NCBI RefSeq assembly: GCF_000950575.1
Contig: NZ_CP011005.1
Coordinates: 1,550,001 to 1,614,000 of the forward strand
DNA from: Psychromicrobium lacuslunae
Lineage (GTDB): Bacteria > Actinomycetota > Actinomycetes > Actinomycetales > Micrococcaceae
Length of the DNA stretch: 64,000 nt
Direction: 5' to 3'
In this document: positions 1 to 64,000 of the stretch, piece by piece
Position numbering within the stretch: position 1 is the first letter of the stretch
How the letters are laid out: every line of letters starts with the position of its first letter
Notes under the pieces: model-generated
What the model saw: the letters and a program-made list of their open reading frames with translations, nothing else
The model's database searches: none
Told to the model about the DNA's origin: nothing
Translations under genes and position numbers: made by a program

Positions 1-931
1 CGTAGAACATCAGCTCCCCGGCATACTCCGCCTCGATGAAAACAGCATTGAAGGCACCTCGCACGGCGGCCAGGGGGTGTTCGCGGGGCAGCAGCGTGGG
101 GTGGACCCGTACGCTGACCCCCGCGAGGCCGTCAGCGCTCTGTGACTTTTCAGCGATGGCCAGTAGTTTGATCACCAAACCGGCTTCTTTGGCCGCTTCG
201 ATATCGGCGGCGCTAATCGATGAAATCCCCTCACAATGCACATCGGGGAGCGCAAAGCGGGTGTGAAAGGACAGTGAGGCGAGGATCGCTGCCTTCGCGG
301 CAGCATCATGACCTTCCACATCAGCGGTCGGATCAGCTTCGGCATAACCCAGTCGCTGCGCTTCGGCCAGCGCGGTAGCAAAGTCCGCCCCAGTGCTATC
401 CATCTGGTCGAGGATGTAATTAGTCGTGCCATTGACGATGCCCAGTACTCGGGTGATTTTGTCCCCGGAGAGAGAATCCCGAATCGGCCGCAGAATCGGA
501 ATGGCTCCGGCCACCGCTGCCTCGTAGGAAAGCTGCACACCGGCGGCGTCCGCCTGTTCGTAGAGCGCTGGTCCTTCAGCCGCGAGCAGGGCCTTATTAG
601 CGCTCACCACGCACGCACCGTGTGCGATGGCCGTTTGAATCAGCGATCTGGCTGGTTCAATACCGCCGAGCAACTCTATTACCAGATCAGCTTCCTTGAC
701 CAGCGACTCAGCATCAGTGGTGAATAACTCCGCAGGCAAGGGCACCTCGCGGGGTGCCTCTAGACGCCTCACCGCAATGCCGATCAGCTCCAGCCGGGCG
801 CCCGTTCTAGCAGCCAGCGAGTCAGCGTCTTGTAGCAAGATGCGAGCAACTTGAGAGCCGACATTGCCGCAGCCCAAAAGGGCCACCTTCAATGGCTGGT
901 GCTCTTGTTCTGAGGCGAATGGGGTGGTCAT
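1..931 (-). CDS. hom: Homoserine dehydrogenase, N-terminal 310 codons (cut by window edge)
   Basis: Reduces aspartate semialdehyde to homoserine on the way to threonine and methionine. Reading the minus strand from the ATG at 929-931 gives MTTPFASEQEHQPLKVALLG, with the NAD(P)-binding glycine motif LLGCGNVGSQVARILL near residues 18-33, then IELLGG, SANKALLA and the signature VNGTTNYIL of homoserine dehydrogenases. The frame stays open to base 1, so the end of the catalytic domain and any C-terminal ACT domain lie outside the window. The ATG overlaps the lysA stop as TAATG, so translation is probably coupled to lysA. It is the third gene of an argS-lysA-hom operon, a common actinobacterial arrangement. 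It was not listed as a long open frame only because it lacks a stop inside the window. Confidence 0.95.
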   Translation of the reverse strand, partial: MTTPFASEQEHQPLKVALLGCGNVGSQVARILLQDADSLAARTGARLELIGIAVRRLEAPREVPLPAELFTTDAESLVKEADLVIELLGGIEPARSLIQTAIAHGACVVSANKALLAAEGPALYEQADAAGVQLSYEAAVAGAIPILRPIRDSLSGDKITRVLGIVNGTTNYILDQMDSTGADFATALAEAQRLGYAEADPTADVEGHDAAAKAAILASLSFHTRFALPDVHCEGISSISAADIEAAKEAGLVIKLLAIAEKSQSADGLAGVSVRVHPTLLPREHPLAAVRGAFNAVFIEAEYAGELMFY

Positions 932-2370
932 TAGGCTCCTGGATCGCGGGCGAGCAAATCTTCTTCGGTCTCCGCCCGGACAATGACGCGGGGAACGCCG
1001 TCGCGGACGGCAACCACGGCTGGGCGGGGTAAATAGTTGTAATTACTTGCCAGGGACCAGCAGTACGCTCCGGTCGCCGGCACAGCGAGCAGATCGCCAG
1101 CAGCGACATCGTCTGGCAGGTAGACATCGCGGACCACGATATCCCCGCTCTCGCAGTGTTTACCCACCACTCGGCTCAACACCGGCGCGGCAGAGCTGGC
1201 TCGATTTGCTAACACGGCGGTGTAGTCGGCCTCATAAAGCACCGGACGCGGGTTATCGCTCATTCCGCCATCAACCGCAATATACCGACGCTCCGCTGGC
1301 TGCTCACCCGCAGCTGGTTGGTCTACCAAGACGGTCTTGACGGTACCCACCCGATACAGCGTGAAGGTGCTAGGGCCGACAATAGCCCGGCCTGGCTCTA
1401 TTGAGATCCGGGGGGCGCTGAGGCCGTGCTTGACACATTCGGCGCGTACTACAGAAGCCATCTGCTCAGCAATTTCGGCGGTCGGTCGAGGGGTGTCGGC
1501 TTCGGTGTAGGCAATGCCGTAGCCACCACCTAGATCCAGCTCGGAGACCGCGATGCCGTGCTGGTCCCGCAAATCCGCGCTGAAGGCCAACAACCTACGA
1601 GCGGCTTCAGCGAAGCCTTCGGCGTCGAAAATCTGCGAGCCAATGTGGCAATGCAGACCAAGGAAATTTATTCGCTCGGAGTGATGTACGGCGAGCACCG
1701 CTTGCTCAGCGATACTGCTGCGCTCACCGGTGTCGCTGGTCAGCTCGGCCAATGAAAGCCCGAACTTCTGATCTTCGTGCGCGGTGGCAATAAATTCGTG
1801 GGTGTGCGCGTGTACCCCGGGGGTGAGCCGCAGCATCACATTGGCGCGGACGCCGAGTTCCCCAGCCAGCTGATCGATTCTTTCGATCTCGCTCAGCGAA
1901 TCGGCGACGATCCTGCCCACGCCTAAGGCTAGCGCGCGCCGCAACTCGGCCTCGGACTTATTATTGCCATGCAGGCTCAAGCTTTCGGCCGGCACCCCTG
2001 CTCGCTCAGCCACTAACAATTCACCGCCGGAGCAGGTGTCTAAGCGAAGTCCCTCGGAGATCACCCAGCGGGCAACCTCGGTACAGAGAAACGACTTTCC
2101 GGCGTAATAGACATCGACGCCGCCACAAATATCCGCAAAAGCAGCGTTGAACGAGTCTCTGAATTCCCGAGCCCGACGCCGGAAATCGGCCTCAGACATG
2201 ACAAATAGCGGGCTGCCAAACTCTTCAGCGAGACGGTGCACACTAACTCCGTCGATCGCTAGCTCCCCCGCCGGGTGACGCACCACATCACTTGCCCATT
2301 CCTGCGCACGCAGAGCGTTACTCGAATCGGGGTAGCTGAGCCAAGCCGGGGCAAGCACTGAAGCGGGCAT
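931..2370 (-). CDS. lysA: Diaminopimelate decarboxylase
   Basis: Last step of lysine synthesis: PLP-dependent decarboxylation of meso-diaminopimelate, which also sets the pool available for peptidoglycan. The 479-residue product is of family size. The PLP lysine lies in VYYAGKSF (Lys92); HCHIGSQI, the glycine loop DLGGGYGIAY, the EPGRAIVGP motif and the partner active-site motif CESGD are all present, as expected for a fold-III decarboxylase. The ATG at 2370 is preceded by GGAGAGG and sits two bases beyond the argS stop. The stop TAA overlaps the hom ATG. All three genes are likely one transcript from the argS promoter. Confidence 0.97.
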   Translation of the reverse strand: MPASVLAPAWLSYPDSSNALRAQEWASDVVRHPAGELAIDGVSVHRLAEEFGSPLFVMSEADFRRRAREFRDSFNAAFADICGGVDVYYAGKSFLCTEVARWVISEGLRLDTCSGGELLVAERAGVPAESLSLHGNNKSEAELRRALALGVGRIVADSLSEIERIDQLAGELGVRANVMLRLTPGVHAHTHEFIATAHEDQKFGLSLAELTSDTGERSSIAEQAVLAVHHSERINFLGLHCHIGSQIFDAEGFAEAARRLLAFSADLRDQHGIAVSELDLGGGYGIAYTEADTPRPTAEIAEQMASVVRAECVKHGLSAPRISIEPGRAIVGPSTFTLYRVGTVKTVLVDQPAAGEQPAERRYIAVDGGMSDNPRPVLYEADYTAVLANRASSAAPVLSRVVGKHCESGDIVVRDVYLPDDVAAGDLLAVPATGAYCWSLASNYNYLPRPAVVAVRDGVPRVIVRAETEEDLLARDPGA

Positions 2371-2372
2371 CG

Positions 2373-4034
2373 TTACATCCTCTCCGGCGCGGTGACGCCG
2401 AGCAAATCAAGGCCGTTCGCCAGGACCTGTCCGGTGGCATCATTGAGCCACAATCTGGTGCGGTTGAGATCGGTTACCGGCTCCTCACCTTGCGGAGTGA
2501 CCCGACACGCGTCATACCAACGGTGATAGGCGCCAGCGATCACTTCAAGATGCCTGGCGACCCGGTGCGGCTCGCGGAATTTTGCTGCCTCGGCCACGAC
2601 TGAAGGGAAGCTACCTAAGGCGGCCAGTAGTTCTGATTCGGTCGGGTGCTCCAGCAAGCTAGCGTCAAAAGCAAAATCAGCGGAAACCACGCCGACACCT
2701 GCTGCCTCGGCATTCCGGTCGACAGCCTTGGTTCGAGCATGGGCGTACTGCACGTAGAACACCGGGTTGTCATTACTGGCCTTTTGCAATTGCTCCGGCT
2801 CGAGTGAAAGCGGCGAGTTAGCCGGTGATCGACCCAGCGAATAGCGCAAGGCGTCCGCGCCCAGCCAATTCAACAGATCACGCAATTCCACAATGTTTCC
2901 TGCCCGCTTAGAAAGCCGGGCGCCGTTGACCGAAACCATCTGACCGATCAGCACTTCAATATTGTGTTCCGGATCGTCACCTGCACAAGCGGCAATCGCC
3001 TTTAACCGGCCGATATAGCCGTGGTGATCAGCGCCCAATAGGTAAATTTTCTGATCGAAACCACGGTCCTTTTTCGACAGATAATAAGCTGCGTCGGCGG
3101 AAAAATAAGTCGGCTCGCCATTCGCCCGGATCAACACACGATCTTTATCATCGGTGAAATCAGTGGTCCGCAACCAGACCGCGCCGTCCTGGTCGAAGAC
3201 GTGGCCTTGAGCACGCAGCCGGTCGACCGCCTGGCTAATGGCTCCGCTGCTGTGCAGGCTCTGCTCAGAAAAGAAGACATCGAAATGCACGCCGAAAGCC
3301 TCGAGGGTCTCCTTGATATCGGCCATTTGCGCCTGATAGGCGGCTTGCCGCACGACTGGCAGTGCCGCAACCTCGGTGAGTTCACGAATGGCGGGGTGTT
3401 CGGTGAGCACCTGATGCGCCAAATCATCAATATAGGATCCCGGGTAGCCGCCCTCGGGCGTGGGCTCTCCCTTGATCGAGGCCAGCACCGAGGCAGCAAA
3501 ATTGTTCATCTGCGAACCCGCGTCATTGATGTAATACTCTTTGCTGACCTTCGCACCGCTCGCCCTCAGGACTCGGGCCAGGGAGTCACCTACCGCTGCC
3601 CACCGGGTGTGCGCGAGGTGCAACGGGCCAGTGGGATTAGCCGAGATGAACTCCAAGTTAATGACCTGCCCGGCCAGCGAATCATTCTGACCGTAGCGTG
3701 CACCGGCTATCACAATGTTCTTCGCCAGCGCACCGGCAGCGGCGGCGTCCAAGGTGATGTTCAGAAAACCTGGACCGGCAATCTCAACCCGGGACACCCC
3801 GGCAATCGCCTCCAGCCGTGCTTTAAGAATCTCAGCCACCGTGCGCGGCGGCACGCCCGCAGACTTCGCCAGCTGCAACGCAATATTCGTGGCCCAATCG
3901 CCATGCTCTCGATTCTTCGGTCGCTCGACCTTAACCTGTGCCGGGATGGCATCGCGGGCTACGCTGAGCTCGCTTTCGGTCACAGCGGCCCGCAGGGCAT
4001 CGGTCAGAGCAAGAGAGAGTTCATCGGGAGTCAC
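2373..4034 (-). CDS. argS: Arginyl-tRNA synthetase
   Basis: Charges tRNA-Arg in the cytoplasm. The 553-residue class I synthetase has an N-terminal additional domain (about 1-110), the HIGH-type motif in PTGPLHLAHTRW, and the KMSKS-like stretch NGARLSKRAGN; the C-terminal DALR helical domain follows. The start is the GTG at 4032-4034 (MTPDELS). No Shine-Dalgarno precedes it. Instead TATGCT stands six bases upstream, indicating a leaderless mRNA. It heads the operon with lysA and hom. A tRNA-Arg(CCG) gene lies elsewhere in this window, with no visible link. Confidence 0.97.
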   Translation of the reverse strand: MTPDELSLALTDALRAAVTESELSVARDAIPAQVKVERPKNREHGDWATNIALQLAKSAGVPPRTVAEILKARLEAIAGVSRVEIAGPGFLNITLDAAAAGALAKNIVIAGARYGQNDSLAGQVINLEFISANPTGPLHLAHTRWAAVGDSLARVLRASGAKVSKEYYINDAGSQMNNFAASVLASIKGEPTPEGGYPGSYIDDLAHQVLTEHPAIRELTEVAALPVVRQAAYQAQMADIKETLEAFGVHFDVFFSEQSLHSSGAISQAVDRLRAQGHVFDQDGAVWLRTTDFTDDKDRVLIRANGEPTYFSADAAYYLSKKDRGFDQKIYLLGADHHGYIGRLKAIAACAGDDPEHNIEVLIGQMVSVNGARLSKRAGNIVELRDLLNWLGADALRYSLGRSPANSPLSLEPEQLQKASNDNPVFYVQYAHARTKAVDRNAEAAGVGVVSADFAFDASLLEHPTESELLAALGSFPSVVAEAAKFREPHRVARHLEVIAGAYHRWYDACRVTPQGEEPVTDLNRTRLWLNDATGQVLANGLDLLGVTAPERM

Positions 4035-4040
4035 CGCTCA

Positions 4041-4046
4041 AGCATA
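4041..4046 (-). promoter_or_regulatory. Leaderless -10 element of argS-lysA-hom
   Basis: TATGCT on the minus strand, six bases before the GTG of argS. TANNNT at this spacing would start transcription on or beside the start codon, giving a leaderless mRNA. No -35 hexamer is obvious. Confidence 0.6.
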
Positions 4047-4095
4047 GTTGGAAGGGGCTAAGCCGCCCAAGACGAAGCTCTCTGCGCACGCAATA

Positions 4096-5487
4096 CTACG
4101 GCGTGAGAGTGATCACTGGCGAAGGGGTGGGACTCGGGCTAGCCGAGGCGCTCGGAGTCGGATTAGCCGGGGTTGCCGAACCCTCCGGAGAAGTTGGCTC
4201 GGTGCTTGGGCTGTCAGTAGAAGGTTTCGGACTCGGCGTCGGGGTCTGCGATGGCGGCTCTGTTGAGGAGCTCGGGCAATTCGACGGCAGGGGTGTCGGG
4301 CTGCCTGTTCCAGTGGGCCAGACCCGGCAACGTGGCGTGACCAGAGTGGAGACCGAAGGATCACTGCTAGCCGAAGGCAGCGCAGTCGGTGTGACCGGAG
4401 CTGTTTTCTGAGGATCGGCGGGAACTGTCGGCTGCATTGGCGAACTTGGCTCAGCGATGGGTAGCGAGGGATCCGCGGGCAGTTTCGGTGCCACACTCTG
4501 TGTCGGCTTGGCTTGCGTTATCGGGTACTTCTGCACCGGCCACCCGGGGAAGAAGGAGGCCGTGGAATGTTGGTCAGTCGGCACTAGGACCTCGGGGCAG
4601 TTCGACAAGACCGCAGCGAGAACGTCATGCTCAATCTTGCTGAGCCACAGATCGTAGGTCGCTTTAACACTGATCTGCCGGGCCGCATAGCTGCAACGGT
4701 AGGCATCATTACTGGGCAGCCAGGAGGAGGCGTCCTTTGAATCCTTTGAGATTATGGTCATCGACTCGACGGCAATCAGGTTGAGCGGATCATTGGCAAA
4801 AGCTATTCGCTGTGCCGGGCTTAGCCCTTGGGCACCCTTTTGCCAGGCATCCGCGAGGGACACCACCTGATCAATCTGCACACTGCTTGGCAGAGAACTC
4901 TTGAAGTTGATTTTATTGGTGCTGTAAGGATCGAGAAGCTCTCCCGATTCCACCACGCACTTCGGCTCACCAGCTGCAAAGCCAAGATGCTGTAAATCTC
5001 GGCGCAAAATATCGTTCCGAGTATCACAGCCGTTGTGATCCACATCTGGCCAGGCTGGGCCGAATTTTGAGCGCTGATAGCCAGCGTTTGAGGCAGCAGG
5101 CTTAATAGGTAGCCGAGCCAAGAGGTCCACCGCACGAGTGTGCGCGGGCGGCTGGGCGTGCGGAGCTCGGGCACCGGCCGGAACCACAGTGGAAACCGGG
5201 ACCGGCTGAATCGGTGGTAGATCCATCGAGGCGTCGCCGGTAGGCGGCAGGGTGATATAAATCGTGGCCGGCGGATCGCTGCTAGGTGACGTTGAGGCCG
5301 GTGACTCTAAGACATTGCGTAGCGCACCGCCAATAAACACAATAAGCACGATGACAGCCACCCACGCAGTCAGCCCCAACCAGAACCGTGATCTCGGTGG
5401 TTCTTGGTCAGTGCTTTGCTGGGTATGGCTAGCCGACTGCTTCAGCATCTCCCGGTTCGCAATCTTCCTCAAGGTTTCCCAGTCCAC
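4096..5487 (-). CDS. Membrane-anchored DUF1524 (GmrSD C-terminal-like) protein with degenerate HNH and Pro/Ser/Thr tail
   Basis: 463 residues. A single hydrophobic segment near residues 35-57 (FWLGLTAWVAVIVLIVFIGG) predicts an N-terminal anchor or signal. A DUF1524 domain occupies about 140-300: WPDVDHNGCDTRNDILRRDL, DPYSTNKINF, IDQVVSLADAWQKGA, RIAFANDPLNL, WLPSN and YRCSYAARQISVKATY. The last ~150 residues are a Pro/Ser/Thr-rich low-complexity tail. In family members I know, the third block reads IDHVV; here the presumed catalytic His is Gln, and the Asn/Lys block after NLIAVE is also altered, so nuclease activity is doubtful. The start is a GTG at 5487 with a weak upstream GAGAAGAG. It is monocistronic between argS and an MFS gene on the same strand. 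Role unknown; surface location is inferred. Confidence 0.75.
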   Translation of the reverse strand: MDWETLRKIANREMLKQSASHTQQSTDQEPPRSRFWLGLTAWVAVIVLIVFIGGALRNVLESPASTSPSSDPPATIYITLPPTGDASMDLPPIQPVPVSTVVPAGARAPHAQPPAHTRAVDLLARLPIKPAASNAGYQRSKFGPAWPDVDHNGCDTRNDILRRDLQHLGFAAGEPKCVVESGELLDPYSTNKINFKSSLPSSVQIDQVVSLADAWQKGAQGLSPAQRIAFANDPLNLIAVESMTIISKDSKDASSWLPSNDAYRCSYAARQISVKATYDLWLSKIEHDVLAAVLSNCPEVLVPTDQHSTASFFPGWPVQKYPITQAKPTQSVAPKLPADPSLPIAEPSSPMQPTVPADPQKTAPVTPTALPSASSDPSVSTLVTPRCRVWPTGTGSPTPLPSNCPSSSTEPPSQTPTPSPKPSTDSPSTEPTSPEGSATPANPTPSASASPSPTPSPVITLTP

Positions 5488-5575
5488 AGGTGAACTCTTC
5501 TCAGGAAGATTAGCCGGGAATCCTGAAAATTGGCAGGGTATTTCCCGATGTTTTAGAAAGTCAGCAACCGGATTA

Positions 5576-6799
5576 CTAACGCTTCAGTTGCTGATCTTCC
5601 AGAAAACTTGGCCGACATGCATAGAGCGCGCCTACGCCCAGTAAAGCCAAAGTAACAAAGAGGAAGAGGAAGCCGACCGTCCAACCTCCGGTGGCTTGAT
5701 GCAGAATTCCGAACAATAACGGGCCGATACATGCCAAGCCGTAACCGACACCCTGGCTGAAACCGGACAATGCACCGGCCCCCTGCTTGGATCGAGTACG
5801 CATATTGATCAGCAAGAGCGAGAGTGGGAAAGTACCAGGCCCGATTCCGGCCAGCACCACCCATAACCAGGTCAGATTGCCAGGGCTCAGCAGAAGCCCC
5901 AGATAGCCAGCGACGAAGCTGACCAGCAGCACCAGCACTATTGGCATTGGGTTGCGCATCCGGCTAGCGAACAAGGGAATAATCAGACTCAGCGGCAGCC
6001 CTAGGCCCGCGAATAGCGCAAGCATCGAGCCAGCGGCTGCCTGGCTGAGCCCGGCTTCGGTAAGGATCTGCGGCATCCAGGCAAACATCGAGTAGGTATT
6101 GAGCGAGGTACAGCCGAACATGAGGGTCAGCCCAAGTCCCATTGGCGAGCGCCAGACGCTCAGCTTAAGCGGCGCCTCGCTCGGCGGTTCCCCCGCTGTC
6201 GCATCCGCTGGAGCCGTTTTCCCTCGCCGTGACTCGCTGAAAAGCGTGATCAGCCAGGGCACTGCGGCAATAAAGTTGAAAGCGGCCCAACTAGCGAGCG
6301 AGGTCTGCCAGCCTGCTGCTGCCGATACCGGCACGGCGAACTGCGCCGGCAAGGCAGTACCGACACTGATCATGGTCACGTAGAGCGCCGTCACCAGACC
6401 TAGGCGGTCTGGAAAGTAGTGTTTGACCAACGGCGGCAGCAACACATTCCCGGCACCGAGGCCGGCCAGCGCCAGCACGGTGAAAATCAAGAATACCGGG
6501 GTATTTGGCGCAAAAACCCGGGCAACCTGCCCGATAGCAGCCACCGACATGGAGGCGATCAGTAGCTTTTCCAAGCTGGTCCAGCGCATCATCAGCGGGG
6601 TGAAGAACCCGAAAAGAGCGAAAGCCAGGGTCGGCAGCATGCCCATAAGGCCGATGGTCAGCGAGTCAATAGCTAAGTCTTTAGCGATATCCGGCACTAC
6701 CGGAGGGACCACTGTGACCGCCGATCTTAAGGTGCCAGCGGCCAGCAGAATCCCGACTAAGGCAAGGACCCTACCTTTGAAAGACGCTGACTTCACCAC
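5576..6799 (-). CDS. MFS transporter, CynX/NimT-like
   Basis: 407 residues with about twelve hydrophobic segments, placing it in the inner membrane as a major facilitator. The opening VLALVGILLAAGTLRSAVTV and the GPGTFPLSLLLINMRTRS block after segment eight resemble the cyanate/2-nitroimidazole permease branch (CynX, NimT), whose members move small organic anions or drugs; the substrate here cannot be read from sequence. No cyanase or other substrate-linked gene is adjacent. Two consecutive GTG codons (6799, 6796) can start it. TAACGT lies six bases before the first, favouring a leaderless start there. It is divergent from the FMN-lipoprotein operon. Confidence 0.85.
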   Translation of the reverse strand: MVKSASFKGRVLALVGILLAAGTLRSAVTVVPPVVPDIAKDLAIDSLTIGLMGMLPTLAFALFGFFTPLMMRWTSLEKLLIASMSVAAIGQVARVFAPNTPVFLIFTVLALAGLGAGNVLLPPLVKHYFPDRLGLVTALYVTMISVGTALPAQFAVPVSAAAGWQTSLASWAAFNFIAAVPWLITLFSESRRGKTAPADATAGEPPSEAPLKLSVWRSPMGLGLTLMFGCTSLNTYSMFAWMPQILTEAGLSQAAAGSMLALFAGLGLPLSLIIPLFASRMRNPMPIVLVLLVSFVAGYLGLLLSPGNLTWLWVVLAGIGPGTFPLSLLLINMRTRSKQGAGALSGFSQGVGYGLACIGPLLFGILHQATGGWTVGFLFLFVTLALLGVGALYACRPSFLEDQQLKR

Positions 6800-6805
6800 T
6801 CTGCA

Positions 6806-6811
6806 ACGTTA
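6806..6811 (-). promoter_or_regulatory. Leaderless -10 element of the MFS gene
   Basis: TAACGT on the minus strand, six bases before the GTG at 6799. It matches the TANNNT-N6-start pattern repeated across this window. Confidence 0.5.
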
Positions 6812-6939
6812 TCAGTGCATATAGATACCAGCAGGGGAATACATCTCAGATGACGTGTTCCGTTGCTCACAGTGCTGTTCCGGTTCACAGCGAAACTCAA
6901 GGTAAATAGTTGAACTCTTCACCGATTCGCAACGTCTCC

Positions 6940-6945
6940 TAGAAT
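6940..6945 (+). promoter_or_regulatory. -10 of the flavin electron-transfer operon
   Basis: TAGAAT at 6940-6945 with a weak TTCACC sixteen bases upstream. A start about seven bases downstream gives a leader of roughly 20 bases ending in the perfect AGGAGG at 6961-6966 before the ATG at 6971. Confidence 0.45.
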
Positions 6946-6970
6946 GACAGCCACGCCAATAGGAGGATTA

Positions 6971-7438
6971 ATGAAAATCACCCATCGCAAATCACTGTTC
7001 GTCTCGGCCGCCGGAATCGCCCTGATCGGGGGCGTCGCCGGCTGCGCACCGGCAGCAACCCAAAGTGCGCCGTCAACCCCCGCAAGCAGCAGTGATCAGA
7101 GTTCCTCCTCAGCGACCACTAGCAGCAGTTCCAGCAGCAGTGGTTACAAAGATGGCAGCTACAGTGCGGATGGCAACTACACCTCCCCCAATGGCCAAGA
7201 GACCATCGGCGTCAAACTGACCTTGAGCTCCGGGGTGGTGAGCGAGCTGGAGCTCACTCCGCATCCCTCCAACCCCAATACGCAGAAATTCCAGGGCGAA
7301 TTCATCTCCGGCATCAATGCCCTCGTGGTCGGCAAGAAAATCGATGAACTGAATGTCTCGAAGGTCTCCGGCTCCTCGCTGACCAGCGGCGGGTTCAACC
7401 AGGCTATTGAAGAAATCAAAAAGGAAGCATCCAGCTAA
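6971..7438 (+). CDS. FMN-binding-domain lipoprotein (predicted covalently flavinylated)
   Basis: 155-residue exported lipoprotein. The signal peptide ends in the lipobox GVAGC (Cys25). A Ser-rich linker (about 31-57) follows, then an FMN_bind domain (about 60-150) closing with SGSSLTSGGF, the acceptor motif in which a Thr (here probably Thr138) receives FMN through a phosphoester bond. In characterised relatives ApbE makes that bond, and apbE is the next gene. Expected role: extracytosolic one- or two-electron carrier tethered to the membrane. The start chosen is the ATG at 6971 with AGGAGG five bases upstream; an in-frame upstream start would add residues before the signal peptide and has no such site. 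Confidence 0.9.
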   Translation: MKITHRKSLFVSAAGIALIGGVAGCAPAATQSAPSTPASSSDQSSSSATTSSSSSSSGYKDGSYSADGNYTSPNGQETIGVKLTLSSGVVSELELTPHPSNPNTQKFQGEFISGINALVVGKKIDELNVSKVSGSSLTSGGFNQAIEEIKKEASS

Positions 7439-7440
7439 TC

Positions 7441-8358
7441 GTGAATAACGCGGCGGAAGAGGTGGCTGCTCAGGCGCAGTATCGTTTTGAAGCGATTGGC
7501 ACGCATTGGCAAATTGATACCGCAGAAGAACTGAGCCCGACGGTAAGGCAGGAGCTTGGCGCCCTGATCGAGCGCTACGATCAAGCCTTCTCTCGATTCC
7601 GCGGCGATTCCCTGGTCTCTCAAGCTGCCCGAGAACCGGGGCGCTATCAGCTTCCTCCGCCAGCTGAGCAGCTGGCAGAGTTTTACCGCAAGCTGTACGA
7701 GTTGACCGACGGGGCGATGACCCCACTGGTTGGCGACTCGCTCAGCCATCTGGGCTATGACGCCAGTTATAGCCTGCGAGCCGGCGACGGATTTCTGCCC
7801 CCACCCAGTTGGCAGGCCGCCATCGAGTGGCAAGGTACGCAGCTACACACCAAACTGCCGGTGGCTCTGGACCTCGGTGCAGCAGGCAAGGGGCAGCTGG
7901 TGGACCTGTTAGCCGAATTACTCACCGAGCACGGGGTGATGAATTTCGTAATTGACGCCAGCGGCGATATGTTCACCTCCCTGTCTAGCCCACTCAGCAT
8001 TGCGCTGGAGCATCCCTACGATGCCAGCTCGGCGATCGGCGTCGTGCAGCTCGGTGGGCGCAATACGAACTACCGAGCAATCTGCGCCTCCGCCAGCAAT
8101 CGACGGAACTGGGGCGATGGTTTACATCATGTGCTAGATGGCGGTACCGGCCAACCAGTGCAGACTGTGGTTGCCAGCTGGGTCTTAGCCGCCGATGCCA
8201 TGCATGCGGACGGCCTGGCTACAGCTTTGTTCTTCACCGACCATTCGGTGCTGCAGCAGGACTTTGATTTTGCCAGTGTGCGGCTGTTTTCTGATGGGCG
8301 AGCAGAAGTGTCAGCCAACTTTGACGGCGAACTATTTTTCAGGAGTGATCAGCAATGA
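7441..8358 (+). CDS. apbE: FAD:protein FMN transferase, ApbE family
   Basis: 305 residues. ApbE enzymes split FAD and attach FMN to Thr/Ser of target proteins. Visible family motifs are RYDQAFSRFRGDSLVSQAAR near the N terminus, LDLGAAGKGQLVDLL (flavin-binding glycine segment), VIDASGD, HHVLDGGTGQP and the late metal-site region VLAADAMHADGLATALFF. No signal peptide is seen, so it may act in the cytoplasm, as some actinobacterial ApbEs do; this needs testing because its likely target is exported. The start is a GTG two bases after the upstream stop, and the stop overlaps the next ATG. The preceding FMN-binding lipoprotein is the obvious substrate. Confidence 0.93.
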   Translation: MNNAAEEVAAQAQYRFEAIGTHWQIDTAEELSPTVRQELGALIERYDQAFSRFRGDSLVSQAAREPGRYQLPPPAEQLAEFYRKLYELTDGAMTPLVGDSLSHLGYDASYSLRAGDGFLPPPSWQAAIEWQGTQLHTKLPVALDLGAAGKGQLVDLLAELLTEHGVMNFVIDASGDMFTSLSSPLSIALEHPYDASSAIGVVQLGGRNTNYRAICASASNRRNWGDGLHHVLDGGTGQPVQTVVASWVLAADAMHADGLATALFFTDHSVLQQDFDFASVRLFSDGRAEVSANFDGELFFRSDQQ

Positions 8359-9863
8359 GAGCCTGGCTTGATGGCTTACTTGGCCGTTTCACCATGTATC
8401 GACTGGTACTGGTAGTACTGGGCGTATTGGCGCTCTATTCGATAATCCTCGACCTCTTGGGCTGGCTGACCTTCGGACTCCCCGCGATCTTCGCCAGCCT
8501 GCTTATCTCTTTACTGGTCACCACGCTAGTGAGCTGGCTTTTAGGTCTAGTGTTCCGGGTGAAGGTGCAACTGGAATCGAGTTTAATCAGCGGTCTGTTG
8601 ATTTACTTCCTGTTTTGGCCGAGCCTGCAGGCCGGCGAACTGGCCGGTATTGCCTTGGCAGCGGCGACAGCCTCCGCATCGAAGTTCCTGTTGGCCTGGC
8701 GGGGCCGACACATTTTTAATCCCGCAGCAATCGGAGCGTTCCTGGTCTCCCTCACCGGCTTGAATATTGCTACCTGGTGGACGGCAACTCCGGCCATGCT
8801 CTGGCTCCTGGTTCCTGCTGCAGCACTGGTGCTCTATCGCAGTTCCAAACTGATCTTCGCTGCTATTTTCATTGTTACTGCCGCCACCATCATCATCGTT
8901 CGACTGCTCAGTAATGGCCTGGCGCTCGGCGCAGCGCTCAGCCAGCCCTTTGCCTCGTTGCCGGTGCTGTTTTTTGTCGGATTCATGCTCTCCGAGCCGC
9001 TTACCTTGCCGCCGAGACGTTATCAGCAGTGGTTGTTGGCTGGGCTGGTCGCGGTGCTGTTTTCCGTACCGTTCCAGCTCGGGCCGGTCTTCTCGACCCC
9101 TGAGTTGGCTTTGTTAATCGGGAATCTGCTGGCCTTCACGGTTGGCCAACGCGGCGGCCTACGGCTGAGTTTCCAGGGTGCCCGGCAGCTCACTCCGACC
9201 AGCATGGAATATAGGTTTAGCGCCGCTAGACCGGTTCGCTTCGCCGCCGGACAGTACATGGAGCTCTCCTTGCCGCACCGCAAACCGGACTGGCGCGGCA
9301 GCCGACGGGTCTTCAGCCTGACTACTGATCCGCGCCAGGGCGCTCAGCTGGCCTTCGGACTACGTTTAGCAGAGCCCTCCAGCAGTTTTAAGCGAGAGCT
9401 GAACAGCTTGAAAGCCGGGGCTGTTATTTCGGCCACCGGAGTCTGGGGAGATTTCGTCCTGCCTGCTGGTCGCGCTCCGCTGCTGCTGATGGCGGCCGGC
9501 GTTGGGATCACCCCATTCCTGAGTCAGCTAAGGCATTTGCAGCACAGCGCTGCTGAACATCGGGACGTGGTCCTGCTTTATGTGATCAGCTCACTTGATG
9601 AGTTCGGCTACCGTGAGGAACTTCTCAAGCTAACTGCTGCTGAAGGTATTCGGTTGCTGATCAGTGCCCCGGAAGACCCTGGCGTGGGCGAGTATCTCAG
9701 CACCGGTTATCCTAGTGCCGAGCAACTCAAGACCGCGGTACCAGACATTTCCGCCCGTCGCAGCTATGCTTCAGGCTCCCCCACTTTTGTCGCCCACGCA
9801 CGTAGCATCGGTCACCATGCTGGCGCTCGCAAGGTGCATACCGACAGCTTCTTGGGTTACTAG
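8355..9863 (+). CDS. NqrB/RnfD-like membrane domain fused to ferredoxin-NAD(P)H reductase domain
   Basis: 502 residues. Residues 1 to about 270 hold eight to ten hydrophobic helices of NqrB/RnfD type, including the conserved GRHIFNPAAIG. From about 275 a ferredoxin-reductase module follows: AGQYMELSL, the FAD-binding RRVFSLTT (RxFS), the pyridine-nucleotide loop AAGVGITPF, and a C-terminal SGSPTFVAHAR...HTDSFLGY. No iron-sulfur cysteine cluster is visible. Read together, cytosolic NAD(P)H would reduce FAD in the reductase domain, electrons would cross through the membrane domain, and the FMN lipoprotein would receive them outside. The ATG overlaps the apbE stop by four bases, so the three genes are one operon. 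The terminal acceptor is unknown. Confidence 0.85.
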   Translation: MRAWLDGLLGRFTMYRLVLVVLGVLALYSIILDLLGWLTFGLPAIFASLLISLLVTTLVSWLLGLVFRVKVQLESSLISGLLIYFLFWPSLQAGELAGIALAAATASASKFLLAWRGRHIFNPAAIGAFLVSLTGLNIATWWTATPAMLWLLVPAAALVLYRSSKLIFAAIFIVTAATIIIVRLLSNGLALGAALSQPFASLPVLFFVGFMLSEPLTLPPRRYQQWLLAGLVAVLFSVPFQLGPVFSTPELALLIGNLLAFTVGQRGGLRLSFQGARQLTPTSMEYRFSAARPVRFAAGQYMELSLPHRKPDWRGSRRVFSLTTDPRQGAQLAFGLRLAEPSSSFKRELNSLKAGAVISATGVWGDFVLPAGRAPLLLMAAGVGITPFLSQLRHLQHSAAEHRDVVLLYVISSLDEFGYREELLKLTAAEGIRLLISAPEDPGVGEYLSTGYPSAEQLKTAVPDISARRSYASGSPTFVAHARSIGHHAGARKVHTDSFLGY

Positions 9864-9930
9864 CCGAGCCGTTCGCCGAACTCAGTTTGCTCTTCGGTCG
9901 GACTTAGCTGCTAAACTCTATGAGTCCCTT

Positions 9931-10003
9931 GCCCTCGTAGCTCAGGGGATAGAGCGGTTGCCTCCGGAGCAACAGGCCGTAGGTTCGAATCCTATCGAGG
10001 GCA
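9931..10003 (+). tRNA. tRNA-Arg (anticodon CCG)
   Basis: Folds by eye: acceptor GCCCTCG/CGAGGGC, D stem GCTC/GAGC, anticodon stem GTTGC/GCAAC around loop CTCCGGA (anticodon CCG), T arm GTAGG-TTCGAAT-CCTAT, discriminator A. CCA is not encoded. Reads CGG codons. Confidence 0.97.
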
Positions 10004-10063
10004 CTTTGCTTCATTCTTATTATCGCTGCGTCGTGGCCCGCCGACAGGTAACTTCACTCCTAC

Positions 10064-10094
10064 TTGACTCATCCCCTAAGGGACAGGTTTATCG
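10064..10094 (+). promoter_or_regulatory. MerR-type promoter/operator of the merR-peroxiredoxin gene
   Basis: -35 TTGACT (10064-10069) and -10 TTATCG (10089-10094) are separated by 19 bases, the overlong spacer typical of MerR-activated promoters. TTTATC one base earlier gives 18. The spacer contains the dyad TCCC-CTAA-GGGA (10072-10083). The position fits autoregulation by the MerR domain encoded immediately downstream. Confidence 0.55.
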
Positions 10095-10115
10095 TCATTT
10101 CTGGAGGTGATGAGC

Positions 10116-11084
10116 GTGTTAGCCAAGGAACTAGCCAGACAATGTGGCACCAGCGTCAAAGCGCTACGGTACTTCGAACAGTGCGGTCTACTGAAGCCAT
10201 CCCGGCTCAGCAATGGCTATCGTGACTACTCGGCAGCTGACGCTTTTATCGTGGAGAAAATCCTCGAACTACGCGGCCTGGGTTTTTCCGTTGAGGGCAC
10301 CAAACCATTTATCGATTGTTTGCGGCTCGGCCATGAACAAGGCGACGAATGCGCCGACTCGTTGATCGCCTACCGCACCGAGATAAGCAGAATCGAGGCA
10401 ACCGTTGCGCAGCTGAATCAGTATCGCGAGCTGCTCCAACAGCGCCTATACACCGCTGCGGCCCGCGGCTTTCCGAACTCAGAGACAATGGAGGTATCCC
10501 AGATGCCCAGCACAAGCTACGAAAAACTCCCGGAGAACCTTCCGGTTCCGCAAGATGACGGCCTCGCCGATCACCTGCCGGGCCTGTCCCTCCCGGAGTT
10601 GAACCTGCCGAGCACTTCCGGTGAAACCATTGATTTGGCAGCAATAACCGGCCGCTGGGTGCTTTTTATTTACCCCTCCACCGGGGTGCCGGGCGTTGAT
10701 ATGCCCGAGGGTTGGGACAACATTCCGGGTGCGCGTGGCTGCACTCCCGAAGCCTGTGGCTTCCGTGACAATATCGATTCGCTGCGTGCTGCCGGAGCCG
10801 AAGCTATCTATGGTCTTTCCGGCCAGGGCCTGAATTATCAGCAAGAACTAGCCAAGCGTTTGCATCTGCCCTACCCCTTGCTGAGCGATCCTCAGACCGA
10901 GCTCGCTGAGGCATTGCAGCTACCTCGCTTCGACATTGCCGGTCAAAGTTTTTACCAACGATTGACTTTGATCATTAACTACGGCGTGATTGAACACGCT
11001 TTTTACCCCATCTTCCCGCCGGATCAACACGCCAATCAGGTGCACAGTTGGCTTCGTGAAAATCCGATGCCAGGCGCTAGCTAG
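10116..11084 (+). CDS. MerR-family regulator fused to PrxQ-like peroxiredoxin
   Basis: 322 residues. Residues 1 to about 110 are a MerR DNA-binding domain plus dimer helix (KELARQCGTSVKALRYFEQC, NGYRDYS). A linker to about 128 leads into a complete AhpC/TSA-like domain: LPENLPVPQDDGLADHLPG, FIYPSTGVPG, and GARGCTPEACGFRD with the peroxidatic Cys209 and a second Cys five residues on (Cys214), the PrxQ/BCP arrangement. Stand-alone relatives begin at the LPENLP segment. The start chosen is the GTG at 10116, eight bases after GGAGG; the ATG at 10110 is too close to that site. Inside the gene GGAGG at 10490-10494 precedes an in-frame ATG at 10503, which could yield a free peroxiredoxin of 193 residues. 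Peroxide-responsive autoregulation is inference. Confidence 0.88.
   Translation: MLAKELARQCGTSVKALRYFEQCGLLKPSRLSNGYRDYSAADAFIVEKILELRGLGFSVEGTKPFIDCLRLGHEQGDECADSLIAYRTEISRIEATVAQLNQYRELLQQRLYTAAARGFPNSETMEVSQMPSTSYEKLPENLPVPQDDGLADHLPGLSLPELNLPSTSGETIDLAAITGRWVLFIYPSTGVPGVDMPEGWDNIPGARGCTPEACGFRDNIDSLRAAGAEAIYGLSGQGLNYQQELAKRLHLPYPLLSDPQTELAEALQLPRFDIAGQSFYQRLTLIINYGVIEHAFYPIFPPDQHANQVHSWLRENPMPGAS
10490..10505 (+). promoter_or_regulatory. Internal ribosome-binding site and in-frame ATG for a free peroxiredoxin
   Basis: GGAGG (10490-10494), eight bases, then ATG (10503-10505), in frame with the merR-prx gene and exactly at the MerR/peroxiredoxin junction. Good spacing suggests independent translation of the enzyme domain. 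Confidence 0.5.
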
Positions 11085-11281
11085 TCAGCAAGCTTAAACC
11101 CTGCCTCGGCGAGCGCCAGTTTGAGGATACTGATCGCCTTGGGGCCGACTCCGTGCAGTGCGAGCAGCTGGCGCTCGGAGACACCGTCGAGGGAATCCAA
11201 ACTGGCGAATCCCGCGAGCTTGAGCGCGCCAGTGGCCGGTGCGCCAATTTTAGGTAGTGGAGTGTTCTGCTGATCGGTCAT
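11081..11281 (-). CDS. Small helix-hairpin-helix protein
   Basis: 66 residues, essentially one HhH-type fold: ALKLAGFASLDSLDGVSERQ followed by LLALHGVGPKAISILKLALA. The GVGPKA hairpin is the typical non-specific DNA-backbone contact. Similar small proteins are annotated as DNA-binding or RNA-polymerase-alpha-CTD-like, without a defined role. It is convergent with merR-prx (four-base overlap) and divergent from the WYL regulator, with which it shares a 90-bp intergenic region containing an inverted repeat. TAGACT six bases before the ATG indicates a leaderless transcript. Confidence 0.75.
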   Translation of the reverse strand: MTDQQNTPLPKIGAPATGALKLAGFASLDSLDGVSERQLLALHGVGPKAISILKLALAEAGFKLAD

Positions 11282-11287
11282 GGGGTC

Positions 11288-11293
11288 AGTCTA
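11288..11293 (-). promoter_or_regulatory. Leaderless -10 of the HhH gene
   Basis: TAGACT on the minus strand, six bases before the ATG at 11281. Confidence 0.5.
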
Positions 11294-11329
11294 TTCAGCC
11301 GCCAGGAAGGTTCTGCCAGCTTTGCTGCT

Positions 11330-11352
11330 TTCAGGACAGCTTTTGTCCTGAA
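11330..11352. promoter_or_regulatory. Inverted repeat operator candidate between HhH and WYL genes
   Basis: TTCAGGAC, seven bases, GTCCTGAA: perfect 8-bp arms ending eight bases before the TAAGCT -10 of the WYL regulator, so it covers the -35 position. Likely target of that regulator, inferred from position only. Confidence 0.45.
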
Positions 11353-11359
11353 TTTTGCC

Positions 11360-11365
11360 TAAGCT
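11360..11365 (+). promoter_or_regulatory. Leaderless -10 of the WYL regulator
   Basis: TAAGCT six bases before the ATG at 11372. Confidence 0.55.
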
Positions 11366-11371
11366 GAGTGC

Positions 11372-12328
11372 ATGATTGAGACCTCAGCCCGGCTGCTACA
11401 ACTGCTTTCGCTACTTCAGGTGCGCCGCGAATGGACCGGAGCGGCGCTAGCCGACCGGATGCAGGTCACCGAGCGGACCGTACGGCGTGATATCGACAAA
11501 CTACGCACCCTGGGATACCCGATCAATGCCTCCCCCGGCGTGGCCGGCGGGTACCAGCTCGGGGCGGGGGCTGATTTGCCACCGCTGCTGCTGGACGACG
11601 ACGAAGCACTGGCGGTGGCCCTTGGCCTGAGCACCGTCGCGGTCGGGCCGGTGGCTGGTATCGGTGAAGCCTCAGTGCGTGCCCTCAGCAAACTTGAACA
11701 GGTTTTGCCACCGAGGCTGCGCCCGCGCTTCACCTCGTTGAAAAATGCCGTCAGCCGGATCGCGGTGCCACATGATGCCATCGACCCGCAGTTGCTGACC
11801 CAGCTTTCCGCCGCTATCTCGGAGCGGCGAGCGCTCGGGGTGCGGTATCAAAAGCACGACGGTGATACCTCCAGCAGAGTTCTAGAACCATACCGATTAG
11901 TGGATTCCGGCAATCGTTGGTACCTGGTGGCCTGGGACGTACACCGCGAAGACTGGCGAACTTTCCGGGTCGACCGAATTCTCGGCAAGCCGAGCGAACG
12001 CCAGCGATTCGCGCCGCGTCCACTGCCGGCCAAAGATCTCACCGACTATGTACATCGGGCTATTACCCGATCCCCTTACCGTTACGACCTGGTAGTTCGG
12101 CTCTATGCCGCTGCCTCCACGGTCGCTGAGTACTTCTCCACCGGCACCGCAGTACTGGAATCTGAAGGGCCTCAACAGACAGTGATGCGACTGGGCTGGG
12201 ACTCTTTGGATTCACCACTTGGGCAGCTGGCGGGCAGTGGCCTGGACTTTGAGATCGTAGCGCCGGTTGAGCTACGCGAGCGGGCACTATTGATGGCGGA
12301 AAGGCTCCGCCAGTCGGCCGCGGGCTAG
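11372..12328 (+). CDS. HTH-11/WYL-domain transcriptional regulator
   Basis: 318 residues. An N-terminal winged helix (about 1-60: LLSLLQVRREWTGAALADRM, TERTVRRDIDKLRTLGYPI) is of the DeoR/HTH-11 type. A WYL domain occupies about 140-210 with the LGVRYQKHDG strand and NRWYLVAWDVHREDWRTFRV, and a WYL C-terminal extension follows. Such proteins sense ligands or nucleic acids through the WYL domain; the ligand is not known here. It has its own leaderless-type promoter overlapped by an 8-bp inverted repeat. hrpA follows 38 bp downstream with its own -10, so co-transcription is possible but not required. Confidence 0.9.
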   Translation: MIETSARLLQLLSLLQVRREWTGAALADRMQVTERTVRRDIDKLRTLGYPINASPGVAGGYQLGAGADLPPLLLDDDEALAVALGLSTVAVGPVAGIGEASVRALSKLEQVLPPRLRPRFTSLKNAVSRIAVPHDAIDPQLLTQLSAAISERRALGVRYQKHDGDTSSRVLEPYRLVDSGNRWYLVAWDVHREDWRTFRVDRILGKPSERQRFAPRPLPAKDLTDYVHRAITRSPYRYDLVVRLYAAASTVAEYFSTGTAVLESEGPQQTVMRLGWDSLDSPLGQLAGSGLDFEIVAPVELRERALLMAERLRQSAAG

Positions 12329-12351
12329 TCACGCTCCGGGTCGAGATCAAA

Positions 12352-12357
12352 TAGACT
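12352..12357 (+). promoter_or_regulatory. Candidate -10 of hrpA
   Basis: TAGACT nine bases before the hrpA ATG, with no Shine-Dalgarno between. This suggests a very short or absent leader. Confidence 0.4.
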
Positions 12358-12366
12358 AGTCAGGCT

Positions 12367-15300
12367 ATGAGCCTGACCATCACTTATCCCCCGGAACTTC
12401 CGGTTTCTGCGCGCCGCGAAGAGCTGATGGCGGCAATCCGTGATCATCAAGTAGTGATCATCGCCGGTGAAACCGGTTCAGGGAAGACCACCCAGATCCC
12501 CAAAATGTGCCTGGAACTTGGCCTTGCCGAACCTGATGCTCAGGGCCGCCAACGACTAATCGGCCACACCCAGCCGCGTCGGCTAGCCGCTCGCACCGTA
12601 GCCGAGCGAATAGCCGAGGAGCTTCAGGGCAAGATCGGCGAAGAGGTTGGCTTTCAGGTCCGTTTCACCGGTGAAGTCAGCAAGCAGACAAAGGTCAAGG
12701 TAATGACCGACGGTATCCTGCTCGCCGAGATTCAACGGGACAAGCTACTACGCCGCTACTCAACTCTGATCATTGATGAAGCCCACGAACGCAGCCTGAA
12801 CATTGACTTCATTCTCGGTTATCTGCGCCAGATCCTGCCGCAACGGCCGGATCTCAAAATCATTATTACCTCGGCGACTATTGATCCTGAGCGTTTTGCT
12901 GAGCACTTCGCACTGCCTGCCGCCGATGGCACCACCGCCCCGGCCCCGGTCTTAGAGGTCTCCGGCCGCACCTATCCAGTGGAGATTAGATACCGCCCGC
13001 TGGAGGCAGCGGATGAAGACTCTGATAGCGACGCCGACGCTTCAGACGCCACCGAAGATCGCGACCCGCTCGACGCGGTCTGTGACGCTGTCGAGGAGCT
13101 CTCCGGGGAAGCGCCCGGCGATGTGTTGATTTTCTTCTCCGGTGAGCGCGAAATTCGGGATGCCGCGGAGGCCCTGCGGGGCCGCTTCGCGCACCACCCG
13201 CTGCTCCGGGAAGCCGAGATTCTGCCGCTCTTTGCTAGGCTCTCACTCGCCGAACAGCATGCGGTTTTCACCCCAGGATCCCGGCGGAGAATCGTGCTGG
13301 CCACCAATGTCGCCGAAACCTCGCTCACGGTGCCGGGGATTAAATACGTGATTGATACCGGAACCGCCAGGATTTCGCGTTACTCGCACCGCACCAAAGT
13401 GCAACGGCTGCCCATCGAGCGGATCTCCCAGGCCAGCGCCAATCAGCGCTCCGGGCGGTGCGGCCGCGTCTCCGACGGCATCTGCATTCGGTTGTACTCC
13501 GAGCAGGATTTCGACTCGCGCCGTGAGTTCACCGATCCGGAAATTTTGCGCACCAACCTTGCCGCCGTAATCCTGCAAATGATCTCTATCGGAGTTGCAC
13601 AGGGACCGAAAGATGTTTCGAACTTCCCCTTCGTGCAGCCTCCGGATGAGAAAGCAATTGCCGACGGTGTTGCGCTGTTGCGCGAGCTGGGCGCCTTGAG
13701 CAGTCCCCGGCAGGCCGGAGCGACGGCGACGAGTATTTCAAAGCTGGGCCGCCAGCTCGCGCAATTGCCGGTCGATCCGCGGCTTGGCCGGATGATCATT
13801 GAATCGGGGCAACGCGACTGTGCCCGCGAAGTAATGATTCTGGCAGCCGCGCTGACCATTCAAGACCCGCGCGAACGGCCTAGCGAGAAAAGGCCTCAGG
13901 CTGATGAAAAGCACAAACGTTTTAGCGATGAAAACTCCGATTTCACCGGTTATCTGAACCTCTGGCGGTACCTGCAGGAAAAGCAAAAAGAGCTCTCCGG
14001 CACCGCTTTTAGACGGCTCTGCAAAGCGGAGTTCATCAACTATCTCCGAGTCCGCGAATGGCAGGACCTCTTCGCTCAGCTGCGGCAACTCGCCAAGCCT
14101 CTCAACATCACGTTGCGCAGCGGGGAGGTTGACCCGGTTGGTTTACATGCCGCGATCCACCAGAGCTTGCTCTCCGGGCTACTGAGCCATATCGGGCTGT
14201 ATGACGAGCGGAAACGCGAATACGCGGGTGCCCGGAACGCCCGGTTTGCGATCTTCCCGGGTTCCGCGTTGTTCAAAAAGTCACCGGACTGGGTGATGAG
14301 CGCCGAGTTAGTGGAGACTTCCAGGCTTTGGGCGCGGGTCAACGCGAAGATCGACCCGCTCTGGGCCGAGCAAGTGGCCGGTGACCTGGTAAAACGGAGC
14401 TACTCCGAACCGCACTGGTCCAAACGCAATGGTTCAGTGATGGCCTATGAGAAGGTCACCCTCTTTGGTGTGCCGATCGTGCCACAGCGCCGGATCAACT
14501 ATGGCCGGATCGATCCTGCCTTAGCCCGCGAACTCTTCATCCGACACGCCCTGGTCGAGGGCGATTGGCGTACGCATCACAAGTTTTTCCACCGCAATCG
14601 GGCTCTGCTCGCCGAGGTTGAGGAAATGGAAACCAGGATGCGGCGCCGCGATCTGAGGGTCGACGACGAAGCGCTCTTTGAGTTTTACGATGCCCGGATC
14701 GGCAGCGAAGTGGTCTCCGAGCGGCATTTCGATAAGTGGTGGAAACACGCCAGGCACGAAAATCCGACGCTGCTGGACTTTGACCCTGGCGTGGTGATGG
14801 CCGAGGTCGAAGAGCTCGATGAATCGGCTTTCCCGAAGATCTGGCAACAGGGCGAGTTCAGCCTGCCGCTGAGCTACGAGTTTCAGCCCAGCGCCCCGCA
14901 CCTCCCTGCAGGGTCTGTAGTGAATGAGTCCGATGGCGTCACCGTCCAGGTGCCGGTGCTTTTCCTCAATCAGCTCGATGACGCACCGTTCCGCTGGCTC
15001 ATTCCCGGGCTGCGGGCGGATCTGATCACCGCGCTGATTAAGTCGCTACCCAAACCGGTCCGCAAGAACTTTGTGCCAGCCCCCGACGTCGCTCGGCAAG
15101 CTGCCGCCGCGCTGGCCGAGGACTTCGACCCGGCCAACGATGAACTAGAGCCCTCGCTTGAGCTGGCACTACGCCGGCTCAAAGGCCATATTATTCCGCC
15201 AGGCTCCTGGAACTGGGCGGCAGTCCCAGTGCATCTGCGGATGACTTTCCAGGTGGTCGACTCCGCTGGCAAGGTCCTTGACGAGGGTAAGGACCTTGCC

Positions 15301-16308
15301 GCCCTGCAAGAATCATTGGCTGGTGCCACCCGCCGGGCCATTGCCGAGTCCCTTGGCGCCACACCCAAGACAGTGAGCCATAAAGCTACCGCCAGCTCGG
15401 CACCCGATAACGACTCGAGTGGCAGCAACACCAGCGGATTGATTCAGGAACGCAGTGGACTGACCGCTTGGTCCGTCGGCAGCATCGAACGCTCGGTGCA
15501 ACGCCAGGTCAAGGGTCACACCGTGACCGGCTACCCAGCTCTGGTCGATGAAGGCGACACCGCCGGCCTGCGGGTCTTTCAAGCCGCTGAGGAAGCGCTT
15601 GAGGCGCACCGAGCCGGGGTGATTCGGCTGCTAGCGCTCCGACTGCCCTCCCCCGATCGCTATGTCCTCGATCATCTGAGCAACACTGAGAAACTCACCT
15701 TCAGCCAGAATCCGCACGGTTCCGTTACTGAGCTGATCGCCGATTGCACCTTGGCGGCGATCGACAAACTGCTACCTGAGGCCTTGCCTTTTACCGAAGC
15801 AGAATTCGAAACCCGCTATGAAAAGAGCCGGGCCGAACTGATCGACACCGTCTTCGCGGTGGTCGCTGTGGTCGAACGCATCTTGTCCTCGTCTCGCCGG
15901 ATCCAGCGCGAGCTCAAGGGCAGCACCAGTCTGGCTTTAATCAGCGCACTGAACGATCTGAAAGCCCAGTTGGAAGGCCTGGTTTACCCGGGTTTCGTGG
16001 CACGCACCGGATACGCCCAACTCAGCCAGCTACCCCGTTATTTGGCCGCAATGGAACGCAGGCTAGAGAAGTTGCCCAGCAATGTGCAACGCGACGGTCT
16101 GCAGATGGCCGTGGTGCAAAGCCTGGAGGACAGCTACGACGACGCGGTGGCGGCGCTAGCTGCGGGGCGCTCGGTACCACCCGGATTGCGCAAGGTGCGT
16201 TGGATGCTCGAGGAACTGCGAGTTTCGCTGTTCGCGGTGGAACTCGGTACCGCCTACAGCGTCTCCGAGAAGCGAATTAGAACGGCTATGGCGCAAGCGC
16301 TGGCTTAG
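12367..16308 (+). CDS. hrpA: ATP-dependent RNA helicase HrpA
   Basis: 1313-residue DEAH-box helicase of the long HrpA type. Motif I is GETGSGKTTQIPK (about 36-48), motif II LIIDEAHERSLN (about 138), motif III TSAT, motif V ATNVAETSLT and motif VI QRSGRCGRV. HA2 and OB-fold regions follow, and the long C-terminal DUF3418-type extension runs from about residue 700 (TLFGVPIVPQRR, FFHRNRALLAEVEEMETRMR). HrpA family members act on RNA structure, and E. coli HrpA resolves collided ribosomes. An acidic insert (EDSDSDADASDATEDRDPLD, about 218-237) sits inside the helicase core. The gene is intact and ends before a 37-base hairpin. Confidence 0.96.
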   Translation: MSLTITYPPELPVSARREELMAAIRDHQVVIIAGETGSGKTTQIPKMCLELGLAEPDAQGRQRLIGHTQPRRLAARTVAERIAEELQGKIGEEVGFQVRFTGEVSKQTKVKVMTDGILLAEIQRDKLLRRYSTLIIDEAHERSLNIDFILGYLRQILPQRPDLKIIITSATIDPERFAEHFALPAADGTTAPAPVLEVSGRTYPVEIRYRPLEAADEDSDSDADASDATEDRDPLDAVCDAVEELSGEAPGDVLIFFSGEREIRDAAEALRGRFAHHPLLREAEILPLFARLSLAEQHAVFTPGSRRRIVLATNVAETSLTVPGIKYVIDTGTARISRYSHRTKVQRLPIERISQASANQRSGRCGRVSDGICIRLYSEQDFDSRREFTDPEILRTNLAAVILQMISIGVAQGPKDVSNFPFVQPPDEKAIADGVALLRELGALSSPRQAGATATSISKLGRQLAQLPVDPRLGRMIIESGQRDCAREVMILAAALTIQDPRERPSEKRPQADEKHKRFSDENSDFTGYLNLWRYLQEKQKELSGTAFRRLCKAEFINYLRVREWQDLFAQLRQLAKPLNITLRSGEVDPVGLHAAIHQSLLSGLLSHIGLYDERKREYAGARNARFAIFPGSALFKKSPDWVMSAELVETSRLWARVNAKIDPLWAEQVAGDLVKRSYSEPHWSKRNGSVMAYEKVTLFGVPIVPQRRINYGRIDPALARELFIRHALVEGDWRTHHKFFHRNRALLAEVEEMETRMRRRDLRVDDEALFEFYDARIGSEVVSERHFDKWWKHARHENPTLLDFDPGVVMAEVEELDESAFPKIWQQGEFSLPLSYEFQPSAPHLPAGSVVNESDGVTVQVPVLFLNQLDDAPFRWLIPGLRADLITALIKSLPKPVRKNFVPAPDVARQAAAALAEDFDPANDELEPSLELALRRLKGHIIPPGSWNWAAVPVHLRMTFQVVDSAGKVLDEGKDLAALQESLAGATRRAIAESLGATPKTVSHKATASSAPDNDSSGSNTSGLIQERSGLTAWSVGSIERSVQRQVKGHTVTGYPALVDEGDTAGLRVFQAAEEALEAHRAGVIRLLALRLPSPDRYVLDHLSNTEKLTFSQNPHGSVTELIADCTLAAIDKLLPEALPFTEAEFETRYEKSRAELIDTVFAVVAVVERILSSSRRIQRELKGSTSLALISALNDLKAQLEGLVYPGFVARTGYAQLSQLPRYLAAMERRLEKLPSNVQRDGLQMAVVQSLEDSYDDAVAALAAGRSVPPGLRKVRWMLEELRVSLFAVELGTAYSVSEKRIRTAMAQALA

Positions 16309-16347
16309 TTTGGTGTCGGTCAGTTGGCTTGGTGCATTAACCTGGTG

Positions 16348-16384
16348 CAGCTTGGCCCGTTCCTGTTTGGAAAGGGCCAAGCTG
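16348..16384. terminator. Hairpin between hrpA and HIT gene
   Basis: CAGCTTGGCCC and GGGCCAAGCTG form an 11-bp perfect stem. Neither side has a clear T-run, so it may be an L-shaped terminator or simply a 3' stabilising hairpin for the convergent genes. Confidence 0.5.
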
Positions 16385-16439
16385 CAAGCGCTTAGCTGCT
16401 ATTACCCGAAATTCAGGCCGTAGTTTGAGCTCAGGGGTG

Positions 16440-16868
16440 CTAACTCTCCGGAACGAACTCGCTGTGCCCAGCAGCACGCAAGGCATCTCGCAGCACCTCA
16501 GCGCTAGTATCGAGCTCGGCTGGCTCCGGGTCGTTGTTTACCGAGGCGAAGTTGTACTCGGCCATCGAGTTGGAGGGCCAGACATGCAGGTGCAAATGAT
16601 CCACTTCGAACCCGGCAATAATCAGCCCGGCGCGTGCCGATGAGAAGGCAGCGACCTGTGCCTTGCCAATCGTCTGGGCCACCGTGCTGAGCTTCTGCAT
16701 CAGCTCGGGCGAGGCGTCGGTCCAGCGATTCACCTCTTCGCGGGGCACCACCAGAACATGCCCGGGAGCGAGCGGAGCGATGGTTAAAAACGCCACCACC
16801 TCGGGATCCTTCCAGACGAAGCGCCCGGGCAACTCACCGTCGATAATCTTGCTGAATAGAGTTGGCAT
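16440..16868 (-). CDS. HIT family nucleotide hydrolase
   Basis: 142-residue histidine-triad protein. The catalytic triad is VDHLHLHVWPS (H-x-H-x-H) near residue 90, and the N-terminal ATLFSKII-like segment with LAPGHVLVVPREEVNRWTD is typical of HinT/Fhit-like hydrolases acting on adenosine phosphoramidates or dinucleotides. The ATG at 16868 is preceded by AGGGAAGG. It stands alone, convergent with hrpA, 59 bp downstream of nothing on its strand except the adh start on the far side. Physiological substrate is unknown. Confidence 0.9.
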   Translation of the reverse strand: MPTLFSKIIDGELPGRFVWKDPEVVAFLTIAPLAPGHVLVVPREEVNRWTDASPELMQKLSTVAQTIGKAQVAAFSSARAGLIIAGFEVDHLHLHVWPSNSMAEYNFASVNNDPEPAELDTSAEVLRDALRAAGHSEFVPES

Positions 16869-16927
16869 ACCTTCCCTTTCTGACCCTCTCTGATCTGAGT
16901 CGGAGTTTCGTTGTAGAGTCTTGGGGC

Positions 16928-17977
16928 TTAGAGCGTCGCGGTGTCGAGCACGAAACGATACTTGACGTCTCCGGCCACCATTCGATCATAGGCAGCGTTC
17001 AAGCCCTCGCCGTCGACCATCTCAATATCGGAAACAATGCCGTGCTCAGCGCAGAAATCAAGCATTTCCTGAGTCTCGGCAATGCCACCGATCATCGAGC
17101 CACCGTAAGCCAGCCGACGCCGGATCAGCTGGCCTGGGTCAACCGGCGGCATCGCGTGCTCCGGCAGCCCAAGCTGCACAATGGCACCGTCACGCTTCAG
17201 CGTCTTCAGGTAGCTATTGATGTCGTGATCCGCAGCTACCGTATCGATAATCAGATTCAGCGAATTACGCGCGTCCTTCATCTGCGCTACGTCCTTGGAG
17301 ACTACTACCTGGTCAGCACCCAGGCTGCGCGCGGCCTCGGCCTTCGAGGCACTGGTGGTGAAGACGGTGACCTCTGCCCCCATCGCCTTGGCGATCTTGA
17401 CCGCCATGTGGCCCAAGCCGCCGAGCCCGACAACGCCGACGCTGTCGCCTTCTTCAACGCCGAAGTAACGCAGCGGTGAGTAGGTGGTAATGCCAGCACA
17501 GAGCAATGGAGCGGCAGCGGCCTTATCTAGGCTTTCGGGGACACGCACCACATAGTTCTCATCGACCACTACAGAGCTCGAATAGCCGCCCTGAGTAATG
17601 CTGTCTTGATTGCGCTTGTCAACGGCACCGTAGGTGCCGACCATGCCCTTTTCGCAGTACTGTTCGAAGCCCTCCAGACAGGAATCACATTCCCGGCAGG
17701 AATCGACCATGCAGCCCACTCCGACAGAATCCCCAGCTTTGAATTCTGTGACTTCGCTGCCTACTCGGGCCACCGTGCCGACGATTTCGTGCCCCGGGGT
17801 CAATGGCCACTGCTGATCGCCCCACTCGCCCCGAATGGAGTGCACATCGGAGTGGCAGAGGCCGCAGAATTCAATATCGATCTCGACGTCGTGAGCCCCC
17901 GGCTCGCGACGATCAATGGTGGTTGGTTCTAATCCAGTAGTAGCGGACATCGCGGCATAAGCTTTAGCAACAGTCAT
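16928..17977 (-). CDS. Zinc-dependent NAD(P) alcohol dehydrogenase (cinnamyl-alcohol type)
   Basis: 349 residues of the medium-chain dehydrogenase family. Catalytic zinc ligands lie in FCGLCHSDVHSIRGEWG and GHEIVG; the structural zinc loop has four Cys in VDSCRECDSCLEGFEQYC; the Rossmann motif is GLGGLGHMAVKIAKAMGAEV. The family (CAD/YahK/AdhC) reduces a broad range of aldehydes with NADPH, often for detoxification. It is monocistronic. The ATG at 17977 is preceded at six bases by TACGCT, and the upstream sequence shares two 16-base blocks with the promoter region of the MBL gene at 21297. It ends opposite the HIT gene. Confidence 0.93.
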   Translation of the reverse strand: MTVAKAYAAMSATTGLEPTTIDRREPGAHDVEIDIEFCGLCHSDVHSIRGEWGDQQWPLTPGHEIVGTVARVGSEVTEFKAGDSVGVGCMVDSCRECDSCLEGFEQYCEKGMVGTYGAVDKRNQDSITQGGYSSSVVVDENYVVRVPESLDKAAAAPLLCAGITTYSPLRYFGVEEGDSVGVVGLGGLGHMAVKIAKAMGAEVTVFTTSASKAEAARSLGADQVVVSKDVAQMKDARNSLNLIIDTVAADHDINSYLKTLKRDGAIVQLGLPEHAMPPVDPGQLIRRRLAYGGSMIGGIAETQEMLDFCAEHGIVSDIEMVDGEGLNAAYDRMVAGDVKYRFVLDTATL

Positions 17978-18167
17978 GATCTAAGCGTATCCCCACCTCC
18001 TCCCAAAGCTCGTGCCTCGCTTCGGGCCCCTCGGAGTCGTGGCCCCAGCCCGCGGGACCCGCGTCGAGCCTGTGAGCGTTCGTTGCTTCCCCTCTGGCAA
18101 AAAGCCGCCAAGGGGCCCCTCGCAACTCCCTGTGGGAGGGAGACGCGCGGTACCCCCCCCCAAGAAT
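17978..18167. repeat. GC-rich repeat-like intergenic region upstream of adh
   Basis: 190 bp without a credible gene. Bases 17981-17996 and 18053-18068 are identical to 21301-21316 and 21316-21331 before the MBL gene; there the two blocks abut, here they are 56 bp apart. The rest is rich in GGGCCCC-type palindromes and ends in a nine-C run (18153-18161). The -10 TACGCT for adh (17984-17989, minus) lies in the first shared block. Possibly a dispersed intergenic element carrying a promoter. Confidence 0.5.
17984..17989 (-). promoter_or_regulatory. Leaderless -10 of adh
   Basis: TACGCT on the minus strand, six bases before the ATG at 17977, inside the block shared with the MBL promoter. Confidence 0.55.
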
Positions 18168-19028
18168 TTAGGAAGTTTCTACGGGTAAGTCTGGGTGATT
18201 TGACCAGGCCGACCAGGAGCCGGGGAACAGCGCCGCCTTGAAACCGGCGATCTCCAGGGCCGCAATTTCATGTGCGGCGGTCACACCGGAACCGCAATAA
18301 ACGGCGACCTCGCTCATCGGTGCTAGGCCCAGCGCGGCAAAGCGCTTACGGAGTTGTTCAGCGGACAAGAACTTTTGGTCGGCAGCGAGATTACCCATTG
18401 TCGGTGCACTCACCGCACCGGGAATGTGCCCCGCCTTGGGGTCTATCGGCTCCACCTCGCCGCGATATCGCTCCCCCGCCCGGGCGTCCAACAGCGGGCC
18501 TCGCACCGGCCATTGCGCGACCTCGGTCACGTTGGCCACCCGCATCGCCCCGAACTCAAGAGTGACATCGCCCGGAGTTGCGACCACCTCTCCACTTGCT
18601 AGCTCAAAACCCGCTTCACGCCAGGCGGAAAGTCCCCCGTCGAGCAGGCGCACTGCCTCGAAACCGGCGTGCCGCAAAAGCCACCAGAGCCGAGCGGCGG
18701 AGGCGTTCCCGCTATTGTCATAAGCCACTACGAGATCACCCTCGCGCACGCCCCACGAACGAACGGCCGCCTGAAAATCGGCGAGCGCGGGCAGCGGGTG
18801 CCTGCCGTCTTGCGGCGTGCCATGGCCGGCTAGCTCCGTCTCCAGATCGACATAAACCGCGTCCGGCAGATGACCATCAAGGTAATGCTTATGCCCCTCC
18901 GGGTCCCCCAAGGCCCAGCGCACGTCGAGCAGCACTATGCGTTCAGTGGAGTCGAGTTCAGTGGAGTCGAGTTGGCTCTTCAGAGTTGCCGCGTCAATCA
19001 GGATTGCGGGCTGTGCAGGAGCTGTCAT
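18168..19028 (-). CDS. Sulfurtransferase with two rhodanese domains (SseA-like)
   Basis: 286 residues, tandem rhodanese domains: an inactive N-terminal one (about 10-140, VLLDVRWALGDPEGHKHYLD) and a C-terminal one ending in the active loop AVYCGSGVTAAHE with the persulfide-forming Cys. Such enzymes move sulfane sulfur from thiosulfate or 3-mercaptopyruvate. The sequence holds a perfect 15-bp tandem duplication (18942-18971) encoding LDSTE twice near the N terminus. It is divergent from a cysteine-synthase-fold gene only 50 bp away, which suggests joint use in cysteine/H2S metabolism. ATG at 19028 with TACTAT six bases upstream; GGAGAG between them could also serve as a ribosome site. Confidence 0.9.
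   Translation of the reverse strand: MTAPAQPAILIDAATLKSQLDSTELDSTERIVLLDVRWALGDPEGHKHYLDGHLPDAVYVDLETELAGHGTPQDGRHPLPALADFQAAVRSWGVREGDLVVAYDNSGNASAARLWWLLRHAGFEAVRLLDGGLSAWREAGFELASGEVVATPGDVTLEFGAMRVANVTEVAQWPVRGPLLDARAGERYRGEVEPIDPKAGHIPGAVSAPTMGNLAADQKFLSAEQLRKRFAALGLAPMSEVAVYCGSGVTAAHEIAALEIAGFKAALFPGSWSAWSNHPDLPVETS
18942..18971 (-). repeat. 15-bp perfect tandem duplication inside the sulfurtransferase gene
   Basis: TTCAGTGGAGTCGAG occurs twice head to tail. It is in frame and adds five residues before the first rhodanese domain. Confidence 0.9.
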
Positions 19029-19034
19029 CTCTCC

Positions 19035-19040
19035 ATAGTA
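19035..19040 (-). promoter_or_regulatory. -10 of the sulfurtransferase gene
   Basis: TACTAT, six bases before the ATG at 19028. It lies 27 bases from the opposing TAAACT at 19067-19072, so the two promoters are back to back. Confidence 0.5.
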
Positions 19041-19066
19041 TTCCCCGGGCCGAAGGGTGGCTCGGC

Positions 19067-19072
19067 TAAACT
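19067..19072 (+). promoter_or_regulatory. Leaderless -10 of the Cds1-like gene
   Basis: TAAACT six bases before the GTG at 19079. Confidence 0.55.
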
Positions 19073-19078
19073 CAGAGG

Positions 19079-20170
19079 GTGGATTTTACAGCTTGCACCC
19101 CGGCCCGCCGTTGGGCAGATGAAGCCCTTCGTCGAATCGAAGCGGAGAACAATCGCTCGGCAGACACTCATCTCTACGCAGTGCCGTTACCAGAGCATTG
19201 GGGCGTACAGCTTTACCTCAAGGATGAGTCAACACACAGATCGGGAAGTCTGAAGCACCGCCTGGCCCGCTCACTGTTTTTATTCGGCCTGGTCAACGGC
19301 TGGATCGCTGAAGGTACCACTATTGTTGAGGCCTCCTCGGGGAGCACTGCCGTCTCGGAAGCTTATTTCGCGCGATTGCTCGGTCTGCCATTCATCGCAG
19401 TGATGCCGCGCAGCACCAGTTCAGAAAAAATTGCGCTGATCGAACAGTACGGTGGTCGCTGCCATTTCGTGGAGAATTCTTCCCAGGTCTACGCCGCCGC
19501 CGCGCAACTAGCCGCAGAGACCGGCGGCCACTACATGGACCAGTTCACCTATGCTGAGCGTGCCACCGACTGGCGAGGGAACAACAATATCGCCGAATCT
19601 ATTTTTCAGCAGCTCTCCTTGGAGAAGCATCCGGTACCGCGCTGGATCGTAGTTGGGGCTGGCACCGGTGGCACCAGCGCAACCATTGGCAGGTACTTGC
19701 GCTACCACTCCTACCCCACCCAGCTCGCTGTGGTCGACCCGGAGAATTCGGCGTTTTATCCGGGCTGGAAGAACAATGAACCGAGGCACGAGACAGGGCT
19801 GCCCTCCCGCATTGAAGGCATCGGTCGGCCTCGGATGGAACCCAGTTTTGTGCCCAGCGTGATCGACGCCATGATCCAGGTGCCGGACGCTGCATCAATA
19901 GCCGCAATGCAGCACCTCAGTGATTATGCTGGTTTGCCCGCCGGGCCCTCCACCGGAACCAACCTTTGGGGTGTCTGGCAGCTGATCGCACAAATGATCT
20001 TGACGGGTGAACAAGGCAGCGTGGTTTCCTTGCTCTGCGATAGTGCAGAGCGGTATCAGGCCAGTTACTACAATCCCGAATGGCTGCTGGAAAAAGAGCT
20101 CCAGCCGGAACGATTCATCCCGGTTATTGAGGAGTTTTTCCGCACTGGAAAATGGTCTGCTGAGGCATAG
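19079..20170 (+). CDS. PLP-dependent cysteine-synthase-family enzyme (Cds1-like cysteine desulfhydrase candidate)
   Basis: 363 residues of the fold-II PLP family. The PLP lysine is in [13 protein letters not shown]; the substrate loop is [15 protein letters not shown]; the phosphate-binding glycine loop is [12 protein letters not shown]. The Asp/Ser-rich C-terminal part (LLCDSAERY) is typical. Size and loop pattern resemble mycobacterial Cds1, which breaks cysteine to pyruvate, ammonia and H2S, rather than biosynthetic CysK/CysM; this assignment is from memory of the family and moderate. The divergent sulfurtransferase neighbour supports a role in cysteine catabolism or sulfide production. 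The GTG start at 19079 is fixed by the frame and the -10 at six bases. Confidence 0.82.
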
Positions 20171-20173
20171 AAG

Positions 20174-20641
20174 CTACTCTTGATCAGCCAAGGACCGCAC
20201 CATGAAAACGCTGTGCCGGTCCGTTCGGTAGTCGCCAAAAGGCCCACAATCGACAAAACCGGCGCGTTGGTAGAGGCGGCGGGCCGGGGCGAAATGTTCT
20301 TGCGAACCCGTCTCCAGGAAAACGTTCTGGTAACCACGACGTTTCGCCTCGGCTAGTAGCGTCTGCAGAACTGCCGCACCAACACCGCGGTTACGCGCGG
20401 CGGCGCTGGTGCGCATCGATTTAATCTCCGCTGCTTGGCTGGAAAGTTCCTTAAGCGCTCCGCAACCGAGCAACACACCGGCATCGCGCGCCGTCCAAAA
20501 AGTCATCTCAACGCCGCTCAGCGCTGTGGCATCGAGGGCGTGCACGCTTTCCTTGGGAGATGTGGCGTGCATTTCGCCGAGATGTTCAGCGAGTAAGGCC
20601 AGCACGTCCGGGCTCTCCGGCGATTCGATAGAAATGATCAT
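20174..20641 (-). CDS. GNAT-family N-acetyltransferase
   Basis: 155 residues. The acetyl-CoA pyrophosphate loop RTSAAARNRGVGAAVLQTLL (R-x-x-G-x-G/A) lies near residues 77-96, preceded by the ALSGVEMTFWTARDAGVLLG strands and followed by NVFLETGSQEHFAPARRLYQ, all standard GNAT elements. The substrate is unknown; the closest look is to YsnE-type acyltransferases. Its ATG overlaps the stop of the MBL hydrolase gene, so the two are co-transcribed. It converges with the Cds1-like gene, leaving three bases between stops. Confidence 0.88.
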   Translation of the reverse strand: MIISIESPESPDVLALLAEHLGEMHATSPKESVHALDATALSGVEMTFWTARDAGVLLGCGALKELSSQAAEIKSMRTSAAARNRGVGAAVLQTLLAEAKRRGYQNVFLETGSQEHFAPARRLYQRAGFVDCGPFGDYRTDRHSVFMVRSLADQE

Positions 20642-21297
20642 GCCTCGAGCTCAATGCTCTCCCGTACCGCCAAGTGCTGAAAGCTAACACCATGCGGCGC
20701 AGCTAGCAAGCTGATTTGCTGTTCGACGAATTTCAGCCCCACCTCGGAGAGCAACACATCGTGGATTTGATAAGCCCGGGGCGCCCTGACAGAGCTGACG
20801 AAATCCACCACCTCCGAGGTCTTTGACCAGGGAGCGTGGATTGGTGTGAGCAGATTTTTGACCTGCACTCCCGCGGGCACGATCAGCGAATCCCCTGGGT
20901 GGTAAAGATTCTGATCGATCAGGTAACCAATGTTCGCGACCACCGGAATTTGCGGATTGATCAGTGCGTGTTGACCGCCAAAAGTTTGCACCGCGAAACC
21001 CGCGACCTCAAATGACTCACCTACCCCCGCGTCGTGAATCCGTTCCGCCGAACCGGCCGCTTCCCGTATTACGGCAGCGACTCCGGCGGGGGCATAAATT
21101 TGCAGCTCAGCCGACGCCTGTAGAGCTGCTTTGAGTGCCTCGATGTCGAAATGGTCAGCATGTTCATGGGTGATCAGCACCGCATCGGCAGCTTCCAGTG
21201 CCTCCGCCGCTTCGGAGAATGTTCCCGGATCTATCACCAGGACCGAGCCATCTTTTTCGAGCCGAACACAAGCATGAGTGAATTTAGTCAGCAGCAT
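20638..21297 (-). CDS. MBL-fold metal-dependent hydrolase (UlaG-like)
   Basis: 219 residues. LITHEHADHFDIEAL carries the metallo-beta-lactamase HxHxDH motif; later histidines (FGGQHALI, LYHPGDSL, TPIHAPW) complete the two-metal site. The overall layout matches small UlaG/YtnP-type hydrolases of unknown substrate. The ATG at 21297 has TACGCT six bases upstream in a block shared with the adh promoter. It is followed by the overlapping GNAT gene. A 61-bp near-perfect palindrome lies just upstream, beyond the promoter. Confidence 0.87.
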   Translation of the reverse strand: MLLTKFTHACVRLEKDGSVLVIDPGTFSEAAEALEAADAVLITHEHADHFDIEALKAALQASAELQIYAPAGVAAVIREAAGSAERIHDAGVGESFEVAGFAVQTFGGQHALINPQIPVVANIGYLIDQNLYHPGDSLIVPAGVQVKNLLTPIHAPWSKTSEVVDFVSSVRAPRAYQIHDVLLSEVGLKFVEQQISLLAAPHGVSFQHLAVRESIELEA

Positions 21298-21303
21298 GCT
21301 CTA

Positions 21304-21309
21304 AGCGTA
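21304..21309 (-). promoter_or_regulatory. Leaderless -10 of the MBL-GNAT operon
   Basis: TACGCT six bases before the ATG at 21297. Sixteen bases around it (21301-21316) are identical to those before adh. Confidence 0.55.
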
Positions 21310-21325
21310 TCCCCACGGGACCCGC

Positions 21326-21386
21326 GTCGAGTGCCGAGATATGGGGCTTAAGACGCCGTTTTAAGCCCCATATCTCGACACTCGAC
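21326..21386. repeat. Long intergenic palindrome (26-bp arms)
   Basis: Left arm 21326-21351 and right arm 21361-21386 are reverse complements at 25 of 26 positions, around a nine-base loop. The core is CGAGATATGGGGCTTAA. There is no T-run. It sits between the divergent MBL and zur genes. Its shape resembles REP/MITE-type units; the window has only one copy. Confidence 0.75.
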
Positions 21387-21488
21387 GGCGAGAGGTGAGC
21401 GTGAACAAGTTGCGATGTGGGATTGGCGACAGCTGAGGGCTGGAATACTTGGCTGGCTGATAGCCTTAAACGGTGGTAAGGAGTGAAA

Positions 21489-21917
21489 ATGTCTGAAACT
21501 GGTGCCCCGGTCAAGGAGCAGCGAGTTACTAAGCAACGCCTTGCGGTAAGTGCTGCTCTTGACGATCTGAACGATTTTGTCAGTACCCAAGAGCTGCATC
21601 GAATCCTGCACGAACGCGGCGTCGCGGTCTCGCTAGCAACCTCCTACCGCATCCTGCAATCAATGGCCGAGGATGGGGCCGTCGACGTGCTTCGAAACCC
21701 GGAGGGTGAAGCCGTTTACCGCCGTTGCACGGCTGCCGAGCATCACCATCATTTGCTCTGCCGTAATTGCGGTAAGGCGGTCGAGATCGAAGCTCCGGCG
21801 GTTGAATCCTGGGCTGCTGAGATCGCAGCAAAACACGGCTATACCGAGCCCAGCCATACCGTTGAGATCATTGGCTTGTGTCCCGAGTGCACGGTCAAGC
21901 TTCACGGTGCCCGCTAG
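21489..21917 (+). CDS. zur: Fur-family zinc uptake regulator
   Basis: 142 residues. The N-terminal winged helix (TKQRLAVSAALDDL, SLATSYRILQSMAEDG) is followed by the metal/dimer domain with AAEHHHHLLCRNCGKAVEI (site-2 histidines and the first CxxC of the structural zinc) and GLCPECTVKLHG (second CxxC). The zur rather than fur assignment rests on context: znuB, znuC and znuA lie just downstream on the opposite strand. Start at the ATG 21489 with AAGGAG six bases before; the GTG at 21483 overlaps that site. Zn-bound Zur would repress the transporter at the boxes before znuA. Confidence 0.88.
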   Translation: MSETGAPVKEQRVTKQRLAVSAALDDLNDFVSTQELHRILHERGVAVSLATSYRILQSMAEDGAVDVLRNPEGEAVYRRCTAAEHHHHLLCRNCGKAVEIEAPAVESWAAEIAAKHGYTEPSHTVEIIGLCPECTVKLHGAR

Positions 21918-22003
21918 AACAGGTAGCTAAGGCAGTCAGTTAGCGCAACCAGTTAACGCAGCCAGTCGGGACTTCCTATCTACCAGACCGGGCGTCTAGC
22001 AGC

Positions 22004-22882
22004 CTAAGCCGCCGAGACAGAGCGCACTCGCCCATTTCGCCCAGAGCGCCGCCGCCTCCCAATCAGGCGGCAAACCAGGTAAATCAAGAACGACAAGGTG
22101 GTCACATAGGGGCTGATCGGAATGCTGCCGCCCAGCGCCAGCAAAATGCCACCAACTGTCGAGCCGACCGCAAAGAGCACACTGAGCAACACCACCAAGC
22201 GCGGCGAAGCAGCCACCTGCATAGCCGCTGCCGCCGGAGTGATCAGCAGGGCGAGTACTAGCAGTGCTCCAACGATCTGGATCGACAACGCCACCGAAAT
22301 ACCCAGCAACACCATAAAGATCAGTGACAGTCCACGCACCGGCACACCACGCGCTCCAGCAATATCCGGATCGACGCTGGCGAAGCTCAACGGCCGCCAC
22401 AAAACCGCCAAGGCAATAATCACTACCACTGCTGCGGTCACCAAAGCGCCCAACTGGGTGGCATCGACGGAGACGATCTGTCCGGTCAGCAAGCCGAATT
22501 TATTCGCTGCGCGGCCTTGGTAAAGCGAGAGAAAAAGGATGCCCAGGCCAAGTCCGAAGGGCATCAACACGCCAATGATCGAATTACGATCTCTGGCACG
22601 CACCCCCATCAGGCCGAGCAGCACGGCGGCCAGTACCGAGCCCACCAGCGACCCGGCAATCACGTCGACGCCGATCAACAACGCAAAAGCGGCGCCGGCA
22701 AAGGAGAGCTCAGCGATGCCGTGCACCGCGAAAGCTAGGTCCCGCATCATCACGAAGGTACCGATCAAGCCACCAACCACGCCGAGCACCGCTCCGGCTA
22801 AGAGCGAATCCCGGAAGAGTGGCAGCAGTTCTGCGTAGTTTGAGAAATTGAAAATCGCGTTCCAGAGATCCTGCCACGACAC
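22004..22882 (-). CDS. znuB: Zinc ABC transporter permease
   Basis: 292-residue ABC-3 family permease with eight or nine hydrophobic segments (LLAGAVLGVVGGLIGTFVMM, the conserved DLAFAVHGIAELSFAGAA helix, LISILVTP-like LVLALLITPAAAAMQVA). The C terminus is basic (RLIGRRRRSGRNGRVRS). It forms the membrane pore for Zn2+ delivered by ZnuA, driven by ZnuC. It overlaps the znuC stop by one base and is last in the znuA-znuC-znuB operon. Mn2+ transport is a possible alternative for this family, but a separate mntH/mntR locus and the zur neighbour favour zinc. Confidence 0.92.
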   Translation of the reverse strand: MSWQDLWNAIFNFSNYAELLPLFRDSLLAGAVLGVVGGLIGTFVMMRDLAFAVHGIAELSFAGAAFALLIGVDVIAGSLVGSVLAAVLLGLMGVRARDRNSIIGVLMPFGLGLGILFLSLYQGRAANKFGLLTGQIVSVDATQLGALVTAAVVVIIALAVLWRPLSFASVDPDIAGARGVPVRGLSLIFMVLLGISVALSIQIVGALLVLALLITPAAAAMQVAASPRLVVLLSVLFAVGSTVGGILLALGGSIPISPYVTTLSFLIYLVCRLIGRRRRSGRNGRVRSVSAA

Positions 22883-23706
22883 TAGCCGCTCACCTCCTCG
22901 GTGTGGTGATGATGCGTGGTGGCATCTGGCTGGCCGACCACCACTATTCTGCCGTTGCTGCGGAAGACGTCCACCGCCGTGCCGTAGAGCTCACTGAGTA
23001 CTTCGGAAGTCATTACTTCATCCACACTGCCAACCCGGAACTGGCCGCCAGCCAGATAGAGTACCCGATCGACATGGTCAATAATCGGGTTGATCTCGTG
23101 GGTGACAAAGACCACTGCGGTGCCGCGCTGATGTGCCTGCTCTGCGACCAGAGAACTGACCGCTTTCTGATGCTGCAGATCGAGCGAGAGTAATGGTTCA
23201 TCACAGAGCAGCAACTCCGGGCTGGTGGCCAAGGCCTGCGCTATTCGCAAGCGCTGCTGCTCACCTCCAGAGAGTAAGCCAACCGGCACATTGGCGTAGT
23301 CAGTGGCACCGACCTGAGCTAACAAATCATCCACCCGTTGCCGATATGCCGCGGAGCGCACTCTGATTCCCCAACGGTTCCCGTCAACACCAAGCCCAAC
23401 TAAATCCCGGGCGCGCAGCGGAGTCTGCGGGTCGAAGCCCTTTTGCTGCGGCACATAACCAATTGCTCGATTCCCCCGCCGGGCTGGCTTGCCGGCTATC
23501 TTTAGGCTGCCAGTGTTCAGGTGCTGCAAGCCGAGCAGCACCTTGAGGAAGCTGGTCTTGCCACTACCGTTGGGGCCCAACACGGCGAAAAACTCACCCG
23601 GCTGAATCTCCAAATCAAGGCCTGACCACAGGCTGCGGTCGCCGTAGCTCAATGACGCATTGCGTAATTCGAGCACACTCGATGGCACAGAGAAACACTC
23701 TTTCAA
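22882..23706 (-). CDS. znuC: Zinc ABC transporter ATPase
   Basis: 274 residues at most. Walker A is LGPNGSGKTSFLK, Q-loop YVPQQKGF, signature [16 protein letters not shown] and Walker B LLLCDEPLLSLD, and the His switch follows in FVTHEIN. The C-terminal TTHHHHTEE is a His-rich tail that could bind zinc. The start is uncertain: TTG at 23706, or internal GTG codons at about residues 7 and 11 closer to the family N terminus (VLELRNASLSYGDRSLW). It lies between znuA and znuB and energises uptake. Confidence 0.93.
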   Translation of the reverse strand: MKECFSVPSSVLELRNASLSYGDRSLWSGLDLEIQPGEFFAVLGPNGSGKTSFLKVLLGLQHLNTGSLKIAGKPARRGNRAIGYVPQQKGFDPQTPLRARDLVGLGVDGNRWGIRVRSAAYRQRVDDLLAQVGATDYANVPVGLLSGGEQQRLRIAQALATSPELLLCDEPLLSLDLQHQKAVSSLVAEQAHQRGTAVVFVTHEINPIIDHVDRVLYLAGGQFRVGSVDEVMTSEVLSELYGTAVDVFRSNGRIVVVGQPDATTHHHHTEEVSG

Positions 23707-23741
23707 CTAGCCAGCTTGACGCTGGGATGTATTGCTAAGGT

Positions 23742-24695
23742 CTAGTGTTTGGCCAGAGCCTTGGCAATGTTGTCAGCATTCTGCTGCATCCAACCGAGAT
23801 AATCTTGCCCCTCAGGGAGCGTCTCGGTGAAATTGACCACCGGAACGCCCGCAGCTTCAGCAGCCTTCTTGAGGCCTTCAGTCTGCGGTCCCTCGGTTTG
23901 GTCGTTATAGGCCAGGAACTTCACCGCTTTCGAGCTAATCAGATCGGTGGCAGCCTTCAAAACCGCCGGTGGCACGTCGCTGCCCTCCTCAATGGCATGG
24001 CTGTAAGCCTCAGGGGTCTTGTTCACCAATCCCGCCGATTGCAACATCCAAAGCGGTACCGGCTCGGTGATCGCCACCGGCTGATCAGCCGAGCTGGATT
24101 TCAACTTGGCCAGACTTGCCTCGATGCCGCCGAGCGAGTCCTTGAATTTTGTGGCATTGGCGGTGAACTCAGCCGCGTGCGCAGAGTCCAGGGTGGCGAA
24201 CTTGCTGGCCAATTGATCGGCCAGCTTGCTTATCGTCGGCAGTGAGTACCAGACATGCTCGTTGAATTCATCGGCATTCGCCGCGGTCTTCAAACCGGAA
24301 AGATCGACCACATTAATGAGCTTCGACTTTTCAGCGTCGCCAACCAACTTGTCGAAGAAGTCATCATAGCCGCCGCCATTTTCGATCAGCACTGAGGCCT
24401 TGCTGACCGCGAGCTTATCCTGTGCGGTGGTCTCATAGGAGTGCGGATCTTGGCTGGTATTGGCGATAATCGAGGTCACCTTGACCCGCTCCCCGCCAAT
24501 TTTGCTGGCGATATCACCATAAACATTGGTTACCGCTACGACGTCGATGGTGCCATTAGCCGTTGAGGGAGCGGAAGTGGCGCTGCCACCGCAAGCGGTC
24601 AGCAAGACGCTCAGCCCGACGGCGGCAGCCGCCACCGCGGGGAGCGTTTTGAGGGCATGAGAGGAGCGAGCAGGGGACACGGAGATGGACCGCAT
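23742..24695 (-). CDS. znuA: Zinc-binding lipoprotein of the ABC importer
   Basis: 317-residue substrate-binding protein of the A-1 (SBP_bac_9) family. The signal peptide with lipobox LLTACGG anchors it outside the membrane. Metal-site features visible are DPHSYE, ENGGGYDDFFDKL, EHVWYSLP and NDQTEGPQTE. The short His-rich loop common in ZnuA is absent. The ATG at 24695 (MRSISVSPARSS) is chosen because it begins a normal signal peptide; the longer frame to 24782 would run through the promoter and Zur-box region. First gene of znuA-znuC-znuB. Confidence 0.92.
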   Translation of the reverse strand: MRSISVSPARSSHALKTLPAVAAAAVGLSVLLTACGGSATSAPSTANGTIDVVAVTNVYGDIASKIGGERVKVTSIIANTSQDPHSYETTAQDKLAVSKASVLIENGGGYDDFFDKLVGDAEKSKLINVVDLSGLKTAANADEFNEHVWYSLPTISKLADQLASKFATLDSAHAAEFTANATKFKDSLGGIEASLAKLKSSSADQPVAITEPVPLWMLQSAGLVNKTPEAYSHAIEEGSDVPPAVLKAATDLISSKAVKFLAYNDQTEGPQTEGLKKAAEAAGVPVVNFTETLPEGQDYLGWMQQNADNIAKALAKH

Positions 24696-24733
24696 AAAAG
24701 CCTCGGTTCTAAGCAGCGAGCTGCGAGAGTTAT

Positions 24734-24748
24734 TGAGAATGAGTTGCA
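24734..24748. promoter_or_regulatory. Zur box candidate 1 upstream of znuA
   Basis: TGAGAATGAGTTGCA matches the palindrome TGAAAATGATTTTCA at 12 of 15 positions (consensus from memory of actinobacterial Zur sites). It lies 39 bases before the znuA ATG, just downstream of the -10. Confidence 0.5.
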
Positions 24749-24754
24749 ACATCC

Positions 24755-24782
24755 AGCATAAGCTAATTGGAATCATTCGCAA
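24755..24782 (-). promoter_or_regulatory. znuA promoter with Zur box candidate 2
   Basis: On the minus strand TTGCGA, sixteen bases, TATGCT. The spacer contains the perfect GAATGATTC palindrome (24770-24778), a weaker Zur-like core (10 of 15). Zur bound here and at 24734-24748 would block the promoter. Confidence 0.45.
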
Positions 24783-24794
24783 AAACAGCGCGAG

Positions 24795-25838
24795 CTAACG
24801 GATGTCTCGCCGTTCACTATCCCGAATTTCGCCCACCAGCTCCTCGATTACATCCTCCAAATACAACACACCGGAGGTCACACCACTCGGGCCGATCACG
24901 CGGGCCAGGTGAGAACCGGTACGCTGCATAATGCGCAGGGCGTCTTCGACCTCTTCGGCCTCAGCCAAGTTGATCAAGGTGCGCACCCGAGACTCCGCCA
25001 ACGGCATCTCGTACTCATCTTCCGGGACAGTCAGTACATCTTTAATGTGCACATAGCTAGTCAGCTTGCCCTCGTCATCCTGCAGCACGAAACGGGAGAA
25101 CCCGGTTTGCCGCACCGCCGCTTCTACATCGAGCGGGGTCGCCCGAGTGCTCAGCGTGTGCAACGTCTCCAAAGGCACCATCACCTGAGCCGCCGTACGG
25201 TCAGAGAACTCCAGTGCCCCACTCAGCAAGCCAGTCTCATCATCCACCAAACCGTGCTTAGTGGACTCGGCGACGATTGACTGCACTTCTTCCAAGGTGA
25301 AGCTCGAAGTCACCTCGTCCTTGGGCTCGATCTTGAACAGCCGAACAATGTGATTAGCCAGCCAGTTCAAGCTGACGATCACTGGGCGAACCACCTTGGA
25401 GATCCAGACTAAGGGCGGGGCGAGAAACAAAGCAGCCTTATCGGCAACCGAAACCGAGATGTTCTTTGGCACCATCTCGCCAAAGGTGACGTGCAAGAAG
25501 GTCACCAGCAGCAAGGCGATGATGAAAGAAGCCGTACCAGTCGCGGCTTCCGGCACACCCAGCGCGTGCAGCGGCACTTCGAGCAGGTGGTGGATCGAGG
25601 GCTCAGCCACATTCAAGATCAGCAAGGAAGCTACCGTGATACCCAATTGCGCACAGGCCAACATCAACGAGACGTGTTCCATCGCGTAGAGCGTGGTGCG
25701 GGCCCGGGCCGAACCAGCCTCGGCGAGCGGCTCAATCTGACTGCGTCTGGCACTCATAATCGCAAACTCGGCACCGACGAAGAAGGCATTGGCCAGCAGC
25801 AAGATGACTAGCCAGAGGATTCCCATCCAGTCGCTCAT
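24795..25838 (-). CDS. CNNM/DUF21 membrane protein with CBS domains (hemolysin C-like)
   Basis: 347 residues. An N-terminal DUF21 domain with three or four helices (about 1-145: ILWLVILLLANAFFVGAEFA, LACAQLGITVASLLILNVAEP, FGEMVPKNISVSVADKAALF) is followed by a CBS pair (about 200-330, VMVPLETLHTLS, HIKDVLT). It lacks the C-terminal CorC_HlyC domain that its upstream neighbour has. Relatives (CNNM/CorC) are Mg2+ or Co2+ exporters. Its ATG overlaps the stop of the longer paralogue, so the pair is translated together and may form a heteromeric transporter. Function inferred from family. Confidence 0.88.
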   Translation of the reverse strand: MSDWMGILWLVILLLANAFFVGAEFAIMSARRSQIEPLAEAGSARARTTLYAMEHVSLMLACAQLGITVASLLILNVAEPSIHHLLEVPLHALGVPEAATGTASFIIALLLVTFLHVTFGEMVPKNISVSVADKAALFLAPPLVWISKVVRPVIVSLNWLANHIVRLFKIEPKDEVTSSFTLEEVQSIVAESTKHGLVDDETGLLSGALEFSDRTAAQVMVPLETLHTLSTRATPLDVEAAVRQTGFSRFVLQDDEGKLTSYVHIKDVLTVPEDEYEMPLAESRVRTLINLAEAEEVEDALRIMQRTGSHLARVIGPSGVTSGVLYLEDVIEELVGEIRDSERRDIR

Positions 25839-27160
25839 TTCTGCTCACCGCCTTCCAGCTCAGCCTCGACCGCCGGGACGAATCGAATCCGATCAATTCG
25901 GCGGCCATCCATCCGCTCGACTTCCAATCTGCCCCCGTAAACCTCGACAGCGTCGCCAGTTTCCGGTATCCGGCCAAGTTCCGCCATCACAAATCCGCCG
26001 ACGGTTTCATAACTCGCCTCGTCCGGCACCCGCAAACCTGGGATTTGGTCGGTAATCTCATCCGGGCGCATTAAGCCGGGGAAATGCCAGTCGCCATTGG
26101 TGCTCTGCAGCACTCCAGGCTTGGTGGCATCGTGTTCATCCTCGACCTCACCGACAATTTCTTCGACCAAGTCCTCCAAGGTGGCCGCCCCGGCAGTGCC
26201 GCCGTACTCATCCACCACCACCGCGAGTTGTAGATTGCCTTCCCGCAGTTCACGCAGCAGCGCATCCAGATGAATGGTCTCCGGAACCCTGAGTACATCT
26301 TCTTTGATTGTTCCGGCCTGCAATCCCACTCGACGCTCGGTGGGCACCGCAATAGCTCGTTTGACGTGCACCACGCCCAACACGTCGTCAGCAGATTCTC
26401 CGATCACCGGGAACCGGGAGAAGCCGGTGCGGCGCGCGGCGTCAATAACGTCGGTGAGCGGGGCGTCGATATCGATGGTTTCCAATCGGATTCGCGGCGT
26501 CATCACATCGGCAGCGGTGCGGTCGGAGAAACTCAGCGAACGTGCAAGGAAGTTAGCGGTACCGGCGTCAAGGGTGCCCATCTCGGCTGATCTGCGCACC
26601 AATGAGGCAAGCTCGGAGGGGGTGCGGGCACCCGAGATCTCTTCTTTCGCCTCTAAACCAAAGACGTTCAACACTCGATTAGAAAACCCGTTCAGCAGCA
26701 CAATGGCCGGTTTGAAAATCGTGGTGAAGACCAGTTGGGGCCGGGCTACAAGTTTGCCGATCTGGAAGGCCCGGGCGATGGCCATGTTCTTCGGCACCAA
26801 TTCACCCAAGAGCATTGAGAGCAGGGTGGCCAGCACCATCGAAACAATGAGAGATACGGTGCCAGCCATCGCGCCTTCAACGCCGATGGCACGCAGCGGG
26901 GTTGCTAACAGCGCACCTAGCGAAGGCTCCATCACGAAGCCAGTCAGCAGGGTGGTCAAGGTGATGCCCAGCTGGCAGCTGGAGAGCTGAGTTGAAAGGG
27001 TTTTCAGGCATCGCAACAGCGGCTCAGCACCCTTGTCACCCTGATCGATAGCGCGTTGCACGCTGCTCTGATCAAGCGCGACGAGCGAAAATTCGACGGC
27101 GACAAAGAAGCCGGTGCCAAGAATAAGGACGAAGCCTACGACGAGTAATAGCCACTCCAT
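25835..27160 (-). CDS. CNNM/CorC-type membrane transporter
   Basis: 441 residues: DUF21 helices (about 1-180; LLVVGFVLILGTGFFVAVEF, SSCQLGITLTTLLTGFVMEP, LGELVPKNMAIARAFQIGKL), a CBS pair (about 205-330) and a complete CorC_HlyC domain at the C terminus (TVGGFVMAELGRIPETGD). The family exports divalent cations, mostly Mg2+. The ATG follows directly on a small open frame (TAAATG), suggesting coupling to it. The downstream paralogue overlaps by four bases. Confidence 0.9.
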   Translation of the reverse strand: MEWLLLVVGFVLILGTGFFVAVEFSLVALDQSSVQRAIDQGDKGAEPLLRCLKTLSTQLSSCQLGITLTTLLTGFVMEPSLGALLATPLRAIGVEGAMAGTVSLIVSMVLATLLSMLLGELVPKNMAIARAFQIGKLVARPQLVFTTIFKPAIVLLNGFSNRVLNVFGLEAKEEISGARTPSELASLVRRSAEMGTLDAGTANFLARSLSFSDRTAADVMTPRIRLETIDIDAPLTDVIDAARRTGFSRFPVIGESADDVLGVVHVKRAIAVPTERRVGLQAGTIKEDVLRVPETIHLDALLRELREGNLQLAVVVDEYGGTAGAATLEDLVEEIVGEVEDEHDATKPGVLQSTNGDWHFPGLMRPDEITDQIPGLRVPDEASYETVGGFVMAELGRIPETGDAVEVYGGRLEVERMDGRRIDRIRFVPAVEAELEGGEQK

Positions 27161-27331
27161 TTAGCGGTTCACCCCCGCTCGGGACAGTTGCGCGCAACGC
27201 GCTGCAAGTGATGGGGGTTGGTCGTCTGTCGATGCCTCGCTTAGCGCGACGGCGGAGACAACCTCGGAACTGGGCTTGCCGGCCATAATGTCCACTGGAG
27301 TGGAGGGCCGGCTTCTAGAGTGATAGTCCAT
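27161..27331 (-). CDS. Small open frame (56 aa) coupled to the CNNM operon
   Basis: ATG at 27331, stop TAA at 27161-27163 immediately before the CNNM ATG. Translation starts MDYHSRSRPSTPVDIMAGKP and ends LSRAGVNR, with no hydrophobic segment and no family I recognise. TAAACT stands nine bases before its ATG. The abutting TAAATG and promoter-like -10 suggest a short leader-encoded protein or a coupling peptide; it could also be untranslated leader. Confidence 0.4.
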   Translation of the reverse strand: MDYHSRSRPSTPVDIMAGKPSSEVVSAVALSEASTDDQPPSLAARCAQLSRAGVNR

Positions 27332-27395
27332 AGCTCTTATAGTTTAGCGGATAGCGGAGCGCTGCCCGATCGAATGCAGCCCAGAGCTGAATCCG

Positions 27396-28886
<1,491 letters not shown>

Positions 28887-28931
28887 GTTCGCTGAGCACC
28901 CCACACAGCCCTTACCTCTTCCCTTCCCAAC

Positions 28932-28962
28932 TGTGCCACTGAGTGTTACCTAAGGTGGCACA
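28932..28962. promoter_or_regulatory. Inverted repeat between guaB1 and kgd
   Basis: TGTGCCAC, 15 bases, GTGGCACA: perfect 8-bp arms. Possible operator or hairpin; no regulator can be named. Confidence 0.35.
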
Positions 28963-29030
28963 TGTGGCGTTTCCAAGTGATCGTGCACCAGATCAGTGAC
29001 ACCCAATGGGACAACTGGAACAGAGGGCGC

Positions 29031-29046
29031 TGTGGCGTGCGCCACA
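29031..29046. promoter_or_regulatory. CRP/GlxR-like box upstream of kgd
   Basis: TGTGGCGTGCGCCACA keeps the TGTG-N8-CACA spacing of CRP/GlxR sites and extends to an 8-bp perfect dyad (29030-29047). It lies about 50 bases before a TAGACT -10 at 29094-29099 for kgd. Confidence 0.4.
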
Positions 29047-29149
29047 GATAACGGAAACATGGCGTCTAGATTGGCCTGCACGGCCTTGGCCTTACTAGAC
29101 TGACATGCGGACGGCAATGTCTTGAACTCATGGAAGAGGCGTATTTCAG

Positions 29150-32100
29150 GTGCCAGATGAATCCCTCCACCGTTTGACCGAAGAATTCGGTGGTAACGAG
29201 TGGCTCGTCGACGAACTCTACGAACAATATCGGCAGAACAAGAACTCGGTGGATCAGAAGTGGTGGCCGCTTTTCGCCTCCCTCGACGCCGACGCTTCGG
29301 CCAGCGGTAAGCACGCGGCGGGTGATACCGGAACCCCAGCAGCGGCCGCCACCCAACGACCAGTGACCCAGCCGCTGCCGGTGGTCAAGCCAACCGCAAC
29401 GGCTCAGCCGGCAGCAACCCCCCCGGCCGCCGCCAAGCCGAATCCTGCACCGACCTCGGCCGCGGCTCCCGCAGCAGCACCAACTGCCGCCGCGCCGAAA
29501 GCGGCCCAGGCAGCACCAACCGCGCCGACGACGAAACCCAAGACCAACACCACCCCGATTCCTGCGCAGTTGCCGCCAACCGCCAAGAACAACACCGCCC
29601 CCGAAGAGGATTCGGTAAGCATTTTGCGTGGCCCGGCCAAGGCCATTGCCGCCAATATGGTGGCCAGCCTCGAAGTGCCGACCGCAACCAGTGTGCGCGC
29701 GGTACCGGCGAAGCTGCTGATCGACAACCGCTTGGTGATCAACTCCAATCTGGCGCGCGCCCGTGGCGGTAAAGTCTCTTTCACCCACTTGATCGGCTAT
29801 GCGGTCATCAGGGCGCTCAAGCAGTTCCCCTCGATGAACGTGCATTACGACGAGCAGGACGGCAAGCCGGTCGCGGTACAGCCGGCGCACATTAACTTCG
29901 GCATCGCCATTGATATGCCCAAGCCAGATGGCACTCGTTCGCTCGTGGTGCCGAACATTAAGAAGTCCGAGACGCTGAGCTTCTCCGAGTTCTGGCGGAC
30001 TTATGAGGATCTGATCAAGCGCGCCCGGGCTGGCAAGCTGACCGCAGATGACTACGCGGGCACCACTGTTTCGCTGACCAATCCCGGCGGCATTGGCACA
30101 GTGCACTCGGTGCCTCGTCTCTCCAAGGGCCAGGCCAGCATCATCGGCGTCGGCGCTTTGGATTACCCCGCCGAGTTCCAGGGCACCAGCGAACGAATCA
30201 TCGCTAAGAACGCGATCAGCAAGGTCGTTACACTGACCTCGACCTACGACCACCGGGTCATCCAGGGGGCGGGCAGCGGCGAGTTCCTCAAGCTAGTACA
30301 CCAACTCCTGCTCGGCGCCGACGACTTCTACGATGAGATCTTCGAATCGCTACGAATTCCCTACGAGCCAGTGCGCTGGAGCCCCGACGTTCAGGTCGAT
30401 CCCTTTGACCAGATCAATAAGGTTGCCCGGATCCAGCAGCTCATTCATGCCTACCGGGTGCGCGGTCACCTGATGGCGGATACCGATCCGCTGGAATATG
30501 TGCAGCGTAAACACCCCGACCTGGACGTGCTCAACCACGGCCTGACTCTCTGGGACTTGGATCGCGAATGGCCGACCGGCGGCTTCGGTGGCAAGCAGAG
30601 CCTGAAATTCCGCGATATTCTCGGTGTGCTGCGGGACGCGTACTGCCGTACCACCGGTGTCGAATACATGCACCTGCAAGATCCGGAACAGCGCAAGTGG
30701 TTCCAGGACGAGTTGGAGCATCCCTACTCCAAGCCGAGCCGTGAAGAGCAGCTACGCATTGTCTCCAAGCTCAACGCTGCCGAAGCTTTCGAAACGTTCT
30801 TGCAGACCAAGTACGTCGGTCAGAAGCGCTTCTCCTTGGAAGGCGGCGAATCACTGATTCCGCTGCTGGACTCGGTGCTCGCCGACGCCGCCGATGAGGG
30901 CCTGGACGAGGTAGCCATCGGAATGGCACACCGCGGTCGACTCAATGTGCTCACCAATATTGCTGGCAAGACCTACGGCCAGGTGTTCCGCGAGTTCGAG
31001 GGCAACGACGACCCGCGCAGCGTGCAGGGCTCCGGCGATGTGAAGTACCACCTCGGTACCGAAGGAACCTTCACCTCGATCAACGGCAACCAGACGAAGG
31101 TTTACCTGGCCGCCAATCCGTCCCACCTCGAGGCAGCTGACCCGGTGTTGGAAGGCATCGTCCGTGCCAAGCAGGACGTGCTGGATACCAACGGCGCGAG
31201 CTTCGATGTCTTACCCTTGCTGATCCACGGTGATGCGGCCTTTGCCGGTCAGGGCGTGGTGGCGGAAACGCTCAACCTTTCACAGCTCCGCGGCTACCGC
31301 ACCGGTGGCACCATCCACGTGGTGGTGAACAACCAGGTCGGCTTTACCACCTCCCCCTCTTCCTCGCGTTCTTCGGTGTACTCCACCGACGTCGCGAAGA
31401 TGATTCAGGCACCGATCTTCCACGTCAACGGGGATGACCCGGAGGCAGTGGTCCGGGTGGCTCAGCTGGCCTTCAAGTACCGGCAGAAGTTCGCCGCCGA
31501 TATTGTCATCGATCTGGTCTGCTACCGTCGCCGCGGGCACAACGAGGGCGACGATCCCTCGATGACCCAACCGCTGATGTACAACCTGATCGAAGCCAAG
31601 CGCTCAGTCCGTCGTCTCTACACCGAGGCGCTGATTGGCCGTGGTGATATCACCGGCGAGGAAGCCGAGCAATTACTGCGCGACTACCAAGAACGGCTGG
31701 AACGCGCTTTCGCGGAAACACATGCCGCACAAACCTCACCGATTCCGATTGTCACCGAGGACAAGAAGGCTGTTGCCGACTTGGAGCGCCCAGTGGCGCA
31801 GCGCGGTCAGGAGGATTCGACTCGTGCGGTTCCCACCGTGAGCGCGCAGATGATTGCCCATATCGGCAGCGTACAGACCACGCCACCGGAGGGCTTCACG
31901 CTGCACCCGAAGATCGAACCGCTGCTGCGCAAACGTGAGGTGATGTCTCGCGAGGGCAATATCGACTGGGGCTTCGGCGAGCTACTAGCGCTTGGCTCAT
32001 TGGCGATGGAGGGTGTGCCGATCCGGTTCACCGGCCAGGACACCCAGCGCGGCACCTTCGCGCAGCGCCACTCGGTGCTTCACGACCGGAAGAACGGCGA

Positions 32101-32974
32101 GGAATGGGCTCCCTATCAGGAACTCTCTGACTCGCAGGCTCGCTTCATGGTCTACAACTCCTCACTAAGCGAGTACGCCGCCCTCGGCTTCGAGTACGGC
32201 TACTCGGTGGAGCGCACCGATGCCATGGTGCTCTGGGAAGCGCAATACGGCGACTTCGCCAATGGCGCACAGTCAATGATCGATGTCTTCATTTCCTCTG
32301 CTGAGCAGAAGTGGGGCCAACGCTCTTCGCTGGTAATGCTGCTGCCACACGGCTACGAGGGGCAGGGACCGGAGCACACCTCAGCGCACATTGAGCGTTA
32401 CCTGCAGATGTGTGCCGAGGACAATATGGTGCTGGCTCAGCCGACCACTCCGGCCTCGCACTTCCACCTGCTCCGCCGTCAGGCTTATAGCCGACCACGC
32501 AAGCCGCTCATTGTCTTCACCCCGAAGCAGTTGCTACGGCTGAAGGCCGCTGCCTCTTCGTTGGAAGACTTCACCAGCGGTGAGTTCCAGCCGGTAATCG
32601 GTGATAGCGCGGCATCGGGCAACATCGACCGGGTGGTTTTGGTCTCCGGCCGGCTCTACTATGATTTGCTAGCCGCCCGAACCAAGTCGGGGGACACCTC
32701 GACCGCACTGGTTCGAGTCGAGCAGCTTTACCCGTTCCCGGTGGAAGAAATCGCCGCCGAGCTGGCAAAATACCCGAATGCCGAAGTTGTTTGGGCACAG
32801 GACGAGCCTGCTAACCAGGGACCATGGCCAATCATGGGATTGATCTTGCCGCCAGCGCTAGGCAAGGCCATCCGCCCGATTTCCCGGCCAGCTTCAGCGT
32901 CCACCGCTACTGGTTCCTCGAAGCGGCACGCAGTAGAGCAGGAAGCCTTGGTCAGCAAGGTCTTCGCGCGCTAG
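29150..32974 (+). CDS. kgd: Multifunctional 2-oxoglutarate dehydrogenase E1/E2 (Kgd)
   Basis: 1274 residues combining, in order, the short E1 N-terminal segment (LTEEFGGNEWLVDELYEQYR), an Ala/Pro/Thr-rich linker (about 45-150), an E2 succinyltransferase-like domain (about 155-390, catalytic TYDHRVIQGAGSGEF) and the ThDP-dependent E1 (from about 420; AHRGRLNVL, GDAAFAGQGVVAE, YRRRGHNEGDDPS). There is no lipoyl domain, as expected for actinobacterial Kgd/OdhA, which relies on the E2 of the pyruvate complex. It decarboxylates 2-oxoglutarate in the TCA cycle. The GTG at 29150 matches the family N terminus; GGAAGAGG lies upstream. A FHA regulator (OdhI/GarA) is not in this window. Confidence 0.97.
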   Translation: MPDESLHRLTEEFGGNEWLVDELYEQYRQNKNSVDQKWWPLFASLDADASASGKHAAGDTGTPAAAATQRPVTQPLPVVKPTATAQPAATPPAAAKPNPAPTSAAAPAAAPTAAAPKAAQAAPTAPTTKPKTNTTPIPAQLPPTAKNNTAPEEDSVSILRGPAKAIAANMVASLEVPTATSVRAVPAKLLIDNRLVINSNLARARGGKVSFTHLIGYAVIRALKQFPSMNVHYDEQDGKPVAVQPAHINFGIAIDMPKPDGTRSLVVPNIKKSETLSFSEFWRTYEDLIKRARAGKLTADDYAGTTVSLTNPGGIGTVHSVPRLSKGQASIIGVGALDYPAEFQGTSERIIAKNAISKVVTLTSTYDHRVIQGAGSGEFLKLVHQLLLGADDFYDEIFESLRIPYEPVRWSPDVQVDPFDQINKVARIQQLIHAYRVRGHLMADTDPLEYVQRKHPDLDVLNHGLTLWDLDREWPTGGFGGKQSLKFRDILGVLRDAYCRTTGVEYMHLQDPEQRKWFQDELEHPYSKPSREEQLRIVSKLNAAEAFETFLQTKYVGQKRFSLEGGESLIPLLDSVLADAADEGLDEVAIGMAHRGRLNVLTNIAGKTYGQVFREFEGNDDPRSVQGSGDVKYHLGTEGTFTSINGNQTKVYLAANPSHLEAADPVLEGIVRAKQDVLDTNGASFDVLPLLIHGDAAFAGQGVVAETLNLSQLRGYRTGGTIHVVVNNQVGFTTSPSSSRSSVYSTDVAKMIQAPIFHVNGDDPEAVVRVAQLAFKYRQKFAADIVIDLVCYRRRGHNEGDDPSMTQPLMYNLIEAKRSVRRLYTEALIGRGDITGEEAEQLLRDYQERLERAFAETHAAQTSPIPIVTEDKKAVADLERPVAQRGQEDSTRAVPTVSAQMIAHIGSVQTTPPEGFTLHPKIEPLLRKREVMSREGNIDWGFGELLALGSLAMEGVPIRFTGQDTQRGTFAQRHSVLHDRKNGEEWAPYQELSDSQARFMVYNSSLSEYAALGFEYGYSVERTDAMVLWEAQYGDFANGAQSMIDVFISSAEQKWGQRSSLVMLLPHGYEGQGPEHTSAHIERYLQMCAEDNMVLAQPTTPASHFHLLRRQAYSRPRKPLIVFTPKQLLRLKAAASSLEDFTSGEFQPVIGDSAASGNIDRVVLVSGRLYYDLLAARTKSGDTSTALVRVEQLYPFPVEEIAAELAKYPNAEVVWAQDEPANQGPWPIMGLILPPALGKAIRPISRPASASTATGSSKRHAVEQEALVSKVFAR

Positions 32975-32984
32975 CTAGCTCATC

Positions 32985-33016
32985 GATGCCCAGTCTGGTC
33001 CGCCGGGCTGGGCATC
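32985..33016 (+). terminator. Hairpin downstream of kgd
   Basis: GATGCCCAG and CTGGGCATC (9-bp stem, 14-base loop) eleven bases after the kgd stop. T-run absent. Confidence 0.5.
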
Positions 33017-33084
33017 GGCGTACCCGGACGGGTACTGTTCGAACAAGAAGGTTTAATATCCGTTTAAGCAGGGAAGGCTAGGCA

Positions 33085-33684
33085 GTGGAACAGAGGAAGA
33101 TTCGGCTGGCCGCTGTTGGCGACGAATTATTGGCCGGGGTGGGTGACCCACGGGCACTCGGTTGGCTGGGCAGAGTGCTGGCCAGGACCCCGCAAGAGGA
33201 GTTTTCGCTCGAGTCCTACAGCCTGGCCTGCCCCGAAGAGGGCACCGAGGCGCTGGCTTCTCGCTGGCTCTCCGAAGCGGGACGACGATTCGACGATTTC
33301 CATGAGAACCGTCTGGTGATCGGCCTCTCGGACCGCGATCTTGAGCTTGGTCTGTCCACCGCGCGAAGCAGGCTAAACCTGGCAAATATCCTGGACGGCG
33401 CGGCACAACTTAGTGTCCCGGTTTTTGTGGTCGGCCCTCCCCCAGGTTTGGACGCCGCAGCGAACCAGAAGCTCAGTGAGTTGAACACCGCATTTGCCGA
33501 TGTCACCACCAGGCGCCGTCATGTCTATGTCGACACCTTCTCGCCACTGCTCAATCACGAGCAATGGCGCACCGATTTGGCGGCTAATAACGGCGCTCCG
33601 GGTCAGGCTGGCTACGGTCTAATGGCTTGGCTGGTGCTGCATCGCGGCTGGTATCAGTGGATGGGTATCCCCGAAGTCAGCTAA
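33085..33684 (+). CDS. SGNH/GDSL-type hydrolase
   Basis: 199 residues. Block I is AAVGDELLAGVGDPRALGW, a GDxLxxG form typical of actinobacterial SGNH proteins where Ser of GDS is replaced; block III-like VIGLSDRDLELGLSTARSRLN and PVFVVGPPPG follow. The C-terminal SxxH region usually carrying Asp/His reads GAPGQAGYGLMAWLVLHRGW. Since the canonical GDS Ser reads GDE here, catalysis is uncertain. The GTG at 33085 has GGAAGG upstream. It follows kgd after a hairpin and ends before a strong terminator. Substrate unknown. Confidence 0.78.
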   Translation: MEQRKIRLAAVGDELLAGVGDPRALGWLGRVLARTPQEEFSLESYSLACPEEGTEALASRWLSEAGRRFDDFHENRLVIGLSDRDLELGLSTARSRLNLANILDGAAQLSVPVFVVGPPPGLDAAANQKLSELNTAFADVTTRRRHVYVDTFSPLLNHEQWRTDLAANNGAPGQAGYGLMAWLVLHRGWYQWMGIPEVS

Positions 33685-33712
33685 ACGCTATCCCGCCAAC
33701 GAAAATACTGTG

Positions 33713-33747
33713 GCCCCGATTCTGGCTCCCCGAGCCAGAATCGGGGC
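33713..33747 (+). terminator. Strong terminator after the SGNH hydrolase gene
   Basis: GCCCCGATTCTGGCTC, three bases, GAGCCAGAATCGGGGC: perfect 16-bp stem followed by a T-rich stretch (TGCTGTCTTTA). Confidence 0.85.
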
Positions 33748-33818
33748 TGCTGTCTTTACTGCATACTTAGCATACTTAGCAGCCAGGTAGCACGGGCGCG
33801 AGATGACCGGAAAAATAA

Positions 33819-33887
33819 ACGCGATATATCTTGACCTGTAGTAAGTCGCGTTATATCGTGAATATATCAACGCGATATATCTCAACT
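33819..33887 (+). promoter_or_regulatory. Promoter with multiple PadR-type operators
   Basis: -35 TTGACC (33831-33836) and -10 TATCGT (33854-33859) are 17 bases apart. Three copies of the same word overlap them: ACGCGATATATCTTGA (33819-33834), the inverted TCACGATATAACGCG centred near 33855, and ACGCGATATATCTCAA (33870-33885). The GCGATATATC half-sites form inverted pairs, as expected for a PadR dimer; padR is the third gene of the operon. Confidence 0.65.
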
Positions 33888-33902
33888 TATTTTGGAGGAA
33901 TG

Positions 33903-34694
33903 ATGAGCCACTGGGAAATCGATGCCCCGCAAACCATCGAGGTCGATGAGGTGCGCGAGCTCCGTGCTTCTATCGTCCGCGGCAGACTTGATGTGATCAC
34001 TCACCAAGAGGCCAGCACTCGGATCGAAGTTGCCGAAATCAGCGGCACCCCGCTCGAGGTGACCTTGGAGAACGGCACACTACGGATCCGGCACCGGGAT
34101 GAAGACGAGATCGGCTGGCTGAAGCGGCTAACCGGGATGAAAAACCACCACGCTATTGTGAGTATTGCGGTGCCGGCAGGCATTTCCGTGCTGGCTAATA
34201 CGGTCAGCGGCGAAGGGCTGGTCAGCGGCACCAGCGCAGAGACCAGCTTGAAGACGGTATCCGGCTCGCTCATGTCAGATGACACCTCGGGTTCGCTGAC
34301 CGTGGATACTGTCAGCGGCGAAATCATTGTTCGCAATCATCGTGGCCCCCTCGTTGCTGGCACTGTCAGCGGCGAAATCACCGCTTCCGGTGAACTGCAA
34401 ACCGTCAAGGCAAAATCCGTCAGCGGGGATCTGAGCTTCGATTTGAAAGGCATCCCGGAGGAACTGAGCAGCAACGGCGTCTCCGGGGAGCTCACCGTGC
34501 GGGTGCCGAGCGGACTCGGTGTACAGCTTGACGCCAAATCAGTCTCCGGGAACATCATTCTCGACGATCAGCGCTTTTCCGGCACCTCACCAAACGTCCG
34601 AGTGAACAGCGGTCCGGAATCCCCCAGAATGCAGGTCCACAGCAAATCTGTCTCTGGCAATATCTCCATCGTCCGCGAACACGGCGCGGCCTGA
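33903..34694 (+). CDS. DUF4097 beta-strand repeat protein
   Basis: 263 residues. No signal peptide or membrane segment. After an N-terminal strand-rich part (WEIDAPQTIEVDEVRELRAS) the body is a run of beta-helix repeats marked by S-x-S-G-E/N/D (TVSGEGLVSG, TVSGSLMSDD, TVSGEIIVRN, SVSGDLSFDL, SVSGNIILDD). DUF4097 proteins are common partners of PadR regulators and have been proposed to act as scaffolds or adhesin-like modules; function unknown. The ATG at 33903 is used with GGAGG; an adjacent ATG at 33900 is also possible. It is about 40% similar by eye to the next gene, so the pair arose by duplication. Confidence 0.85.
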   Translation: MSHWEIDAPQTIEVDEVRELRASIVRGRLDVITHQEASTRIEVAEISGTPLEVTLENGTLRIRHRDEDEIGWLKRLTGMKNHHAIVSIAVPAGISVLANTVSGEGLVSGTSAETSLKTVSGSLMSDDTSGSLTVDTVSGEIIVRNHRGPLVAGTVSGEITASGELQTVKAKSVSGDLSFDLKGIPEELSSNGVSGELTVRVPSGLGVQLDAKSVSGNIILDDQRFSGTSPNVRVNSGPESPRMQVHSKSVSGNISIVREHGAA

Positions 34695-34717
34695 TTCGAT
34701 CCGGAAGGACAGCTGAG

Positions 34718-35533
34718 ATGGAAACCTGGACCATTGATTCTCCGCAAACCATAGAGCTCGACGGGATAAGGAACCTTCGACTGCTCGCCATAAAAGGCAG
34801 ATTCGACGTGATTGCCCATCAGGATCCCACGGAAACAGTCACCCGACTAAGCATCGCCGAAGTCACCGGCGATCCTCTAGAGGTCGTCAAAGCTGACGAG
34901 CGTCTGGAAATCAGACACGGCAAGACCGACGCCGCAAGCTGGCTGAGCAAGGATAACCCGCTGAGCTCGCAGAACCATCTAGTGATCACCGTCGAGGTCC
35001 CCAAAAACACCTCTGTGGACGCGAAAACGGTGGGTGGCGAGGGTCTTCTTTCCGGACTTGACTCGCTGCTGAAAATCTCTTCGGTCAACGGTTCCTTGGT
35101 CTGCGATGCGACAGTCGGTGAACTCCACGTCAACACCGTTTCCGGCGAAGCTATTGTGCAAAATCACTACGGCACCTTCTCCTCAAACTCAGTTTCCGGT
35201 GAGGTCACCGCCTCGGGAGAATTGCAAACCATCAAATCGACTACTGTCACTGGCGATCTCAGCTTCGACGTGTTCGGTCCGATTAGCTCAATCACCACGA
35301 ACTCGGTGTCCGGAAATGTGCTGATCCGACTGCCCGAAAAGCTCAGTACCAAAGTCAAGGTCAACTCAGTATCAGGTAGCGTGAACGTCAATGACGAAAC
35401 CATCAAGGTGATCGGCAACACCAGCCGTCAGTTCGGTGACGCAAGTCATGGCATCGTCAATATTTCGGTTAACTCGGTCTCTGGCTCGGTGACTGTTTTC
35501 AATCGACTAGCCCAGCAGGAGGTGCGTAACTAA
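34718..35533 (+). CDS. DUF4097 beta-strand repeat protein (paralogue)
   Basis: 271 residues, a second copy of the preceding gene: METWTIDSPQTIELDGIRNL at the start, then the same SxSGE/SVSGN ladder (TVSGEAIVQN, SVSGEVTASG, TVTGDLSFDV, SVSGNVLIRL, SVSGSVNVND, SVSGSVTVFN). Soluble by appearance. GGAAGGACAGCTGAG provides the ribosome site, 23 bases after the first copy ends. The stop overlaps the padR ATG by one base. The two paralogues might form a hetero-oligomer under PadR control; this is inference. Confidence 0.83.
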   Translation: METWTIDSPQTIELDGIRNLRLLAIKGRFDVIAHQDPTETVTRLSIAEVTGDPLEVVKADERLEIRHGKTDAASWLSKDNPLSSQNHLVITVEVPKNTSVDAKTVGGEGLLSGLDSLLKISSVNGSLVCDATVGELHVNTVSGEAIVQNHYGTFSSNSVSGEVTASGELQTIKSTTVTGDLSFDVFGPISSITTNSVSGNVLIRLPEKLSTKVKVNSVSGSVNVNDETIKVIGNTSRQFGDASHGIVNISVNSVSGSVTVFNRLAQQEVRN

Positions 35534-36204
35534 TGCCCCCGGTTTTTGCCCACGGCGCGCTACGGCTCTATCTACTGGCTCTGCTGGAAGAGGGACCAAA
35601 GCACGGCTACGAGGTGATTCGTGCACTCAGTGATCGCTTCGGTGGCACCTACTCCCCCAGCGCGGGAACCGTCTACCCTCGGCTCGGAAAGCTTGAAGAA
35701 GAAGGGCTGGTAAGCACCAGCACCGATGGTCGACGCACCATCTATTCGATTACCGCCAGCGGTGTTGCCGAATTGAATAGCCGCCGGGATGAACTGAACG
35801 CGGTGGAACAGGACATTTCCGCCTCAGTGCGCCGTCTAGCCGATGACCTGCGCTCCGATATTAGAACTAATATGAAGGGTCTACGTGCCGATCTCGCGGT
35901 CACTGCGGAAGCGGCCCGCAACGCGGCCCGGAAGATGCCCAATTCCGGTCGTTACTCCCCTAGCAATCAACGGATTCTCAAAGAGGCGGAAATGCTTCTA
36001 CAATCCTTCCGCGATGAAATGCGAGTCGAGCTACGTCAGCGAGCCCGCGAAGACATGCTCGGCGACCTCACTCTGGAAACCGTACGCACTGTGCTGGCGC
36101 AAGCGAAAATTGCCATCCGAACCACGCTGCCGCACCCCGGGAATGGTGAGCGCCACGGCAAAGGCCCCGGCCGATCAGAGTCTAGTAGCCCGGAGCAAGG
36201 TTAG
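35533..36204 (+). CDS. PadR-family transcriptional regulator
   Basis: 223 residues. The winged-helix domain (about 8-85) shows LALLEEGPKHGYEVIRALSD, GTYSPSAGTVYPRLGKLEEE and the wing STDGRRTIYSITASGVAELN. The C-terminal helical arm (about 90-180) is of the long PadR-s1/DUF1700-like kind with many charged residues and ends in a low-complexity tail. Phenolic-acid or drug sensing is known for some PadRs; the ligand is unknown here. It probably represses its own operon through the GCGATATATC operators at 33819-33887. Conserved pairing with DUF4097 genes supports a functional unit. Confidence 0.9.
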   Translation: MPPVFAHGALRLYLLALLEEGPKHGYEVIRALSDRFGGTYSPSAGTVYPRLGKLEEEGLVSTSTDGRRTIYSITASGVAELNSRRDELNAVEQDISASVRRLADDLRSDIRTNMKGLRADLAVTAEAARNAARKMPNSGRYSPSNQRILKEAEMLLQSFRDEMRVELRQRAREDMLGDLTLETVRTVLAQAKIAIRTTLPHPGNGERHGKGPGRSESSSPEQG

Positions 36205-36416
36205 CGAGATGCGCATCCACTGGAGTTACCAGCCTCCTGCTCAGGAACGAGTCGTGCTCGCTCCGCCCCGGCGTCGGCCCTGCAATCCAGTTGAGCAACT
36301 CAATGCGGAAAGCAGCGCTTCGCGGCAGCGCCAGTGCTGAACATTCCAGCCGGTTAGGTAGCGCGCCGAAGGTGTGACAAACTTAACCGGAATCTTTTTG
36401 AAGAATGGAGGCTGCT

Positions 36417-36491
36417 ATGTCCAAGCGTGCACGCAAGCGTCGTGACCGGAAGCGTGGCGGCGCGAACCACGGTAAGCGTCCCAACACCTAA
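36417..36491 (+). CDS. Ribosomal protein bL37-like 24-residue protein
   Basis: ATG at 36417 after GGAGG (36407-36411). The product is 24 residues, starting MSKRARKRRDRKRGGANHGK and ending RPNT. The KRxRKxRDRKR...NHGKRPN pattern matches the tiny actinobacterial 50S protein bL37 found in mycobacterial ribosome structures, where it sits near the peptidyl transferase centre; similar proteins are annotated as AURKAIP1/COX24-domain. A strong terminator follows within ten bases. It is too short for ordinary gene finders. Confidence 0.88.
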   Translation: MSKRARKRRDRKRGGANHGKRPNT

Positions 36492-36494
36492 ACC

Positions 36495-36530
36495 AAAGAC
36501 CCCCGAAGCCAATGGCTAAGGGGGTCTTTT
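36495..36530 (+). terminator. Terminator after the bL37 gene
   Basis: AAAGACCCCC, fourteen bases, AGGGGGTCTTTT: long stem closing in a T-run. Also lies beyond the rsrA stop on the other strand. Confidence 0.85.
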
Positions 36531-36550
36531 AGTTCCGCATCGCAAACTGC

Positions 36551-36817
36551 TTAGCTTGAAACGTCTGCAGCTTTCATGGCGTGGATACGTTCCAGAATGG
36601 AAGCCTTCAGGTTCTCCGGGGCCAGCTCGGTGCAGCTACGCTTCACCGCAGAGCGAATAACACACTCCAGGTCATACTCGCCGGCACATTCCGGGCAGGT
36701 GTCCAAATGCTGCTTGATCTCGGCCAGATCGTCGGCTGAGAGAGAGCGATCTAAATATTCATAGATCTTTTGAACCCTCGTGTCGTCGCAATCGCCCAGG
36801 CTCTGGCAGTCGCTCAT
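36551..36817 (-). CDS. rsrA: Redox-sensing zinc anti-sigma factor
   Basis: 88 residues. ZAS motif [12 protein letters not shown] gives His37, Cys41, Cys44; further cysteines at 4, 10, 52 and 62 fit the RsrA pattern in which Cys11, Cys44 and Cys61/62 form disulfides on oxidation. In Streptomyces RsrA releases SigR when disulfide stress expels zinc. Its ATG overlaps the stop of the sigma gene by four bases, matching the usual sigR-rsrA order. Annotated elsewhere as mycothiol-system anti-sigma factor. Confidence 0.93.
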
Positions 36818-37593
36818 TTCGTGCTCCTCATATCTTCTTTAAGCAATGACTCGCCACCGTTATCGGCAGCACGGAATCCCCGTTCCGCAGCATATTCAGA
36901 CAGCAAATCACGCAGCATCTTGCGCCCGCGGTGGAGTCGGGACATCACAGTGCCAATTGGGGTGTTCATAATGTCTGAAATTTCTTTATAGGCATAGCCC
37001 TCAACATCTGCGAAGTAGACGGCCAGCCGGAATTCTTCTGGGATCGATTGCAGGGCGTTCTTGACGTCCGAATCCGGCAGGTGATCCAAGGCTTCCGACT
37101 CAGCACTGCGTAGACCCGATGAGGTATGCGATTCGGCGCGAGCAAGCTGCCAGTCTTCAACCTGATCCGAGCCGGAGGGCAAGGGTTCACGCTGCCGCTT
37201 CCGGTAAAGATTGATGTACGTGTTAGTCAGGATGCGGTAGAGCCAGGCCTTGAGGTTAGTGCCCGGACGGTACTGGTGGAAGGCCGAAAATGCCTTGGTG
37301 TAGGCCTCCTGGACCAGGTCCTCCGCATCGGCGGGATTTCGCGCCATCCGCATCGCGGCGGAATACAGCTGATCGACATACTGCATGGCGTCGCGTTCAA
37401 ACCGAGCGCGCCGTTCTTCAATTGACTCCGCAGCCAGGTCGACCGTTTCCTCCGCGGGGGCGGGTGTCTGGTCAACCGACTCAGTGCTATCTACGCTATT
37501 CATTGCCCCCAAGTCTAGTCTGAGGCGAAGGTCAACAGCGCTATTGGCGGACTTCTCTGTCTCTCGAGCAGGCTCCAGCAGCAATGCCGTCAT
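36814..37593 (-). CDS. sigH: ECF sigma factor SigR/SigH
   Basis: 259 residues at most. Sigma region 2 ([20 protein letters not shown] and [20 protein letters not shown]) and region 4 ([39 protein letters not shown]) are complete. It directs thiol-stress genes (thioredoxin, mycothiol, proteasome) in relatives. The N-terminal ~75 residues are non-conserved; MNSVDSTES about 30 codons in is an alternative start, analogous to the two SigR isoforms of Streptomyces. The long start at 37593 is favoured because a SigR-type promoter (GGAAT-N18-GTT) lies 44-69 bases upstream. Confidence 0.93.
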
Positions 37594-37636
37594 TGAGTGT
37601 TTACCGTCCTATCCCGTCGTAGTACTTCAATGGCAA

Positions 37637-37662
37637 AACCGGCCGAAAAGCGAAATTATTCC
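37637..37662 (-). promoter_or_regulatory. SigR/SigH-type autoregulatory promoter
   Basis: On the minus strand GGAAT (37658-37662), eighteen bases, GTT (37637-37639): the consensus for SigR-family holoenzyme. Transcription would start near 37630 and give a short leader to the ATG at 37593. Confidence 0.7.
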
Positions 37663-37717
37663 GTAAAAGTGCCAGACTAGAAGCAAGCTTAGGAATCAAC
37701 CATCCGAGGAGTTAGCT

Positions 37718-38254
37718 ATGTCGTTCATCCGCACCATCGCCCGCCCGTTACTCGCATCAACCTTTATTGTCGCCGGGGTGGAACGGATTAGGCATGCGGA
37801 TGAAACAGCTCACAGCCTTGGCGCGGTGCTCCGTCCGGTCGCGAACGCTCTCCCCAATGCTGACGAGAAGCTGCTGGCTAAAGCCTTCGGCGGCGTCCAG
37901 CTCGGTGCCGGCATTCTGTTGGCGGCCGGCAAGCTGCCCCGTTTCGCAGGTTTCTTGCTCACTATTACCTCGACCCTGAACACGGCGGCAGAATTCAGCG
38001 CGGCTGATACCAGCACGGCCGAAGGACGTCGCTGGCAGCGCGCTCAGCTACTCAAGAATGTCTCCCTCTTGGGTGGCGTGCTGCTGGCCTCGGTGGACAC
38101 CGCGGGCAAGCCCGGGCTGGCCTGGCGTGCAGAGCACCTCACCGATTCGGCTGTGCAGGCCACTAAAAAAGCCAGCAAGAAGCAGCTAAAAGCGGCTAGC
38201 AAGTCGGTCAAGAAGACCGCTTCGGAGATTGCTGACGCGGTGCACGTTCAGTGA
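37718..38254 (+). CDS. DoxX-family membrane protein
   Basis: 178 residues with four hydrophobic helices ([79 protein letters not shown]), the DoxX pattern, and a Lys/Ala-rich tail ([20 protein letters not shown]). Mycobacterial DoxX works with a superoxide dismutase and a thiosulfate sulfurtransferase in membrane redox control; no such partner is adjacent. GAGGAG precedes the ATG. The stop overlaps aroA, and it lies divergent from sigH, within reach of thiol-stress regulation. Confidence 0.87.
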
Positions 38255-39552
38255 CCTGGGCGGCACCGACGGCAGCTGCACCGCTTGACGCTGAGCTCAC
38301 AGTCCCCGGCTCCAAGTCGCTCACCAATCGCTATTTGATCTTAGCGGCGCTTGCCGACTCGCCCTCGCGCTTACGAAAGCCGCTCCACTCCAGAGACTCC
38401 GCACTGATGATCGGTGCACTCCGCGCCCTGGGTGCGGAAATTCGGGAAGTTGCGGGTTCTGGCAGCTACGGATCAGATCTGTCCGTTACCCCCATTCCGG
38501 ACGGCCATCGACTAGCCCAAGACACCACGATCGACTGCGGCCTGGCCGGCACCGTGATGCGATTCGTGCCCCCGGTCGCTGCTTTGGTGCAGGGCTCGGT
38601 ACGGTTCGATGGTGACCCACAGGCCCGGAAACGGCCAATGGGGCCGGTCCTTAGCGCCTTGCGAGCGCTCGGCGTCAAGCTCGACGAAGCGGACAGTCTG
38701 CCCTTTTCGCTCGATGCCAGTGGCAGCGTGCGAGGCGGCTATGTAGCTCTCGACGCTTCCGGCTCCTCCCAATTTGTCTCGGCACTGCTATTAGCTGCGC
38801 CGCGGTTCGTCGATGGTCTGCACATCGAGCACATCGGCAAGCCGGTGCCGAGCCTCGATCACATCGCCATGAGCGTGCGGTTATTGCGCGAATCCGGTAT
38901 TGAGGTGGACGATTCGGTGCCTCATCACTGGCGGGTCTCCCCCGGCAGCATTCCAGGCTTCGATCGCCTGGTCGAGCAAGACCTTTCCAATGCCGGACCC
39001 TTTTTGGCCGCTGCTTTGGTCACCCGAGGCACCGTCCGGATACCGCACTGGCCGGTCGGCACCAGCCAGGTTGGCGACGAATGGCGCAATATTTTGCCGG
39101 CCTTCGGTGCCGAGGTGACTCTCGACGGCGACACTTTGGTTGTTACCGGCGGCGCCCAAATCAGGGGCGTTGAACTAGCCGACACCTCCGAACTTGCGCC
39201 GACCGTGGCCGCCCTCTGCGCACTCGCTGATTCCCCCAGTAGATTGACCGGGATCGCACACTTACGCGGTCATGAGACCGATAGGCTCGCGGCTCTGGTG
39301 GCCGAGATCAACGGTCTTGGTGGCGATGTTGAGGAAATAGCTGACGGCTTGATTATTAGGCCACGGCCGCTGCACGGTGGCCTGTTTCGCAGTTATGAAG
39401 ATCATCGAATGGCAACTGCTGGGGCGATTATCGGCTTAGCCGTGCCCGGCGTCGAGATTGACGACATCGGCACAACAGCCAAAACTATGCCGGAATTTCC
39501 CCAATTGTGGCAGCATATGCTCGCTCCGCAGGCCCTTGAGCGAGCGAACTAA
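38251..39552 (+). CDS. aroA: 3-phosphoshikimate 1-carboxyvinyltransferase (EPSP synthase)
   Basis: 433 residues. Shikimate-pathway enzyme joining PEP to shikimate-3-phosphate. Family motifs are [20 protein letters not shown], the PEP-binding [16 protein letters not shown] (NAGT-type region), [25 protein letters not shown], the [12 protein letters not shown] motif and [15 protein letters not shown]. The GTG at 38251 overlaps the doxX stop by four bases, and the stop overlaps the rsgA ATG by one. aroA-rsgA-hisN is a recurrent actinobacterial order. Confidence 0.97.
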
Positions 39553-40601
39553 TGCCACGTGAGTGGGATGAATCCGATGTTCGGATCAGACCGAACAAAA
39601 AGGGCAGTCGGCCTCGTACCAAGGATCGCCCCGCTCATCAGGATGCACTGATCGGCCGGATCATCACCGTTGACCGCGGCCGTTATACCGCCATAGTCGA
39701 TGAAGCCACCGACCAAGAACGGACGCTAGTCGCCGCCCGTGCCAGGGAGCTCCGTCGCTCCCCCGTCGTGGTCGGCGACTTTGTTGCCTTGGTCGGCGAT
39801 GTCTCAGGCGAGCCCGACACGCTGGCGCGGCTGGTTCGGATTGAGCAGCGCCGCACCGTGCTGCGTCGTTCCGCTGATGACTCAGACCCGGTGGAGCGGG
39901 TGCTCGTCGCCAATGCCGACCAGCTGGTCATCGTGGTTGCCGCCGCTAGCCCGGAGCCTCGCACCGGCTTTATCGATCGGGCCCTGGTGGCAGCTTATGA
40001 CGCGGGAATCGAGCCCCTGCTGCTGATCACCAAAACCGACGTCAAGGAGCCAACCGCACTGCTGGAGCACTACCAACAGCTGGATCTGAAAATTTTACTC
40101 AGCCGCACTACTGCGGAGCAGGCTGCAAGTGGCTCGGCAAGATTGGTTAGCGACGCGGTACAGCAGTTGCACGCCGAGTTGGACGGTAAGGTTTCGGTGC
40201 TGGTCGGGCATTCCGGCGTCGGGAAGTCCACCATGGTGAATGCCCTCACCGGCTCACAACGCGCCACCGGAGGGGTTAACACGGTCACCGGACGGGGCAG
40301 ACATACCTCATCCTCAGCACTCGCTTTGCGCCTGGAAGCGGCAGCGCCCGGGAGCTGGATCATCGACACCCCGGGAATTCGATCATTCGGCCTGGCCCAT
40401 GTGGATGCCAACCGCATCCTGCACGCTTTCGAAGATCTTGAGCCTGGCATAGCGGACTGCCCGCGCGGTTGCCGGCACGATGAAGCCGCCCCGGAATGCG
40501 GCTTGGACGCCTGGGTGGCCGGCGGTCAAGCCGGCCAGGGCGGACCCGCGCGGCTAATCTCCTACCGCCGCCTGCTCAGTGCGATCCGTGCCGTGCAATG
40601 A
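39552..40601 (+). CDS. rsgA: Ribosome small-subunit biogenesis GTPase RsgA
   Basis: 349 residues. N-terminal OB fold (about 35-105), then a circularly permuted GTPase domain in which G4 (LLITKTDV) precedes G1 (GHSGVGKSTMVNAL) and G3 (DTPGIRSF), followed by a C-terminal zinc region (DCPRGCRHDEAAPECG). RsgA checks 30S maturation and releases assembly factors. A basic, Asn/Lys-rich leader ([20 protein letters not shown]) is normal for actinobacterial members. Coupled to aroA; hisN follows after 115 bp with its own promoter. Confidence 0.95.
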   Translation: MPREWDESDVRIRPNKKGSRPRTKDRPAHQDALIGRIITVDRGRYTAIVDEATDQERTLVAARARELRRSPVVVGDFVALVGDVSGEPDTLARLVRIEQRRTVLRRSADDSDPVERVLVANADQLVIVVAAASPEPRTGFIDRALVAAYDAGIEPLLLITKTDVKEPTALLEHYQQLDLKILLSRTTAEQAASGSARLVSDAVQQLHAELDGKVSVLVGHSGVGKSTMVNALTGSQRATGGVNTVTGRGRHTSSSALALRLEAAAPGSWIIDTPGIRSFGLAHVDANRILHAFEDLEPGIADCPRGCRHDEAAPECGLDAWVAGGQAGQGGPARLISYRRLLSAIRAVQ

Positions 40602-40704
40602 CTTTCAGTGCCGCTCCATTACTTTCAGTGAGCTCAGACCGCTAAAACCTCACCGATCCGGGGCTTTCCCTCTCCGCCTCCCCGAAATCTGTAGCATCTC
40701 GGGA

Positions 40705-40710
40705 TAGCGT
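40705..40710 (+). promoter_or_regulatory. Leaderless -10 of hisN
   Basis: TAGCGT six bases before the ATG at 40717. Confidence 0.5.
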
Positions 40711-40716
40711 GAGGAC

Positions 40717-41532
40717 ATGACATTGCACCTTCAGGGCTATAACGACGACCTTCGTCTGGCCCATGTGCTAGCCGATTCAGTGGATGCACAGACCATGAGC
40801 CGGTTCAAAGCGCTCGATCTGACCATTGAAACGAAACCCGATTTAACCCCGGTGACCGACGCTGATAAGGACGCCGAGGACGCCATCCGAAGCCAGCTTT
40901 CCAGAGTCCGACCGCGGGACGCCGTGTTAGGCGAAGAATTCGGTAGCAGTGGTCATGGTTCACGGCGCTGGATTATCGACCCGATTGATGGAACGAAGAA
41001 TTTCATTCGAGGGGTCCCGGTCTGGGCCACCTTGATCTCGCTGGTGGACGAAGGCGTACCCGTGCTGGGCGTGGTGAGCGCACCGGCGCTGGGAAAGCGC
41101 TGGTGGGCCGCGAAAGGGACCGGAGCCTTCACCGGAAAATCGCTTGCCGCAGCCTCCCGGATCAGGGTCTCCAATGTTTCTAAGCTCTCCGACGCCTCTG
41201 TTTCCTATTCTTCGCTCAACGGTTGGCGGGAGCGCGGTAATCAGGAACAGTTCCTGGAGTTGCTTGAGACCACCTGGCGAAGCAGGGCATATGGTGATTT
41301 CTGGTCCTATTGTCTGGTCGCTGAGGGTGCCGTCGACATCGCCTGCGAACCTTCGCTCAATCTCTACGATATGGCTGCCTTGGTCCCCATTGTCACCGAA
41401 GCTGGCGGACGCTTCACTTCGCTGGAGGGCGCGGACGGACCATTCGGCGGCAACGCACTGGCCACCAATGGTATTTTGCACTCCGAGACGCTCCGGCTAC
41501 TCAATCCCGAGCTAGACGATCTACTGAGCTAA
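40717..41532 (+). CDS. hisN: Histidinol-phosphatase, inositol-monophosphatase family
   Basis: 271 residues. IMPase metal motifs: VLGEEFGSS (Glu of the first site), [18 protein letters not shown] (the DPIDGT signature) and [16 protein letters not shown] (the D-x-A-A motif). The [18 protein letters not shown]-terminal loop and the overall length match the actinobacterial HisN that removes phosphate from histidinol phosphate; activity on inositol phosphate is the alternative. No other his gene is adjacent, which is also so in other actinobacteria where hisN follows aroA-rsgA. Confidence 0.88.
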
Positions 41533-41616
41533 CCTGGTTAGCTGGCTAACTAACCTGGGGCGATTGTGACGTAACAGATTATTCCCCGGGCGATTGATCC
41601 GTTTAAGCTACTCATA

Positions 41617-41735
41617 GGTCACGAGTGCCAGCGCTAAACCCCGGTTTGCTGGCCGGCAACCCTCCTTTCGCGGTGGGGTGCCCCGGGTGACGACCTGGTC
41701 GATATCAAAAGATACCGGCAAGCGCGGACCCCCGA
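41617..41735 (+). promoter_or_regulatory. SAM-IV riboswitch
   Basis: GGTCACGAGTGCCAGC opens the conserved core; GCTGGCCGGCAACCCTCC, the CGCGGTGGGGTGCCCCGGGT stretch and GACGACCTGGTC follow, matching the actinobacterial SAM-IV class as I know it. P1 pairs GGTC with the later GACC. A CCCGAT/ATCGAGGG hairpin lies between the aptamer and the GGAGG (41760-41764) of the next gene and could be the expression platform. It should lower expression when S-adenosylmethionine is plentiful. The remaining gene-free bases 41533-41616 show nothing distinctive. Confidence 0.88.
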
Positions 41736-41769
41736 TCTTGGCATCGAGGGCCTCTCAGTGGAGGATTAA

Positions 41770-43176
41770 ATGAGTGCTGTCAGTACCGTCACGTTTCAGC
41801 AATTAGCAACCCTTGAAGACCATCAGTCGGTCGCTACAATCCAAGCCCTACAACCGGTGGTGGGCGCCGGTTTACTCGCCCCCTTGGTGCAAGGCGGTGA
41901 AGCCCGCTACGTCAACCTCGATTATGCAGCCTCGGCCCCGGCCCTAGCTTCAGTTGCTGAGTATCTCAATGAGATTCTGCCGTACTACGCCAGCGTGCAC
42001 CGCGGCGCCGGTTACAGTTCTCAAATCAGCACCTCGGTCTATGAGAATTCCCGCCATATCGTGCGGGATTTCGTCAATGCCCGGCCCGATGACACAGTGA
42101 TTTTCACTCGGAACACCACGGATGCCCTCAATCTTTTGGCGCGCTGCCTGCCCGCCCAAGGCGAGGTGCTCTATCTCGATATTGAGCACCACGCGAATTT
42201 GTTGCCCTGGCAACATGTCCCGCATCGCAGCGTGCTGGCCGGAGAAAGCATCGCGGAGACGATTCAGACCCTGGAACAAGAATTCAGCTTGGGCGGGGTT
42301 TCACTGCTAGCCATCACTGGCGCTTCGAATGTCACCGGCGAAGTGCTGCCGATCGCGGAACTCACCTCACTGGCGCATCGACATGGCGCCCGGATTGTGG
42401 TGGACGCCGCACAGCTAGCACCGCACCGCGCGATTGACGTGAGCGGCTGGGAGGTGGATTATCTGGCCTTTTCTGGGCATAAATTGTATGCCCCGTTCGG
42501 CTCGGGAGTACTGGTTGGACGCGCCGACTGGTTAGATACTGGTGTTCCGCTGCTTTTCGGCGGCGGTGCGGTCAAAGAGGTAAGACTGGATACGGTGAGT
42601 TGGGCTGAGGGACCGGCTCGGCACGAAGGTGGCAGCCCCAATGTGCTGGGCGCGGCTACTCTCGCCAAAGCCGCGGAGGTGCTCTCCGGGCTCAATCAAG
42701 CAGCTTGGCAGCGTCATGAACAGGATCTCCGCGAGAGTCTTGTCCGAGGCCTGGAACAAATCCCCGGCGTCAGCATTCACCGGCTTTTCAAGGATTCGGA
42801 TAGCTATCCAAATAGCGGCAGTATCGGCGTGGTCAACTTTTCGGTCTCCGGCTATGACTCAGGCTTTGTCGCTGCTTACCTTTCCGCCGAGTTCGCGATC
42901 GGGGTCCGTGATGGACGTTTTTGCGCTCATCCCTTGCTACGACGCCTTGGCCTGCCCACCGGATCGCTACGCGCCAGTTTCGGCCTAGGCTCACAAGGTG
43001 AGGACGCTCAGCGGCTGATTGACGGCGTGCGCAAATTAGTTGAGCACGGCCCGTCCGGGGACTACCTAGTGGAAAGTGGCCGCTGGGTGCCAGCTAACGA
43101 CTTCAGGGCTTTCCCCAGCTGGGCGCCAAATACTCCGGGCACCGCTGGCGCGGCTCCCTGCGTGGTGACTGAGTAG
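41770..43176 (+). CDS. Class V aminotransferase / cysteine-desulfurase-like enzyme under SAM-IV control
   Basis: 468 residues. NifS/SufS-like PLP fold: NLDYAASAPAL, FTRNTTDALNLLARCL, IEHHANLLPWQ, VVDAAQLAPHRAID, and the PLP lysine in DYLAFSGHKLYAPFGSG. The C-terminal SLRASFGLGSQGEDAQRLID resembles SufS, but the mobile-loop catalytic Cys cannot be fixed by eye. The SAM-IV riboswitch places it in sulfur amino-acid metabolism, so a cysteine- or homocysteine-related role is likely. No sulfur-carrier gene is adjacent. GGAGG precedes the ATG. The 3' end runs into a 15-bp repeat array holding the stop codon. Confidence 0.85.
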   Translation: MSAVSTVTFQQLATLEDHQSVATIQALQPVVGAGLLAPLVQGGEARYVNLDYAASAPALASVAEYLNEILPYYASVHRGAGYSSQISTSVYENSRHIVRDFVNARPDDTVIFTRNTTDALNLLARCLPAQGEVLYLDIEHHANLLPWQHVPHRSVLAGESIAETIQTLEQEFSLGGVSLLAITGASNVTGEVLPIAELTSLAHRHGARIVVDAAQLAPHRAIDVSGWEVDYLAFSGHKLYAPFGSGVLVGRADWLDTGVPLLFGGGAVKEVRLDTVSWAEGPARHEGGSPNVLGAATLAKAAEVLSGLNQAAWQRHEQDLRESLVRGLEQIPGVSIHRLFKDSDSYPNSGSIGVVNFSVSGYDSGFVAAYLSAEFAIGVRDGRFCAHPLLRRLGLPTGSLRASFGLGSQGEDAQRLIDGVRKLVEHGPSGDYLVESGRWVPANDFRAFPSWAPNTPGTAGAAPCVVTE

Positions 43177-43224
43177 TTAGTGACTGAGTAGCTAGTGACA
43201 GAGTAATTGGTGACAGAGTAGTTT
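43165..43224 (+). repeat. Four tandem 15-bp repeats spanning the aminotransferase stop
   Basis: Units start at 43165, 43180, 43195 and 43210: GTGACTGAGTAGTTA with up to four changes. Each unit carries an in-frame stop (TAG, TAG, TAA, TAG), so the gene ends in the first and three more stops follow in the same frame. Confidence 0.9.
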
Positions 43225-43259
43225 CTGCCGCCCTCAGCAGTGCTGATAGCTCGCCAGGA

Positions 43260-43265
43260 TATTCT
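43260..43265 (+). promoter_or_regulatory. Leaderless-type -10 before the methyltransferase mini-ORF
   Basis: TATTCT six bases before the ATG at 43272, which opens an eight-codon frame. Confidence 0.4.
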
Positions 43266-43271
43266 GGACTA

Positions 43272-43295
43272 ATGCTCTTGAGGTATCACCGTTGA
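43272..43295 (+). CDS. Seven-residue mini-ORF overlapping the methyltransferase start
   Basis: ATG at 43272, product MLLRYHR, stop TGA at 43293-43295. The stop overlaps the TTG start of the methyltransferase (TTGA). The GAGG inside the mini-ORF is also the ribosome site for that TTG. Suggests translational coupling; no peptide evidence. Confidence 0.35.
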   Translation: MLLRYHR

Positions 43296-44056
43296 AGCCG
43301 GTCAAAGGCCCTAAAATCGCACCGGAACGACGCGTAGAGCTCGCCGCCGCCTTCCTGAGCGGCGGCGAGCTCTACGATCGGGTGCGACCAAGTTACCCCG
43401 TACACAGCGCCTCCTGGCTGATCCCTGAGCATGCAATGGAGGTAATCGATCTGGGCGCCGGCACTGGAAAGTTCACCGAACGATTAGTGGCTCATGGACT
43501 CAGCGTGACAGCTGTTGACCCCTCAGCGGATATGTTGCAGCAACTCAGCAACCGCTTGTCGATGGTTCGTACTGTAGTTGGCACCGCCGAGCAGTTTCCC
43601 TTGCCGAGTAGCAGCACCGACGCGGTTTTTGTAGCTCAAGCCTGGCATTGGTTCGATGCCAGCGCGGCGAGCGCTGAAATTGCTCGGGTACTCCGTCCGG
43701 GCGGCAGGCTAGGTTTGCTCTGGAATCAGCTAGACGTTCGGATTCCCTGGGTACACCGACTCTCCCGAATCATGCATGCTGGGGACGTGCATCGGCCCGA
43801 GGCCAGACCAGCAATTGGTCCGCAGTTCGGCCCAGCCACAGCGCACCTTTCACACTGGGCGCAGGAATTGACGACTGAAGACTTGATTGAATTGGTAAAG
43901 TCCCGCAGCTATTACCTGCGCGCCTCGGAGCAGAGCAGGTCTCGGGTGCTCAATAACCTGGATTGGTATCTCTTCGAGCATTTGAACTACCGGCGCGGGC
44001 AACTCATCGAACTGCCCTACCTAACCCTGGCCTGGCGGGCCGACAAACTGGCCTAG
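43292..44056 (+). CDS. Class I SAM-dependent methyltransferase
   Basis: 254 residues. Motif I VIDLGAGTGKFTERLVAHGL, the acidic post-I VTAVDPSADML, motif II AVFVAQAWHWFD and motif III RVLRPGGRLGLLWN define a Methyltransf_11 protein. The N-terminal RVELAAAFLSGGELYDRVRPSYP is family-like (xxxYxRxRPSYP). The substrate is unknown. TTG at 43292 is the best start, eight bases after GAGG; a mini-ORF overlaps it. Codons 14-29 contain a perfect 18-bp hairpin (43333-43376) that would hinder initiation or elongation. Stands between the aminotransferase and mntH. Confidence 0.82.
   Translation: MKPVKGPKIAPERRVELAAAFLSGGELYDRVRPSYPVHSASWLIPEHAMEVIDLGAGTGKFTERLVAHGLSVTAVDPSADMLQQLSNRLSMVRTVVGTAEQFPLPSSSTDAVFVAQAWHWFDASAASAEIARVLRPGGRLGLLWNQLDVRIPWVHRLSRIMHAGDVHRPEARPAIGPQFGPATAHLSHWAQELTTEDLIELVKSRSYYLRASEQSRSRVLNNLDWYLFEHLNYRRGQLIELPYLTLAWRADKLA
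43333..43376 (+). promoter_or_regulatory. Perfect 18-bp inverted repeat in the methyltransferase 5' coding region
   Basis: CGTAGAGCTCGCCGCCGC and its exact complement GCGGCGGCGAGCTCTACG flank an eight-base loop (43351-43358), starting about 40 bases after the TTG. In mRNA this is a very stable stem; in DNA, a cruciform candidate. Confidence 0.7.
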
Positions 44057-44098
44057 GCGACACACCGAAGCCAAAAGACTGATTGCGGGATCCAGTAG

Positions 44099-44128
44099 AA
44101 GTTTCTATTATTAGGCATACCGAAACTT
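44099..44128 (+). promoter_or_regulatory. Operator dyad over the mntH -10
   Basis: AAGTTTC, sixteen bases, GAAACTT: perfect 7-bp arms flanking TATTAT (44106-44111, probable -10) and TTAGGCATACC, which resembles half a DtxR-family box. Likely MntR target, since mntR is the next gene. Confidence 0.5.
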
Positions 44129-44147
44129 TTTTATCAGGAGAGCCGAC

Positions 44148-45416
44148 ATGACTAGTGCGCCGCCGCAAATCGCATCCCCGCAGAGGAAAATCGGTGACGC
44201 TCGGCTTTTGGTTTTGCTCGGACCGGCCTTCGTCGCCGCGATTGCCTATGTCGACCCGGGAAATGTGGCGGCCAACCTGACTAGCGGGGCGAAATTCGGC
44301 TATCTGCTGGTCTGGGTCCTGGTTGTCGCCAATGTGATGGCGATGATGATCCAGTATCAGTCCGCCAAGCTAGGTTTAGTCACCGGAAAATCCCTGCCTG
44401 AGTTACTCGGCCAACGACTTCGTCCCACCGCGCGAAGAGCCTTCTGGTTACAAGCCGAACTTGTTGCAATGGCCACCGACTTAGCCGAGGTAATCGGCGG
44501 TGCGATCGCACTCAACTTGCTCTTCCAACTGCCCCTACCGCTAGGTGGCTTGATCGTTGGGGTGATCTCGATGGCGATGCTGGCGGTGCAGAGTCGTTTC
44601 GGCCAACGACCTTTTGAATCGGTGATCATCTGCCTGCTACTAATCATCACCGTTGGTTTCTTATTCGGCCTGGTGATCAACCCAGCGAACCCGGCCGAAG
44701 CCGCAGCGGGCTTGATCCCGCGCTTTGATGGCGCCGAATCGGTGCTACTGGCCGCCAGCATGCTGGGAGCCACCGTGATGCCACATGCTATCTACCTGCA
44801 CTCAGCTCTAGCCCGGGATCGACACCGCGCTGACCCTCAGGTGCAACCCGAGCAGAGCGCATTGCGCAGACTGATCAAAGCGACCCGACTCGATGTCGTG
44901 GTGGCTCTAGTGCTGGCCGGCAGCGTCAATATTGGCATGCTCTTATTAGCCGCTTCAACGCTACCCGGGGTGGCTGGCACCGACACCATTGAGGGCGCCC
45001 ACCAGGCAATTTCGGCCTCGCTCGGCCCGGTGGTAGCGATCATCTTTGGAATTGGCCTGCTGGCCTCCGGCCTCGCCTCCACCTCAGTAGGTTGCTATGC
45101 CGGAGCCACCGTAATGTCCGGTCTTCTGACTTTCAAAGTGCCACTTTTATTACGCCGAGTGATCAGCCTGATTCCGGCCTTGATTCTGTTATTGCTTGGC
45201 GTGGATCCAACCTGGGCCTTGGTCGTCAGCCAGATGGCGCTGAGCTTCGGCATTCCCTTCGCTCTGATCCCGCTATTGCGGCTCACTTCGAATCGCCAGA
45301 TTATGGGCTCTCATCGCGACGGCTTGCCGCTGAGGCTCGCCGCGATGGTCAGCGCAGCTCTCATCATTAGCCTTAACCTGGCCTTGATTTACCTCACCGT
45401 AACCGGCGCAAGCTGA
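44148..45416 (+). CDS. mntH: Nramp-type manganese transporter
   Basis: 422 residues, about eleven helices. The metal-binding motifs are AYVDPGNVAANLTSG (DPGN in helix 1) and VMPHAIYLHSAL (MPH in helix 6). MntH imports Mn2+ with protons. AGGAGAG precedes the ATG, and a dyad overlaps the promoter. The DtxR-type regulator gene begins 45 bases after the stop, so metal-dependent control by MntR is expected. Confidence 0.95.
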   Translation: MTSAPPQIASPQRKIGDARLLVLLGPAFVAAIAYVDPGNVAANLTSGAKFGYLLVWVLVVANVMAMMIQYQSAKLGLVTGKSLPELLGQRLRPTARRAFWLQAELVAMATDLAEVIGGAIALNLLFQLPLPLGGLIVGVISMAMLAVQSRFGQRPFESVIICLLLIITVGFLFGLVINPANPAEAAAGLIPRFDGAESVLLAASMLGATVMPHAIYLHSALARDRHRADPQVQPEQSALRRLIKATRLDVVVALVLAGSVNIGMLLLAASTLPGVAGTDTIEGAHQAISASLGPVVAIIFGIGLLASGLASTSVGCYAGATVMSGLLTFKVPLLLRRVISLIPALILLLLGVDPTWALVVSQMALSFGIPFALIPLLRLTSNRQIMGSHRDGLPLRLAAMVSAALIISLNLALIYLTVTGAS

Positions 45417-45447
45417 ACTCGCCTAAGCATCCGGCGCAGCTGGACGG

Positions 45448-45453
45448 TATTGT
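45448..45453 (+). promoter_or_regulatory. Candidate -10 of mntR
   Basis: TATTGT seven bases before the GTG at 45461; near-leaderless. Confidence 0.4.
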
Positions 45454-45460
45454 GAGAGAT

Positions 45461-46168
45461 GTGAAGCCAACCTCCTCTAGCGTCGAAGACTACGTCAAAG
45501 TCATCTATGCCTACACCGAGTGGCAGGACAAGCCGATCAATTCTTCCCAGTTGGCCATCAGGCTGGGAGTGGCAAATTCTTCGGTCTCTGAAATGGTCCG
45601 TAAGCTCAAGGAGCTGGGCCTGGTCACTCATCAGCCCTACAGCAGCATTGAGTTGACCAAGCAAGGTCTCACCCTAGCCCTTTCGATGGTTCGCCGGCAT
45701 CGCCTGCTGGAGACCTATCTAGCTCAGGAACTCGGCTATCGCTGGGATCAGGTACATGACGAGGCTGAGCTCCTAGAACACGCCGTTTCCGATGTTTTCA
45801 TTGAACGACTGTCGGAGAAACTCGGCCATCCCAGCAGGGATCCACACGGCGACCCAATTCCCAGCCCGGACGGGCAGATCACTCTGCCGACAGCTCGTCG
45901 GCTGATCGAATTGGATACCGGTCACCAGGGCGAGATCACTCGGATCAGCGATCATAATCCGCTGTTACTTCGATATTTGGACGAAGAAAACATTGAGCTT
46001 GACGCACCAATTGAGGTACTGGGGCGGAAGCCGTTTGGCGGCTCCCTGATGGTGCGGTTGGGCCGCGCCGCCGAATCCCGGGAACTCGATCTCAGCGATG
46101 AGATTGGCAGCGCCCTCTGGGTGCAGGACACCGCTGTGCACCAAGGTTGCACCCTGCAGAGTCAATGA
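45461..46168 (+). CDS. mntR: DtxR/MntR-family metal-dependent regulator
   Basis: 235 residues: iron-dependent-repressor winged helix (SVEDYVKVIYAYTEW, ANSSVSEMVRKLKELGL), dimerisation/metal domain (MVRRHRLLETYLAQELGYRW, HDEAELLEHAVSD, HPSRDPHGDPIPSPDG) and a C-terminal SH3-like FeoA domain (ITRISDHNPLLLRYL). Adjacent mntH argues for manganese. GTG at 45461 (MKPTSSSVEDY) is preferred to the GTG at 45452 because the family begins there and a -10 lies seven bases upstream. Confidence 0.9.
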   Translation: MKPTSSSVEDYVKVIYAYTEWQDKPINSSQLAIRLGVANSSVSEMVRKLKELGLVTHQPYSSIELTKQGLTLALSMVRRHRLLETYLAQELGYRWDQVHDEAELLEHAVSDVFIERLSEKLGHPSRDPHGDPIPSPDGQITLPTARRLIELDTGHQGEITRISDHNPLLLRYLDEENIELDAPIEVLGRKPFGGSLMVRLGRAAESRELDLSDEIGSALWVQDTAVHQGCTLQSQ

Positions 46169-46178
46169 AACGGCGTCG

Positions 46179-46619
46179 ATGAAATCGATGAGTTCCTGGC
46201 CGCCGCTGTCGGCGTGGCTGGCCGTTGGCATTGCCGGGATTCTCGGCACCGAGGCACGTTATGGTCTTGGCCTGATTTTCCCGGAGAGTTCAACCGCTTT
46301 GCCGTTCACCACCCTGTCCATCAATGTGCTCGGATCCTTCCTGCTGGGAACTTTGAGCGGGTATTGGTCTAAACGTTCGGTGCGCTGGTGGATTCGAGCC
46401 GGGCTCGGCCCAGGCTTACTTGGCTCTTTCACCACGTTCTCGGCAGTCGTCTACGCCGTTGACCAGTTCGCTCGGGCCGGTAGTTCGGCGCTCTGGGTCT
46501 GGTATTTAATCTTGACCATGCTGTTGGGGTGCGCAGCGGCCTGGGCCGGTCTTTTTCTCGGCTCTCGACTGCCAACTGGACTCGCTGGCCACGGTCATCA
46601 AGCTGCTGAGAAACCATGA
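46179..46619 (+). CDS. crcB: Fluoride channel subunit CrcB/Fluc (first)
   Basis: 146 residues with four helices: WLAVGIAGILGTEARYGLGL, TTLSINVLGSFLLGTLSGYW, GLGPGLLGSFTTFSAVVYAV, LTMLLGCAAAWAGLFLGSRL. The GSFTTFS break and the RYGL/N-x-x-G motifs are diagnostic. ATG at 46179 is chosen; the open frame extends upstream into mntR without support. It overlaps the second crcB by four bases, the usual sign of a heterodimeric Fluc pair. No fluoride riboswitch precedes it. Confidence 0.9.
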   Translation: MKSMSSWPPLSAWLAVGIAGILGTEARYGLGLIFPESSTALPFTTLSINVLGSFLLGTLSGYWSKRSVRWWIRAGLGPGLLGSFTTFSAVVYAVDQFARAGSSALWVWYLILTMLLGCAAAWAGLFLGSRLPTGLAGHGHQAAEKP

Positions 46620-46996
46620 CGGCCCTCATTGTCGGATTGGCCGGGATGATCGGGGCGCTGCTGCGCTTCAGCTTGGATACGCTCTTCGCCCAGGGCGGGC
46701 GTTTTGCCTCCGGAAAGCCCGGCCATCTTCCGCTGGCCACGCTGCTGGTCAATGCAGTCGGCAGCCTATTGATCGGCTACGTCGGCGGGCTCGCAATTCA
46801 CGCTGAAATCTCCCCCACCTGGCATACCGCCCTGGCCACCGGTTTGGCAGGTGGCCTGACCACCTTCAGCTCCTTTGCGGTGTCAACCGTTGTGCTCTGG
46901 CGGGAGGGGCGACGACTCGTCTCCGCCCTCAATGTCGCCGTTAATCTTGTGCTCGGCCTCGGCCTCGCCTGGCTGGGTTTTTGGCTGGCCAGCTGA
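46616..46996 (+). CDS. crcB: Fluoride channel subunit CrcB/Fluc (second)
   Basis: 126 residues, four helices: LIVGLAGMIGALLRFSLDTL, ATLLVNAVGSLLIGYVGGLA, TGLAGGLTTFSSFAVSTVVL, VNLVLGLGLAWLGFWLA. The GGLTTFSSF and LVNAVGS motifs match Fluc. With the previous gene it would form an antiparallel dimer that lets F- escape. Its last 114 bases are overlapped on the other strand by the YrdB-like gene. Confidence 0.92.
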   Translation: MTALIVGLAGMIGALLRFSLDTLFAQGGRFASGKPGHLPLATLLVNAVGSLLIGYVGGLAIHAEISPTWHTALATGLAGGLTTFSSFAVSTVVLWREGRRLVSALNVAVNLVLGLGLAWLGFWLAS

Positions 46997-47362
46997 TCGA
47001 TGACGCAAATAGAAACTCAAAGCGGTATTGAGTAGCGCCAGGACGATCATAATAATCCCAGGAATTGGAAGCTTGACCAGCAATAATCCGAGCCCGGCAA
47101 GCAAGAACAAGAGCAGCGCCACAATCGGCTGAGTTGGCCAAGACAAGCGGTACTTGGCCTTGGGAGCCATCAGATATGACCAGAACACCACGATCACGGC
47201 AGCCGCGACAATACCGATCAATACGCCCCAGGGGGCGGCCAAGCTGCGGAATCCCCAAAAGAAAATAGCGACGAGCATGGCCACCTCGAGCAGGAAGGCG
47301 ATAACGCTGTTAACCGCCGTCAAGGTCCGGGTAGTCGATGTCGATTCCACAGGCAACTGCAT
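46883..47362 (-). CDS. YrdB-like (DUF2568) small membrane protein
   Basis: 159 residues, four hydrophobic helices (VIAFLLEVAMLVAIFFWGFR, WGVLIGIVAAAVIVVFWSYL, PIVALLLFLLAGLGLLLVKL, IPGIIMIVLALLNTALSFYL) matching DUF2568. The usual protein ends near residue 125; here a charged tail (PGEAEAEHKINGDIEGGDES) runs antisense through the end of the second crcB. TAGGAT stands six bases before the ATG at 47362. Function unknown. Confidence 0.8.
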   Translation of the reverse strand: MQLPVESTSTTRTLTAVNSVIAFLLEVAMLVAIFFWGFRSLAAPWGVLIGIVAAAVIVVFWSYLMAPKAKYRLSWPTQPIVALLLFLLAGLGLLLVKLPIPGIIMIVLALLNTALSFYLRHRSAGQPKTQPGEAEAEHKINGDIEGGDESSPLPPEHNG

Positions 47363-47368
47363 ATCAAG

Positions 47369-47374
47369 ATCCTA
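47369..47374 (-). promoter_or_regulatory. Leaderless -10 of the YrdB-like gene
   Basis: TAGGAT six bases before the ATG at 47362. Confidence 0.5.
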
Positions 47375-47397
47375 GCAATCCCTGAGTCCACTGTGTT

Positions 47398-48825
47398 TCA
47401 TGCCACCGTTGGGGAGCTGTCCGAACCTGGATCTCGCGAATCTGAGAGGACCGTTGCGGGCCGGGGGTTTTGAATGCCGAAGGCTGAAATCACGCCACCA
47501 ATGACTAGCAGAATTGCCGTCACCAGGGACACCAACCGCGTGCTTTCGGTATCCAGCACACCGCCCATCACCACACCGGCCAAGGCCACCGTAACTAGCC
47601 CTGCAATTCTGGCTATCGCATTATTGACCGCAGAACCAATACCGGCTCGCTCAGCACTGACCGAGCCGAGGATGCCGGAAGTCAGCGGAGCCACCGTGAT
47701 CGCCAACCCTAGCCCGAAAATCAATATTCCCGGCAGCACCTGCCACCAATAGTTGAAGGCTTCGGTGAGACTGAGTAACCAGAAGAATCCGGCACCCGCA
47801 ATGATCGGGCCGAGCGCCATAAAGAGTCTGGGCCCAAAACGCCCGGACAATGAACCAAACCAGGACGAGAGCAGCAGCATCAGCACGGTGGAAGGCAACA
47901 TCGCGATACCGGCGATCGTCGCACTCAGTCCCGCGACTTGTTGCAGGTATAGGCCAAGGGCGAAGAAACCCAGCGAAAGCGCCCCGTAGATGAAAAAAGT
48001 GGAGATATTTCCTACCCAGAAGTTCCGCAGTGAGAATAGGCTCAGCGGCATCATTGGCTGGGCGGTGCGGCGTTCATGCCAGAGGAACCCCACCAGTGCG
48101 AGCAATCCAACGATCAACGGGATCAGGACCACCGGACTGCGCCAACCGAAACTGGCCTGTTCAATCATCGCGTACACGACTCCGCCGAGGCCCACCACGG
48201 CTAGCGCAGCTCCCAACACATCGACCATGGCCGCTGGATCTCTGGCCGCATCCGAATCGCGCAGCCGGAACAGCATTGGCAGGCAAACTGCGATAGGCAG
48301 CAAGTTAATGAAAAAGACGAATTGCCAGGAGAGGAAGTCCACGGCGAGCCCGCCGACTAAGGGGGCGACAAGCGTCGAAGCCCCGGTCCAGGCCGTCCAT
48401 TGGCCAATCGCTTTACTCTGCGCAGTGCCTGAGAAAGTGGCGATAATGAGCGCCAATGAACTAGGCACCAGCAGCGCACCGGCTACTCCCTGCAGGCCTC
48501 GGGCCAGGATCAGCATCATATCGCTGCTGGCGATGCCGCACAGCACTGAAGTGATGCCGAATCCGATCAGGCCCCAGATCAGAATGCGAACCCGGCCAAA
48601 TAGATCAGAAAGGCTGCCGGCCACCAGAATCAATGAGCCGAGCGTGAGCATATAAGCGTCAACAATCCATTGCTGTGAGCTCAGTCCGCCGCCGAGATCC
48701 CTGCTGATCGCGGGTAGCGCTAGGTTAACTACGCTGCCGTCCAGAATAGAAACGAATGAGGCCAGAATCGCGACGAAGAGAACTCTGCGCTGATAACCGG
48801 TCAGCGGCACGGTGTTGGCGGACAT
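47398..48825 (-). CDS. MFS multidrug transporter, DHA2 (14-TM) family
   Basis: 475 residues with about fourteen hydrophobic segments. Motif A-like SLSDLFGRVRILIWGLIGFG, motif D1 near FVSILDGSVVNLALPAI, and motif C GASTLVAPLVGGLAVDFLSW are typical of EmrB/QacA proton-drug antiporters. Substrates cannot be inferred. No TetR or MarR regulator is adjacent. TAACTT six bases before the ATG at 48825 predicts a leaderless transcript. Confidence 0.9.
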   Translation of the reverse strand: MSANTVPLTGYQRRVLFVAILASFVSILDGSVVNLALPAISRDLGGGLSSQQWIVDAYMLTLGSLILVAGSLSDLFGRVRILIWGLIGFGITSVLCGIASSDMMLILARGLQGVAGALLVPSSLALIIATFSGTAQSKAIGQWTAWTGASTLVAPLVGGLAVDFLSWQFVFFINLLPIAVCLPMLFRLRDSDAARDPAAMVDVLGAALAVVGLGGVVYAMIEQASFGWRSPVVLIPLIVGLLALVGFLWHERRTAQPMMPLSLFSLRNFWVGNISTFFIYGALSLGFFALGLYLQQVAGLSATIAGIAMLPSTVLMLLLSSWFGSLSGRFGPRLFMALGPIIAGAGFFWLLSLTEAFNYWWQVLPGILIFGLGLAITVAPLTSGILGSVSAERAGIGSAVNNAIARIAGLVTVALAGVVMGGVLDTESTRLVSLVTAILLVIGGVISAFGIQNPRPATVLSDSRDPGSDSSPTVA

Positions 48826-48831
48826 GAGTCA

Positions 48832-48837
48832 AAGTTA
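48832..48837 (-). promoter_or_regulatory. Leaderless -10 of the DHA2 transporter gene
   Basis: TAACTT six bases before the ATG at 48825. Confidence 0.5.
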
Positions 48838-48974
48838 CTCCGTCTTCGACGACTGGACTGCTATTGCCGTTTACTGGTCGAGATGAAAATTCCTTCCCGC
48901 GGTGCCGTTCATCGCCGCTTCACGATTTCACCATAGACTGTTCTAAAGCATCACCACTCACCTTAAGGATTCTG

Positions 48975-49742
48975 ATGAAAAAGAAAGTTCTTGCCGTTCC
49001 GGCATTTTTGCTGATCTTCGGCCTGGCAGCCTGCACCGCCCCCAGCGGAAGCGGCCAAAACACGGATAGTGATTCGAACGCAAAGTCTTCGAGTTCCACC
49101 GCAGCCACCAGCAGCGATCAAGCGTCCTCGCCAAGCAGCGCTTCAGCGTCTTCGAATCCGGCGAAGATCTTTACCACCCAGCAGCTGGGCGCCATCATCC
49201 CGATGCTGAAAGACTCCAGCGGCACCCCCTTCACCGCTGCCCCTCAAGAGCAGCTCAATCAGGGAATTCAGCTTGCCAAAGAACAGCTAGCCAAGACCCA
49301 GGTGACGCCCCAGGCTTGCCAGCAATTAATGGATCAGAATAGCCAAATCGTACCGGGCAGCAACTTCGCCGGCGGCACGTCGCCAAAGGATGGCACAGTG
49401 CTCAGCCTGGTTTCTTTCAAGGACGCTAATGTATTGGTCAAGTCAGTCACCGATGGCCAGCAAGCTGTAGAGAGTTGCGAGAGCTTCAGCATCAGCATCG
49501 CGGGGCAGAAAATCGACGCCACGGTGAAGACTCTTCCGGTGAAAACCAATGGTGAAGTGAGCGTGGCCAAGCTGGTGAAGGAGAGCTTGCCCGGCGGCAA
49601 AACCATGGACGTGCTCAGCGTTTCCGGCGTCAAGGGAAATCTCGCCGTCGCAGCGGTCAAGATCGCCGAAAAAGTCGATGACGCTGCTGCCCAGGACCTC
49701 GCTGCCCTGGTTAACGACGCCTTCGCTAAAGCCGGAGTCTAA
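48975..49742 (+). CDS. Putative secreted lipoprotein
   Basis: 255 residues. Signal peptide MKKKVLAVPAFLLIFGLAAC with lipobox GLAAC, then a Ser/Thr/Ala-rich linker to about residue 62 and a globular domain of about 190 residues (FTTQQLGAIIPMLKDSSGTP, TPQACQQLMDQN, a pair of cysteines). I do not recognise the family; actinobacterial 'sensor-domain/PknH-like' lipoproteins have comparable layout. ATG at 48975 is fixed by AAGGA five bases upstream and the signal peptide; an upstream in-frame start would bury the signal. Lies between the MFS pump and a secreted lipase. Confidence 0.8.
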   Translation: MKKKVLAVPAFLLIFGLAACTAPSGSGQNTDSDSNAKSSSSTAATSSDQASSPSSASASSNPAKIFTTQQLGAIIPMLKDSSGTPFTAAPQEQLNQGIQLAKEQLAKTQVTPQACQQLMDQNSQIVPGSNFAGGTSPKDGTVLSLVSFKDANVLVKSVTDGQQAVESCESFSISIAGQKIDATVKTLPVKTNGEVSVAKLVKESLPGGKTMDVLSVSGVKGNLAVAAVKIAEKVDDAAAQDLAALVNDAFAKAGV

Positions 49743-49856
49743 GCACGGCCCCGTGATCGGGAACAATCTGCGGTTCGCCTAAGATTCACAGCAAACATCC
49801 GGCCTGCGTTCATTGTCACACAGGCTACTCACAAGTAACATCGCTGAGACAGGCAC

Positions 49857-49872
49857 TGTGAATCAGATCACA
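49857..49872. promoter_or_regulatory. CRP/GlxR consensus site upstream of the lipase gene
   Basis: TGTGAATCAGATCACA is a perfect TGTGA-N6-TCACA palindrome, centred 35 bases before the lipase ATG. Location close to the start would suit repression, but the transcription start is unknown. Confidence 0.65.
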
Positions 49873-49898
49873 GAGCAGATGATCACGGAGTATGACCA

Positions 49899-51239
49899 AT
49901 GAAGTTCAACTTTCGTCCCATATCAGCGGTGGCCGCGCTGGGGATAGCCGCAGGGCTATTAGTCATTGCGAGCCCCAGTGCGACCGCCGCCACGCCAGTC
50001 CCCACCGCTGAAGTCACCGCGAAAGACTCGTTCTATCGCTACGACGGCAGCACCCCACTGGCTTCCTACTCCCCCGGTGCGATTCTCAAGAGCCGCACCA
50101 TCAGTTACCACGCGATCGGCATTCCACTGCCACTGACCGCGATCCAATTGCTCTACCGCTCCACCGATATCAATGGAAATCCTTCGGCGAATGTCACCTC
50201 TGTGATTAAGCCGCCACTGCTGAATACCGGCCGGGGCAAAGGAAAGGCCATTTCTTACCAATCCGCTTATGATTCGCTGAACCCCGAGGATAGCCCCTCC
50301 CGCTCAATCGCTGGCGGCCTGAGCTTAGGTGGATTGATCGCAAGCGCGGAAACGGCGGTGATCACTCCGTCTCTGCTCCAGGGTTACACCGTGATCGTTC
50401 CGGACACCGAAGGCCAGGATGCTGTCTTTGCGGCCGGACCGGCTTACGGCACTTACACTTTGGATTCGGCTCGCGCGGCCCTGAAGTCCAGCGCTACCGG
50501 GTTGAACGCAAATACTAAGCTTGCGTTGCTCGGCTATTCCGGCGGGGCCATTGCAACCGGCTGGGCCTCCCAATTGGCACCGAGCTACGCACCGGATATC
50601 AATAAGAATCTGGTTGGCGCGGCTGAGGGCGGCTTATTGGTTGCGCCAGCGCACAATCTGAAGTACGTTTCCGGCAGCCTAGTTTGGGCAGGCGTTGCAC
50701 CGATGGCAATTATTGGCGTCGCCCGGGCTCTCAATCTTGACTTCAGCCCTTATCTCAACAGCTACGGGCTGCAGGTCTTCGCCAAGCTAAAGTATGCTTC
50801 GATTATCAATGCCTTGGCCCAATACCCCGGTCTGACCTGGGAGAAGATCGCCAAACCGGAATATAGCAATCCGAATAGCATTCCGATCTTCGTCGAAGCT
50901 GTGAACCGAGTAAATAGGGGCCAAGCACCTTCTCCGACTATCCCGATGTTCATTGCGCAGGGTAGCAACGGGGTGCTGGAAGGCACCGCAGGCTTCGGTG
51001 TCGGTGACGGCGTGATGATCGCCGGCGATGTACGCTCGCTCGCCCGCCAGTTCTGTGCCAGCGGAACTACTGTGCAGTATGACCAGTATTACCTGCTCTC
51101 GCATTCCATCGGCACGGTGCCGTGGTTCATCAAAGCCCTAGGCTGGATCGACCAGCGCTTTGCGGGTGCTAGCGCGCCGAATAATTGCGGATCAATTGCG
51201 CCCGGAAACTCACTGGCTCCGGAGCAAGTAGTTTCCTAG
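49899..51239 (+). CDS. Secreted LIP-family triacylglycerol lipase
   Basis: 446 residues with a signal peptide (about 1-30, ending SPSATAATP). Alpha/beta-hydrolase of the fungal-type secretory lipase (LIP) family: GYTVIVPDTEGQ, nucleophile elbow LGYSGGAIATGWA (Ser in GYSGG), NLVGAAEGGLLV, and the late YYLLSHSIGTVPWF supplying the His. It would hydrolyse lipids or esters outside the cell. The ATG at 49899 follows CGGAG by 11 bases. A perfect CRP-type site upstream suggests carbon-source control. A strong terminator follows. Confidence 0.9.
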   Translation: MKFNFRPISAVAALGIAAGLLVIASPSATAATPVPTAEVTAKDSFYRYDGSTPLASYSPGAILKSRTISYHAIGIPLPLTAIQLLYRSTDINGNPSANVTSVIKPPLLNTGRGKGKAISYQSAYDSLNPEDSPSRSIAGGLSLGGLIASAETAVITPSLLQGYTVIVPDTEGQDAVFAAGPAYGTYTLDSARAALKSSATGLNANTKLALLGYSGGAIATGWASQLAPSYAPDINKNLVGAAEGGLLVAPAHNLKYVSGSLVWAGVAPMAIIGVARALNLDFSPYLNSYGLQVFAKLKYASIINALAQYPGLTWEKIAKPEYSNPNSIPIFVEAVNRVNRGQAPSPTIPMFIAQGSNGVLEGTAGFGVGDGVMIAGDVRSLARQFCASGTTVQYDQYYLLSHSIGTVPWFIKALGWIDQRFAGASAPNNCGSIAPGNSLAPEQVVS

Positions 51240-51267
51240 AAGTCTTCTCGAGGCTAGTTCGCCAAGT

Positions 51268-51302
51268 AGAGGTGTGCTCCCCATTATTGGGAGCACACCT
51301 CT
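51268..51302. terminator. Bidirectional terminator after the lipase gene
   Basis: AGAGGTGTGCTCCC, seven bases, GGGAGCACACCTCT: perfect 14-bp stem between convergent genes, followed on the plus strand by ACTTTA. Confidence 0.8.
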
Positions 51303-51350
51303 ACTTTATCCTGACCTTCAATGCCTGCCGCTACAGCCGAGCCCTCCGGT

Positions 51351-51989
51351 TCAGCGGCGGCTTGCTACACAGCTGACGCTCGTGTTGCCGCTCTGCTTCG
51401 AAACCGACTTGCCGTCAATCTTGATCTCACAGCTGACCGTCTGCCCGGTCGCAGTAACATCACCAATTACGCTTAGGGTGGCCACATCGAAACCGGTGAG
51501 TTTAGCTGTTTCCTTCCAGTCGCTGGTGACAGTCTTCTGCGAGGTTCCGCCAGAACTACCATAGGAAACCGTTGCCGAGCCGCCCTTGGTTGTGACAATA
51601 TACTCCACCTCTGAAGTGCCCTCAGACTTTTGCGAAATTTCAGCCGACGCTGAATTGATAGCGTTGCTAATACCGGTGATGGCTAGGGCAGTAATTGCCG
51701 CAACAATAATGGCGATCACGACGGCAATGGCACCCAGAATAATGCCAGTGATCGAGGTGCCTTTCTTGCTACCTTTCTTCAACACAACACCGAGGATACC
51801 CAGAATGATGGCAATCGGGCCGAGGACAAAGGCGCCCCAGCCGAGGAATGGAATAAAAGAGATTACTAGCGCCACAATGCCCACCACCAGAGCGGCAATG
51901 CCGAAGCCGTTGCTCTGAGATTGCTGAGGCATGGGTTGCAGCTGGTAGGGCTGCTGGGGTTGTTGATAAATTGGCGGCTGTTCGGACAT
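51351..51989 (-). CDS. DUF4190 membrane protein with MmpS-like C-terminal domain
   Basis: 212 residues. A Gln/Pro-rich cytoplasmic N terminus (about 1-26) leads to two hydrophobic hairpins (GIAALVVGIVALVISFIPFL, FVLGPIAIILGILGVVL, a KKGSKKG loop, SITGIILGAIAVVIAIIVAA), the DUF4190 arrangement. The extracytoplasmic C-terminal ~85 residues (VEYIVTTKGGSATVSYGSSG, TVSCEIKIDGKSVSKQSG) look like the MmpS beta-sandwich. No MmpL partner is near. GAGGAG precedes the ATG. Role unknown. Confidence 0.78.
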   Translation of the reverse strand: MSEQPPIYQQPQQPYQLQPMPQQSQSNGFGIAALVVGIVALVISFIPFLGWGAFVLGPIAIILGILGVVLKKGSKKGTSITGIILGAIAVVIAIIVAAITALAITGISNAINSASAEISQKSEGTSEVEYIVTTKGGSATVSYGSSGGTSQKTVTSDWKETAKLTGFDVATLSVIGDVTATGQTVSCEIKIDGKSVSKQSGNTSVSCVASRR

Positions 51990-52270
51990 TGAAAACTCCT
52001 CTTGTCGGTTCCTGGTTTGCTATCGATACCGACTTCGGACGCCCGTAGTCCTTTAGCGATTCACCGAGCCCATCTGCCGCAAACGCACTTCAGTTGAATA
52101 TTAGCTTTGAAAATCCCAAAAATTACTTGTGTGTATAAAACCGTTACAAACGGTTTAGTGAGCTTTGCTGATCCGGTAGCAGCGCAGCAGGCTTAGGTAA
52201 AATGTTTGGAGATGAGGCGTCAGGTAGCTGGATTGGTTAACCAGCTGCTGCTGATACGAAGGAGAGCACG
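51990..52270. promoter_or_regulatory. Divergent intergenic region with an 8-bp dyad
   Basis: 281 bp, no gene seen. AAACCGTT-ACA-AACGGTTT (52138-52156) is a perfect dyad next to TATAAAAC, a possible operator. AAGGAGAG at 52259-52266 serves the DUF1801 gene. Confidence 0.4.
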
Positions 52271-52630
52271 ATGACGGTGAACTCGATTGCCGAGTATATC
52301 GATCAGTACGACGGAGAGGTGCAGCAGCGACTACTCACCGTATACGAACTGATCCGCTCAGCCGCGCCCCATACAGCGGTCGAATCAATCAGCTGGCGGA
52401 TGCCGACCTTTAAACTCGATACCGAGCCTCTTTTCTTCTTCACTGCTGCGAAGCGTCATATCAGCTTCTACCCCACCGCAGAAGTGATAGCGCATTTCGA
52501 CAGCGACCTTGATGGATATGGCACCACCGAGCACGCTATCCAATTCCCCCATAACGCCCCGCTACCGATTGAACTCATCCGTCAGATCATTGACTGGCGG
52601 CTACAACAGCTGCCCTCGGGTAATAGCTGA
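52271..52630 (+). CDS. DUF1801 (YdhG-like) protein
   Basis: 119 residues: SIAEYIDQYDGEVQQRLLTV, ESISWRMPTFKLDTEPLFFF, KRHISFYPTAEVIAHFDSDL and GTTEHAIQFPHNAPLPIELI, the standard DUF1801 alpha/beta fold shared with the Bacillus YdhG/Fra frataxin-like protein. An iron-chaperone role is known for one member only, so function is open. AAGGAGAG lies upstream of the ATG. It is convergent with ssrA across a bidirectional terminator. Confidence 0.88.
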   Translation: MTVNSIAEYIDQYDGEVQQRLLTVYELIRSAAPHTAVESISWRMPTFKLDTEPLFFFTAAKRHISFYPTAEVIAHFDSDLDGYGTTEHAIQFPHNAPLPIELIRQIIDWRLQQLPSGNS

Positions 52631-52662
52631 GCCAACAACCTTAGTCGTTCCGGGCACAAAAC

Positions 52663-52697
52663 AATAGCCCCGGAATCACGGAGATTCCGGGGCTATT
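52663..52697. terminator. Bidirectional terminator between DUF1801 gene and ssrA
   Basis: AATAGCCCCGGAATC, five bases, GATTCCGGGGCTATT: perfect 15-bp stem. On the minus strand it is followed by GTTTTG, ending ssrA. Confidence 0.85.
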
Positions 52698-52701
52698 TCA
52701 G

Positions 52702-53066
52702 TGGAGATGGGGGGAATTGAACCCCCGTCCGATGTCGTGTTGTCAGGGCTTCTCCGGGCGCAGTTTGCGTTCGGTCTACTTGGCTCCAGCAATCTTGCAA
52801 ACGAGTTGCTGCCAAGCCCAGTCGTCTAAAAGTCCCTTGCATTGCAACGACAACAACACAAAGCAGTGGCTCTCTAGATGACGCCAAGATCCGGGTAGAG
52901 AGCATTCCCGGTTTGACGGACCGTCAGGCTGCTTTAGGCAGCGAGAGCGAAGTCAGTGCGCTTAGAATTGGCACTTATTGGTTTACAGAGAGCGTTTACG
53001 AGATAACCCTGTATCCTCGGCCCGCTTCACCTGTCGCGACTAACATCGTCGAAACCTGTCATCCCC
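52702..53066 (-). ncRNA. ssrA: Transfer-messenger RNA (tmRNA)
   Basis: The 5' GGGGATG pairs with 3' CATCTCC, discriminator A at 52702, CCA added after transcription. The T-arm-like end GGGGGTTCAATTCCCCC is visible on the minus strand. The tag frame (minus 52972-52934) reads GCC AAT TCT ... TAA = ANSKRTDFALAA, ending in the ALAA degradation signal. About 365 nt. smpB lies 2.3 kb upstream on the same strand. Confidence 0.95.
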
Positions 53067-53115
53067 ATATGTACTTATCAAGGTAATCCACTCTACCCCA
53101 AATGGCAGCCACTCT

Positions 53116-54444
53116 CTACAGCAATCCGGACTCTGCTTTTATTTCCAGTACTTTCAGAGCAGCAGCATCAACCAGTTTCGCGAACGCCGGATCAGCCTTA
53201 GAGCGTTGCACTAGACCCTGGTACATGGCCGGCAACAGCGCCTGGTTGGTGCACAGTGCCATGGTGCCGCCGGCCGCCAGGAAGTTGACCCCGCGGTTGG
53301 CCACTGCGTACGGCGAAAGCTGCACGGCATCGCAGATATCATCAGAGACCACGATGCCGTTGAAGCCCAGGTCGCCACGCAACATCTGATTAATCACCAC
53401 CGGCGAGAACGGCGCAATGTTCGTGGCATCAATACGCGGGTAGAGCGCATTAGAGACCATCACCCAGCGCACTCCTGAATTCACTGCGTCCTTGAAAGGC
53501 AGCAGGTAGGGGTCGTTCCGGCTCGTGGTTGGATCGGTTACCCCGCTGGCGACGTCGGTGTTCTCCGTGACCCGGCCTAAGCCCGGGAAGTGCTTCACGG
53601 TCGGCGCGACTCCGCTGGCGGCAAAGCCCAGCGCCGCTGATACCCCGTAACTGGAGACCGCTTGCGGAGTGTAGCCGTACTGTCGTCCGAAATGACCGAT
53701 CGGCGCGTTCTGCGGCGCAAAAGCTGCCGAAGGCACAGTATCTAGCACCGGGGCGAAGTTGACGTTCACCCCGGCGGCAGCGAGCTGCTGACCCCAGCTG
53801 GTTGCCTCGGTCTTCAGCTGGGCCGGGCTCACCCCGGTTTGGTCGATTGCCGAGGGCATCGCAGAGAAGCCCGGTCCGTTCATGATCTGCACCAGGCCGC
53901 CTTCTTGGTCAGTGGCGACGAACTGCTTCACTCCCCCGGTACTTTTTGCGTTCACCGTGGCCTTGAGCTGATTGACCAGCGCAGCGACCGCCGGAGCCCC
54001 GTCATAGCTGCGGCCCTTCAAAAAGACGTTTCCGACGTGCATGCTATTGAGCGCTGCCAGGGTATTGGCATCGGCACCGGTCACCGGAGAGGAGACCATC
54101 AGTACTTGGCCGACTTTCTGCTCGAGGCTCAGCTTGGCAAGGACTTGTTGCGCCGGGCTCGGTGCAGGGCTGCTCGGGTCCGGCGTTGGGCTGTTGGAAG
54201 CGCCCGGGCCGTTGGAGGCGCTGGTGCTGCTGGAAGCACTGGGGCTGTTTGAGACACTGGGCGAGGCTGAAGTTGTCGAGCTGACCGGGCTGCTGCTTTG
54301 CCCCGTCGTCGAACTTTGCGCCGCTGCCGGTTGGCCAAGCAGTCCGGAGGCATTGAGCCCAAACACGATCGCCAGTACCAGCAGCAAAGCAACGATCACC
54401 GCCGAAACAACTATCCAGCCCTTTTTACCCCACGCCCTCGTCAT
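53116..54444 (-). CDS. Glycoside hydrolase family 3 (beta-N-acetylglucosaminidase-like), membrane-anchored
   Basis: 442 residues. One N-terminal membrane segment (WIVVSAVIVALLLVLAIVFG), a long Ser/Ala/Thr/Pro linker (about 35-95), then a GH3 barrel: DQEGGLVQIMNGPGFSAMPS, GVNVNFAPVLDTVP, the NagZ-type KHFPGLGRVTENTDVASG loop, and GIVVSDDICD with the nucleophile Asp. Unlike cytosolic NagZ it is predicted outside the membrane, suiting cell-wall muropeptide trimming. The ATG overlaps the stop of the CtaG-like gene. Confidence 0.9.
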   Translation of the reverse strand: MTRAWGKKGWIVVSAVIVALLLVLAIVFGLNASGLLGQPAAAQSSTTGQSSSPVSSTTSASPSVSNSPSASSSTSASNGPGASNSPTPDPSSPAPSPAQQVLAKLSLEQKVGQVLMVSSPVTGADANTLAALNSMHVGNVFLKGRSYDGAPAVAALVNQLKATVNAKSTGGVKQFVATDQEGGLVQIMNGPGFSAMPSAIDQTGVSPAQLKTEATSWGQQLAAAGVNVNFAPVLDTVPSAAFAPQNAPIGHFGRQYGYTPQAVSSYGVSAALGFAASGVAPTVKHFPGLGRVTENTDVASGVTDPTTSRNDPYLLPFKDAVNSGVRWVMVSNALYPRIDATNIAPFSPVVINQMLRGDLGFNGIVVSDDICDAVQLSPYAVANRGVNFLAAGGTMALCTNQALLPAMYQGLVQRSKADPAFAKLVDAAALKVLEIKAESGLL

Positions 54445-55334
54445 GATGATCTCCCGTCGTTGCCGTAAAACCGTTGTAAATGTGCCTCGCTGAGGGCTTC
54501 CATCTCTTCATCGCTCAGTTCGTCCACGGCCGCCCGCTCCCGCTTATCCATGGTGGCAAATCGCATGAACATCAGAATGAGCAACGGCAGATCGGCCGCC
54601 TCGGCGATGAACCAAAGCCAGTCCCCGGCTAATTGCTGGTCTCGCAGCGGGTTGGGGAACCAGGGTGGCTGCGCTCCAGAGAACGGCGCGGCACCATCCA
54701 GGACAGTATTAGATAGCCGCAAGAAAACTCCGGGCACGGCGTCGAGCAGTAATTCGATAAAAGCGAAGAGCAGCTGCAGCACGATCAAACCGTTGAGCGC
54801 TTTACCGCCAGCCTCGGCTACCGGCAGCACCATCAATAGACCGACCAGCGGCAACAGCACGGTCAGACCTTGATCCAGCGGGGCGTTCAGTCGCAGTGTT
54901 CCGGCCAACGGGGTGAGCATCATTGAAAACAGCAGGAGGCCCAATATTGGCGCCACCACGGCATTACCGAAGAACGCCAGCGGACGACGAGTCAACCTCG
55001 CCAGTACGGTTCGAGTCCGGCCCCTGGGAAAAGCTAATCGCGCCAGCGTCAACGGCTTCCCTAACGCCAGCAGCAACGGGACAACAAAGAGCAACAGGGC
55101 GAGCTTGATCGAAAAGGCCCACCGGAGTTCCTCAGCATAGCTCCCCAAGAAGCCGCAGCTCACCCAGAGATAGCTAGCCAAACCCAGCAGAAAAAACATT
55201 GCCGTTCTGCGCAGCGGCCACCGCTCCGCCACCGAGCGCACCGCCCAAAGGTAGCTACCGCCGAGGAATAGCGCGGTCAGCAACGCCCAAGGATCGAAGG
55301 TCCAGACGCTCAGGAACTCCGCGAAAGAAGGCAT
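54441..55334 (-). CDS. CtaG-family cytochrome c oxidase assembly protein
   Basis: 297 residues with seven or eight hydrophobic helices and the caa3_CtaG pattern: FDPWALLTALFLGGSYLWAV, YLWVSCGFLGSYAEELRWAF, MLTPLAGTLRLNAPLD, PLRDQQLAGDWLWFIAEAAD. The family helps copper insertion into heme-copper oxidases, although Bacillus CtaG's exact role is debated. A charged C-terminal tail (DKRERAAVDELSDEEMEALS) is cytoplasmic. It lies one base after smpB and overlaps the GH3 gene, so probably in the smpB transcript. Confidence 0.85.
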   Translation of the reverse strand: MPSFAEFLSVWTFDPWALLTALFLGGSYLWAVRSVAERWPLRRTAMFFLLGLASYLWVSCGFLGSYAEELRWAFSIKLALLLFVVPLLLALGKPLTLARLAFPRGRTRTVLARLTRRPLAFFGNAVVAPILGLLLFSMMLTPLAGTLRLNAPLDQGLTVLLPLVGLLMVLPVAEAGGKALNGLIVLQLLFAFIELLLDAVPGVFLRLSNTVLDGAAPFSGAQPPWFPNPLRDQQLAGDWLWFIAEAADLPLLILMFMRFATMDKRERAAVDELSDEEMEALSEAHLQRFYGNDGRSS

Positions 55335-55805
55335 TTAGCCGTGGTTCTTCTCTCGCATGGCCCGCTGAGCTTCACGAGAATCCTGAGCCTCACGCAGCGC
55401 CTGCCGCTTATCGTATTCACGCTTACCTTTAGCCAGTGCGATCTCGACCTTGACCTTGCCGTCAAGGAAGTAGAGTTGCAGGGGCACAATGGTAAAGCCC
55501 GCCTCGCGGGTCTTATGCGAAATCTTAATCAACTCGGCACGATGCAGCAGTAACTTACGACGACGGCGAGCCGAGTGATTGGTCCAGGAGCCGTTGAGAT
55601 ATTCAGGGATGTAGACGGCTTCCAGCCACAACTCGTCACCGTAAAAGGTGGCAAAACCATCTGTTAGATTAGCTTTGCCCTCGCGCAAGGACTTGACCTC
55701 GGTGCCCATCAGGGCCAGGCCAGCTTCGTAGGTATCTGAAATGAGGTAGTCGTGCCGCGCCTTGCGATTGGTGGCCACTACCTTCCGGCCACTTTCCTTT
55801 GGCAC
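55335..55805 (-). CDS. smpB: SsrA-binding protein
   Basis: 156 residues: VVATNRKARHDYLISDTYEA, GTEVKSLREGKANLTDGFAT, EYLNGSWTNHSARRRRKLLL and the basic C-terminal tail GKREYDKRQALREAQDSREA that enters the ribosomal mRNA channel. It binds tmRNA for trans-translation. GTG start with AAGGAG upstream. Part of the conserved prfB-ftsE-ftsX-M23-smpB order, with ssrA close by. Confidence 0.97.
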   Translation of the reverse strand: MPKESGRKVVATNRKARHDYLISDTYEAGLALMGTEVKSLREGKANLTDGFATFYGDELWLEAVYIPEYLNGSWTNHSARRRRKLLLHRAELIKISHKTREAGFTIVPLQLYFLDGKVKVEIALAKGKREYDKRQALREAQDSREAQRAMREKNHG

Positions 55806-55868
55806 AGCAGAACTCCTTCATTTAGTGGGCAAGTTAACTAGTGTACTCCCCGGGCCAAACGGGCAAAT

Positions 55869-57233
55869 TTAGAGCAAACCCGAAGGGTCGACCGGCTGAC
55901 CGTTCACCCAGGTCTCAAAGTGCGCGTGGCAGCCAGTGGAGTTTCCGGTACCGCCGCTGTAGGCGATGATGTCACCGCGGTTGACCTGTTGACCAGCTGA
56001 AACCGCCACCGATGAGTTGTGGTAGTAAACGGTGGTCAAGGCATTTCCTTGCACCACGCCGTGGTCGATGTGCACCGTGAAGCCACCACCATTATTGAGC
56101 CAACCAGCCACTGCGATGGTGCCCGAGGCAGGTGCCCGGACCGGAGTGCCACACGGCACTCCATAATCAATACCGGTGTGCAAGTATGAGCCGGTGCCGT
56201 TGAAGTCAATGGTGCCTGGCGGCACTAGACGCCAGCCCCAGCCCGAGGTGATCGGGAAACCAGCGAACGGAGATACCAAGCCAAAAGCCGAGGGGTTTCC
56301 GGGTGGCGGTGGCTGGTAGTTATTGTTTCCGGCAGCCGCGGCAGCAGCTTTGGCAGCGGCTTCGGCAGCTTCACGAGCTTTGCGGGCCCGCTCAGCGATC
56401 TGCGCTGCAACATTGTCTTGCTGGGTCTTCACCGCGGCTAGTTTGGCCTGGATCTGAGGTTTCTTTGCGTTCAGCTCTTTACTCAACGCGGTGGTGTCCG
56501 CCAAAAGTTTATCCAGCTTGGCCTTCTGCGCGGCAGCCTCTTGCTGAGCTGACTTCTCGGCGGCCAACGCGTCGTCCGCTTTTGCCTTGAGGTCCTTAAT
56601 TTCGACCTCAACAGCGGCCAAACGTGCTTTGGCGTTGATATTAGTGGCGTTTTGCTGAGCCAGCTTATTCAAGGTGGCGGTTTGGCTGCGGGTTGCCTGA
56701 TCGGCAGCGCTCAGGCTCTCCGCTAGATTCTTCATATCGGAGCCGAGTAAGAAGGTCAGACCAGCGGGCAATCCACCCGTTTTATACGATTGCGCAGCAA
56801 TTTGACCGATTACCTTTTTAGATTCGGCAGCTTTCTTTTGATCTGCCGCAATCTGCGCGATGATGTTGTCTTTATTTTGTTCAGCGAGATCTACCCGGGC
56901 AGACAAAGCCTCAACTTGCGAGGTCGCGGCAGCGACGCGACTCTGAGCGGTTGATACTGCTTGCTGAGCGGCTGGCAACATGCCGGTGTACAAGGTGAGG
57001 TTGGCGGCCGATTTGGCGATTCCAGCATCGACGAACTCCAGCGAAGACTGCACCTCAGCGGCTTGTTGTTGCAGGCTATTTGCTTGATCCTCAAGGCTGT
57101 CGGCGGAAGCCGGGGCAGTGCCCAGGAAAAGCGGAACGACTAGGCCGGCAGCCAAGCCAGCAGTAACGCATAAACTCAGCACACGCCGAAACGGTTTTTC
57201 CCCCAGAGCATCTCGCTTGATGATGTTCATCAT
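55869..57233 (-). CDS. Secreted M23 peptidase with coiled-coil (EnvC-like)
   Basis: 454 residues: signal peptide (about 1-45), a long heptad-rich coiled coil (about 48-290, many Ala/Gln/Lys), an Asn/Pro linker, then an M23/LytM domain (about 320-454) with HTGIDYGVPCGTPVRAPASG (H-x-x-x-D) and GCHAHFETW (HxH), so the metal site is intact. In EnvC and mycobacterial RipC-type proteins the coiled coil is moved by FtsEX to activate cell-wall cleavage; here the gene follows ftsE-ftsX. GAGAGG precedes the ATG at 57233. Confidence 0.93.
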   Translation of the reverse strand: MMNIIKRDALGEKPFRRVLSLCVTAGLAAGLVVPLFLGTAPASADSLEDQANSLQQQAAEVQSSLEFVDAGIAKSAANLTLYTGMLPAAQQAVSTAQSRVAAATSQVEALSARVDLAEQNKDNIIAQIAADQKKAAESKKVIGQIAAQSYKTGGLPAGLTFLLGSDMKNLAESLSAADQATRSQTATLNKLAQQNATNINAKARLAAVEVEIKDLKAKADDALAAEKSAQQEAAAQKAKLDKLLADTTALSKELNAKKPQIQAKLAAVKTQQDNVAAQIAERARKAREAAEAAAKAAAAAAGNNNYQPPPPGNPSAFGLVSPFAGFPITSGWGWRLVPPGTIDFNGTGSYLHTGIDYGVPCGTPVRAPASGTIAVAGWLNNGGGFTVHIDHGVVQGNALTTVYYHNSSVAVSAGQQVNRGDIIAYSGGTGNSTGCHAHFETWVNGQPVDPSGLL

Positions 57234-57266
57234 TAGCCTCTCCAGATTTTCACTGCTTTAGCCATC

Positions 57267-58181
57267 TTAGACCTTCAAGTACTTCCTGAGGGTTATCCAA
57301 GAAGAGAATCCGGCAACAATAATGCTGATTCCGATCAGAATTGGACAGACCCACCAAACTTGACCCACATTTATGAAGACCATCCCCGGATTATTTGGGG
57401 CCAGCACTCCTTCAACGAGGAACTTAGTCACTGCCCACAAGGCCACCGAAGCTAAAACGGAGCCCACTAGTGCGGCGATGATGCCCTCCAAAATAAAGGG
57501 CAATTGCACCACGGTTTTAGAGGCGCCGACCAGACGCATAATCGCGGTCTCGCGCCGTCGGCTGAATGCAGAGAGCCTGATTGTGGTGGAGACAAGCAAG
57601 AAGGCAGCGACCACCATGAGCCCCGCCACTACCACCGAAATGATTGTGCAGGTATTCAGAATGCCGAATAGGCCCTCAAAAATTTTCCGTTGATCAATGA
57701 CCTGATCAACACCAGCCACTGAGGAAAACCGCTCCTGGAAAATCGAGTATTTTTCCGGGTTGATCAGGCCGATTCGGAAGGAGGCTTGCAGTTGATCCTC
57801 GGTGACCGAGGCGCCGATCGGTGAGTCTTTGAACTGTTCACGAACGTGCACCAGAGCTTCGGCCTGAGACTCAAAAGCGGTGCTCTTGATGTACTGCTTG
57901 ATCTCCGGCGATTCGAGCAGGGCTTTAATATTGGCTTGCTGCTCCGGAGTCACTGCACCAGCGGCGCAAGTAGGGCTGACCGAATCTTTATTGCAAAGGA
58001 AAATTGAGACTTGGACCTTGTCGTACCAGTAATCCTTCATCACGTCGATTTGCTTCTGCAGCATGAAAGCGGCGCCGACGAAGGTCAACGAAACCAGGGT
58101 CACCAAGACCACCGAGATCACCATCGCCAGATTACGACGCAGCCCTGAACCGATCTCGCCGAGAATGAATCCGAGCCTCAC
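57267..58181 (-). CDS. ftsX: Cell-division protein FtsX
   Basis: 304 residues, four membrane helices: one at about 20-42 ([20 protein letters not shown]), then a large extracytoplasmic loop (about 45-170), and three after residue 175 ([59 protein letters not shown]). With FtsE it forms an ABC complex that regulates peptidoglycan hydrolases at the septum. The ATG overlaps the ftsE stop by four bases. Confidence 0.96.
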
Positions 58182-58936
58182 TTCTGCTCCTCGGCTTCCT
58201 CGCGCTCGGACGGTTGCTGATCACGCTTTTCGGAGTCGCCGACCTGCGGGATCATTGAGGTGTATAGCGCCTTCGCCTCGTCGCGGACGATGACGCCGTT
58301 TCGCAACTCGATCACGCGTTTACGATACTGATTGACGATATCGTCGTCGTGAGTGGCCATCACCACCGTGGTGCCGTTCTGGTTGATTTTGTCTAGCACC
58401 TTCATAATCCCCAGTGATGTTTCTGGATCGAGGTTTCCGGTCGGTTCATCAGCCAACAAGATGCCGGGCTTATTCACCACGGCCCGGGCTATTGCTACTC
58501 TCTGCTGCTCACCACCAGAAAGTTCATGCGGCATCCGGTTCTCTTTGCCCTGTAGGCCCACGGTTTTCAGTACGTCCGGTACGGTTTCCCGAATGATGCT
58601 ACGGCTGCGGCCAATCACCTGCATAGCGAAAGCGACATTGGCGAAAACAGTCTTTTGCGGCAGCAATCGGAAGTCTTGGAAGACGACGCCAATGCCGCGT
58701 CGCAGCTTAGGTACCCGCCAAGAAGAAATATGAGCGACGTTCTGCCCAGCGACATAGACGGCGCCGCTGGAGGCCTTGTCTTCTTTGAGGACCAGCCGCA
58801 GAAAGGTCGACTTTCCGGAGCCGGAAGCACCGACCAGGAAGGCGAATTCACTGCGGTCAATCTCCAAGGAAACCTTGTCCAGCGCGGGACGGCTTTTCCG
58901 GTCATAGACCTTGGTGACACTGTCGAAACGAATCAT
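58178..58936 (-). CDS. ftsE: Cell-division ATPase FtsE
   Basis: 252 residues. Walker [21 protein letters not shown]-loop [13 protein letters not shown], signature [16 protein letters not shown], Walker [13 protein letters not shown] and switch ATHDDDIV are complete. The C-terminal [20 protein letters not shown] is an acidic extension. It couples ATP hydrolysis to FtsX. prfB lies 182 bp upstream; that gap has no gene and only a weak AAAAGAG before the ATG. Confidence 0.96.
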
Positions 58937-59118
58937 GGCTCTTTTTTCACCCAGTTCAGAGCCGGCGGCTGGGCAGGATCGGGGAAGAGTCCACCGGCTT
59001 TTCGACTATATGCACCAGTGGACCGGTATTGCGGGGACTCGGCTCGGTGTGTCGGCGAATTCTCCGAATCAACAGCTGGCTAACAGCTTGACGGGCCAGC
59101 TCCTCCGAGCCGAGCTAC

Positions 59119-60234
59119 TCACTCAGCGGCGTTGCGCTGATTCGCCCGCCAGCGGATGCCCGCATCGATGAAGTCGTCGATATCCCCGTCGAGCACGCCA
59201 GCGGTATTCCCGACTTCGTGTTCGGTGCGCAGGTCCTTGACCATCTGATACGGATTGAGCACATAGGAACGCATCTGATCGCCCCAGGAAGCTTTCACGT
59301 CACCAGCGAGTGCCTTCTTCTCCGCATCCTCTTCCTGCTTCTTCAGCAGCAGCAGCCTTGATTGCAACACCCGCAAGGCCGCGGCCCGATTTTGCAATTG
59401 CGACTTTTCATTCTGCATCGACACCACTGTGCCGGTGGGAATGTGAGTCAGTCGCACCGCTGAGTCGGTGGTATTCACCGACTGCCCACCGGGGCCAGAG
59501 GAGCGGAAAACATCGACCCGAATATCGTTTTCCGGGATCTCGATGCTGTCGGTCTGCTCAATCAGCGGGATGACTTCGACGGCAGCAAAGGAGGTCTGAC
59601 GGCGCCCCTGGTTGTCGAAGGGACTGATCCGGACTAGACGATGGGTGCCGGCTTCCACGCTGAGAGTGCCGAAAGCGTAAGGCGCCTTGACTTCGAAAGT
59701 CGCTGATTTCAAACCAGCTTCTTCGGCATAGGAGGTGTCCAATACCTGAGTTGAGTAGCCGTGTCGCTCCGCCCAGCGCAAATACATCCGCAACAGCATC
59801 TCAGCGAAATCGGCAGCGTCCACGCCGCCCGCACCGGATCGAATAGTGACGACGGCCTCGCGCTCGTCATACTCCCCCGCCAGCAAAGTGGTCACTTCGA
59901 GCTCCTGGAGAGACTTCTGCAAAGCCAGCAGTTCCTTGCCCGCTTCTGCCAAGGAATCGGCATCCGCTTCGGCCTCAGCTAGCTCCACCAGCACCTCGAG
60001 GTCGTCGATTCGAGATGCCAAAGATTCCAACCGCTCTAGTTTTGATTGAGCATGAGATAGCTGAGAGGTCACTTTCTGGGCCTTGGCTGGATCGTCCCAA
60101 AGGTCTGGAACACCAGCTTCAGCCGAAAGCGCCTCAATGTCCCTGCGCAAGGCCGCGGCATCAACCACCCGCTCGATTGACTCGTAGGTGGCACGGAGCG
60201 TGCGGATTTCTACCGGAAAGTCGATTTCTGCCAT
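59119..60234 (-). CDS. prfB: Peptide chain release factor 2
   Basis: 371 residues. Stop-codon recognition motif RISPFDNQ (SPF) and catalytic [18 protein letters not shown] (GGQ) are present. The gene is continuous, with no in-frame TGA, so the programmed frameshift of many prfB genes is absent, as in other high-GC actinobacteria. ATG at 60234 (MAEIDFPVE) fits the family; upstream TTG codons would add three residues. TAAGCT lies eight bases before the ATG, so a leaderless start is possible. Confidence 0.96.
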
Positions 60235-60242
60235 GATCAACA

Positions 60243-60248
60243 AGCTTA
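60243..60248 (-). promoter_or_regulatory. Candidate -10 of prfB
   Basis: TAAGCT eight bases before the prfB ATG; no Shine-Dalgarno in between. Confidence 0.4.
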
Positions 60249-60283
60249 TGGCATCGCGAGCCGTGCCGAGATGAGAAGCCCGG

Positions 60284-60778
60284 TTAACGGTGTAATTGGG
60301 GCCGTGAAGTGCTCTCAGCGCTGATCGGAATACCGTCAGGGATCAACAGACTAAGGATCGGCGGATGTGCCACTGCGGTCAGCACGACCCGTGCGCTTTG
60401 CCCGTCGGGGCTTCCGGTGCCGGCTGAGATAGAGAGCTGGTCAAATTCGCCCGAGGCCACGTAGTCCTTGAGATATTGCTGAGCGGCGCTGATCACGACG
60501 TTCGAATCGAGGTGCAGCCCTGGGTGACTTTGAGAGTTATTGAGGGAAATTTGGTCCGCGGCGGCGGCAGCAGCTCCATCAGCAACCGACAGCAGCTTCT
60601 TGCTCTCAATATAGAGCGCCGAAGCTGCCGTCACGGTGGCGACAATCATTAGGCTAAGCAGCATGTATCCAATAGCCAGGACAGCAATCTGCCCCTCCTC
60701 CCCTTGATTCGCCCGCCACGCCGACACTGGCTTCGCCCGGTCATCGATAGCTGTCTGGTCATCGATAGCTACTGACAA
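60284..60778 (-). CDS. TadE/Rv3654c-like pseudopilin protein
   Basis: 164 residues. A cytoplasmic head (about 1-30) and one membrane helix ([20 protein letters not shown], about 26-48) with Glu near the start, then an extracytoplasmic domain. It matches the protein often called 'helicase/secretion neighbourhood TadE-like', the last gene of the Rv3659c-Rv3654c type locus. Codons near the N terminus carry an 18-bp direct repeat (60739-60770) encoding [12 protein letters not shown]. The reading frame overlaps the previous TadE gene by 20 bases. Confidence 0.8.
60739..60770 (-). repeat. Direct repeat, 18-bp period, in the terminal tad gene
   Basis: GGTCATCGATAGCT at 60739-60752 and again at 60757-60770. 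In frame, giving AIDDQ-type units. Confidence 0.8.
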
Positions 60779-61319
60779 TTTGAGTGGCTTCCGACTGCAT
60801 TGTTGCTGCTGTGGTGTGCAGGGTGGGCAAAGTCGGTATGAGCGGCAAGGGCACCTTCAGTGAAATCTTCACTGAGATGGCTGTCCCCGGCGCCGTACAG
60901 TCGGACGGCGAACACGAAACCTGCATGGTGAATTGCTCCGCCGAGAAACCATAATCTGCCGCGGCCAGGATGATTGCCTGGTTCGCTTGCTGCTGAGCTA
61001 AGGCTGGCTGCTTGGACGTCGCCAGGATCTTTGCCGCCTGATCGGCCAATTCGACCGTCGCATAGGCACCCCCTTGCATTTGCCCCAACGTCACAACCAG
61101 GTAAATCACCGGAATCAGCAACACCGCGACCAAGAAGACGAACTCCACCACGGCGCTGCCTTGCTCGGCTGGTTTGCCTGGTTCGCCTTGGACATCCGGT
61201 TGAGCCTGCCTGGCCTCTTCAGCTTCCGGACTACACCGGACGGCGATACGGTCCATGGGCGTTATCAGCCAGGTCGCGGTCCGGCGGACAGCATTCTGTT
61301 CAAGGTTGCAGGACCGCAT
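60759..61319 (-). CDS. TadE-family pseudopilin
   Basis: 186 residues at most. After a basic/acidic N terminus the TadE signature EQGSAVVEFVFLVAVLLIPV (about 52-71) gives a single pilin-like helix with Glu5-type residues; the extracytoplasmic rest has a Cys pair (SCSPSDCTAPG). ATG at 61319 overlaps the previous stop by 20 bases; an ATG at about 61256 is an alternative but has no ribosome site. Likely a minor pseudopilin of the tad machinery. Confidence 0.82.
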   Translation of the reverse strand: MRSCNLEQNAVRRTATWLITPMDRIAVRCSPEAEEARQAQPDVQGEPGKPAEQGSAVVEFVFLVAVLLIPVIYLVVTLGQMQGGAYATVELADQAAKILATSKQPALAQQQANQAIILAAADYGFSAEQFTMQVSCSPSDCTAPGTAISVKISLKVPLPLIPTLPTLHTTAATMQSEATQIVSSYR

Positions 61320-61695
61320 GACCGCTGACCTCTAGGGCTTGCTGTACCCCTAGGAAACCGATCAGCGGCAACGGTGCCCTGATCGAAACTTGAAGTACTT
61401 TGAGGCCGCCCAGTTCTTGCTCTGAGCAGCTCACATCGGTGGAAAAGCTGGAGTTCAGGGCAGCATTGATCAGCTGCTTAGAACGTTCAGCGGCTTGTTC
61501 AGGCGATCGGTCGGCGAGCGCACCGAATTGTGCTCCGGAGACTGCAGCATCGATCAAGGTATTCCTGACGTGCAGCACTAAGGCGAGCTGGGCAATCGAG
61601 ACGAAGAGCAAGCTGAGCAACGCGCCGACCAAGACAAAATCCACCACCGCAGATCCAGCTTGCCGACGCAGCGACTCTGACTCTGACTCTGACAT
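61300..61695 (-). CDS. TadE-family pseudopilin (Rv3655c-like)
   Basis: 131 residues. Starts MSESESESLRRQAGSAVVDF, the three SE pairs coming from a TCAGAG hexamer repeat, followed by the TadE helix VLVGALLSLLFVSIAQLALV. A Cys appears in DVSCSEQELGG. ATG at 61695 overlaps the preceding stop as TAATG, so it is preferred to longer in-frame starts that would overlap the neighbour extensively. Confidence 0.85.
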   Translation of the reverse strand: MSESESESLRRQAGSAVVDFVLVGALLSLLFVSIAQLALVLHVRNTLIDAAVSGAQFGALADRSPEQAAERSKQLINAALNSSFSTDVSCSEQELGGLKVLQVSIRAPLPLIGFLGVQQALEVSGHAVLQP

Positions 61696-61943
61696 TATTT
61701 GTGCACTTGCTGAATGGCGTCGTTGAACATCCCGGTCAGCGCAGGCCCAGCAATGGCCAACAGCGCCGCAACCAGCAGCGCCGACATTAGCGTGACCATG
61801 ACCCAGCCCGGAACATCGCCGCGCTCCGGATGATCCGCAGCACGCAGTCGACGGAGGAGCAGCTGCCAAAAAAGTAATAGCCGGGCAGAGAGTGGCAGAG
61901 CACGATCAGATTTATTAATCGGTTTAAGAGGGATAGACGACAT
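61695..61943 (-). CDS. DUF4244 Flp-like pilin subunit
   Basis: 82 residues. MSSIPLKPINKSDRALPLSA and a basic stretch (LLRRLRAADHPERGDVPGWV) precede one helix (VMVTLMSALLVAALLAIAGP) and a short tail (GMFNDAIQQVHK). The layout is that of Rv3656c/DUF4244, the probable major Flp-type pilin. ATG at 61943 is chosen because GGAAGGAA precedes it; the ATG at 61958 is alternative. The classical Flp cleavage G/E-Y motif is not visible; no prepilin peptidase gene lies in this window. Confidence 0.75.
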   Translation of the reverse strand: MSSIPLKPINKSDRALPLSARLLLFWQLLLRRLRAADHPERGDVPGWVMVTLMSALLVAALLAIAGPALTGMFNDAIQQVHK

Positions 61944-61960
61944 AACGGTTCCTTCCATGG

Positions 61961-62902
61961 TTAGAGACCAAAGGTGAGTAATTGCAGGCCGGGAAAAGCC
62001 GCAAAAATGACAGTCAGCGGCAGGATGCCAAAAACCAGCGGAACCATCATGGCAATCTCTTTCTTGCCAGCACTTTCGATGAGCTGCCGTTTTGCAAACT
62101 CCCTAACATCCTGGGCTTGAGCACGCAGCACCTCGACCATCGGGGTGCCCCGCTCCACTCCGATCGCCAAGCCCTCGGTGAAACGAATCAGCGGAGCCAC
62201 GCTGCTGCGCCGGGAGAAGTCCGAAAGTGCGTCGGCGAGCGAGCTGCCAGTTCTGGTTTGGGCTAATATCCGGCTGAACTCCTTGGCAAGCGGCCCGGCA
62301 GAGTTTTGACAGACTCTCTCTAAGGCACCCGTAACACTCTCACCCGCCCCCACAGCCAACGCCATCAGTTCGGCTAAGGCTGGGAACTCGGCCAGCATCC
62401 TGCTCTCTCGACGGTGGATCTGCCGATTCAGAAGCCATTCCGGAGCGTAAAGGCCCATGATGCCACCGGTGATCGTCACCAAAAAGGCGAGTAGTAGATT
62501 GAAGCCTCCGTTCGCACCGTAAAACATCAGCACTACGCTCGCCACAATCAGACCGGCAACGACTGAAATTACCTGCACAGCCCGAAAGTACAAGGTATTC
62601 TCCGGCCGTCCTGCCCTTTCCAGCCTCAGCGCCAGCCCCGCAGTCCCTGGCCTCAGTCGCGCTAGCCAGCCGCTGGCATCGTCAGCCAATAATCGAATGA
62701 TCCGTTCGAGGGGCTCAAGAACCCCAGCACCGGGCAAATCTTCGGATAGCAGTTTCGACTGCCGTGCTAAGGCAGTGAGCTGAGACGCAATGCGATCGCT
62801 GAAATCACCGCGACGATTCCACAGCAATCGCGCAAGGAGTAACCACAGCCCCGCTCCCATGCCCATCCCGGAGATCACACCCACAGCCGTATTCACATTC
62901 AT
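61961..62902 (-). CDS. TadC-like type II secretion F-family membrane protein
   Basis: 313 residues: N-terminal helix (VGVISGMGMGAGLWLLLARL), cytoplasmic T2SSF domain (about 150-270: RRESRMLAEFPALAELMALA, SGAGESVTGAL-like GAGESVTGALERVCQNSA) and terminal helices (MMVPLVFGILPLTVIFAAFP). It is the platform protein of a tad/Flp machine. ATG at 62902 is used since it overlaps the tadB stop (ATGA); the longer frame would overlap tadB by 100 bases. Confidence 0.88.
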   Translation of the reverse strand: MNVNTAVGVISGMGMGAGLWLLLARLLWNRRGDFSDRIASQLTALARQSKLLSEDLPGAGVLEPLERIIRLLADDASGWLARLRPGTAGLALRLERAGRPENTLYFRAVQVISVVAGLIVASVVLMFYGANGGFNLLLAFLVTITGGIMGLYAPEWLLNRQIHRRESRMLAEFPALAELMALAVGAGESVTGALERVCQNSAGPLAKEFSRILAQTRTGSSLADALSDFSRRSSVAPLIRFTEGLAIGVERGTPMVEVLRAQAQDVREFAKRQLIESAGKKEIAMMVPLVFGILPLTVIFAAFPGLQLLTFGL

Positions 62903-63753
62903 GCCAGGGCTCGCAGTTCCTCTGGCAGGGCACCGATTCTGAGCATCACGCGATAACAAATAATTGAGATCAGTAGGCCGATCAGTAAGACTAGCCATCC
63001 AGTGACCGAGTTATAAGCCTGGATGGTCTGTGGGTGGCTAGCCAATACCAGGAGCAATAGCCACGGTGCCAGCACGGCAAGTTTGGCGGCATTGATTAAC
63101 CAGGACTGTTTTGCCTCAAGTTCCGCTCGAATCCGAATGTTCTCCCTGAGGAAACTGCTAAGAATGAATAGCAGGCCGCCCAAATCCGTGCCGCCAACAT
63201 CCCGAGCCAGCTTTAACGCCTCAATGATTCGATCCGCCACCGGATCGGCCAATTGCGCTTTGAGTCGTTCAAGGGCTTGATCGAACCGACCACCAAGTCG
63301 GTAATCGGCAGAAAAATCGGCGAAATAGCTCCTCAACTCTGCCGGACCACGATCCGCCAGCTGCGCCAGTGCTTCTGAGATGCTGAGCCCGGCGCGCACC
63401 GCCGAACGTAAATTATCCACCACCTCAGGCCATAACTCCCGAAGCGCCTTTGAGCGTCGTCTAGCCCGCCGTCGCACTAGCGCAATCGGTAGCCAGGCAG
63501 CTAAACCAGCAAAACAAACACTCATTGGTGGTGAACGAGTGATGAGGATAACTATCAAAAAAGCCGAGAATCCTGCCAGCAGACAAGACGCGAAGAAGCG
63601 AAAAGCTGTGGTCTTCTGCAAACCAGCCTGAATGAGCAACTGGTTAATCCGCCGAAATTGCGGTGCTTGGACAAAAGCGATGTGGCTGGGCCAAAAAGAA
63701 CACCAGATTAAGAAAAATCCGGCGCCTAACAACAGGCCAGCTAAGATGCTCAT
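62899..63753 (-). CDS. TadB-like type II secretion F-family membrane protein
   Basis: 284 residues. Two N-terminal helices (LAGLLLGAGFFLIWCSFWPS, FASCLLAGFSAFLIVILITR), a T2SSF domain (about 100-220: ELWPEVVDNLRSAVRAGLSI, SEALAQLADRGPAELRSYFA) and two C-terminal helices (LAVLAPWLLLLVLASHPQTI, GWLVLLIGLLISIICYRVML). Partner of TadC in the inner-membrane platform. Starts one base into the tadA-like stop. Confidence 0.88.
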   Translation of the reverse strand: MSILAGLLLGAGFFLIWCSFWPSHIAFVQAPQFRRINQLLIQAGLQKTTAFRFFASCLLAGFSAFLIVILITRSPPMSVCFAGLAAWLPIALVRRRARRRSKALRELWPEVVDNLRSAVRAGLSISEALAQLADRGPAELRSYFADFSADYRLGGRFDQALERLKAQLADPVADRIIEALKLARDVGGTDLGGLLFILSSFLRENIRIRAELEAKQSWLINAAKLAVLAPWLLLLVLASHPQTIQAYNSVTGWLVLLIGLLISIICYRVMLRIGALPEELRALA

Positions 63754-64000
63754 CAGCTTGCCGCCAGTAAAGCAGATACCTGGTACCCGGCGGCGGCGAA
63801 CTTCTGCGCGGCCGGCATTGAGTTGGCAACAATAGTTAACTCGCCACCCTGTCGACGGAAAATAGGAGAACTTTCAATGACCTTCCCTTCCACCCTGCCA
63901 CTAAGTGAGATGATCTCCGTTACTTGTCTTAGACCACGAGCCGACCTCTGGCAGTGCACTACTAAATCAATGCAGGAAGCCACCGTGGGAACTACAAAAT
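63753..64000 (-). CDS. TadA/CpaF-type ATPase, C-terminal end (cut by window edge)
   Basis: Only the last ~82 codons are present. VASCIDLVVHCQRSARGLRQ followed by VTEIISLSGRVEGKVIESSP and IFRRQGGEL is the C-terminal end of CpaF/TadA secretion ATPases (compare ...ALDLVVHLxR...GxRRVTEI). Walker motifs are beyond the right edge. It powers assembly by the downstream tadB, tadC and pilin genes; the stop overlaps the tadB ATG. Confidence 0.85.
   Translation of the reverse strand, partial: FVVPTVASCIDLVVHCQRSARGLRQVTEIISLSGRVEGKVIESSPIFRRQGGELTIVANSMPAAQKFAAAGYQVSALLAAS

Follow-up and report, generated by a model that had tools for sequence, protein, structure and literature searches.

A MerR-peroxiredoxin-like fusion gene with a conserved operator and a conserved internal start is a candidate autoregulated redox gene of actinobacteria

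INTRODUCTION

Can one gene that joins a MerR-type DNA-binding domain to a peroxiredoxin-like domain serve as a sensor that acts on its own promoter and, from a second start at the domain junction, also supply the enzyme-like part as a free protein? The question is raised by a locus of Psychromicrobium lacuslunae (Micrococcaceae) that lies within the 64,000-nucleotide stretch of DNA analyzed here, referred to as the window (NZ_CP011005.1, positions 1,550,001 to 1,614,000 of the forward strand), and all window coordinates below are counted from its first nucleotide. A previous sequence-only reading had described the locus as a MerR regulator fused to a complete peroxiredoxin, with its own MerR-type promoter and an internal ribosome site, and could tie it to no characterized system. 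In this study, we compared the gene, its promoter, and its domain junction with those of relatives.

RESULTS

One frame encodes a MerR domain and a PrxQ-like domain

The frame is open on the + strand from GTG 10116 to the TAG that ends at 11084 (stop codon 11082-11084) and encodes 322 amino acids, with the following main parts.

10116..11084, + strand: merR-prx fusion gene, long product of 322 aa with a GTG start (from the frame, the start being backed by the alignment of relatives)
10116..10472, + strand: MerR helix-turn-helix (HTH) and long dimerization-type helix, residues 1-119 (from Pfam MerR_1 and the AlphaFold2 model)
10503..11084, + strand: predicted free PrxQ-like product, which is also the C-terminal domain of the long product (from Pfam AhpC-TSA/Redoxin and the PrxQ/Bcp fold found by Foldseek)

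In Pfam, the N-terminal half matches MerR_1 (PF13411) at residues 4-61 (5.6e-12) and PF00376 (7.7e-10), both above the curated cut-offs, and the C-terminal half of the window protein matches AhpC-TSA, with its best stretch at residues 207-294 (2e-13), as well as Redoxin at residues 156-302 (6.1e-11). An AlphaFold2 model of the 322-aa protein (mean pLDDT 85.8 overall) contains both the HTH and the peroxiredoxin (Prx) domain, predicts the long helix typical of the MerR family at residues 80-117, and has low confidence (pLDDT below 50) at linker residues 119-137. The top structural matches of the Prx domain in Foldseek are PrxQ/Bcp proteins, e.g., 5enu and 5epf, which places it in the thioredoxin-like fold of peroxiredoxins. 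The window protein falls far below every curated cut-off of the NCBIfam equivalogs PrxQ, ZntR, CueR, MerR, NmlR, and SoxR, the PrxQ model NF053650 scoring 50.3 against a cut-off of 260, and no TipAS domain is among the Pfam matches listed for this protein and five relatives.

The fusion gene is preceded by a tRNA-Arg gene at 9931-10004. Upstream of both, positions 6944-9863 hold a row of three genes, encoding an FMN-binding-like small protein (its Pfam match lies below its cut-off), an ApbE family protein (7441-8358), and a membrane/NAD-binding reductase (8355-9863). A reductase frame homologous to the latter is also found upstream of the fusion in a locus from the same genus (L002).

The fusion recurs in many families

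Our set comprises 43 distinct in-frame fusion genes, counting that of the window; they are mostly actinobacterial, come from many families, and include 36 genes at less than 85% identity. Within the family of the window genome, the distribution is patchy: at an E limit of 1e-40, profile A1, an alignment of five fusions, matched over its full length 16 times in 395 genomes. At 1e-50, the order sample (396 genomes) added three full-length fusions from other families. In the phylum sample, 40 of 396 genomes matched (1e-50), with one fusion besides the window's own, and most of the other matches consisted of the Prx half only. Contigs of named genomes gave no match when searched with the single window protein; with profile A1 they gave at least 80 loci, and 25 in-frame fusions were among the matches listed, from Streptomyces, Streptacidiphilus, Nonomuraea, Actinomadura, Mycolicibacterium/Mycobacterium, Leucobacter, Leifsonia, Kocuria, and Corynebacterium and from two metagenome-assembled genomes (MAGs) labelled Chloroflexi and Bacillota. 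Viral contigs gave no match. Further fusions lie on Streptomyces plasmids, where they are annotated as redoxin or MerR regulator; in the six plasmid records that cover most of the query, the protein is named either "redoxin family protein" or "MerR family transcriptional regulator." The plasmid fusions L197 and L198, which stand outside the 43-gene set, both have the operator and the internal Shine-Dalgarno (SD) sequence and start described below.

Before counting, we dropped loci that represented the same gene or an identical protein (L116, L117, L120, and L126, among others; L152 is the gene of L049), L126, from genome G236 of the window's family, being identical in protein to L055 from Kocuria coralli. 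Loci in which MerR and Prx were incomplete or not in one frame were dropped as well (L069, L059, L130, L133, and L134). In L069, L133, and L134, the MerR and Prx parts or pieces lie in different frames, which points to breaks of the frame or to errors of sequencing. Among the findings named at the outset as speaking against the fusion was its loss from every relative; many relatives retain it, and with 43 distinct in-frame genes the fusion stands as a real unit.

Members of this Prx subfamily that lack MerR are found in deep actinobacterial lineages, in haloarchaea, in a Chloroflexi and a Marinobacter, and on Agrobacterium, Synechocystis, and haloarchaeal plasmids. A tree built from 103 Prx domains groups all 45 fusion rows in one clade (97/96) together with 11 rows that have no in-frame MerR, nine of which are nested among the fusions and two of which (L069 and L148) are basal; MerR remains are present in L059 and L069, which look like broken fusions. 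On this tree, which has 11 label changes (at least 8 of them forced) and bootstraps that are not fully settled, the simplest reading would be one fusion event that was followed by repeated losses of MerR.

Two further observations concern the standalone proteins. Among those of the phylum sample (L153-L180, mostly of family label f34), 24 of 28 have a same-strand open reading frame (ORF) with the C terminus NLGVGGHN..., in many of these sequences just upstream of prx; we take this C terminus to be ketoacyl-synthase-like, and it is possible that prx is linked to fatty-acid synthesis or lipid chemistry in those lineages. On a Microvirga ossetica plasmid (L199, 2465-3322), a gene with the annotation glutaredoxin 3 contains a member of the Prx subfamily, which suggests a Prx-Grx fusion.

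The cysteines are invariant and the peroxiredoxin motif is altered

Four cysteine codons of the fusion gene are of interest for its putative chemistry.

10317..10319, + strand: Cys68 codon (kept across the fusion set; invariant in 24 of 24 alignment rows)
10350..10352, + strand: Cys79 codon, just N-terminal of the long helix (kept across the fusion set)
10740..10742, + strand: Cys209 codon, putative peroxidatic cysteine, CP (invariant in the alignments of relatives; aligned with the PrxQ active site)
10755..10757, + strand: Cys214 codon, putative resolving cysteine of the C-x4-C (invariant in the alignments of relatives)

Cys209 and Cys214 have the C-x4-C spacing and are invariant in the 24-row fusion alignment, as is Arg282, which aligns with a Prx strand. 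The PxxxTxxC(P) motif, as defined for peroxiredoxins in the cited excerpt (PMC9426444), is not preserved: Ala-Arg-Gly stands before CP, with Ala at CP-3 in all 45 fusion rows (Ala-Arg-Gly was found by motif match in 44, and the 45th, L129, was read directly). All 58 standalone rows likewise have Ala-(Arg/Lys)-Gly before CP (47 by motif match and 11 read directly), and the loop ahead of CP is longer than in the aligned solved relatives. Since the canonical motif is altered at CP-3, peroxidase activity and its substrate are uncertain, and we refer to the C-terminal domain as PrxQ-like, as the motif does not place it among the peroxidases. The frame, both domains, and the C-x4-C had thus been read correctly, and it is the word "complete" for the peroxiredoxin that has to be qualified. 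In the haloarchaeal standalone proteins L066 and L067, Arg replaces the resolving cysteine (Cys214), and these look like 1-Cys forms.

All 43 fusion rows scored have Cys at position 68 and at position 79. The pair also occurs in 5 of 30 standalone MerR proteins from the loci examined (fusion loci L069, L197, and L198 excluded), and we therefore rejected it as a mark unique to the fusion; a thiol relay through Cys68/Cys79 is conceivable and would not be specific to a Prx partner. The alignment and the model give no conserved Cys or His in the variable, low-confidence linker after the long helix.

The promoter has a MerR-type 20-bp spacer, and exact matches to the putative operator lie only at the fusion gene in the genomes searched

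The elements upstream of the gene are as follows.

10064..10069, + strand: -35 element TTGACT of the gene's own promoter (TTGAN in 42 of 43 fusion genes)
10070..10089, + strand: 20-bp MerR-type spacer with a weak dyad, putative operator (this length in all 42 genes that have the element)
10090..10095, + strand: -10 element TATCGT (TANNNT), from the promoter comparison
10103..10107, + strand: SD sequence GGAGG of the long product, 8 nt 5' of GTG 10116 (a 7-nt SD match was scored for L001, which is the same gene)

TTGAN-N20-TANNNT is found 47-52 nt upstream of the start in 42 of the 43 fusion genes, the window's included, the exception being L058 from the Bacillota MAG, and the uniform spacer was not forced, because the comparison permitted 18-22 bp. 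Spacers of 19/20 bp and activation by DNA distortion are described as characteristic of MerR-family promoters in the cited excerpt (PMC7722741). The promoter is thus of the MerR type, as had been proposed, with a spacer of 20 bp instead of the 19 bp first given, the -10 hexamer having been placed one base early. By eye, the operator consensus is roughly TTGACCTTGCCCCnAGGGGCAAGGTTTAgcgT. Over 35 non-redundant operators, the inverted-repeat score has a mean of 7.57 versus 4.97 +/- 0.98 in shuffles, so the dyad claimed for this promoter is clear for the family; it is convincing at that level only, as the 6 paired positions of the window copy are equalled or exceeded by 26.5% of pooled shuffles and are at chance level, and we regard the operator as putative.

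An exact 32-nt operator pattern matched in 16 of 23 genomes, once each and always just upstream of the fusion gene, and its reversed control gave one match in these genomes. The pattern was drawn by eye from the fusion promoters, and matches at most of those genes are thus expected; the informative parts of the search are the absence of other sites and the matches in three genomes (G487, G688, and G543) outside the promoter set from which it was drawn. No exact match was found in G065, G102, G129, and G696, which are genomes without a full-length in-frame fusion, or within 600 nt upstream of the standalone relatives examined, and the pattern missed the fusion genes of G232, G252, and G933, which have slightly different elements. 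With one mismatch allowed, 18 of the 28 matches in 30 genomes lay at fusion genes and the other 10 did not; the reversed control gave 39 in the same genomes, and we rejected a wider regulon on the basis of these 10 off-gene matches versus 39. The two extra one-mismatch sites of the window genome have no dyad by eye. Searches with the exact and the one-mismatch patterns found no other convincing operator site in the fusion genomes searched, which, together with the matches at the fusion gene, fits autoregulation. One of the 10 off-gene matches, in G011, a genome without the fusion, is a good 20-bp-spacer dyad (L231, G011:C2:431622-431653) near another standalone MerR gene.

A conserved neighbor as the target of the regulator was rejected, since in an all-against-all comparison, shallow in that most loci had only about 1.5 kb of flank, no family of flanking frames was found at more than 5 of the 43 loci. 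With no neighbor family more widespread than this, the gene itself is the best candidate target, and we infer from the sequences that the fusion protein acts on the promoter of its own gene, most likely to activate it. Downstream of the fusion, a gene of one family that looks DapA-like by eye is found in L004, L044, L046, L119, and L128; on the Streptomyces plasmid of L197, the gene that follows the fusion bears the annotation dihydrodipicolinate synthase family.

A start codon with a Shine-Dalgarno sequence is kept at the domain junction

At the junction, the window gene has the following elements.

10490..10494, + strand: internal SD sequence GGAGG (SD kept across fusion genes)
10503..10505, + strand: internal in-frame ATG (Met130), N terminus of the predicted 193-aa free product (junction start in 38 of 43 fusion genes)

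The GGAGG at 10490-10494 is followed after 8 nt by the in-frame ATG at 10503-10505, exactly as in the sequence-only reading, which had held that free peroxiredoxin could be made from this site and had proposed conservation of the start as a check. The comparison supports the possibility of a free peroxiredoxin-like protein: 38 of the 43 fusion genes keep a start codon immediately ahead of the point where the conserved Prx residues begin (ATG in 26, GTG in 9, and TTG in 3), and the SD match of these junction starts is at least 4 nt in 34, at least 5 nt in 21, and at least 6 nt in 16. L004, L119, L125, and L128 have the start without an SD of at least 4 nt, and five fusions (L052, L056, L057, L058, and L129) are without a junction start, L058 being scored in this way with the anchor motif absent at its junction. 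From the end of the MerR profile to the Prx anchor there are 11 to 48 codons, always in frame, and the linker is poorly aligned. The internal start thus appears to be common among fusions and not universal.

Among the non-redundant genes, 31 of 36 have a junction start, versus 19.4% of other 5-codon windows in the same genes, and a start with an SD of at least 5 nt is found in 18 of 36, versus 0.63% of 10,531 control windows, while 13 of the 31 junction starts have an SD of at least 6 nt, versus 0.45% of 442 control in-frame starts. Codon choice points the same way, with Val at the junction encoded by GTG in 9 of 9 cases (40% elsewhere in these genes) and Leu by TTG in 3 of 3 (7% elsewhere), several of these rows being close relatives. 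In 500 synonymous-codon shuffles, the observed 18 genes with an SD of at least 5 nt compare with a mean of 10.7 and a maximum of 17, and the observed 13 with at least 6 nt compare with a mean of 5.9 and a maximum of 10. The amino acids account for more than half of the SD signal (mean 10.7 of 18), and the remainder lies beyond every shuffle. In most of the standalone relatives examined, as judged by eye, a start codon lies at most a few codons away from where the fusions have their internal start, the exceptions being L154, which has no start near this position, and L070, which starts further upstream.

DISCUSSION

Our results lead us to believe that the gene is probably, if by no means certainly, an autoregulated, tipA-like redox gene with an enzyme as its effector, whose long and free products make it oxidant switched and self-limiting. 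The long product, composed of the MerR and PrxQ-like parts, would sit as a dimer on the 20-bp-spacer operator of its own promoter, and an oxidant would be sensed by oxidation of the C-terminal thiol domain at Cys209/Cys214, perhaps relayed as a disulfide to Cys68/Cys79 of the MerR part. The oxidized long product would then distort the promoter and switch on its only evident target, its own gene. On the same mRNA, the second ribosome site at the junction would yield the free 193-aa Prx-like enzyme without the DNA-binding part, so that both products would be present in the cell, and the free enzyme may remove the oxidant or compete for it, turning the unit off once the stress ends. We put forward more tentatively, as a possibility somewhat short of even, that the gene is a one-gene redox homeostat in which one promoter, one mRNA, and two starts give a DNA-bound sensor and a signal-removing free enzyme that sets the threshold, with a relay from the Prx cysteines to Cys68/Cys79; such a TipA-type circuit would be a new kind of redox-sensing MerR regulator that is spread over actinobacteria, with some plasmid copies.

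It is also possible, although on the doubtful side, that the circuit is the same and the signal is not H2O2 but another electrophile or oxidant, such as an organic or lipid hydroperoxide, HOCl, or polysulfide, or that the domain only senses through its thiols and catalyzes little. The Ala-Arg-Gly in place of the canonical motif and a pre-CP loop longer than in the solved relatives aligned would suit this, and the ORF that we take to be ketoacyl-synthase-like at 24 of the 28 standalone loci L153-L180 is a hint of lipid chemistry, while the C-x4-C, the Arg282 aligned with the Prx strand, and the PrxQ fold have all been kept and speak against it. We think it unlikely that only the fused protein matters and that the internal start is left over from an ancestral merR-prx operon, in which prx had its own SD, that became weak or silent after loss of the stop codon. 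Such a history would be in line with the standalone relatives of similar N terminus, the 5 of 43 fusions without a junction start, and the part of the SD signal that is due to amino acids, but the start codon and SD persist across a wide set despite a linker that varies in length and sequence, the SD matches exceed those of all 500 synonymous shuffles, and Val and Leu at the junction use start-competent codons only. Moreover, the 11 rows without in-frame MerR in the fusion clade, L059 and L069 with their look of broken fusions among them, fit a start that was already working.

We give little credence to the view that the MerR half is a metal or drug sensor and that the Prx-like half is tethered to it for other reasons. 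The best NCBIfam regulator scores of the MerR half are indeed those of the metal-responsive ZntR, CueR, and MerR, and Cys79 presumably may sit where MerR and ZntR bind metal; however, these scores are far under the curated cut-offs, and the usual C-terminal metal loop was not seen in the linker after the long helix, which is variable and has no conserved Cys or His. Sequencing or assembly error that joined two genes has next to no probability and was rejected: nothing in its favor was found for the window, and although MerR and Prx pieces do lie in different frames in some relatives (L069, L133, and L134), 42 other distinct in-frame fusion genes come from other assemblies. As the gene, its promoter, and its internal start recur in relatives, they represent more than chance or a sequencing artefact.

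While no characterized system had been found that the design could be tied to, and the effector domain does set it apart, the design itself has a precedent in TipA. For TipA of Streptomyces lividans (TipAL/TipAS), the cited excerpts describe one MerR-family gene with two in-frame translation products and autoregulation, the two products being demonstrated for tipA and assumed by the authors for albA (PMC7762955, PMC6078987, PMC2893106). The fusion resembles the TipA class (TipA, SkgA, and AlbA), as portrayed in these excerpts, in its N-terminal MerR domain and its C-terminal effector, and it would also share with it the two in-frame products and the autoregulation from its own promoter that we predict. 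The TipA effector is an all-helical TipAS-type drug-binding domain, whereas that of the fusion is a thiol-dependent PrxQ-like domain; by analogy, the fusion may work like TipA, and its lack of a TipAS domain places it outside the TipA class.

With SoxR, NmlR, CueR, ZntR, and MerR, the fusion has in common the HTH fold, the long helix, and a promoter with a 19/20-bp spacer, and it differs from them in carrying a whole enzyme-type domain and in scoring below every curated cut-off. SoxR has cysteines after the long helix and the metal regulators have metal loops there, whereas the fusion has no conserved Cys at this place. In yeast, the Orp1-Yap1 pair is a thiol-peroxidase relay to a separate regulator, and we propose a similar use of a peroxidase-type thiol protein as the sensor for a transcription factor, with the difference that sensor, DNA-binding part, and free enzyme would here be one gene. 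PrxQ/BCP proteins, such as BcpB of Mycobacterium tuberculosis (5epf) and a Burkholderia protein (5enu), share with the fusion the fold (TM-score 0.75-0.81 by target length), the C-x4-C, and GC-x4-C-x-FRD; in contrast to them, the fusion has a longer pre-CP loop, Ala-Arg-Gly for the end of PxxxTxxC, an attached MerR part, and 26-28% identity.

No description of a MerR-peroxiredoxin fusion was among the titles and abstract openings listed from the open-licence literature, which leaves absence in print unproven. The parts and the two-product MerR design are known already, and the redox-enzyme version with a conserved operator and start appears to be undescribed. The unit is easily overlooked, because plasmid records name the protein as a redoxin or as a MerR regulator.

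If the proposed circuit is correct, the MerR family would gain a redox sensor based on an enzyme, and the TipA principle of a long sensor and a short effector made by internal initiation would be a more general route to compact feedback loops. The unit would be portable and directly testable, with operator, promoter, sensor, and effector in about 1 kb, and it would provide a clear case in which to ask how the threshold of a redox response depends on the balance between a thiol sensor and a free copy that competes with it.
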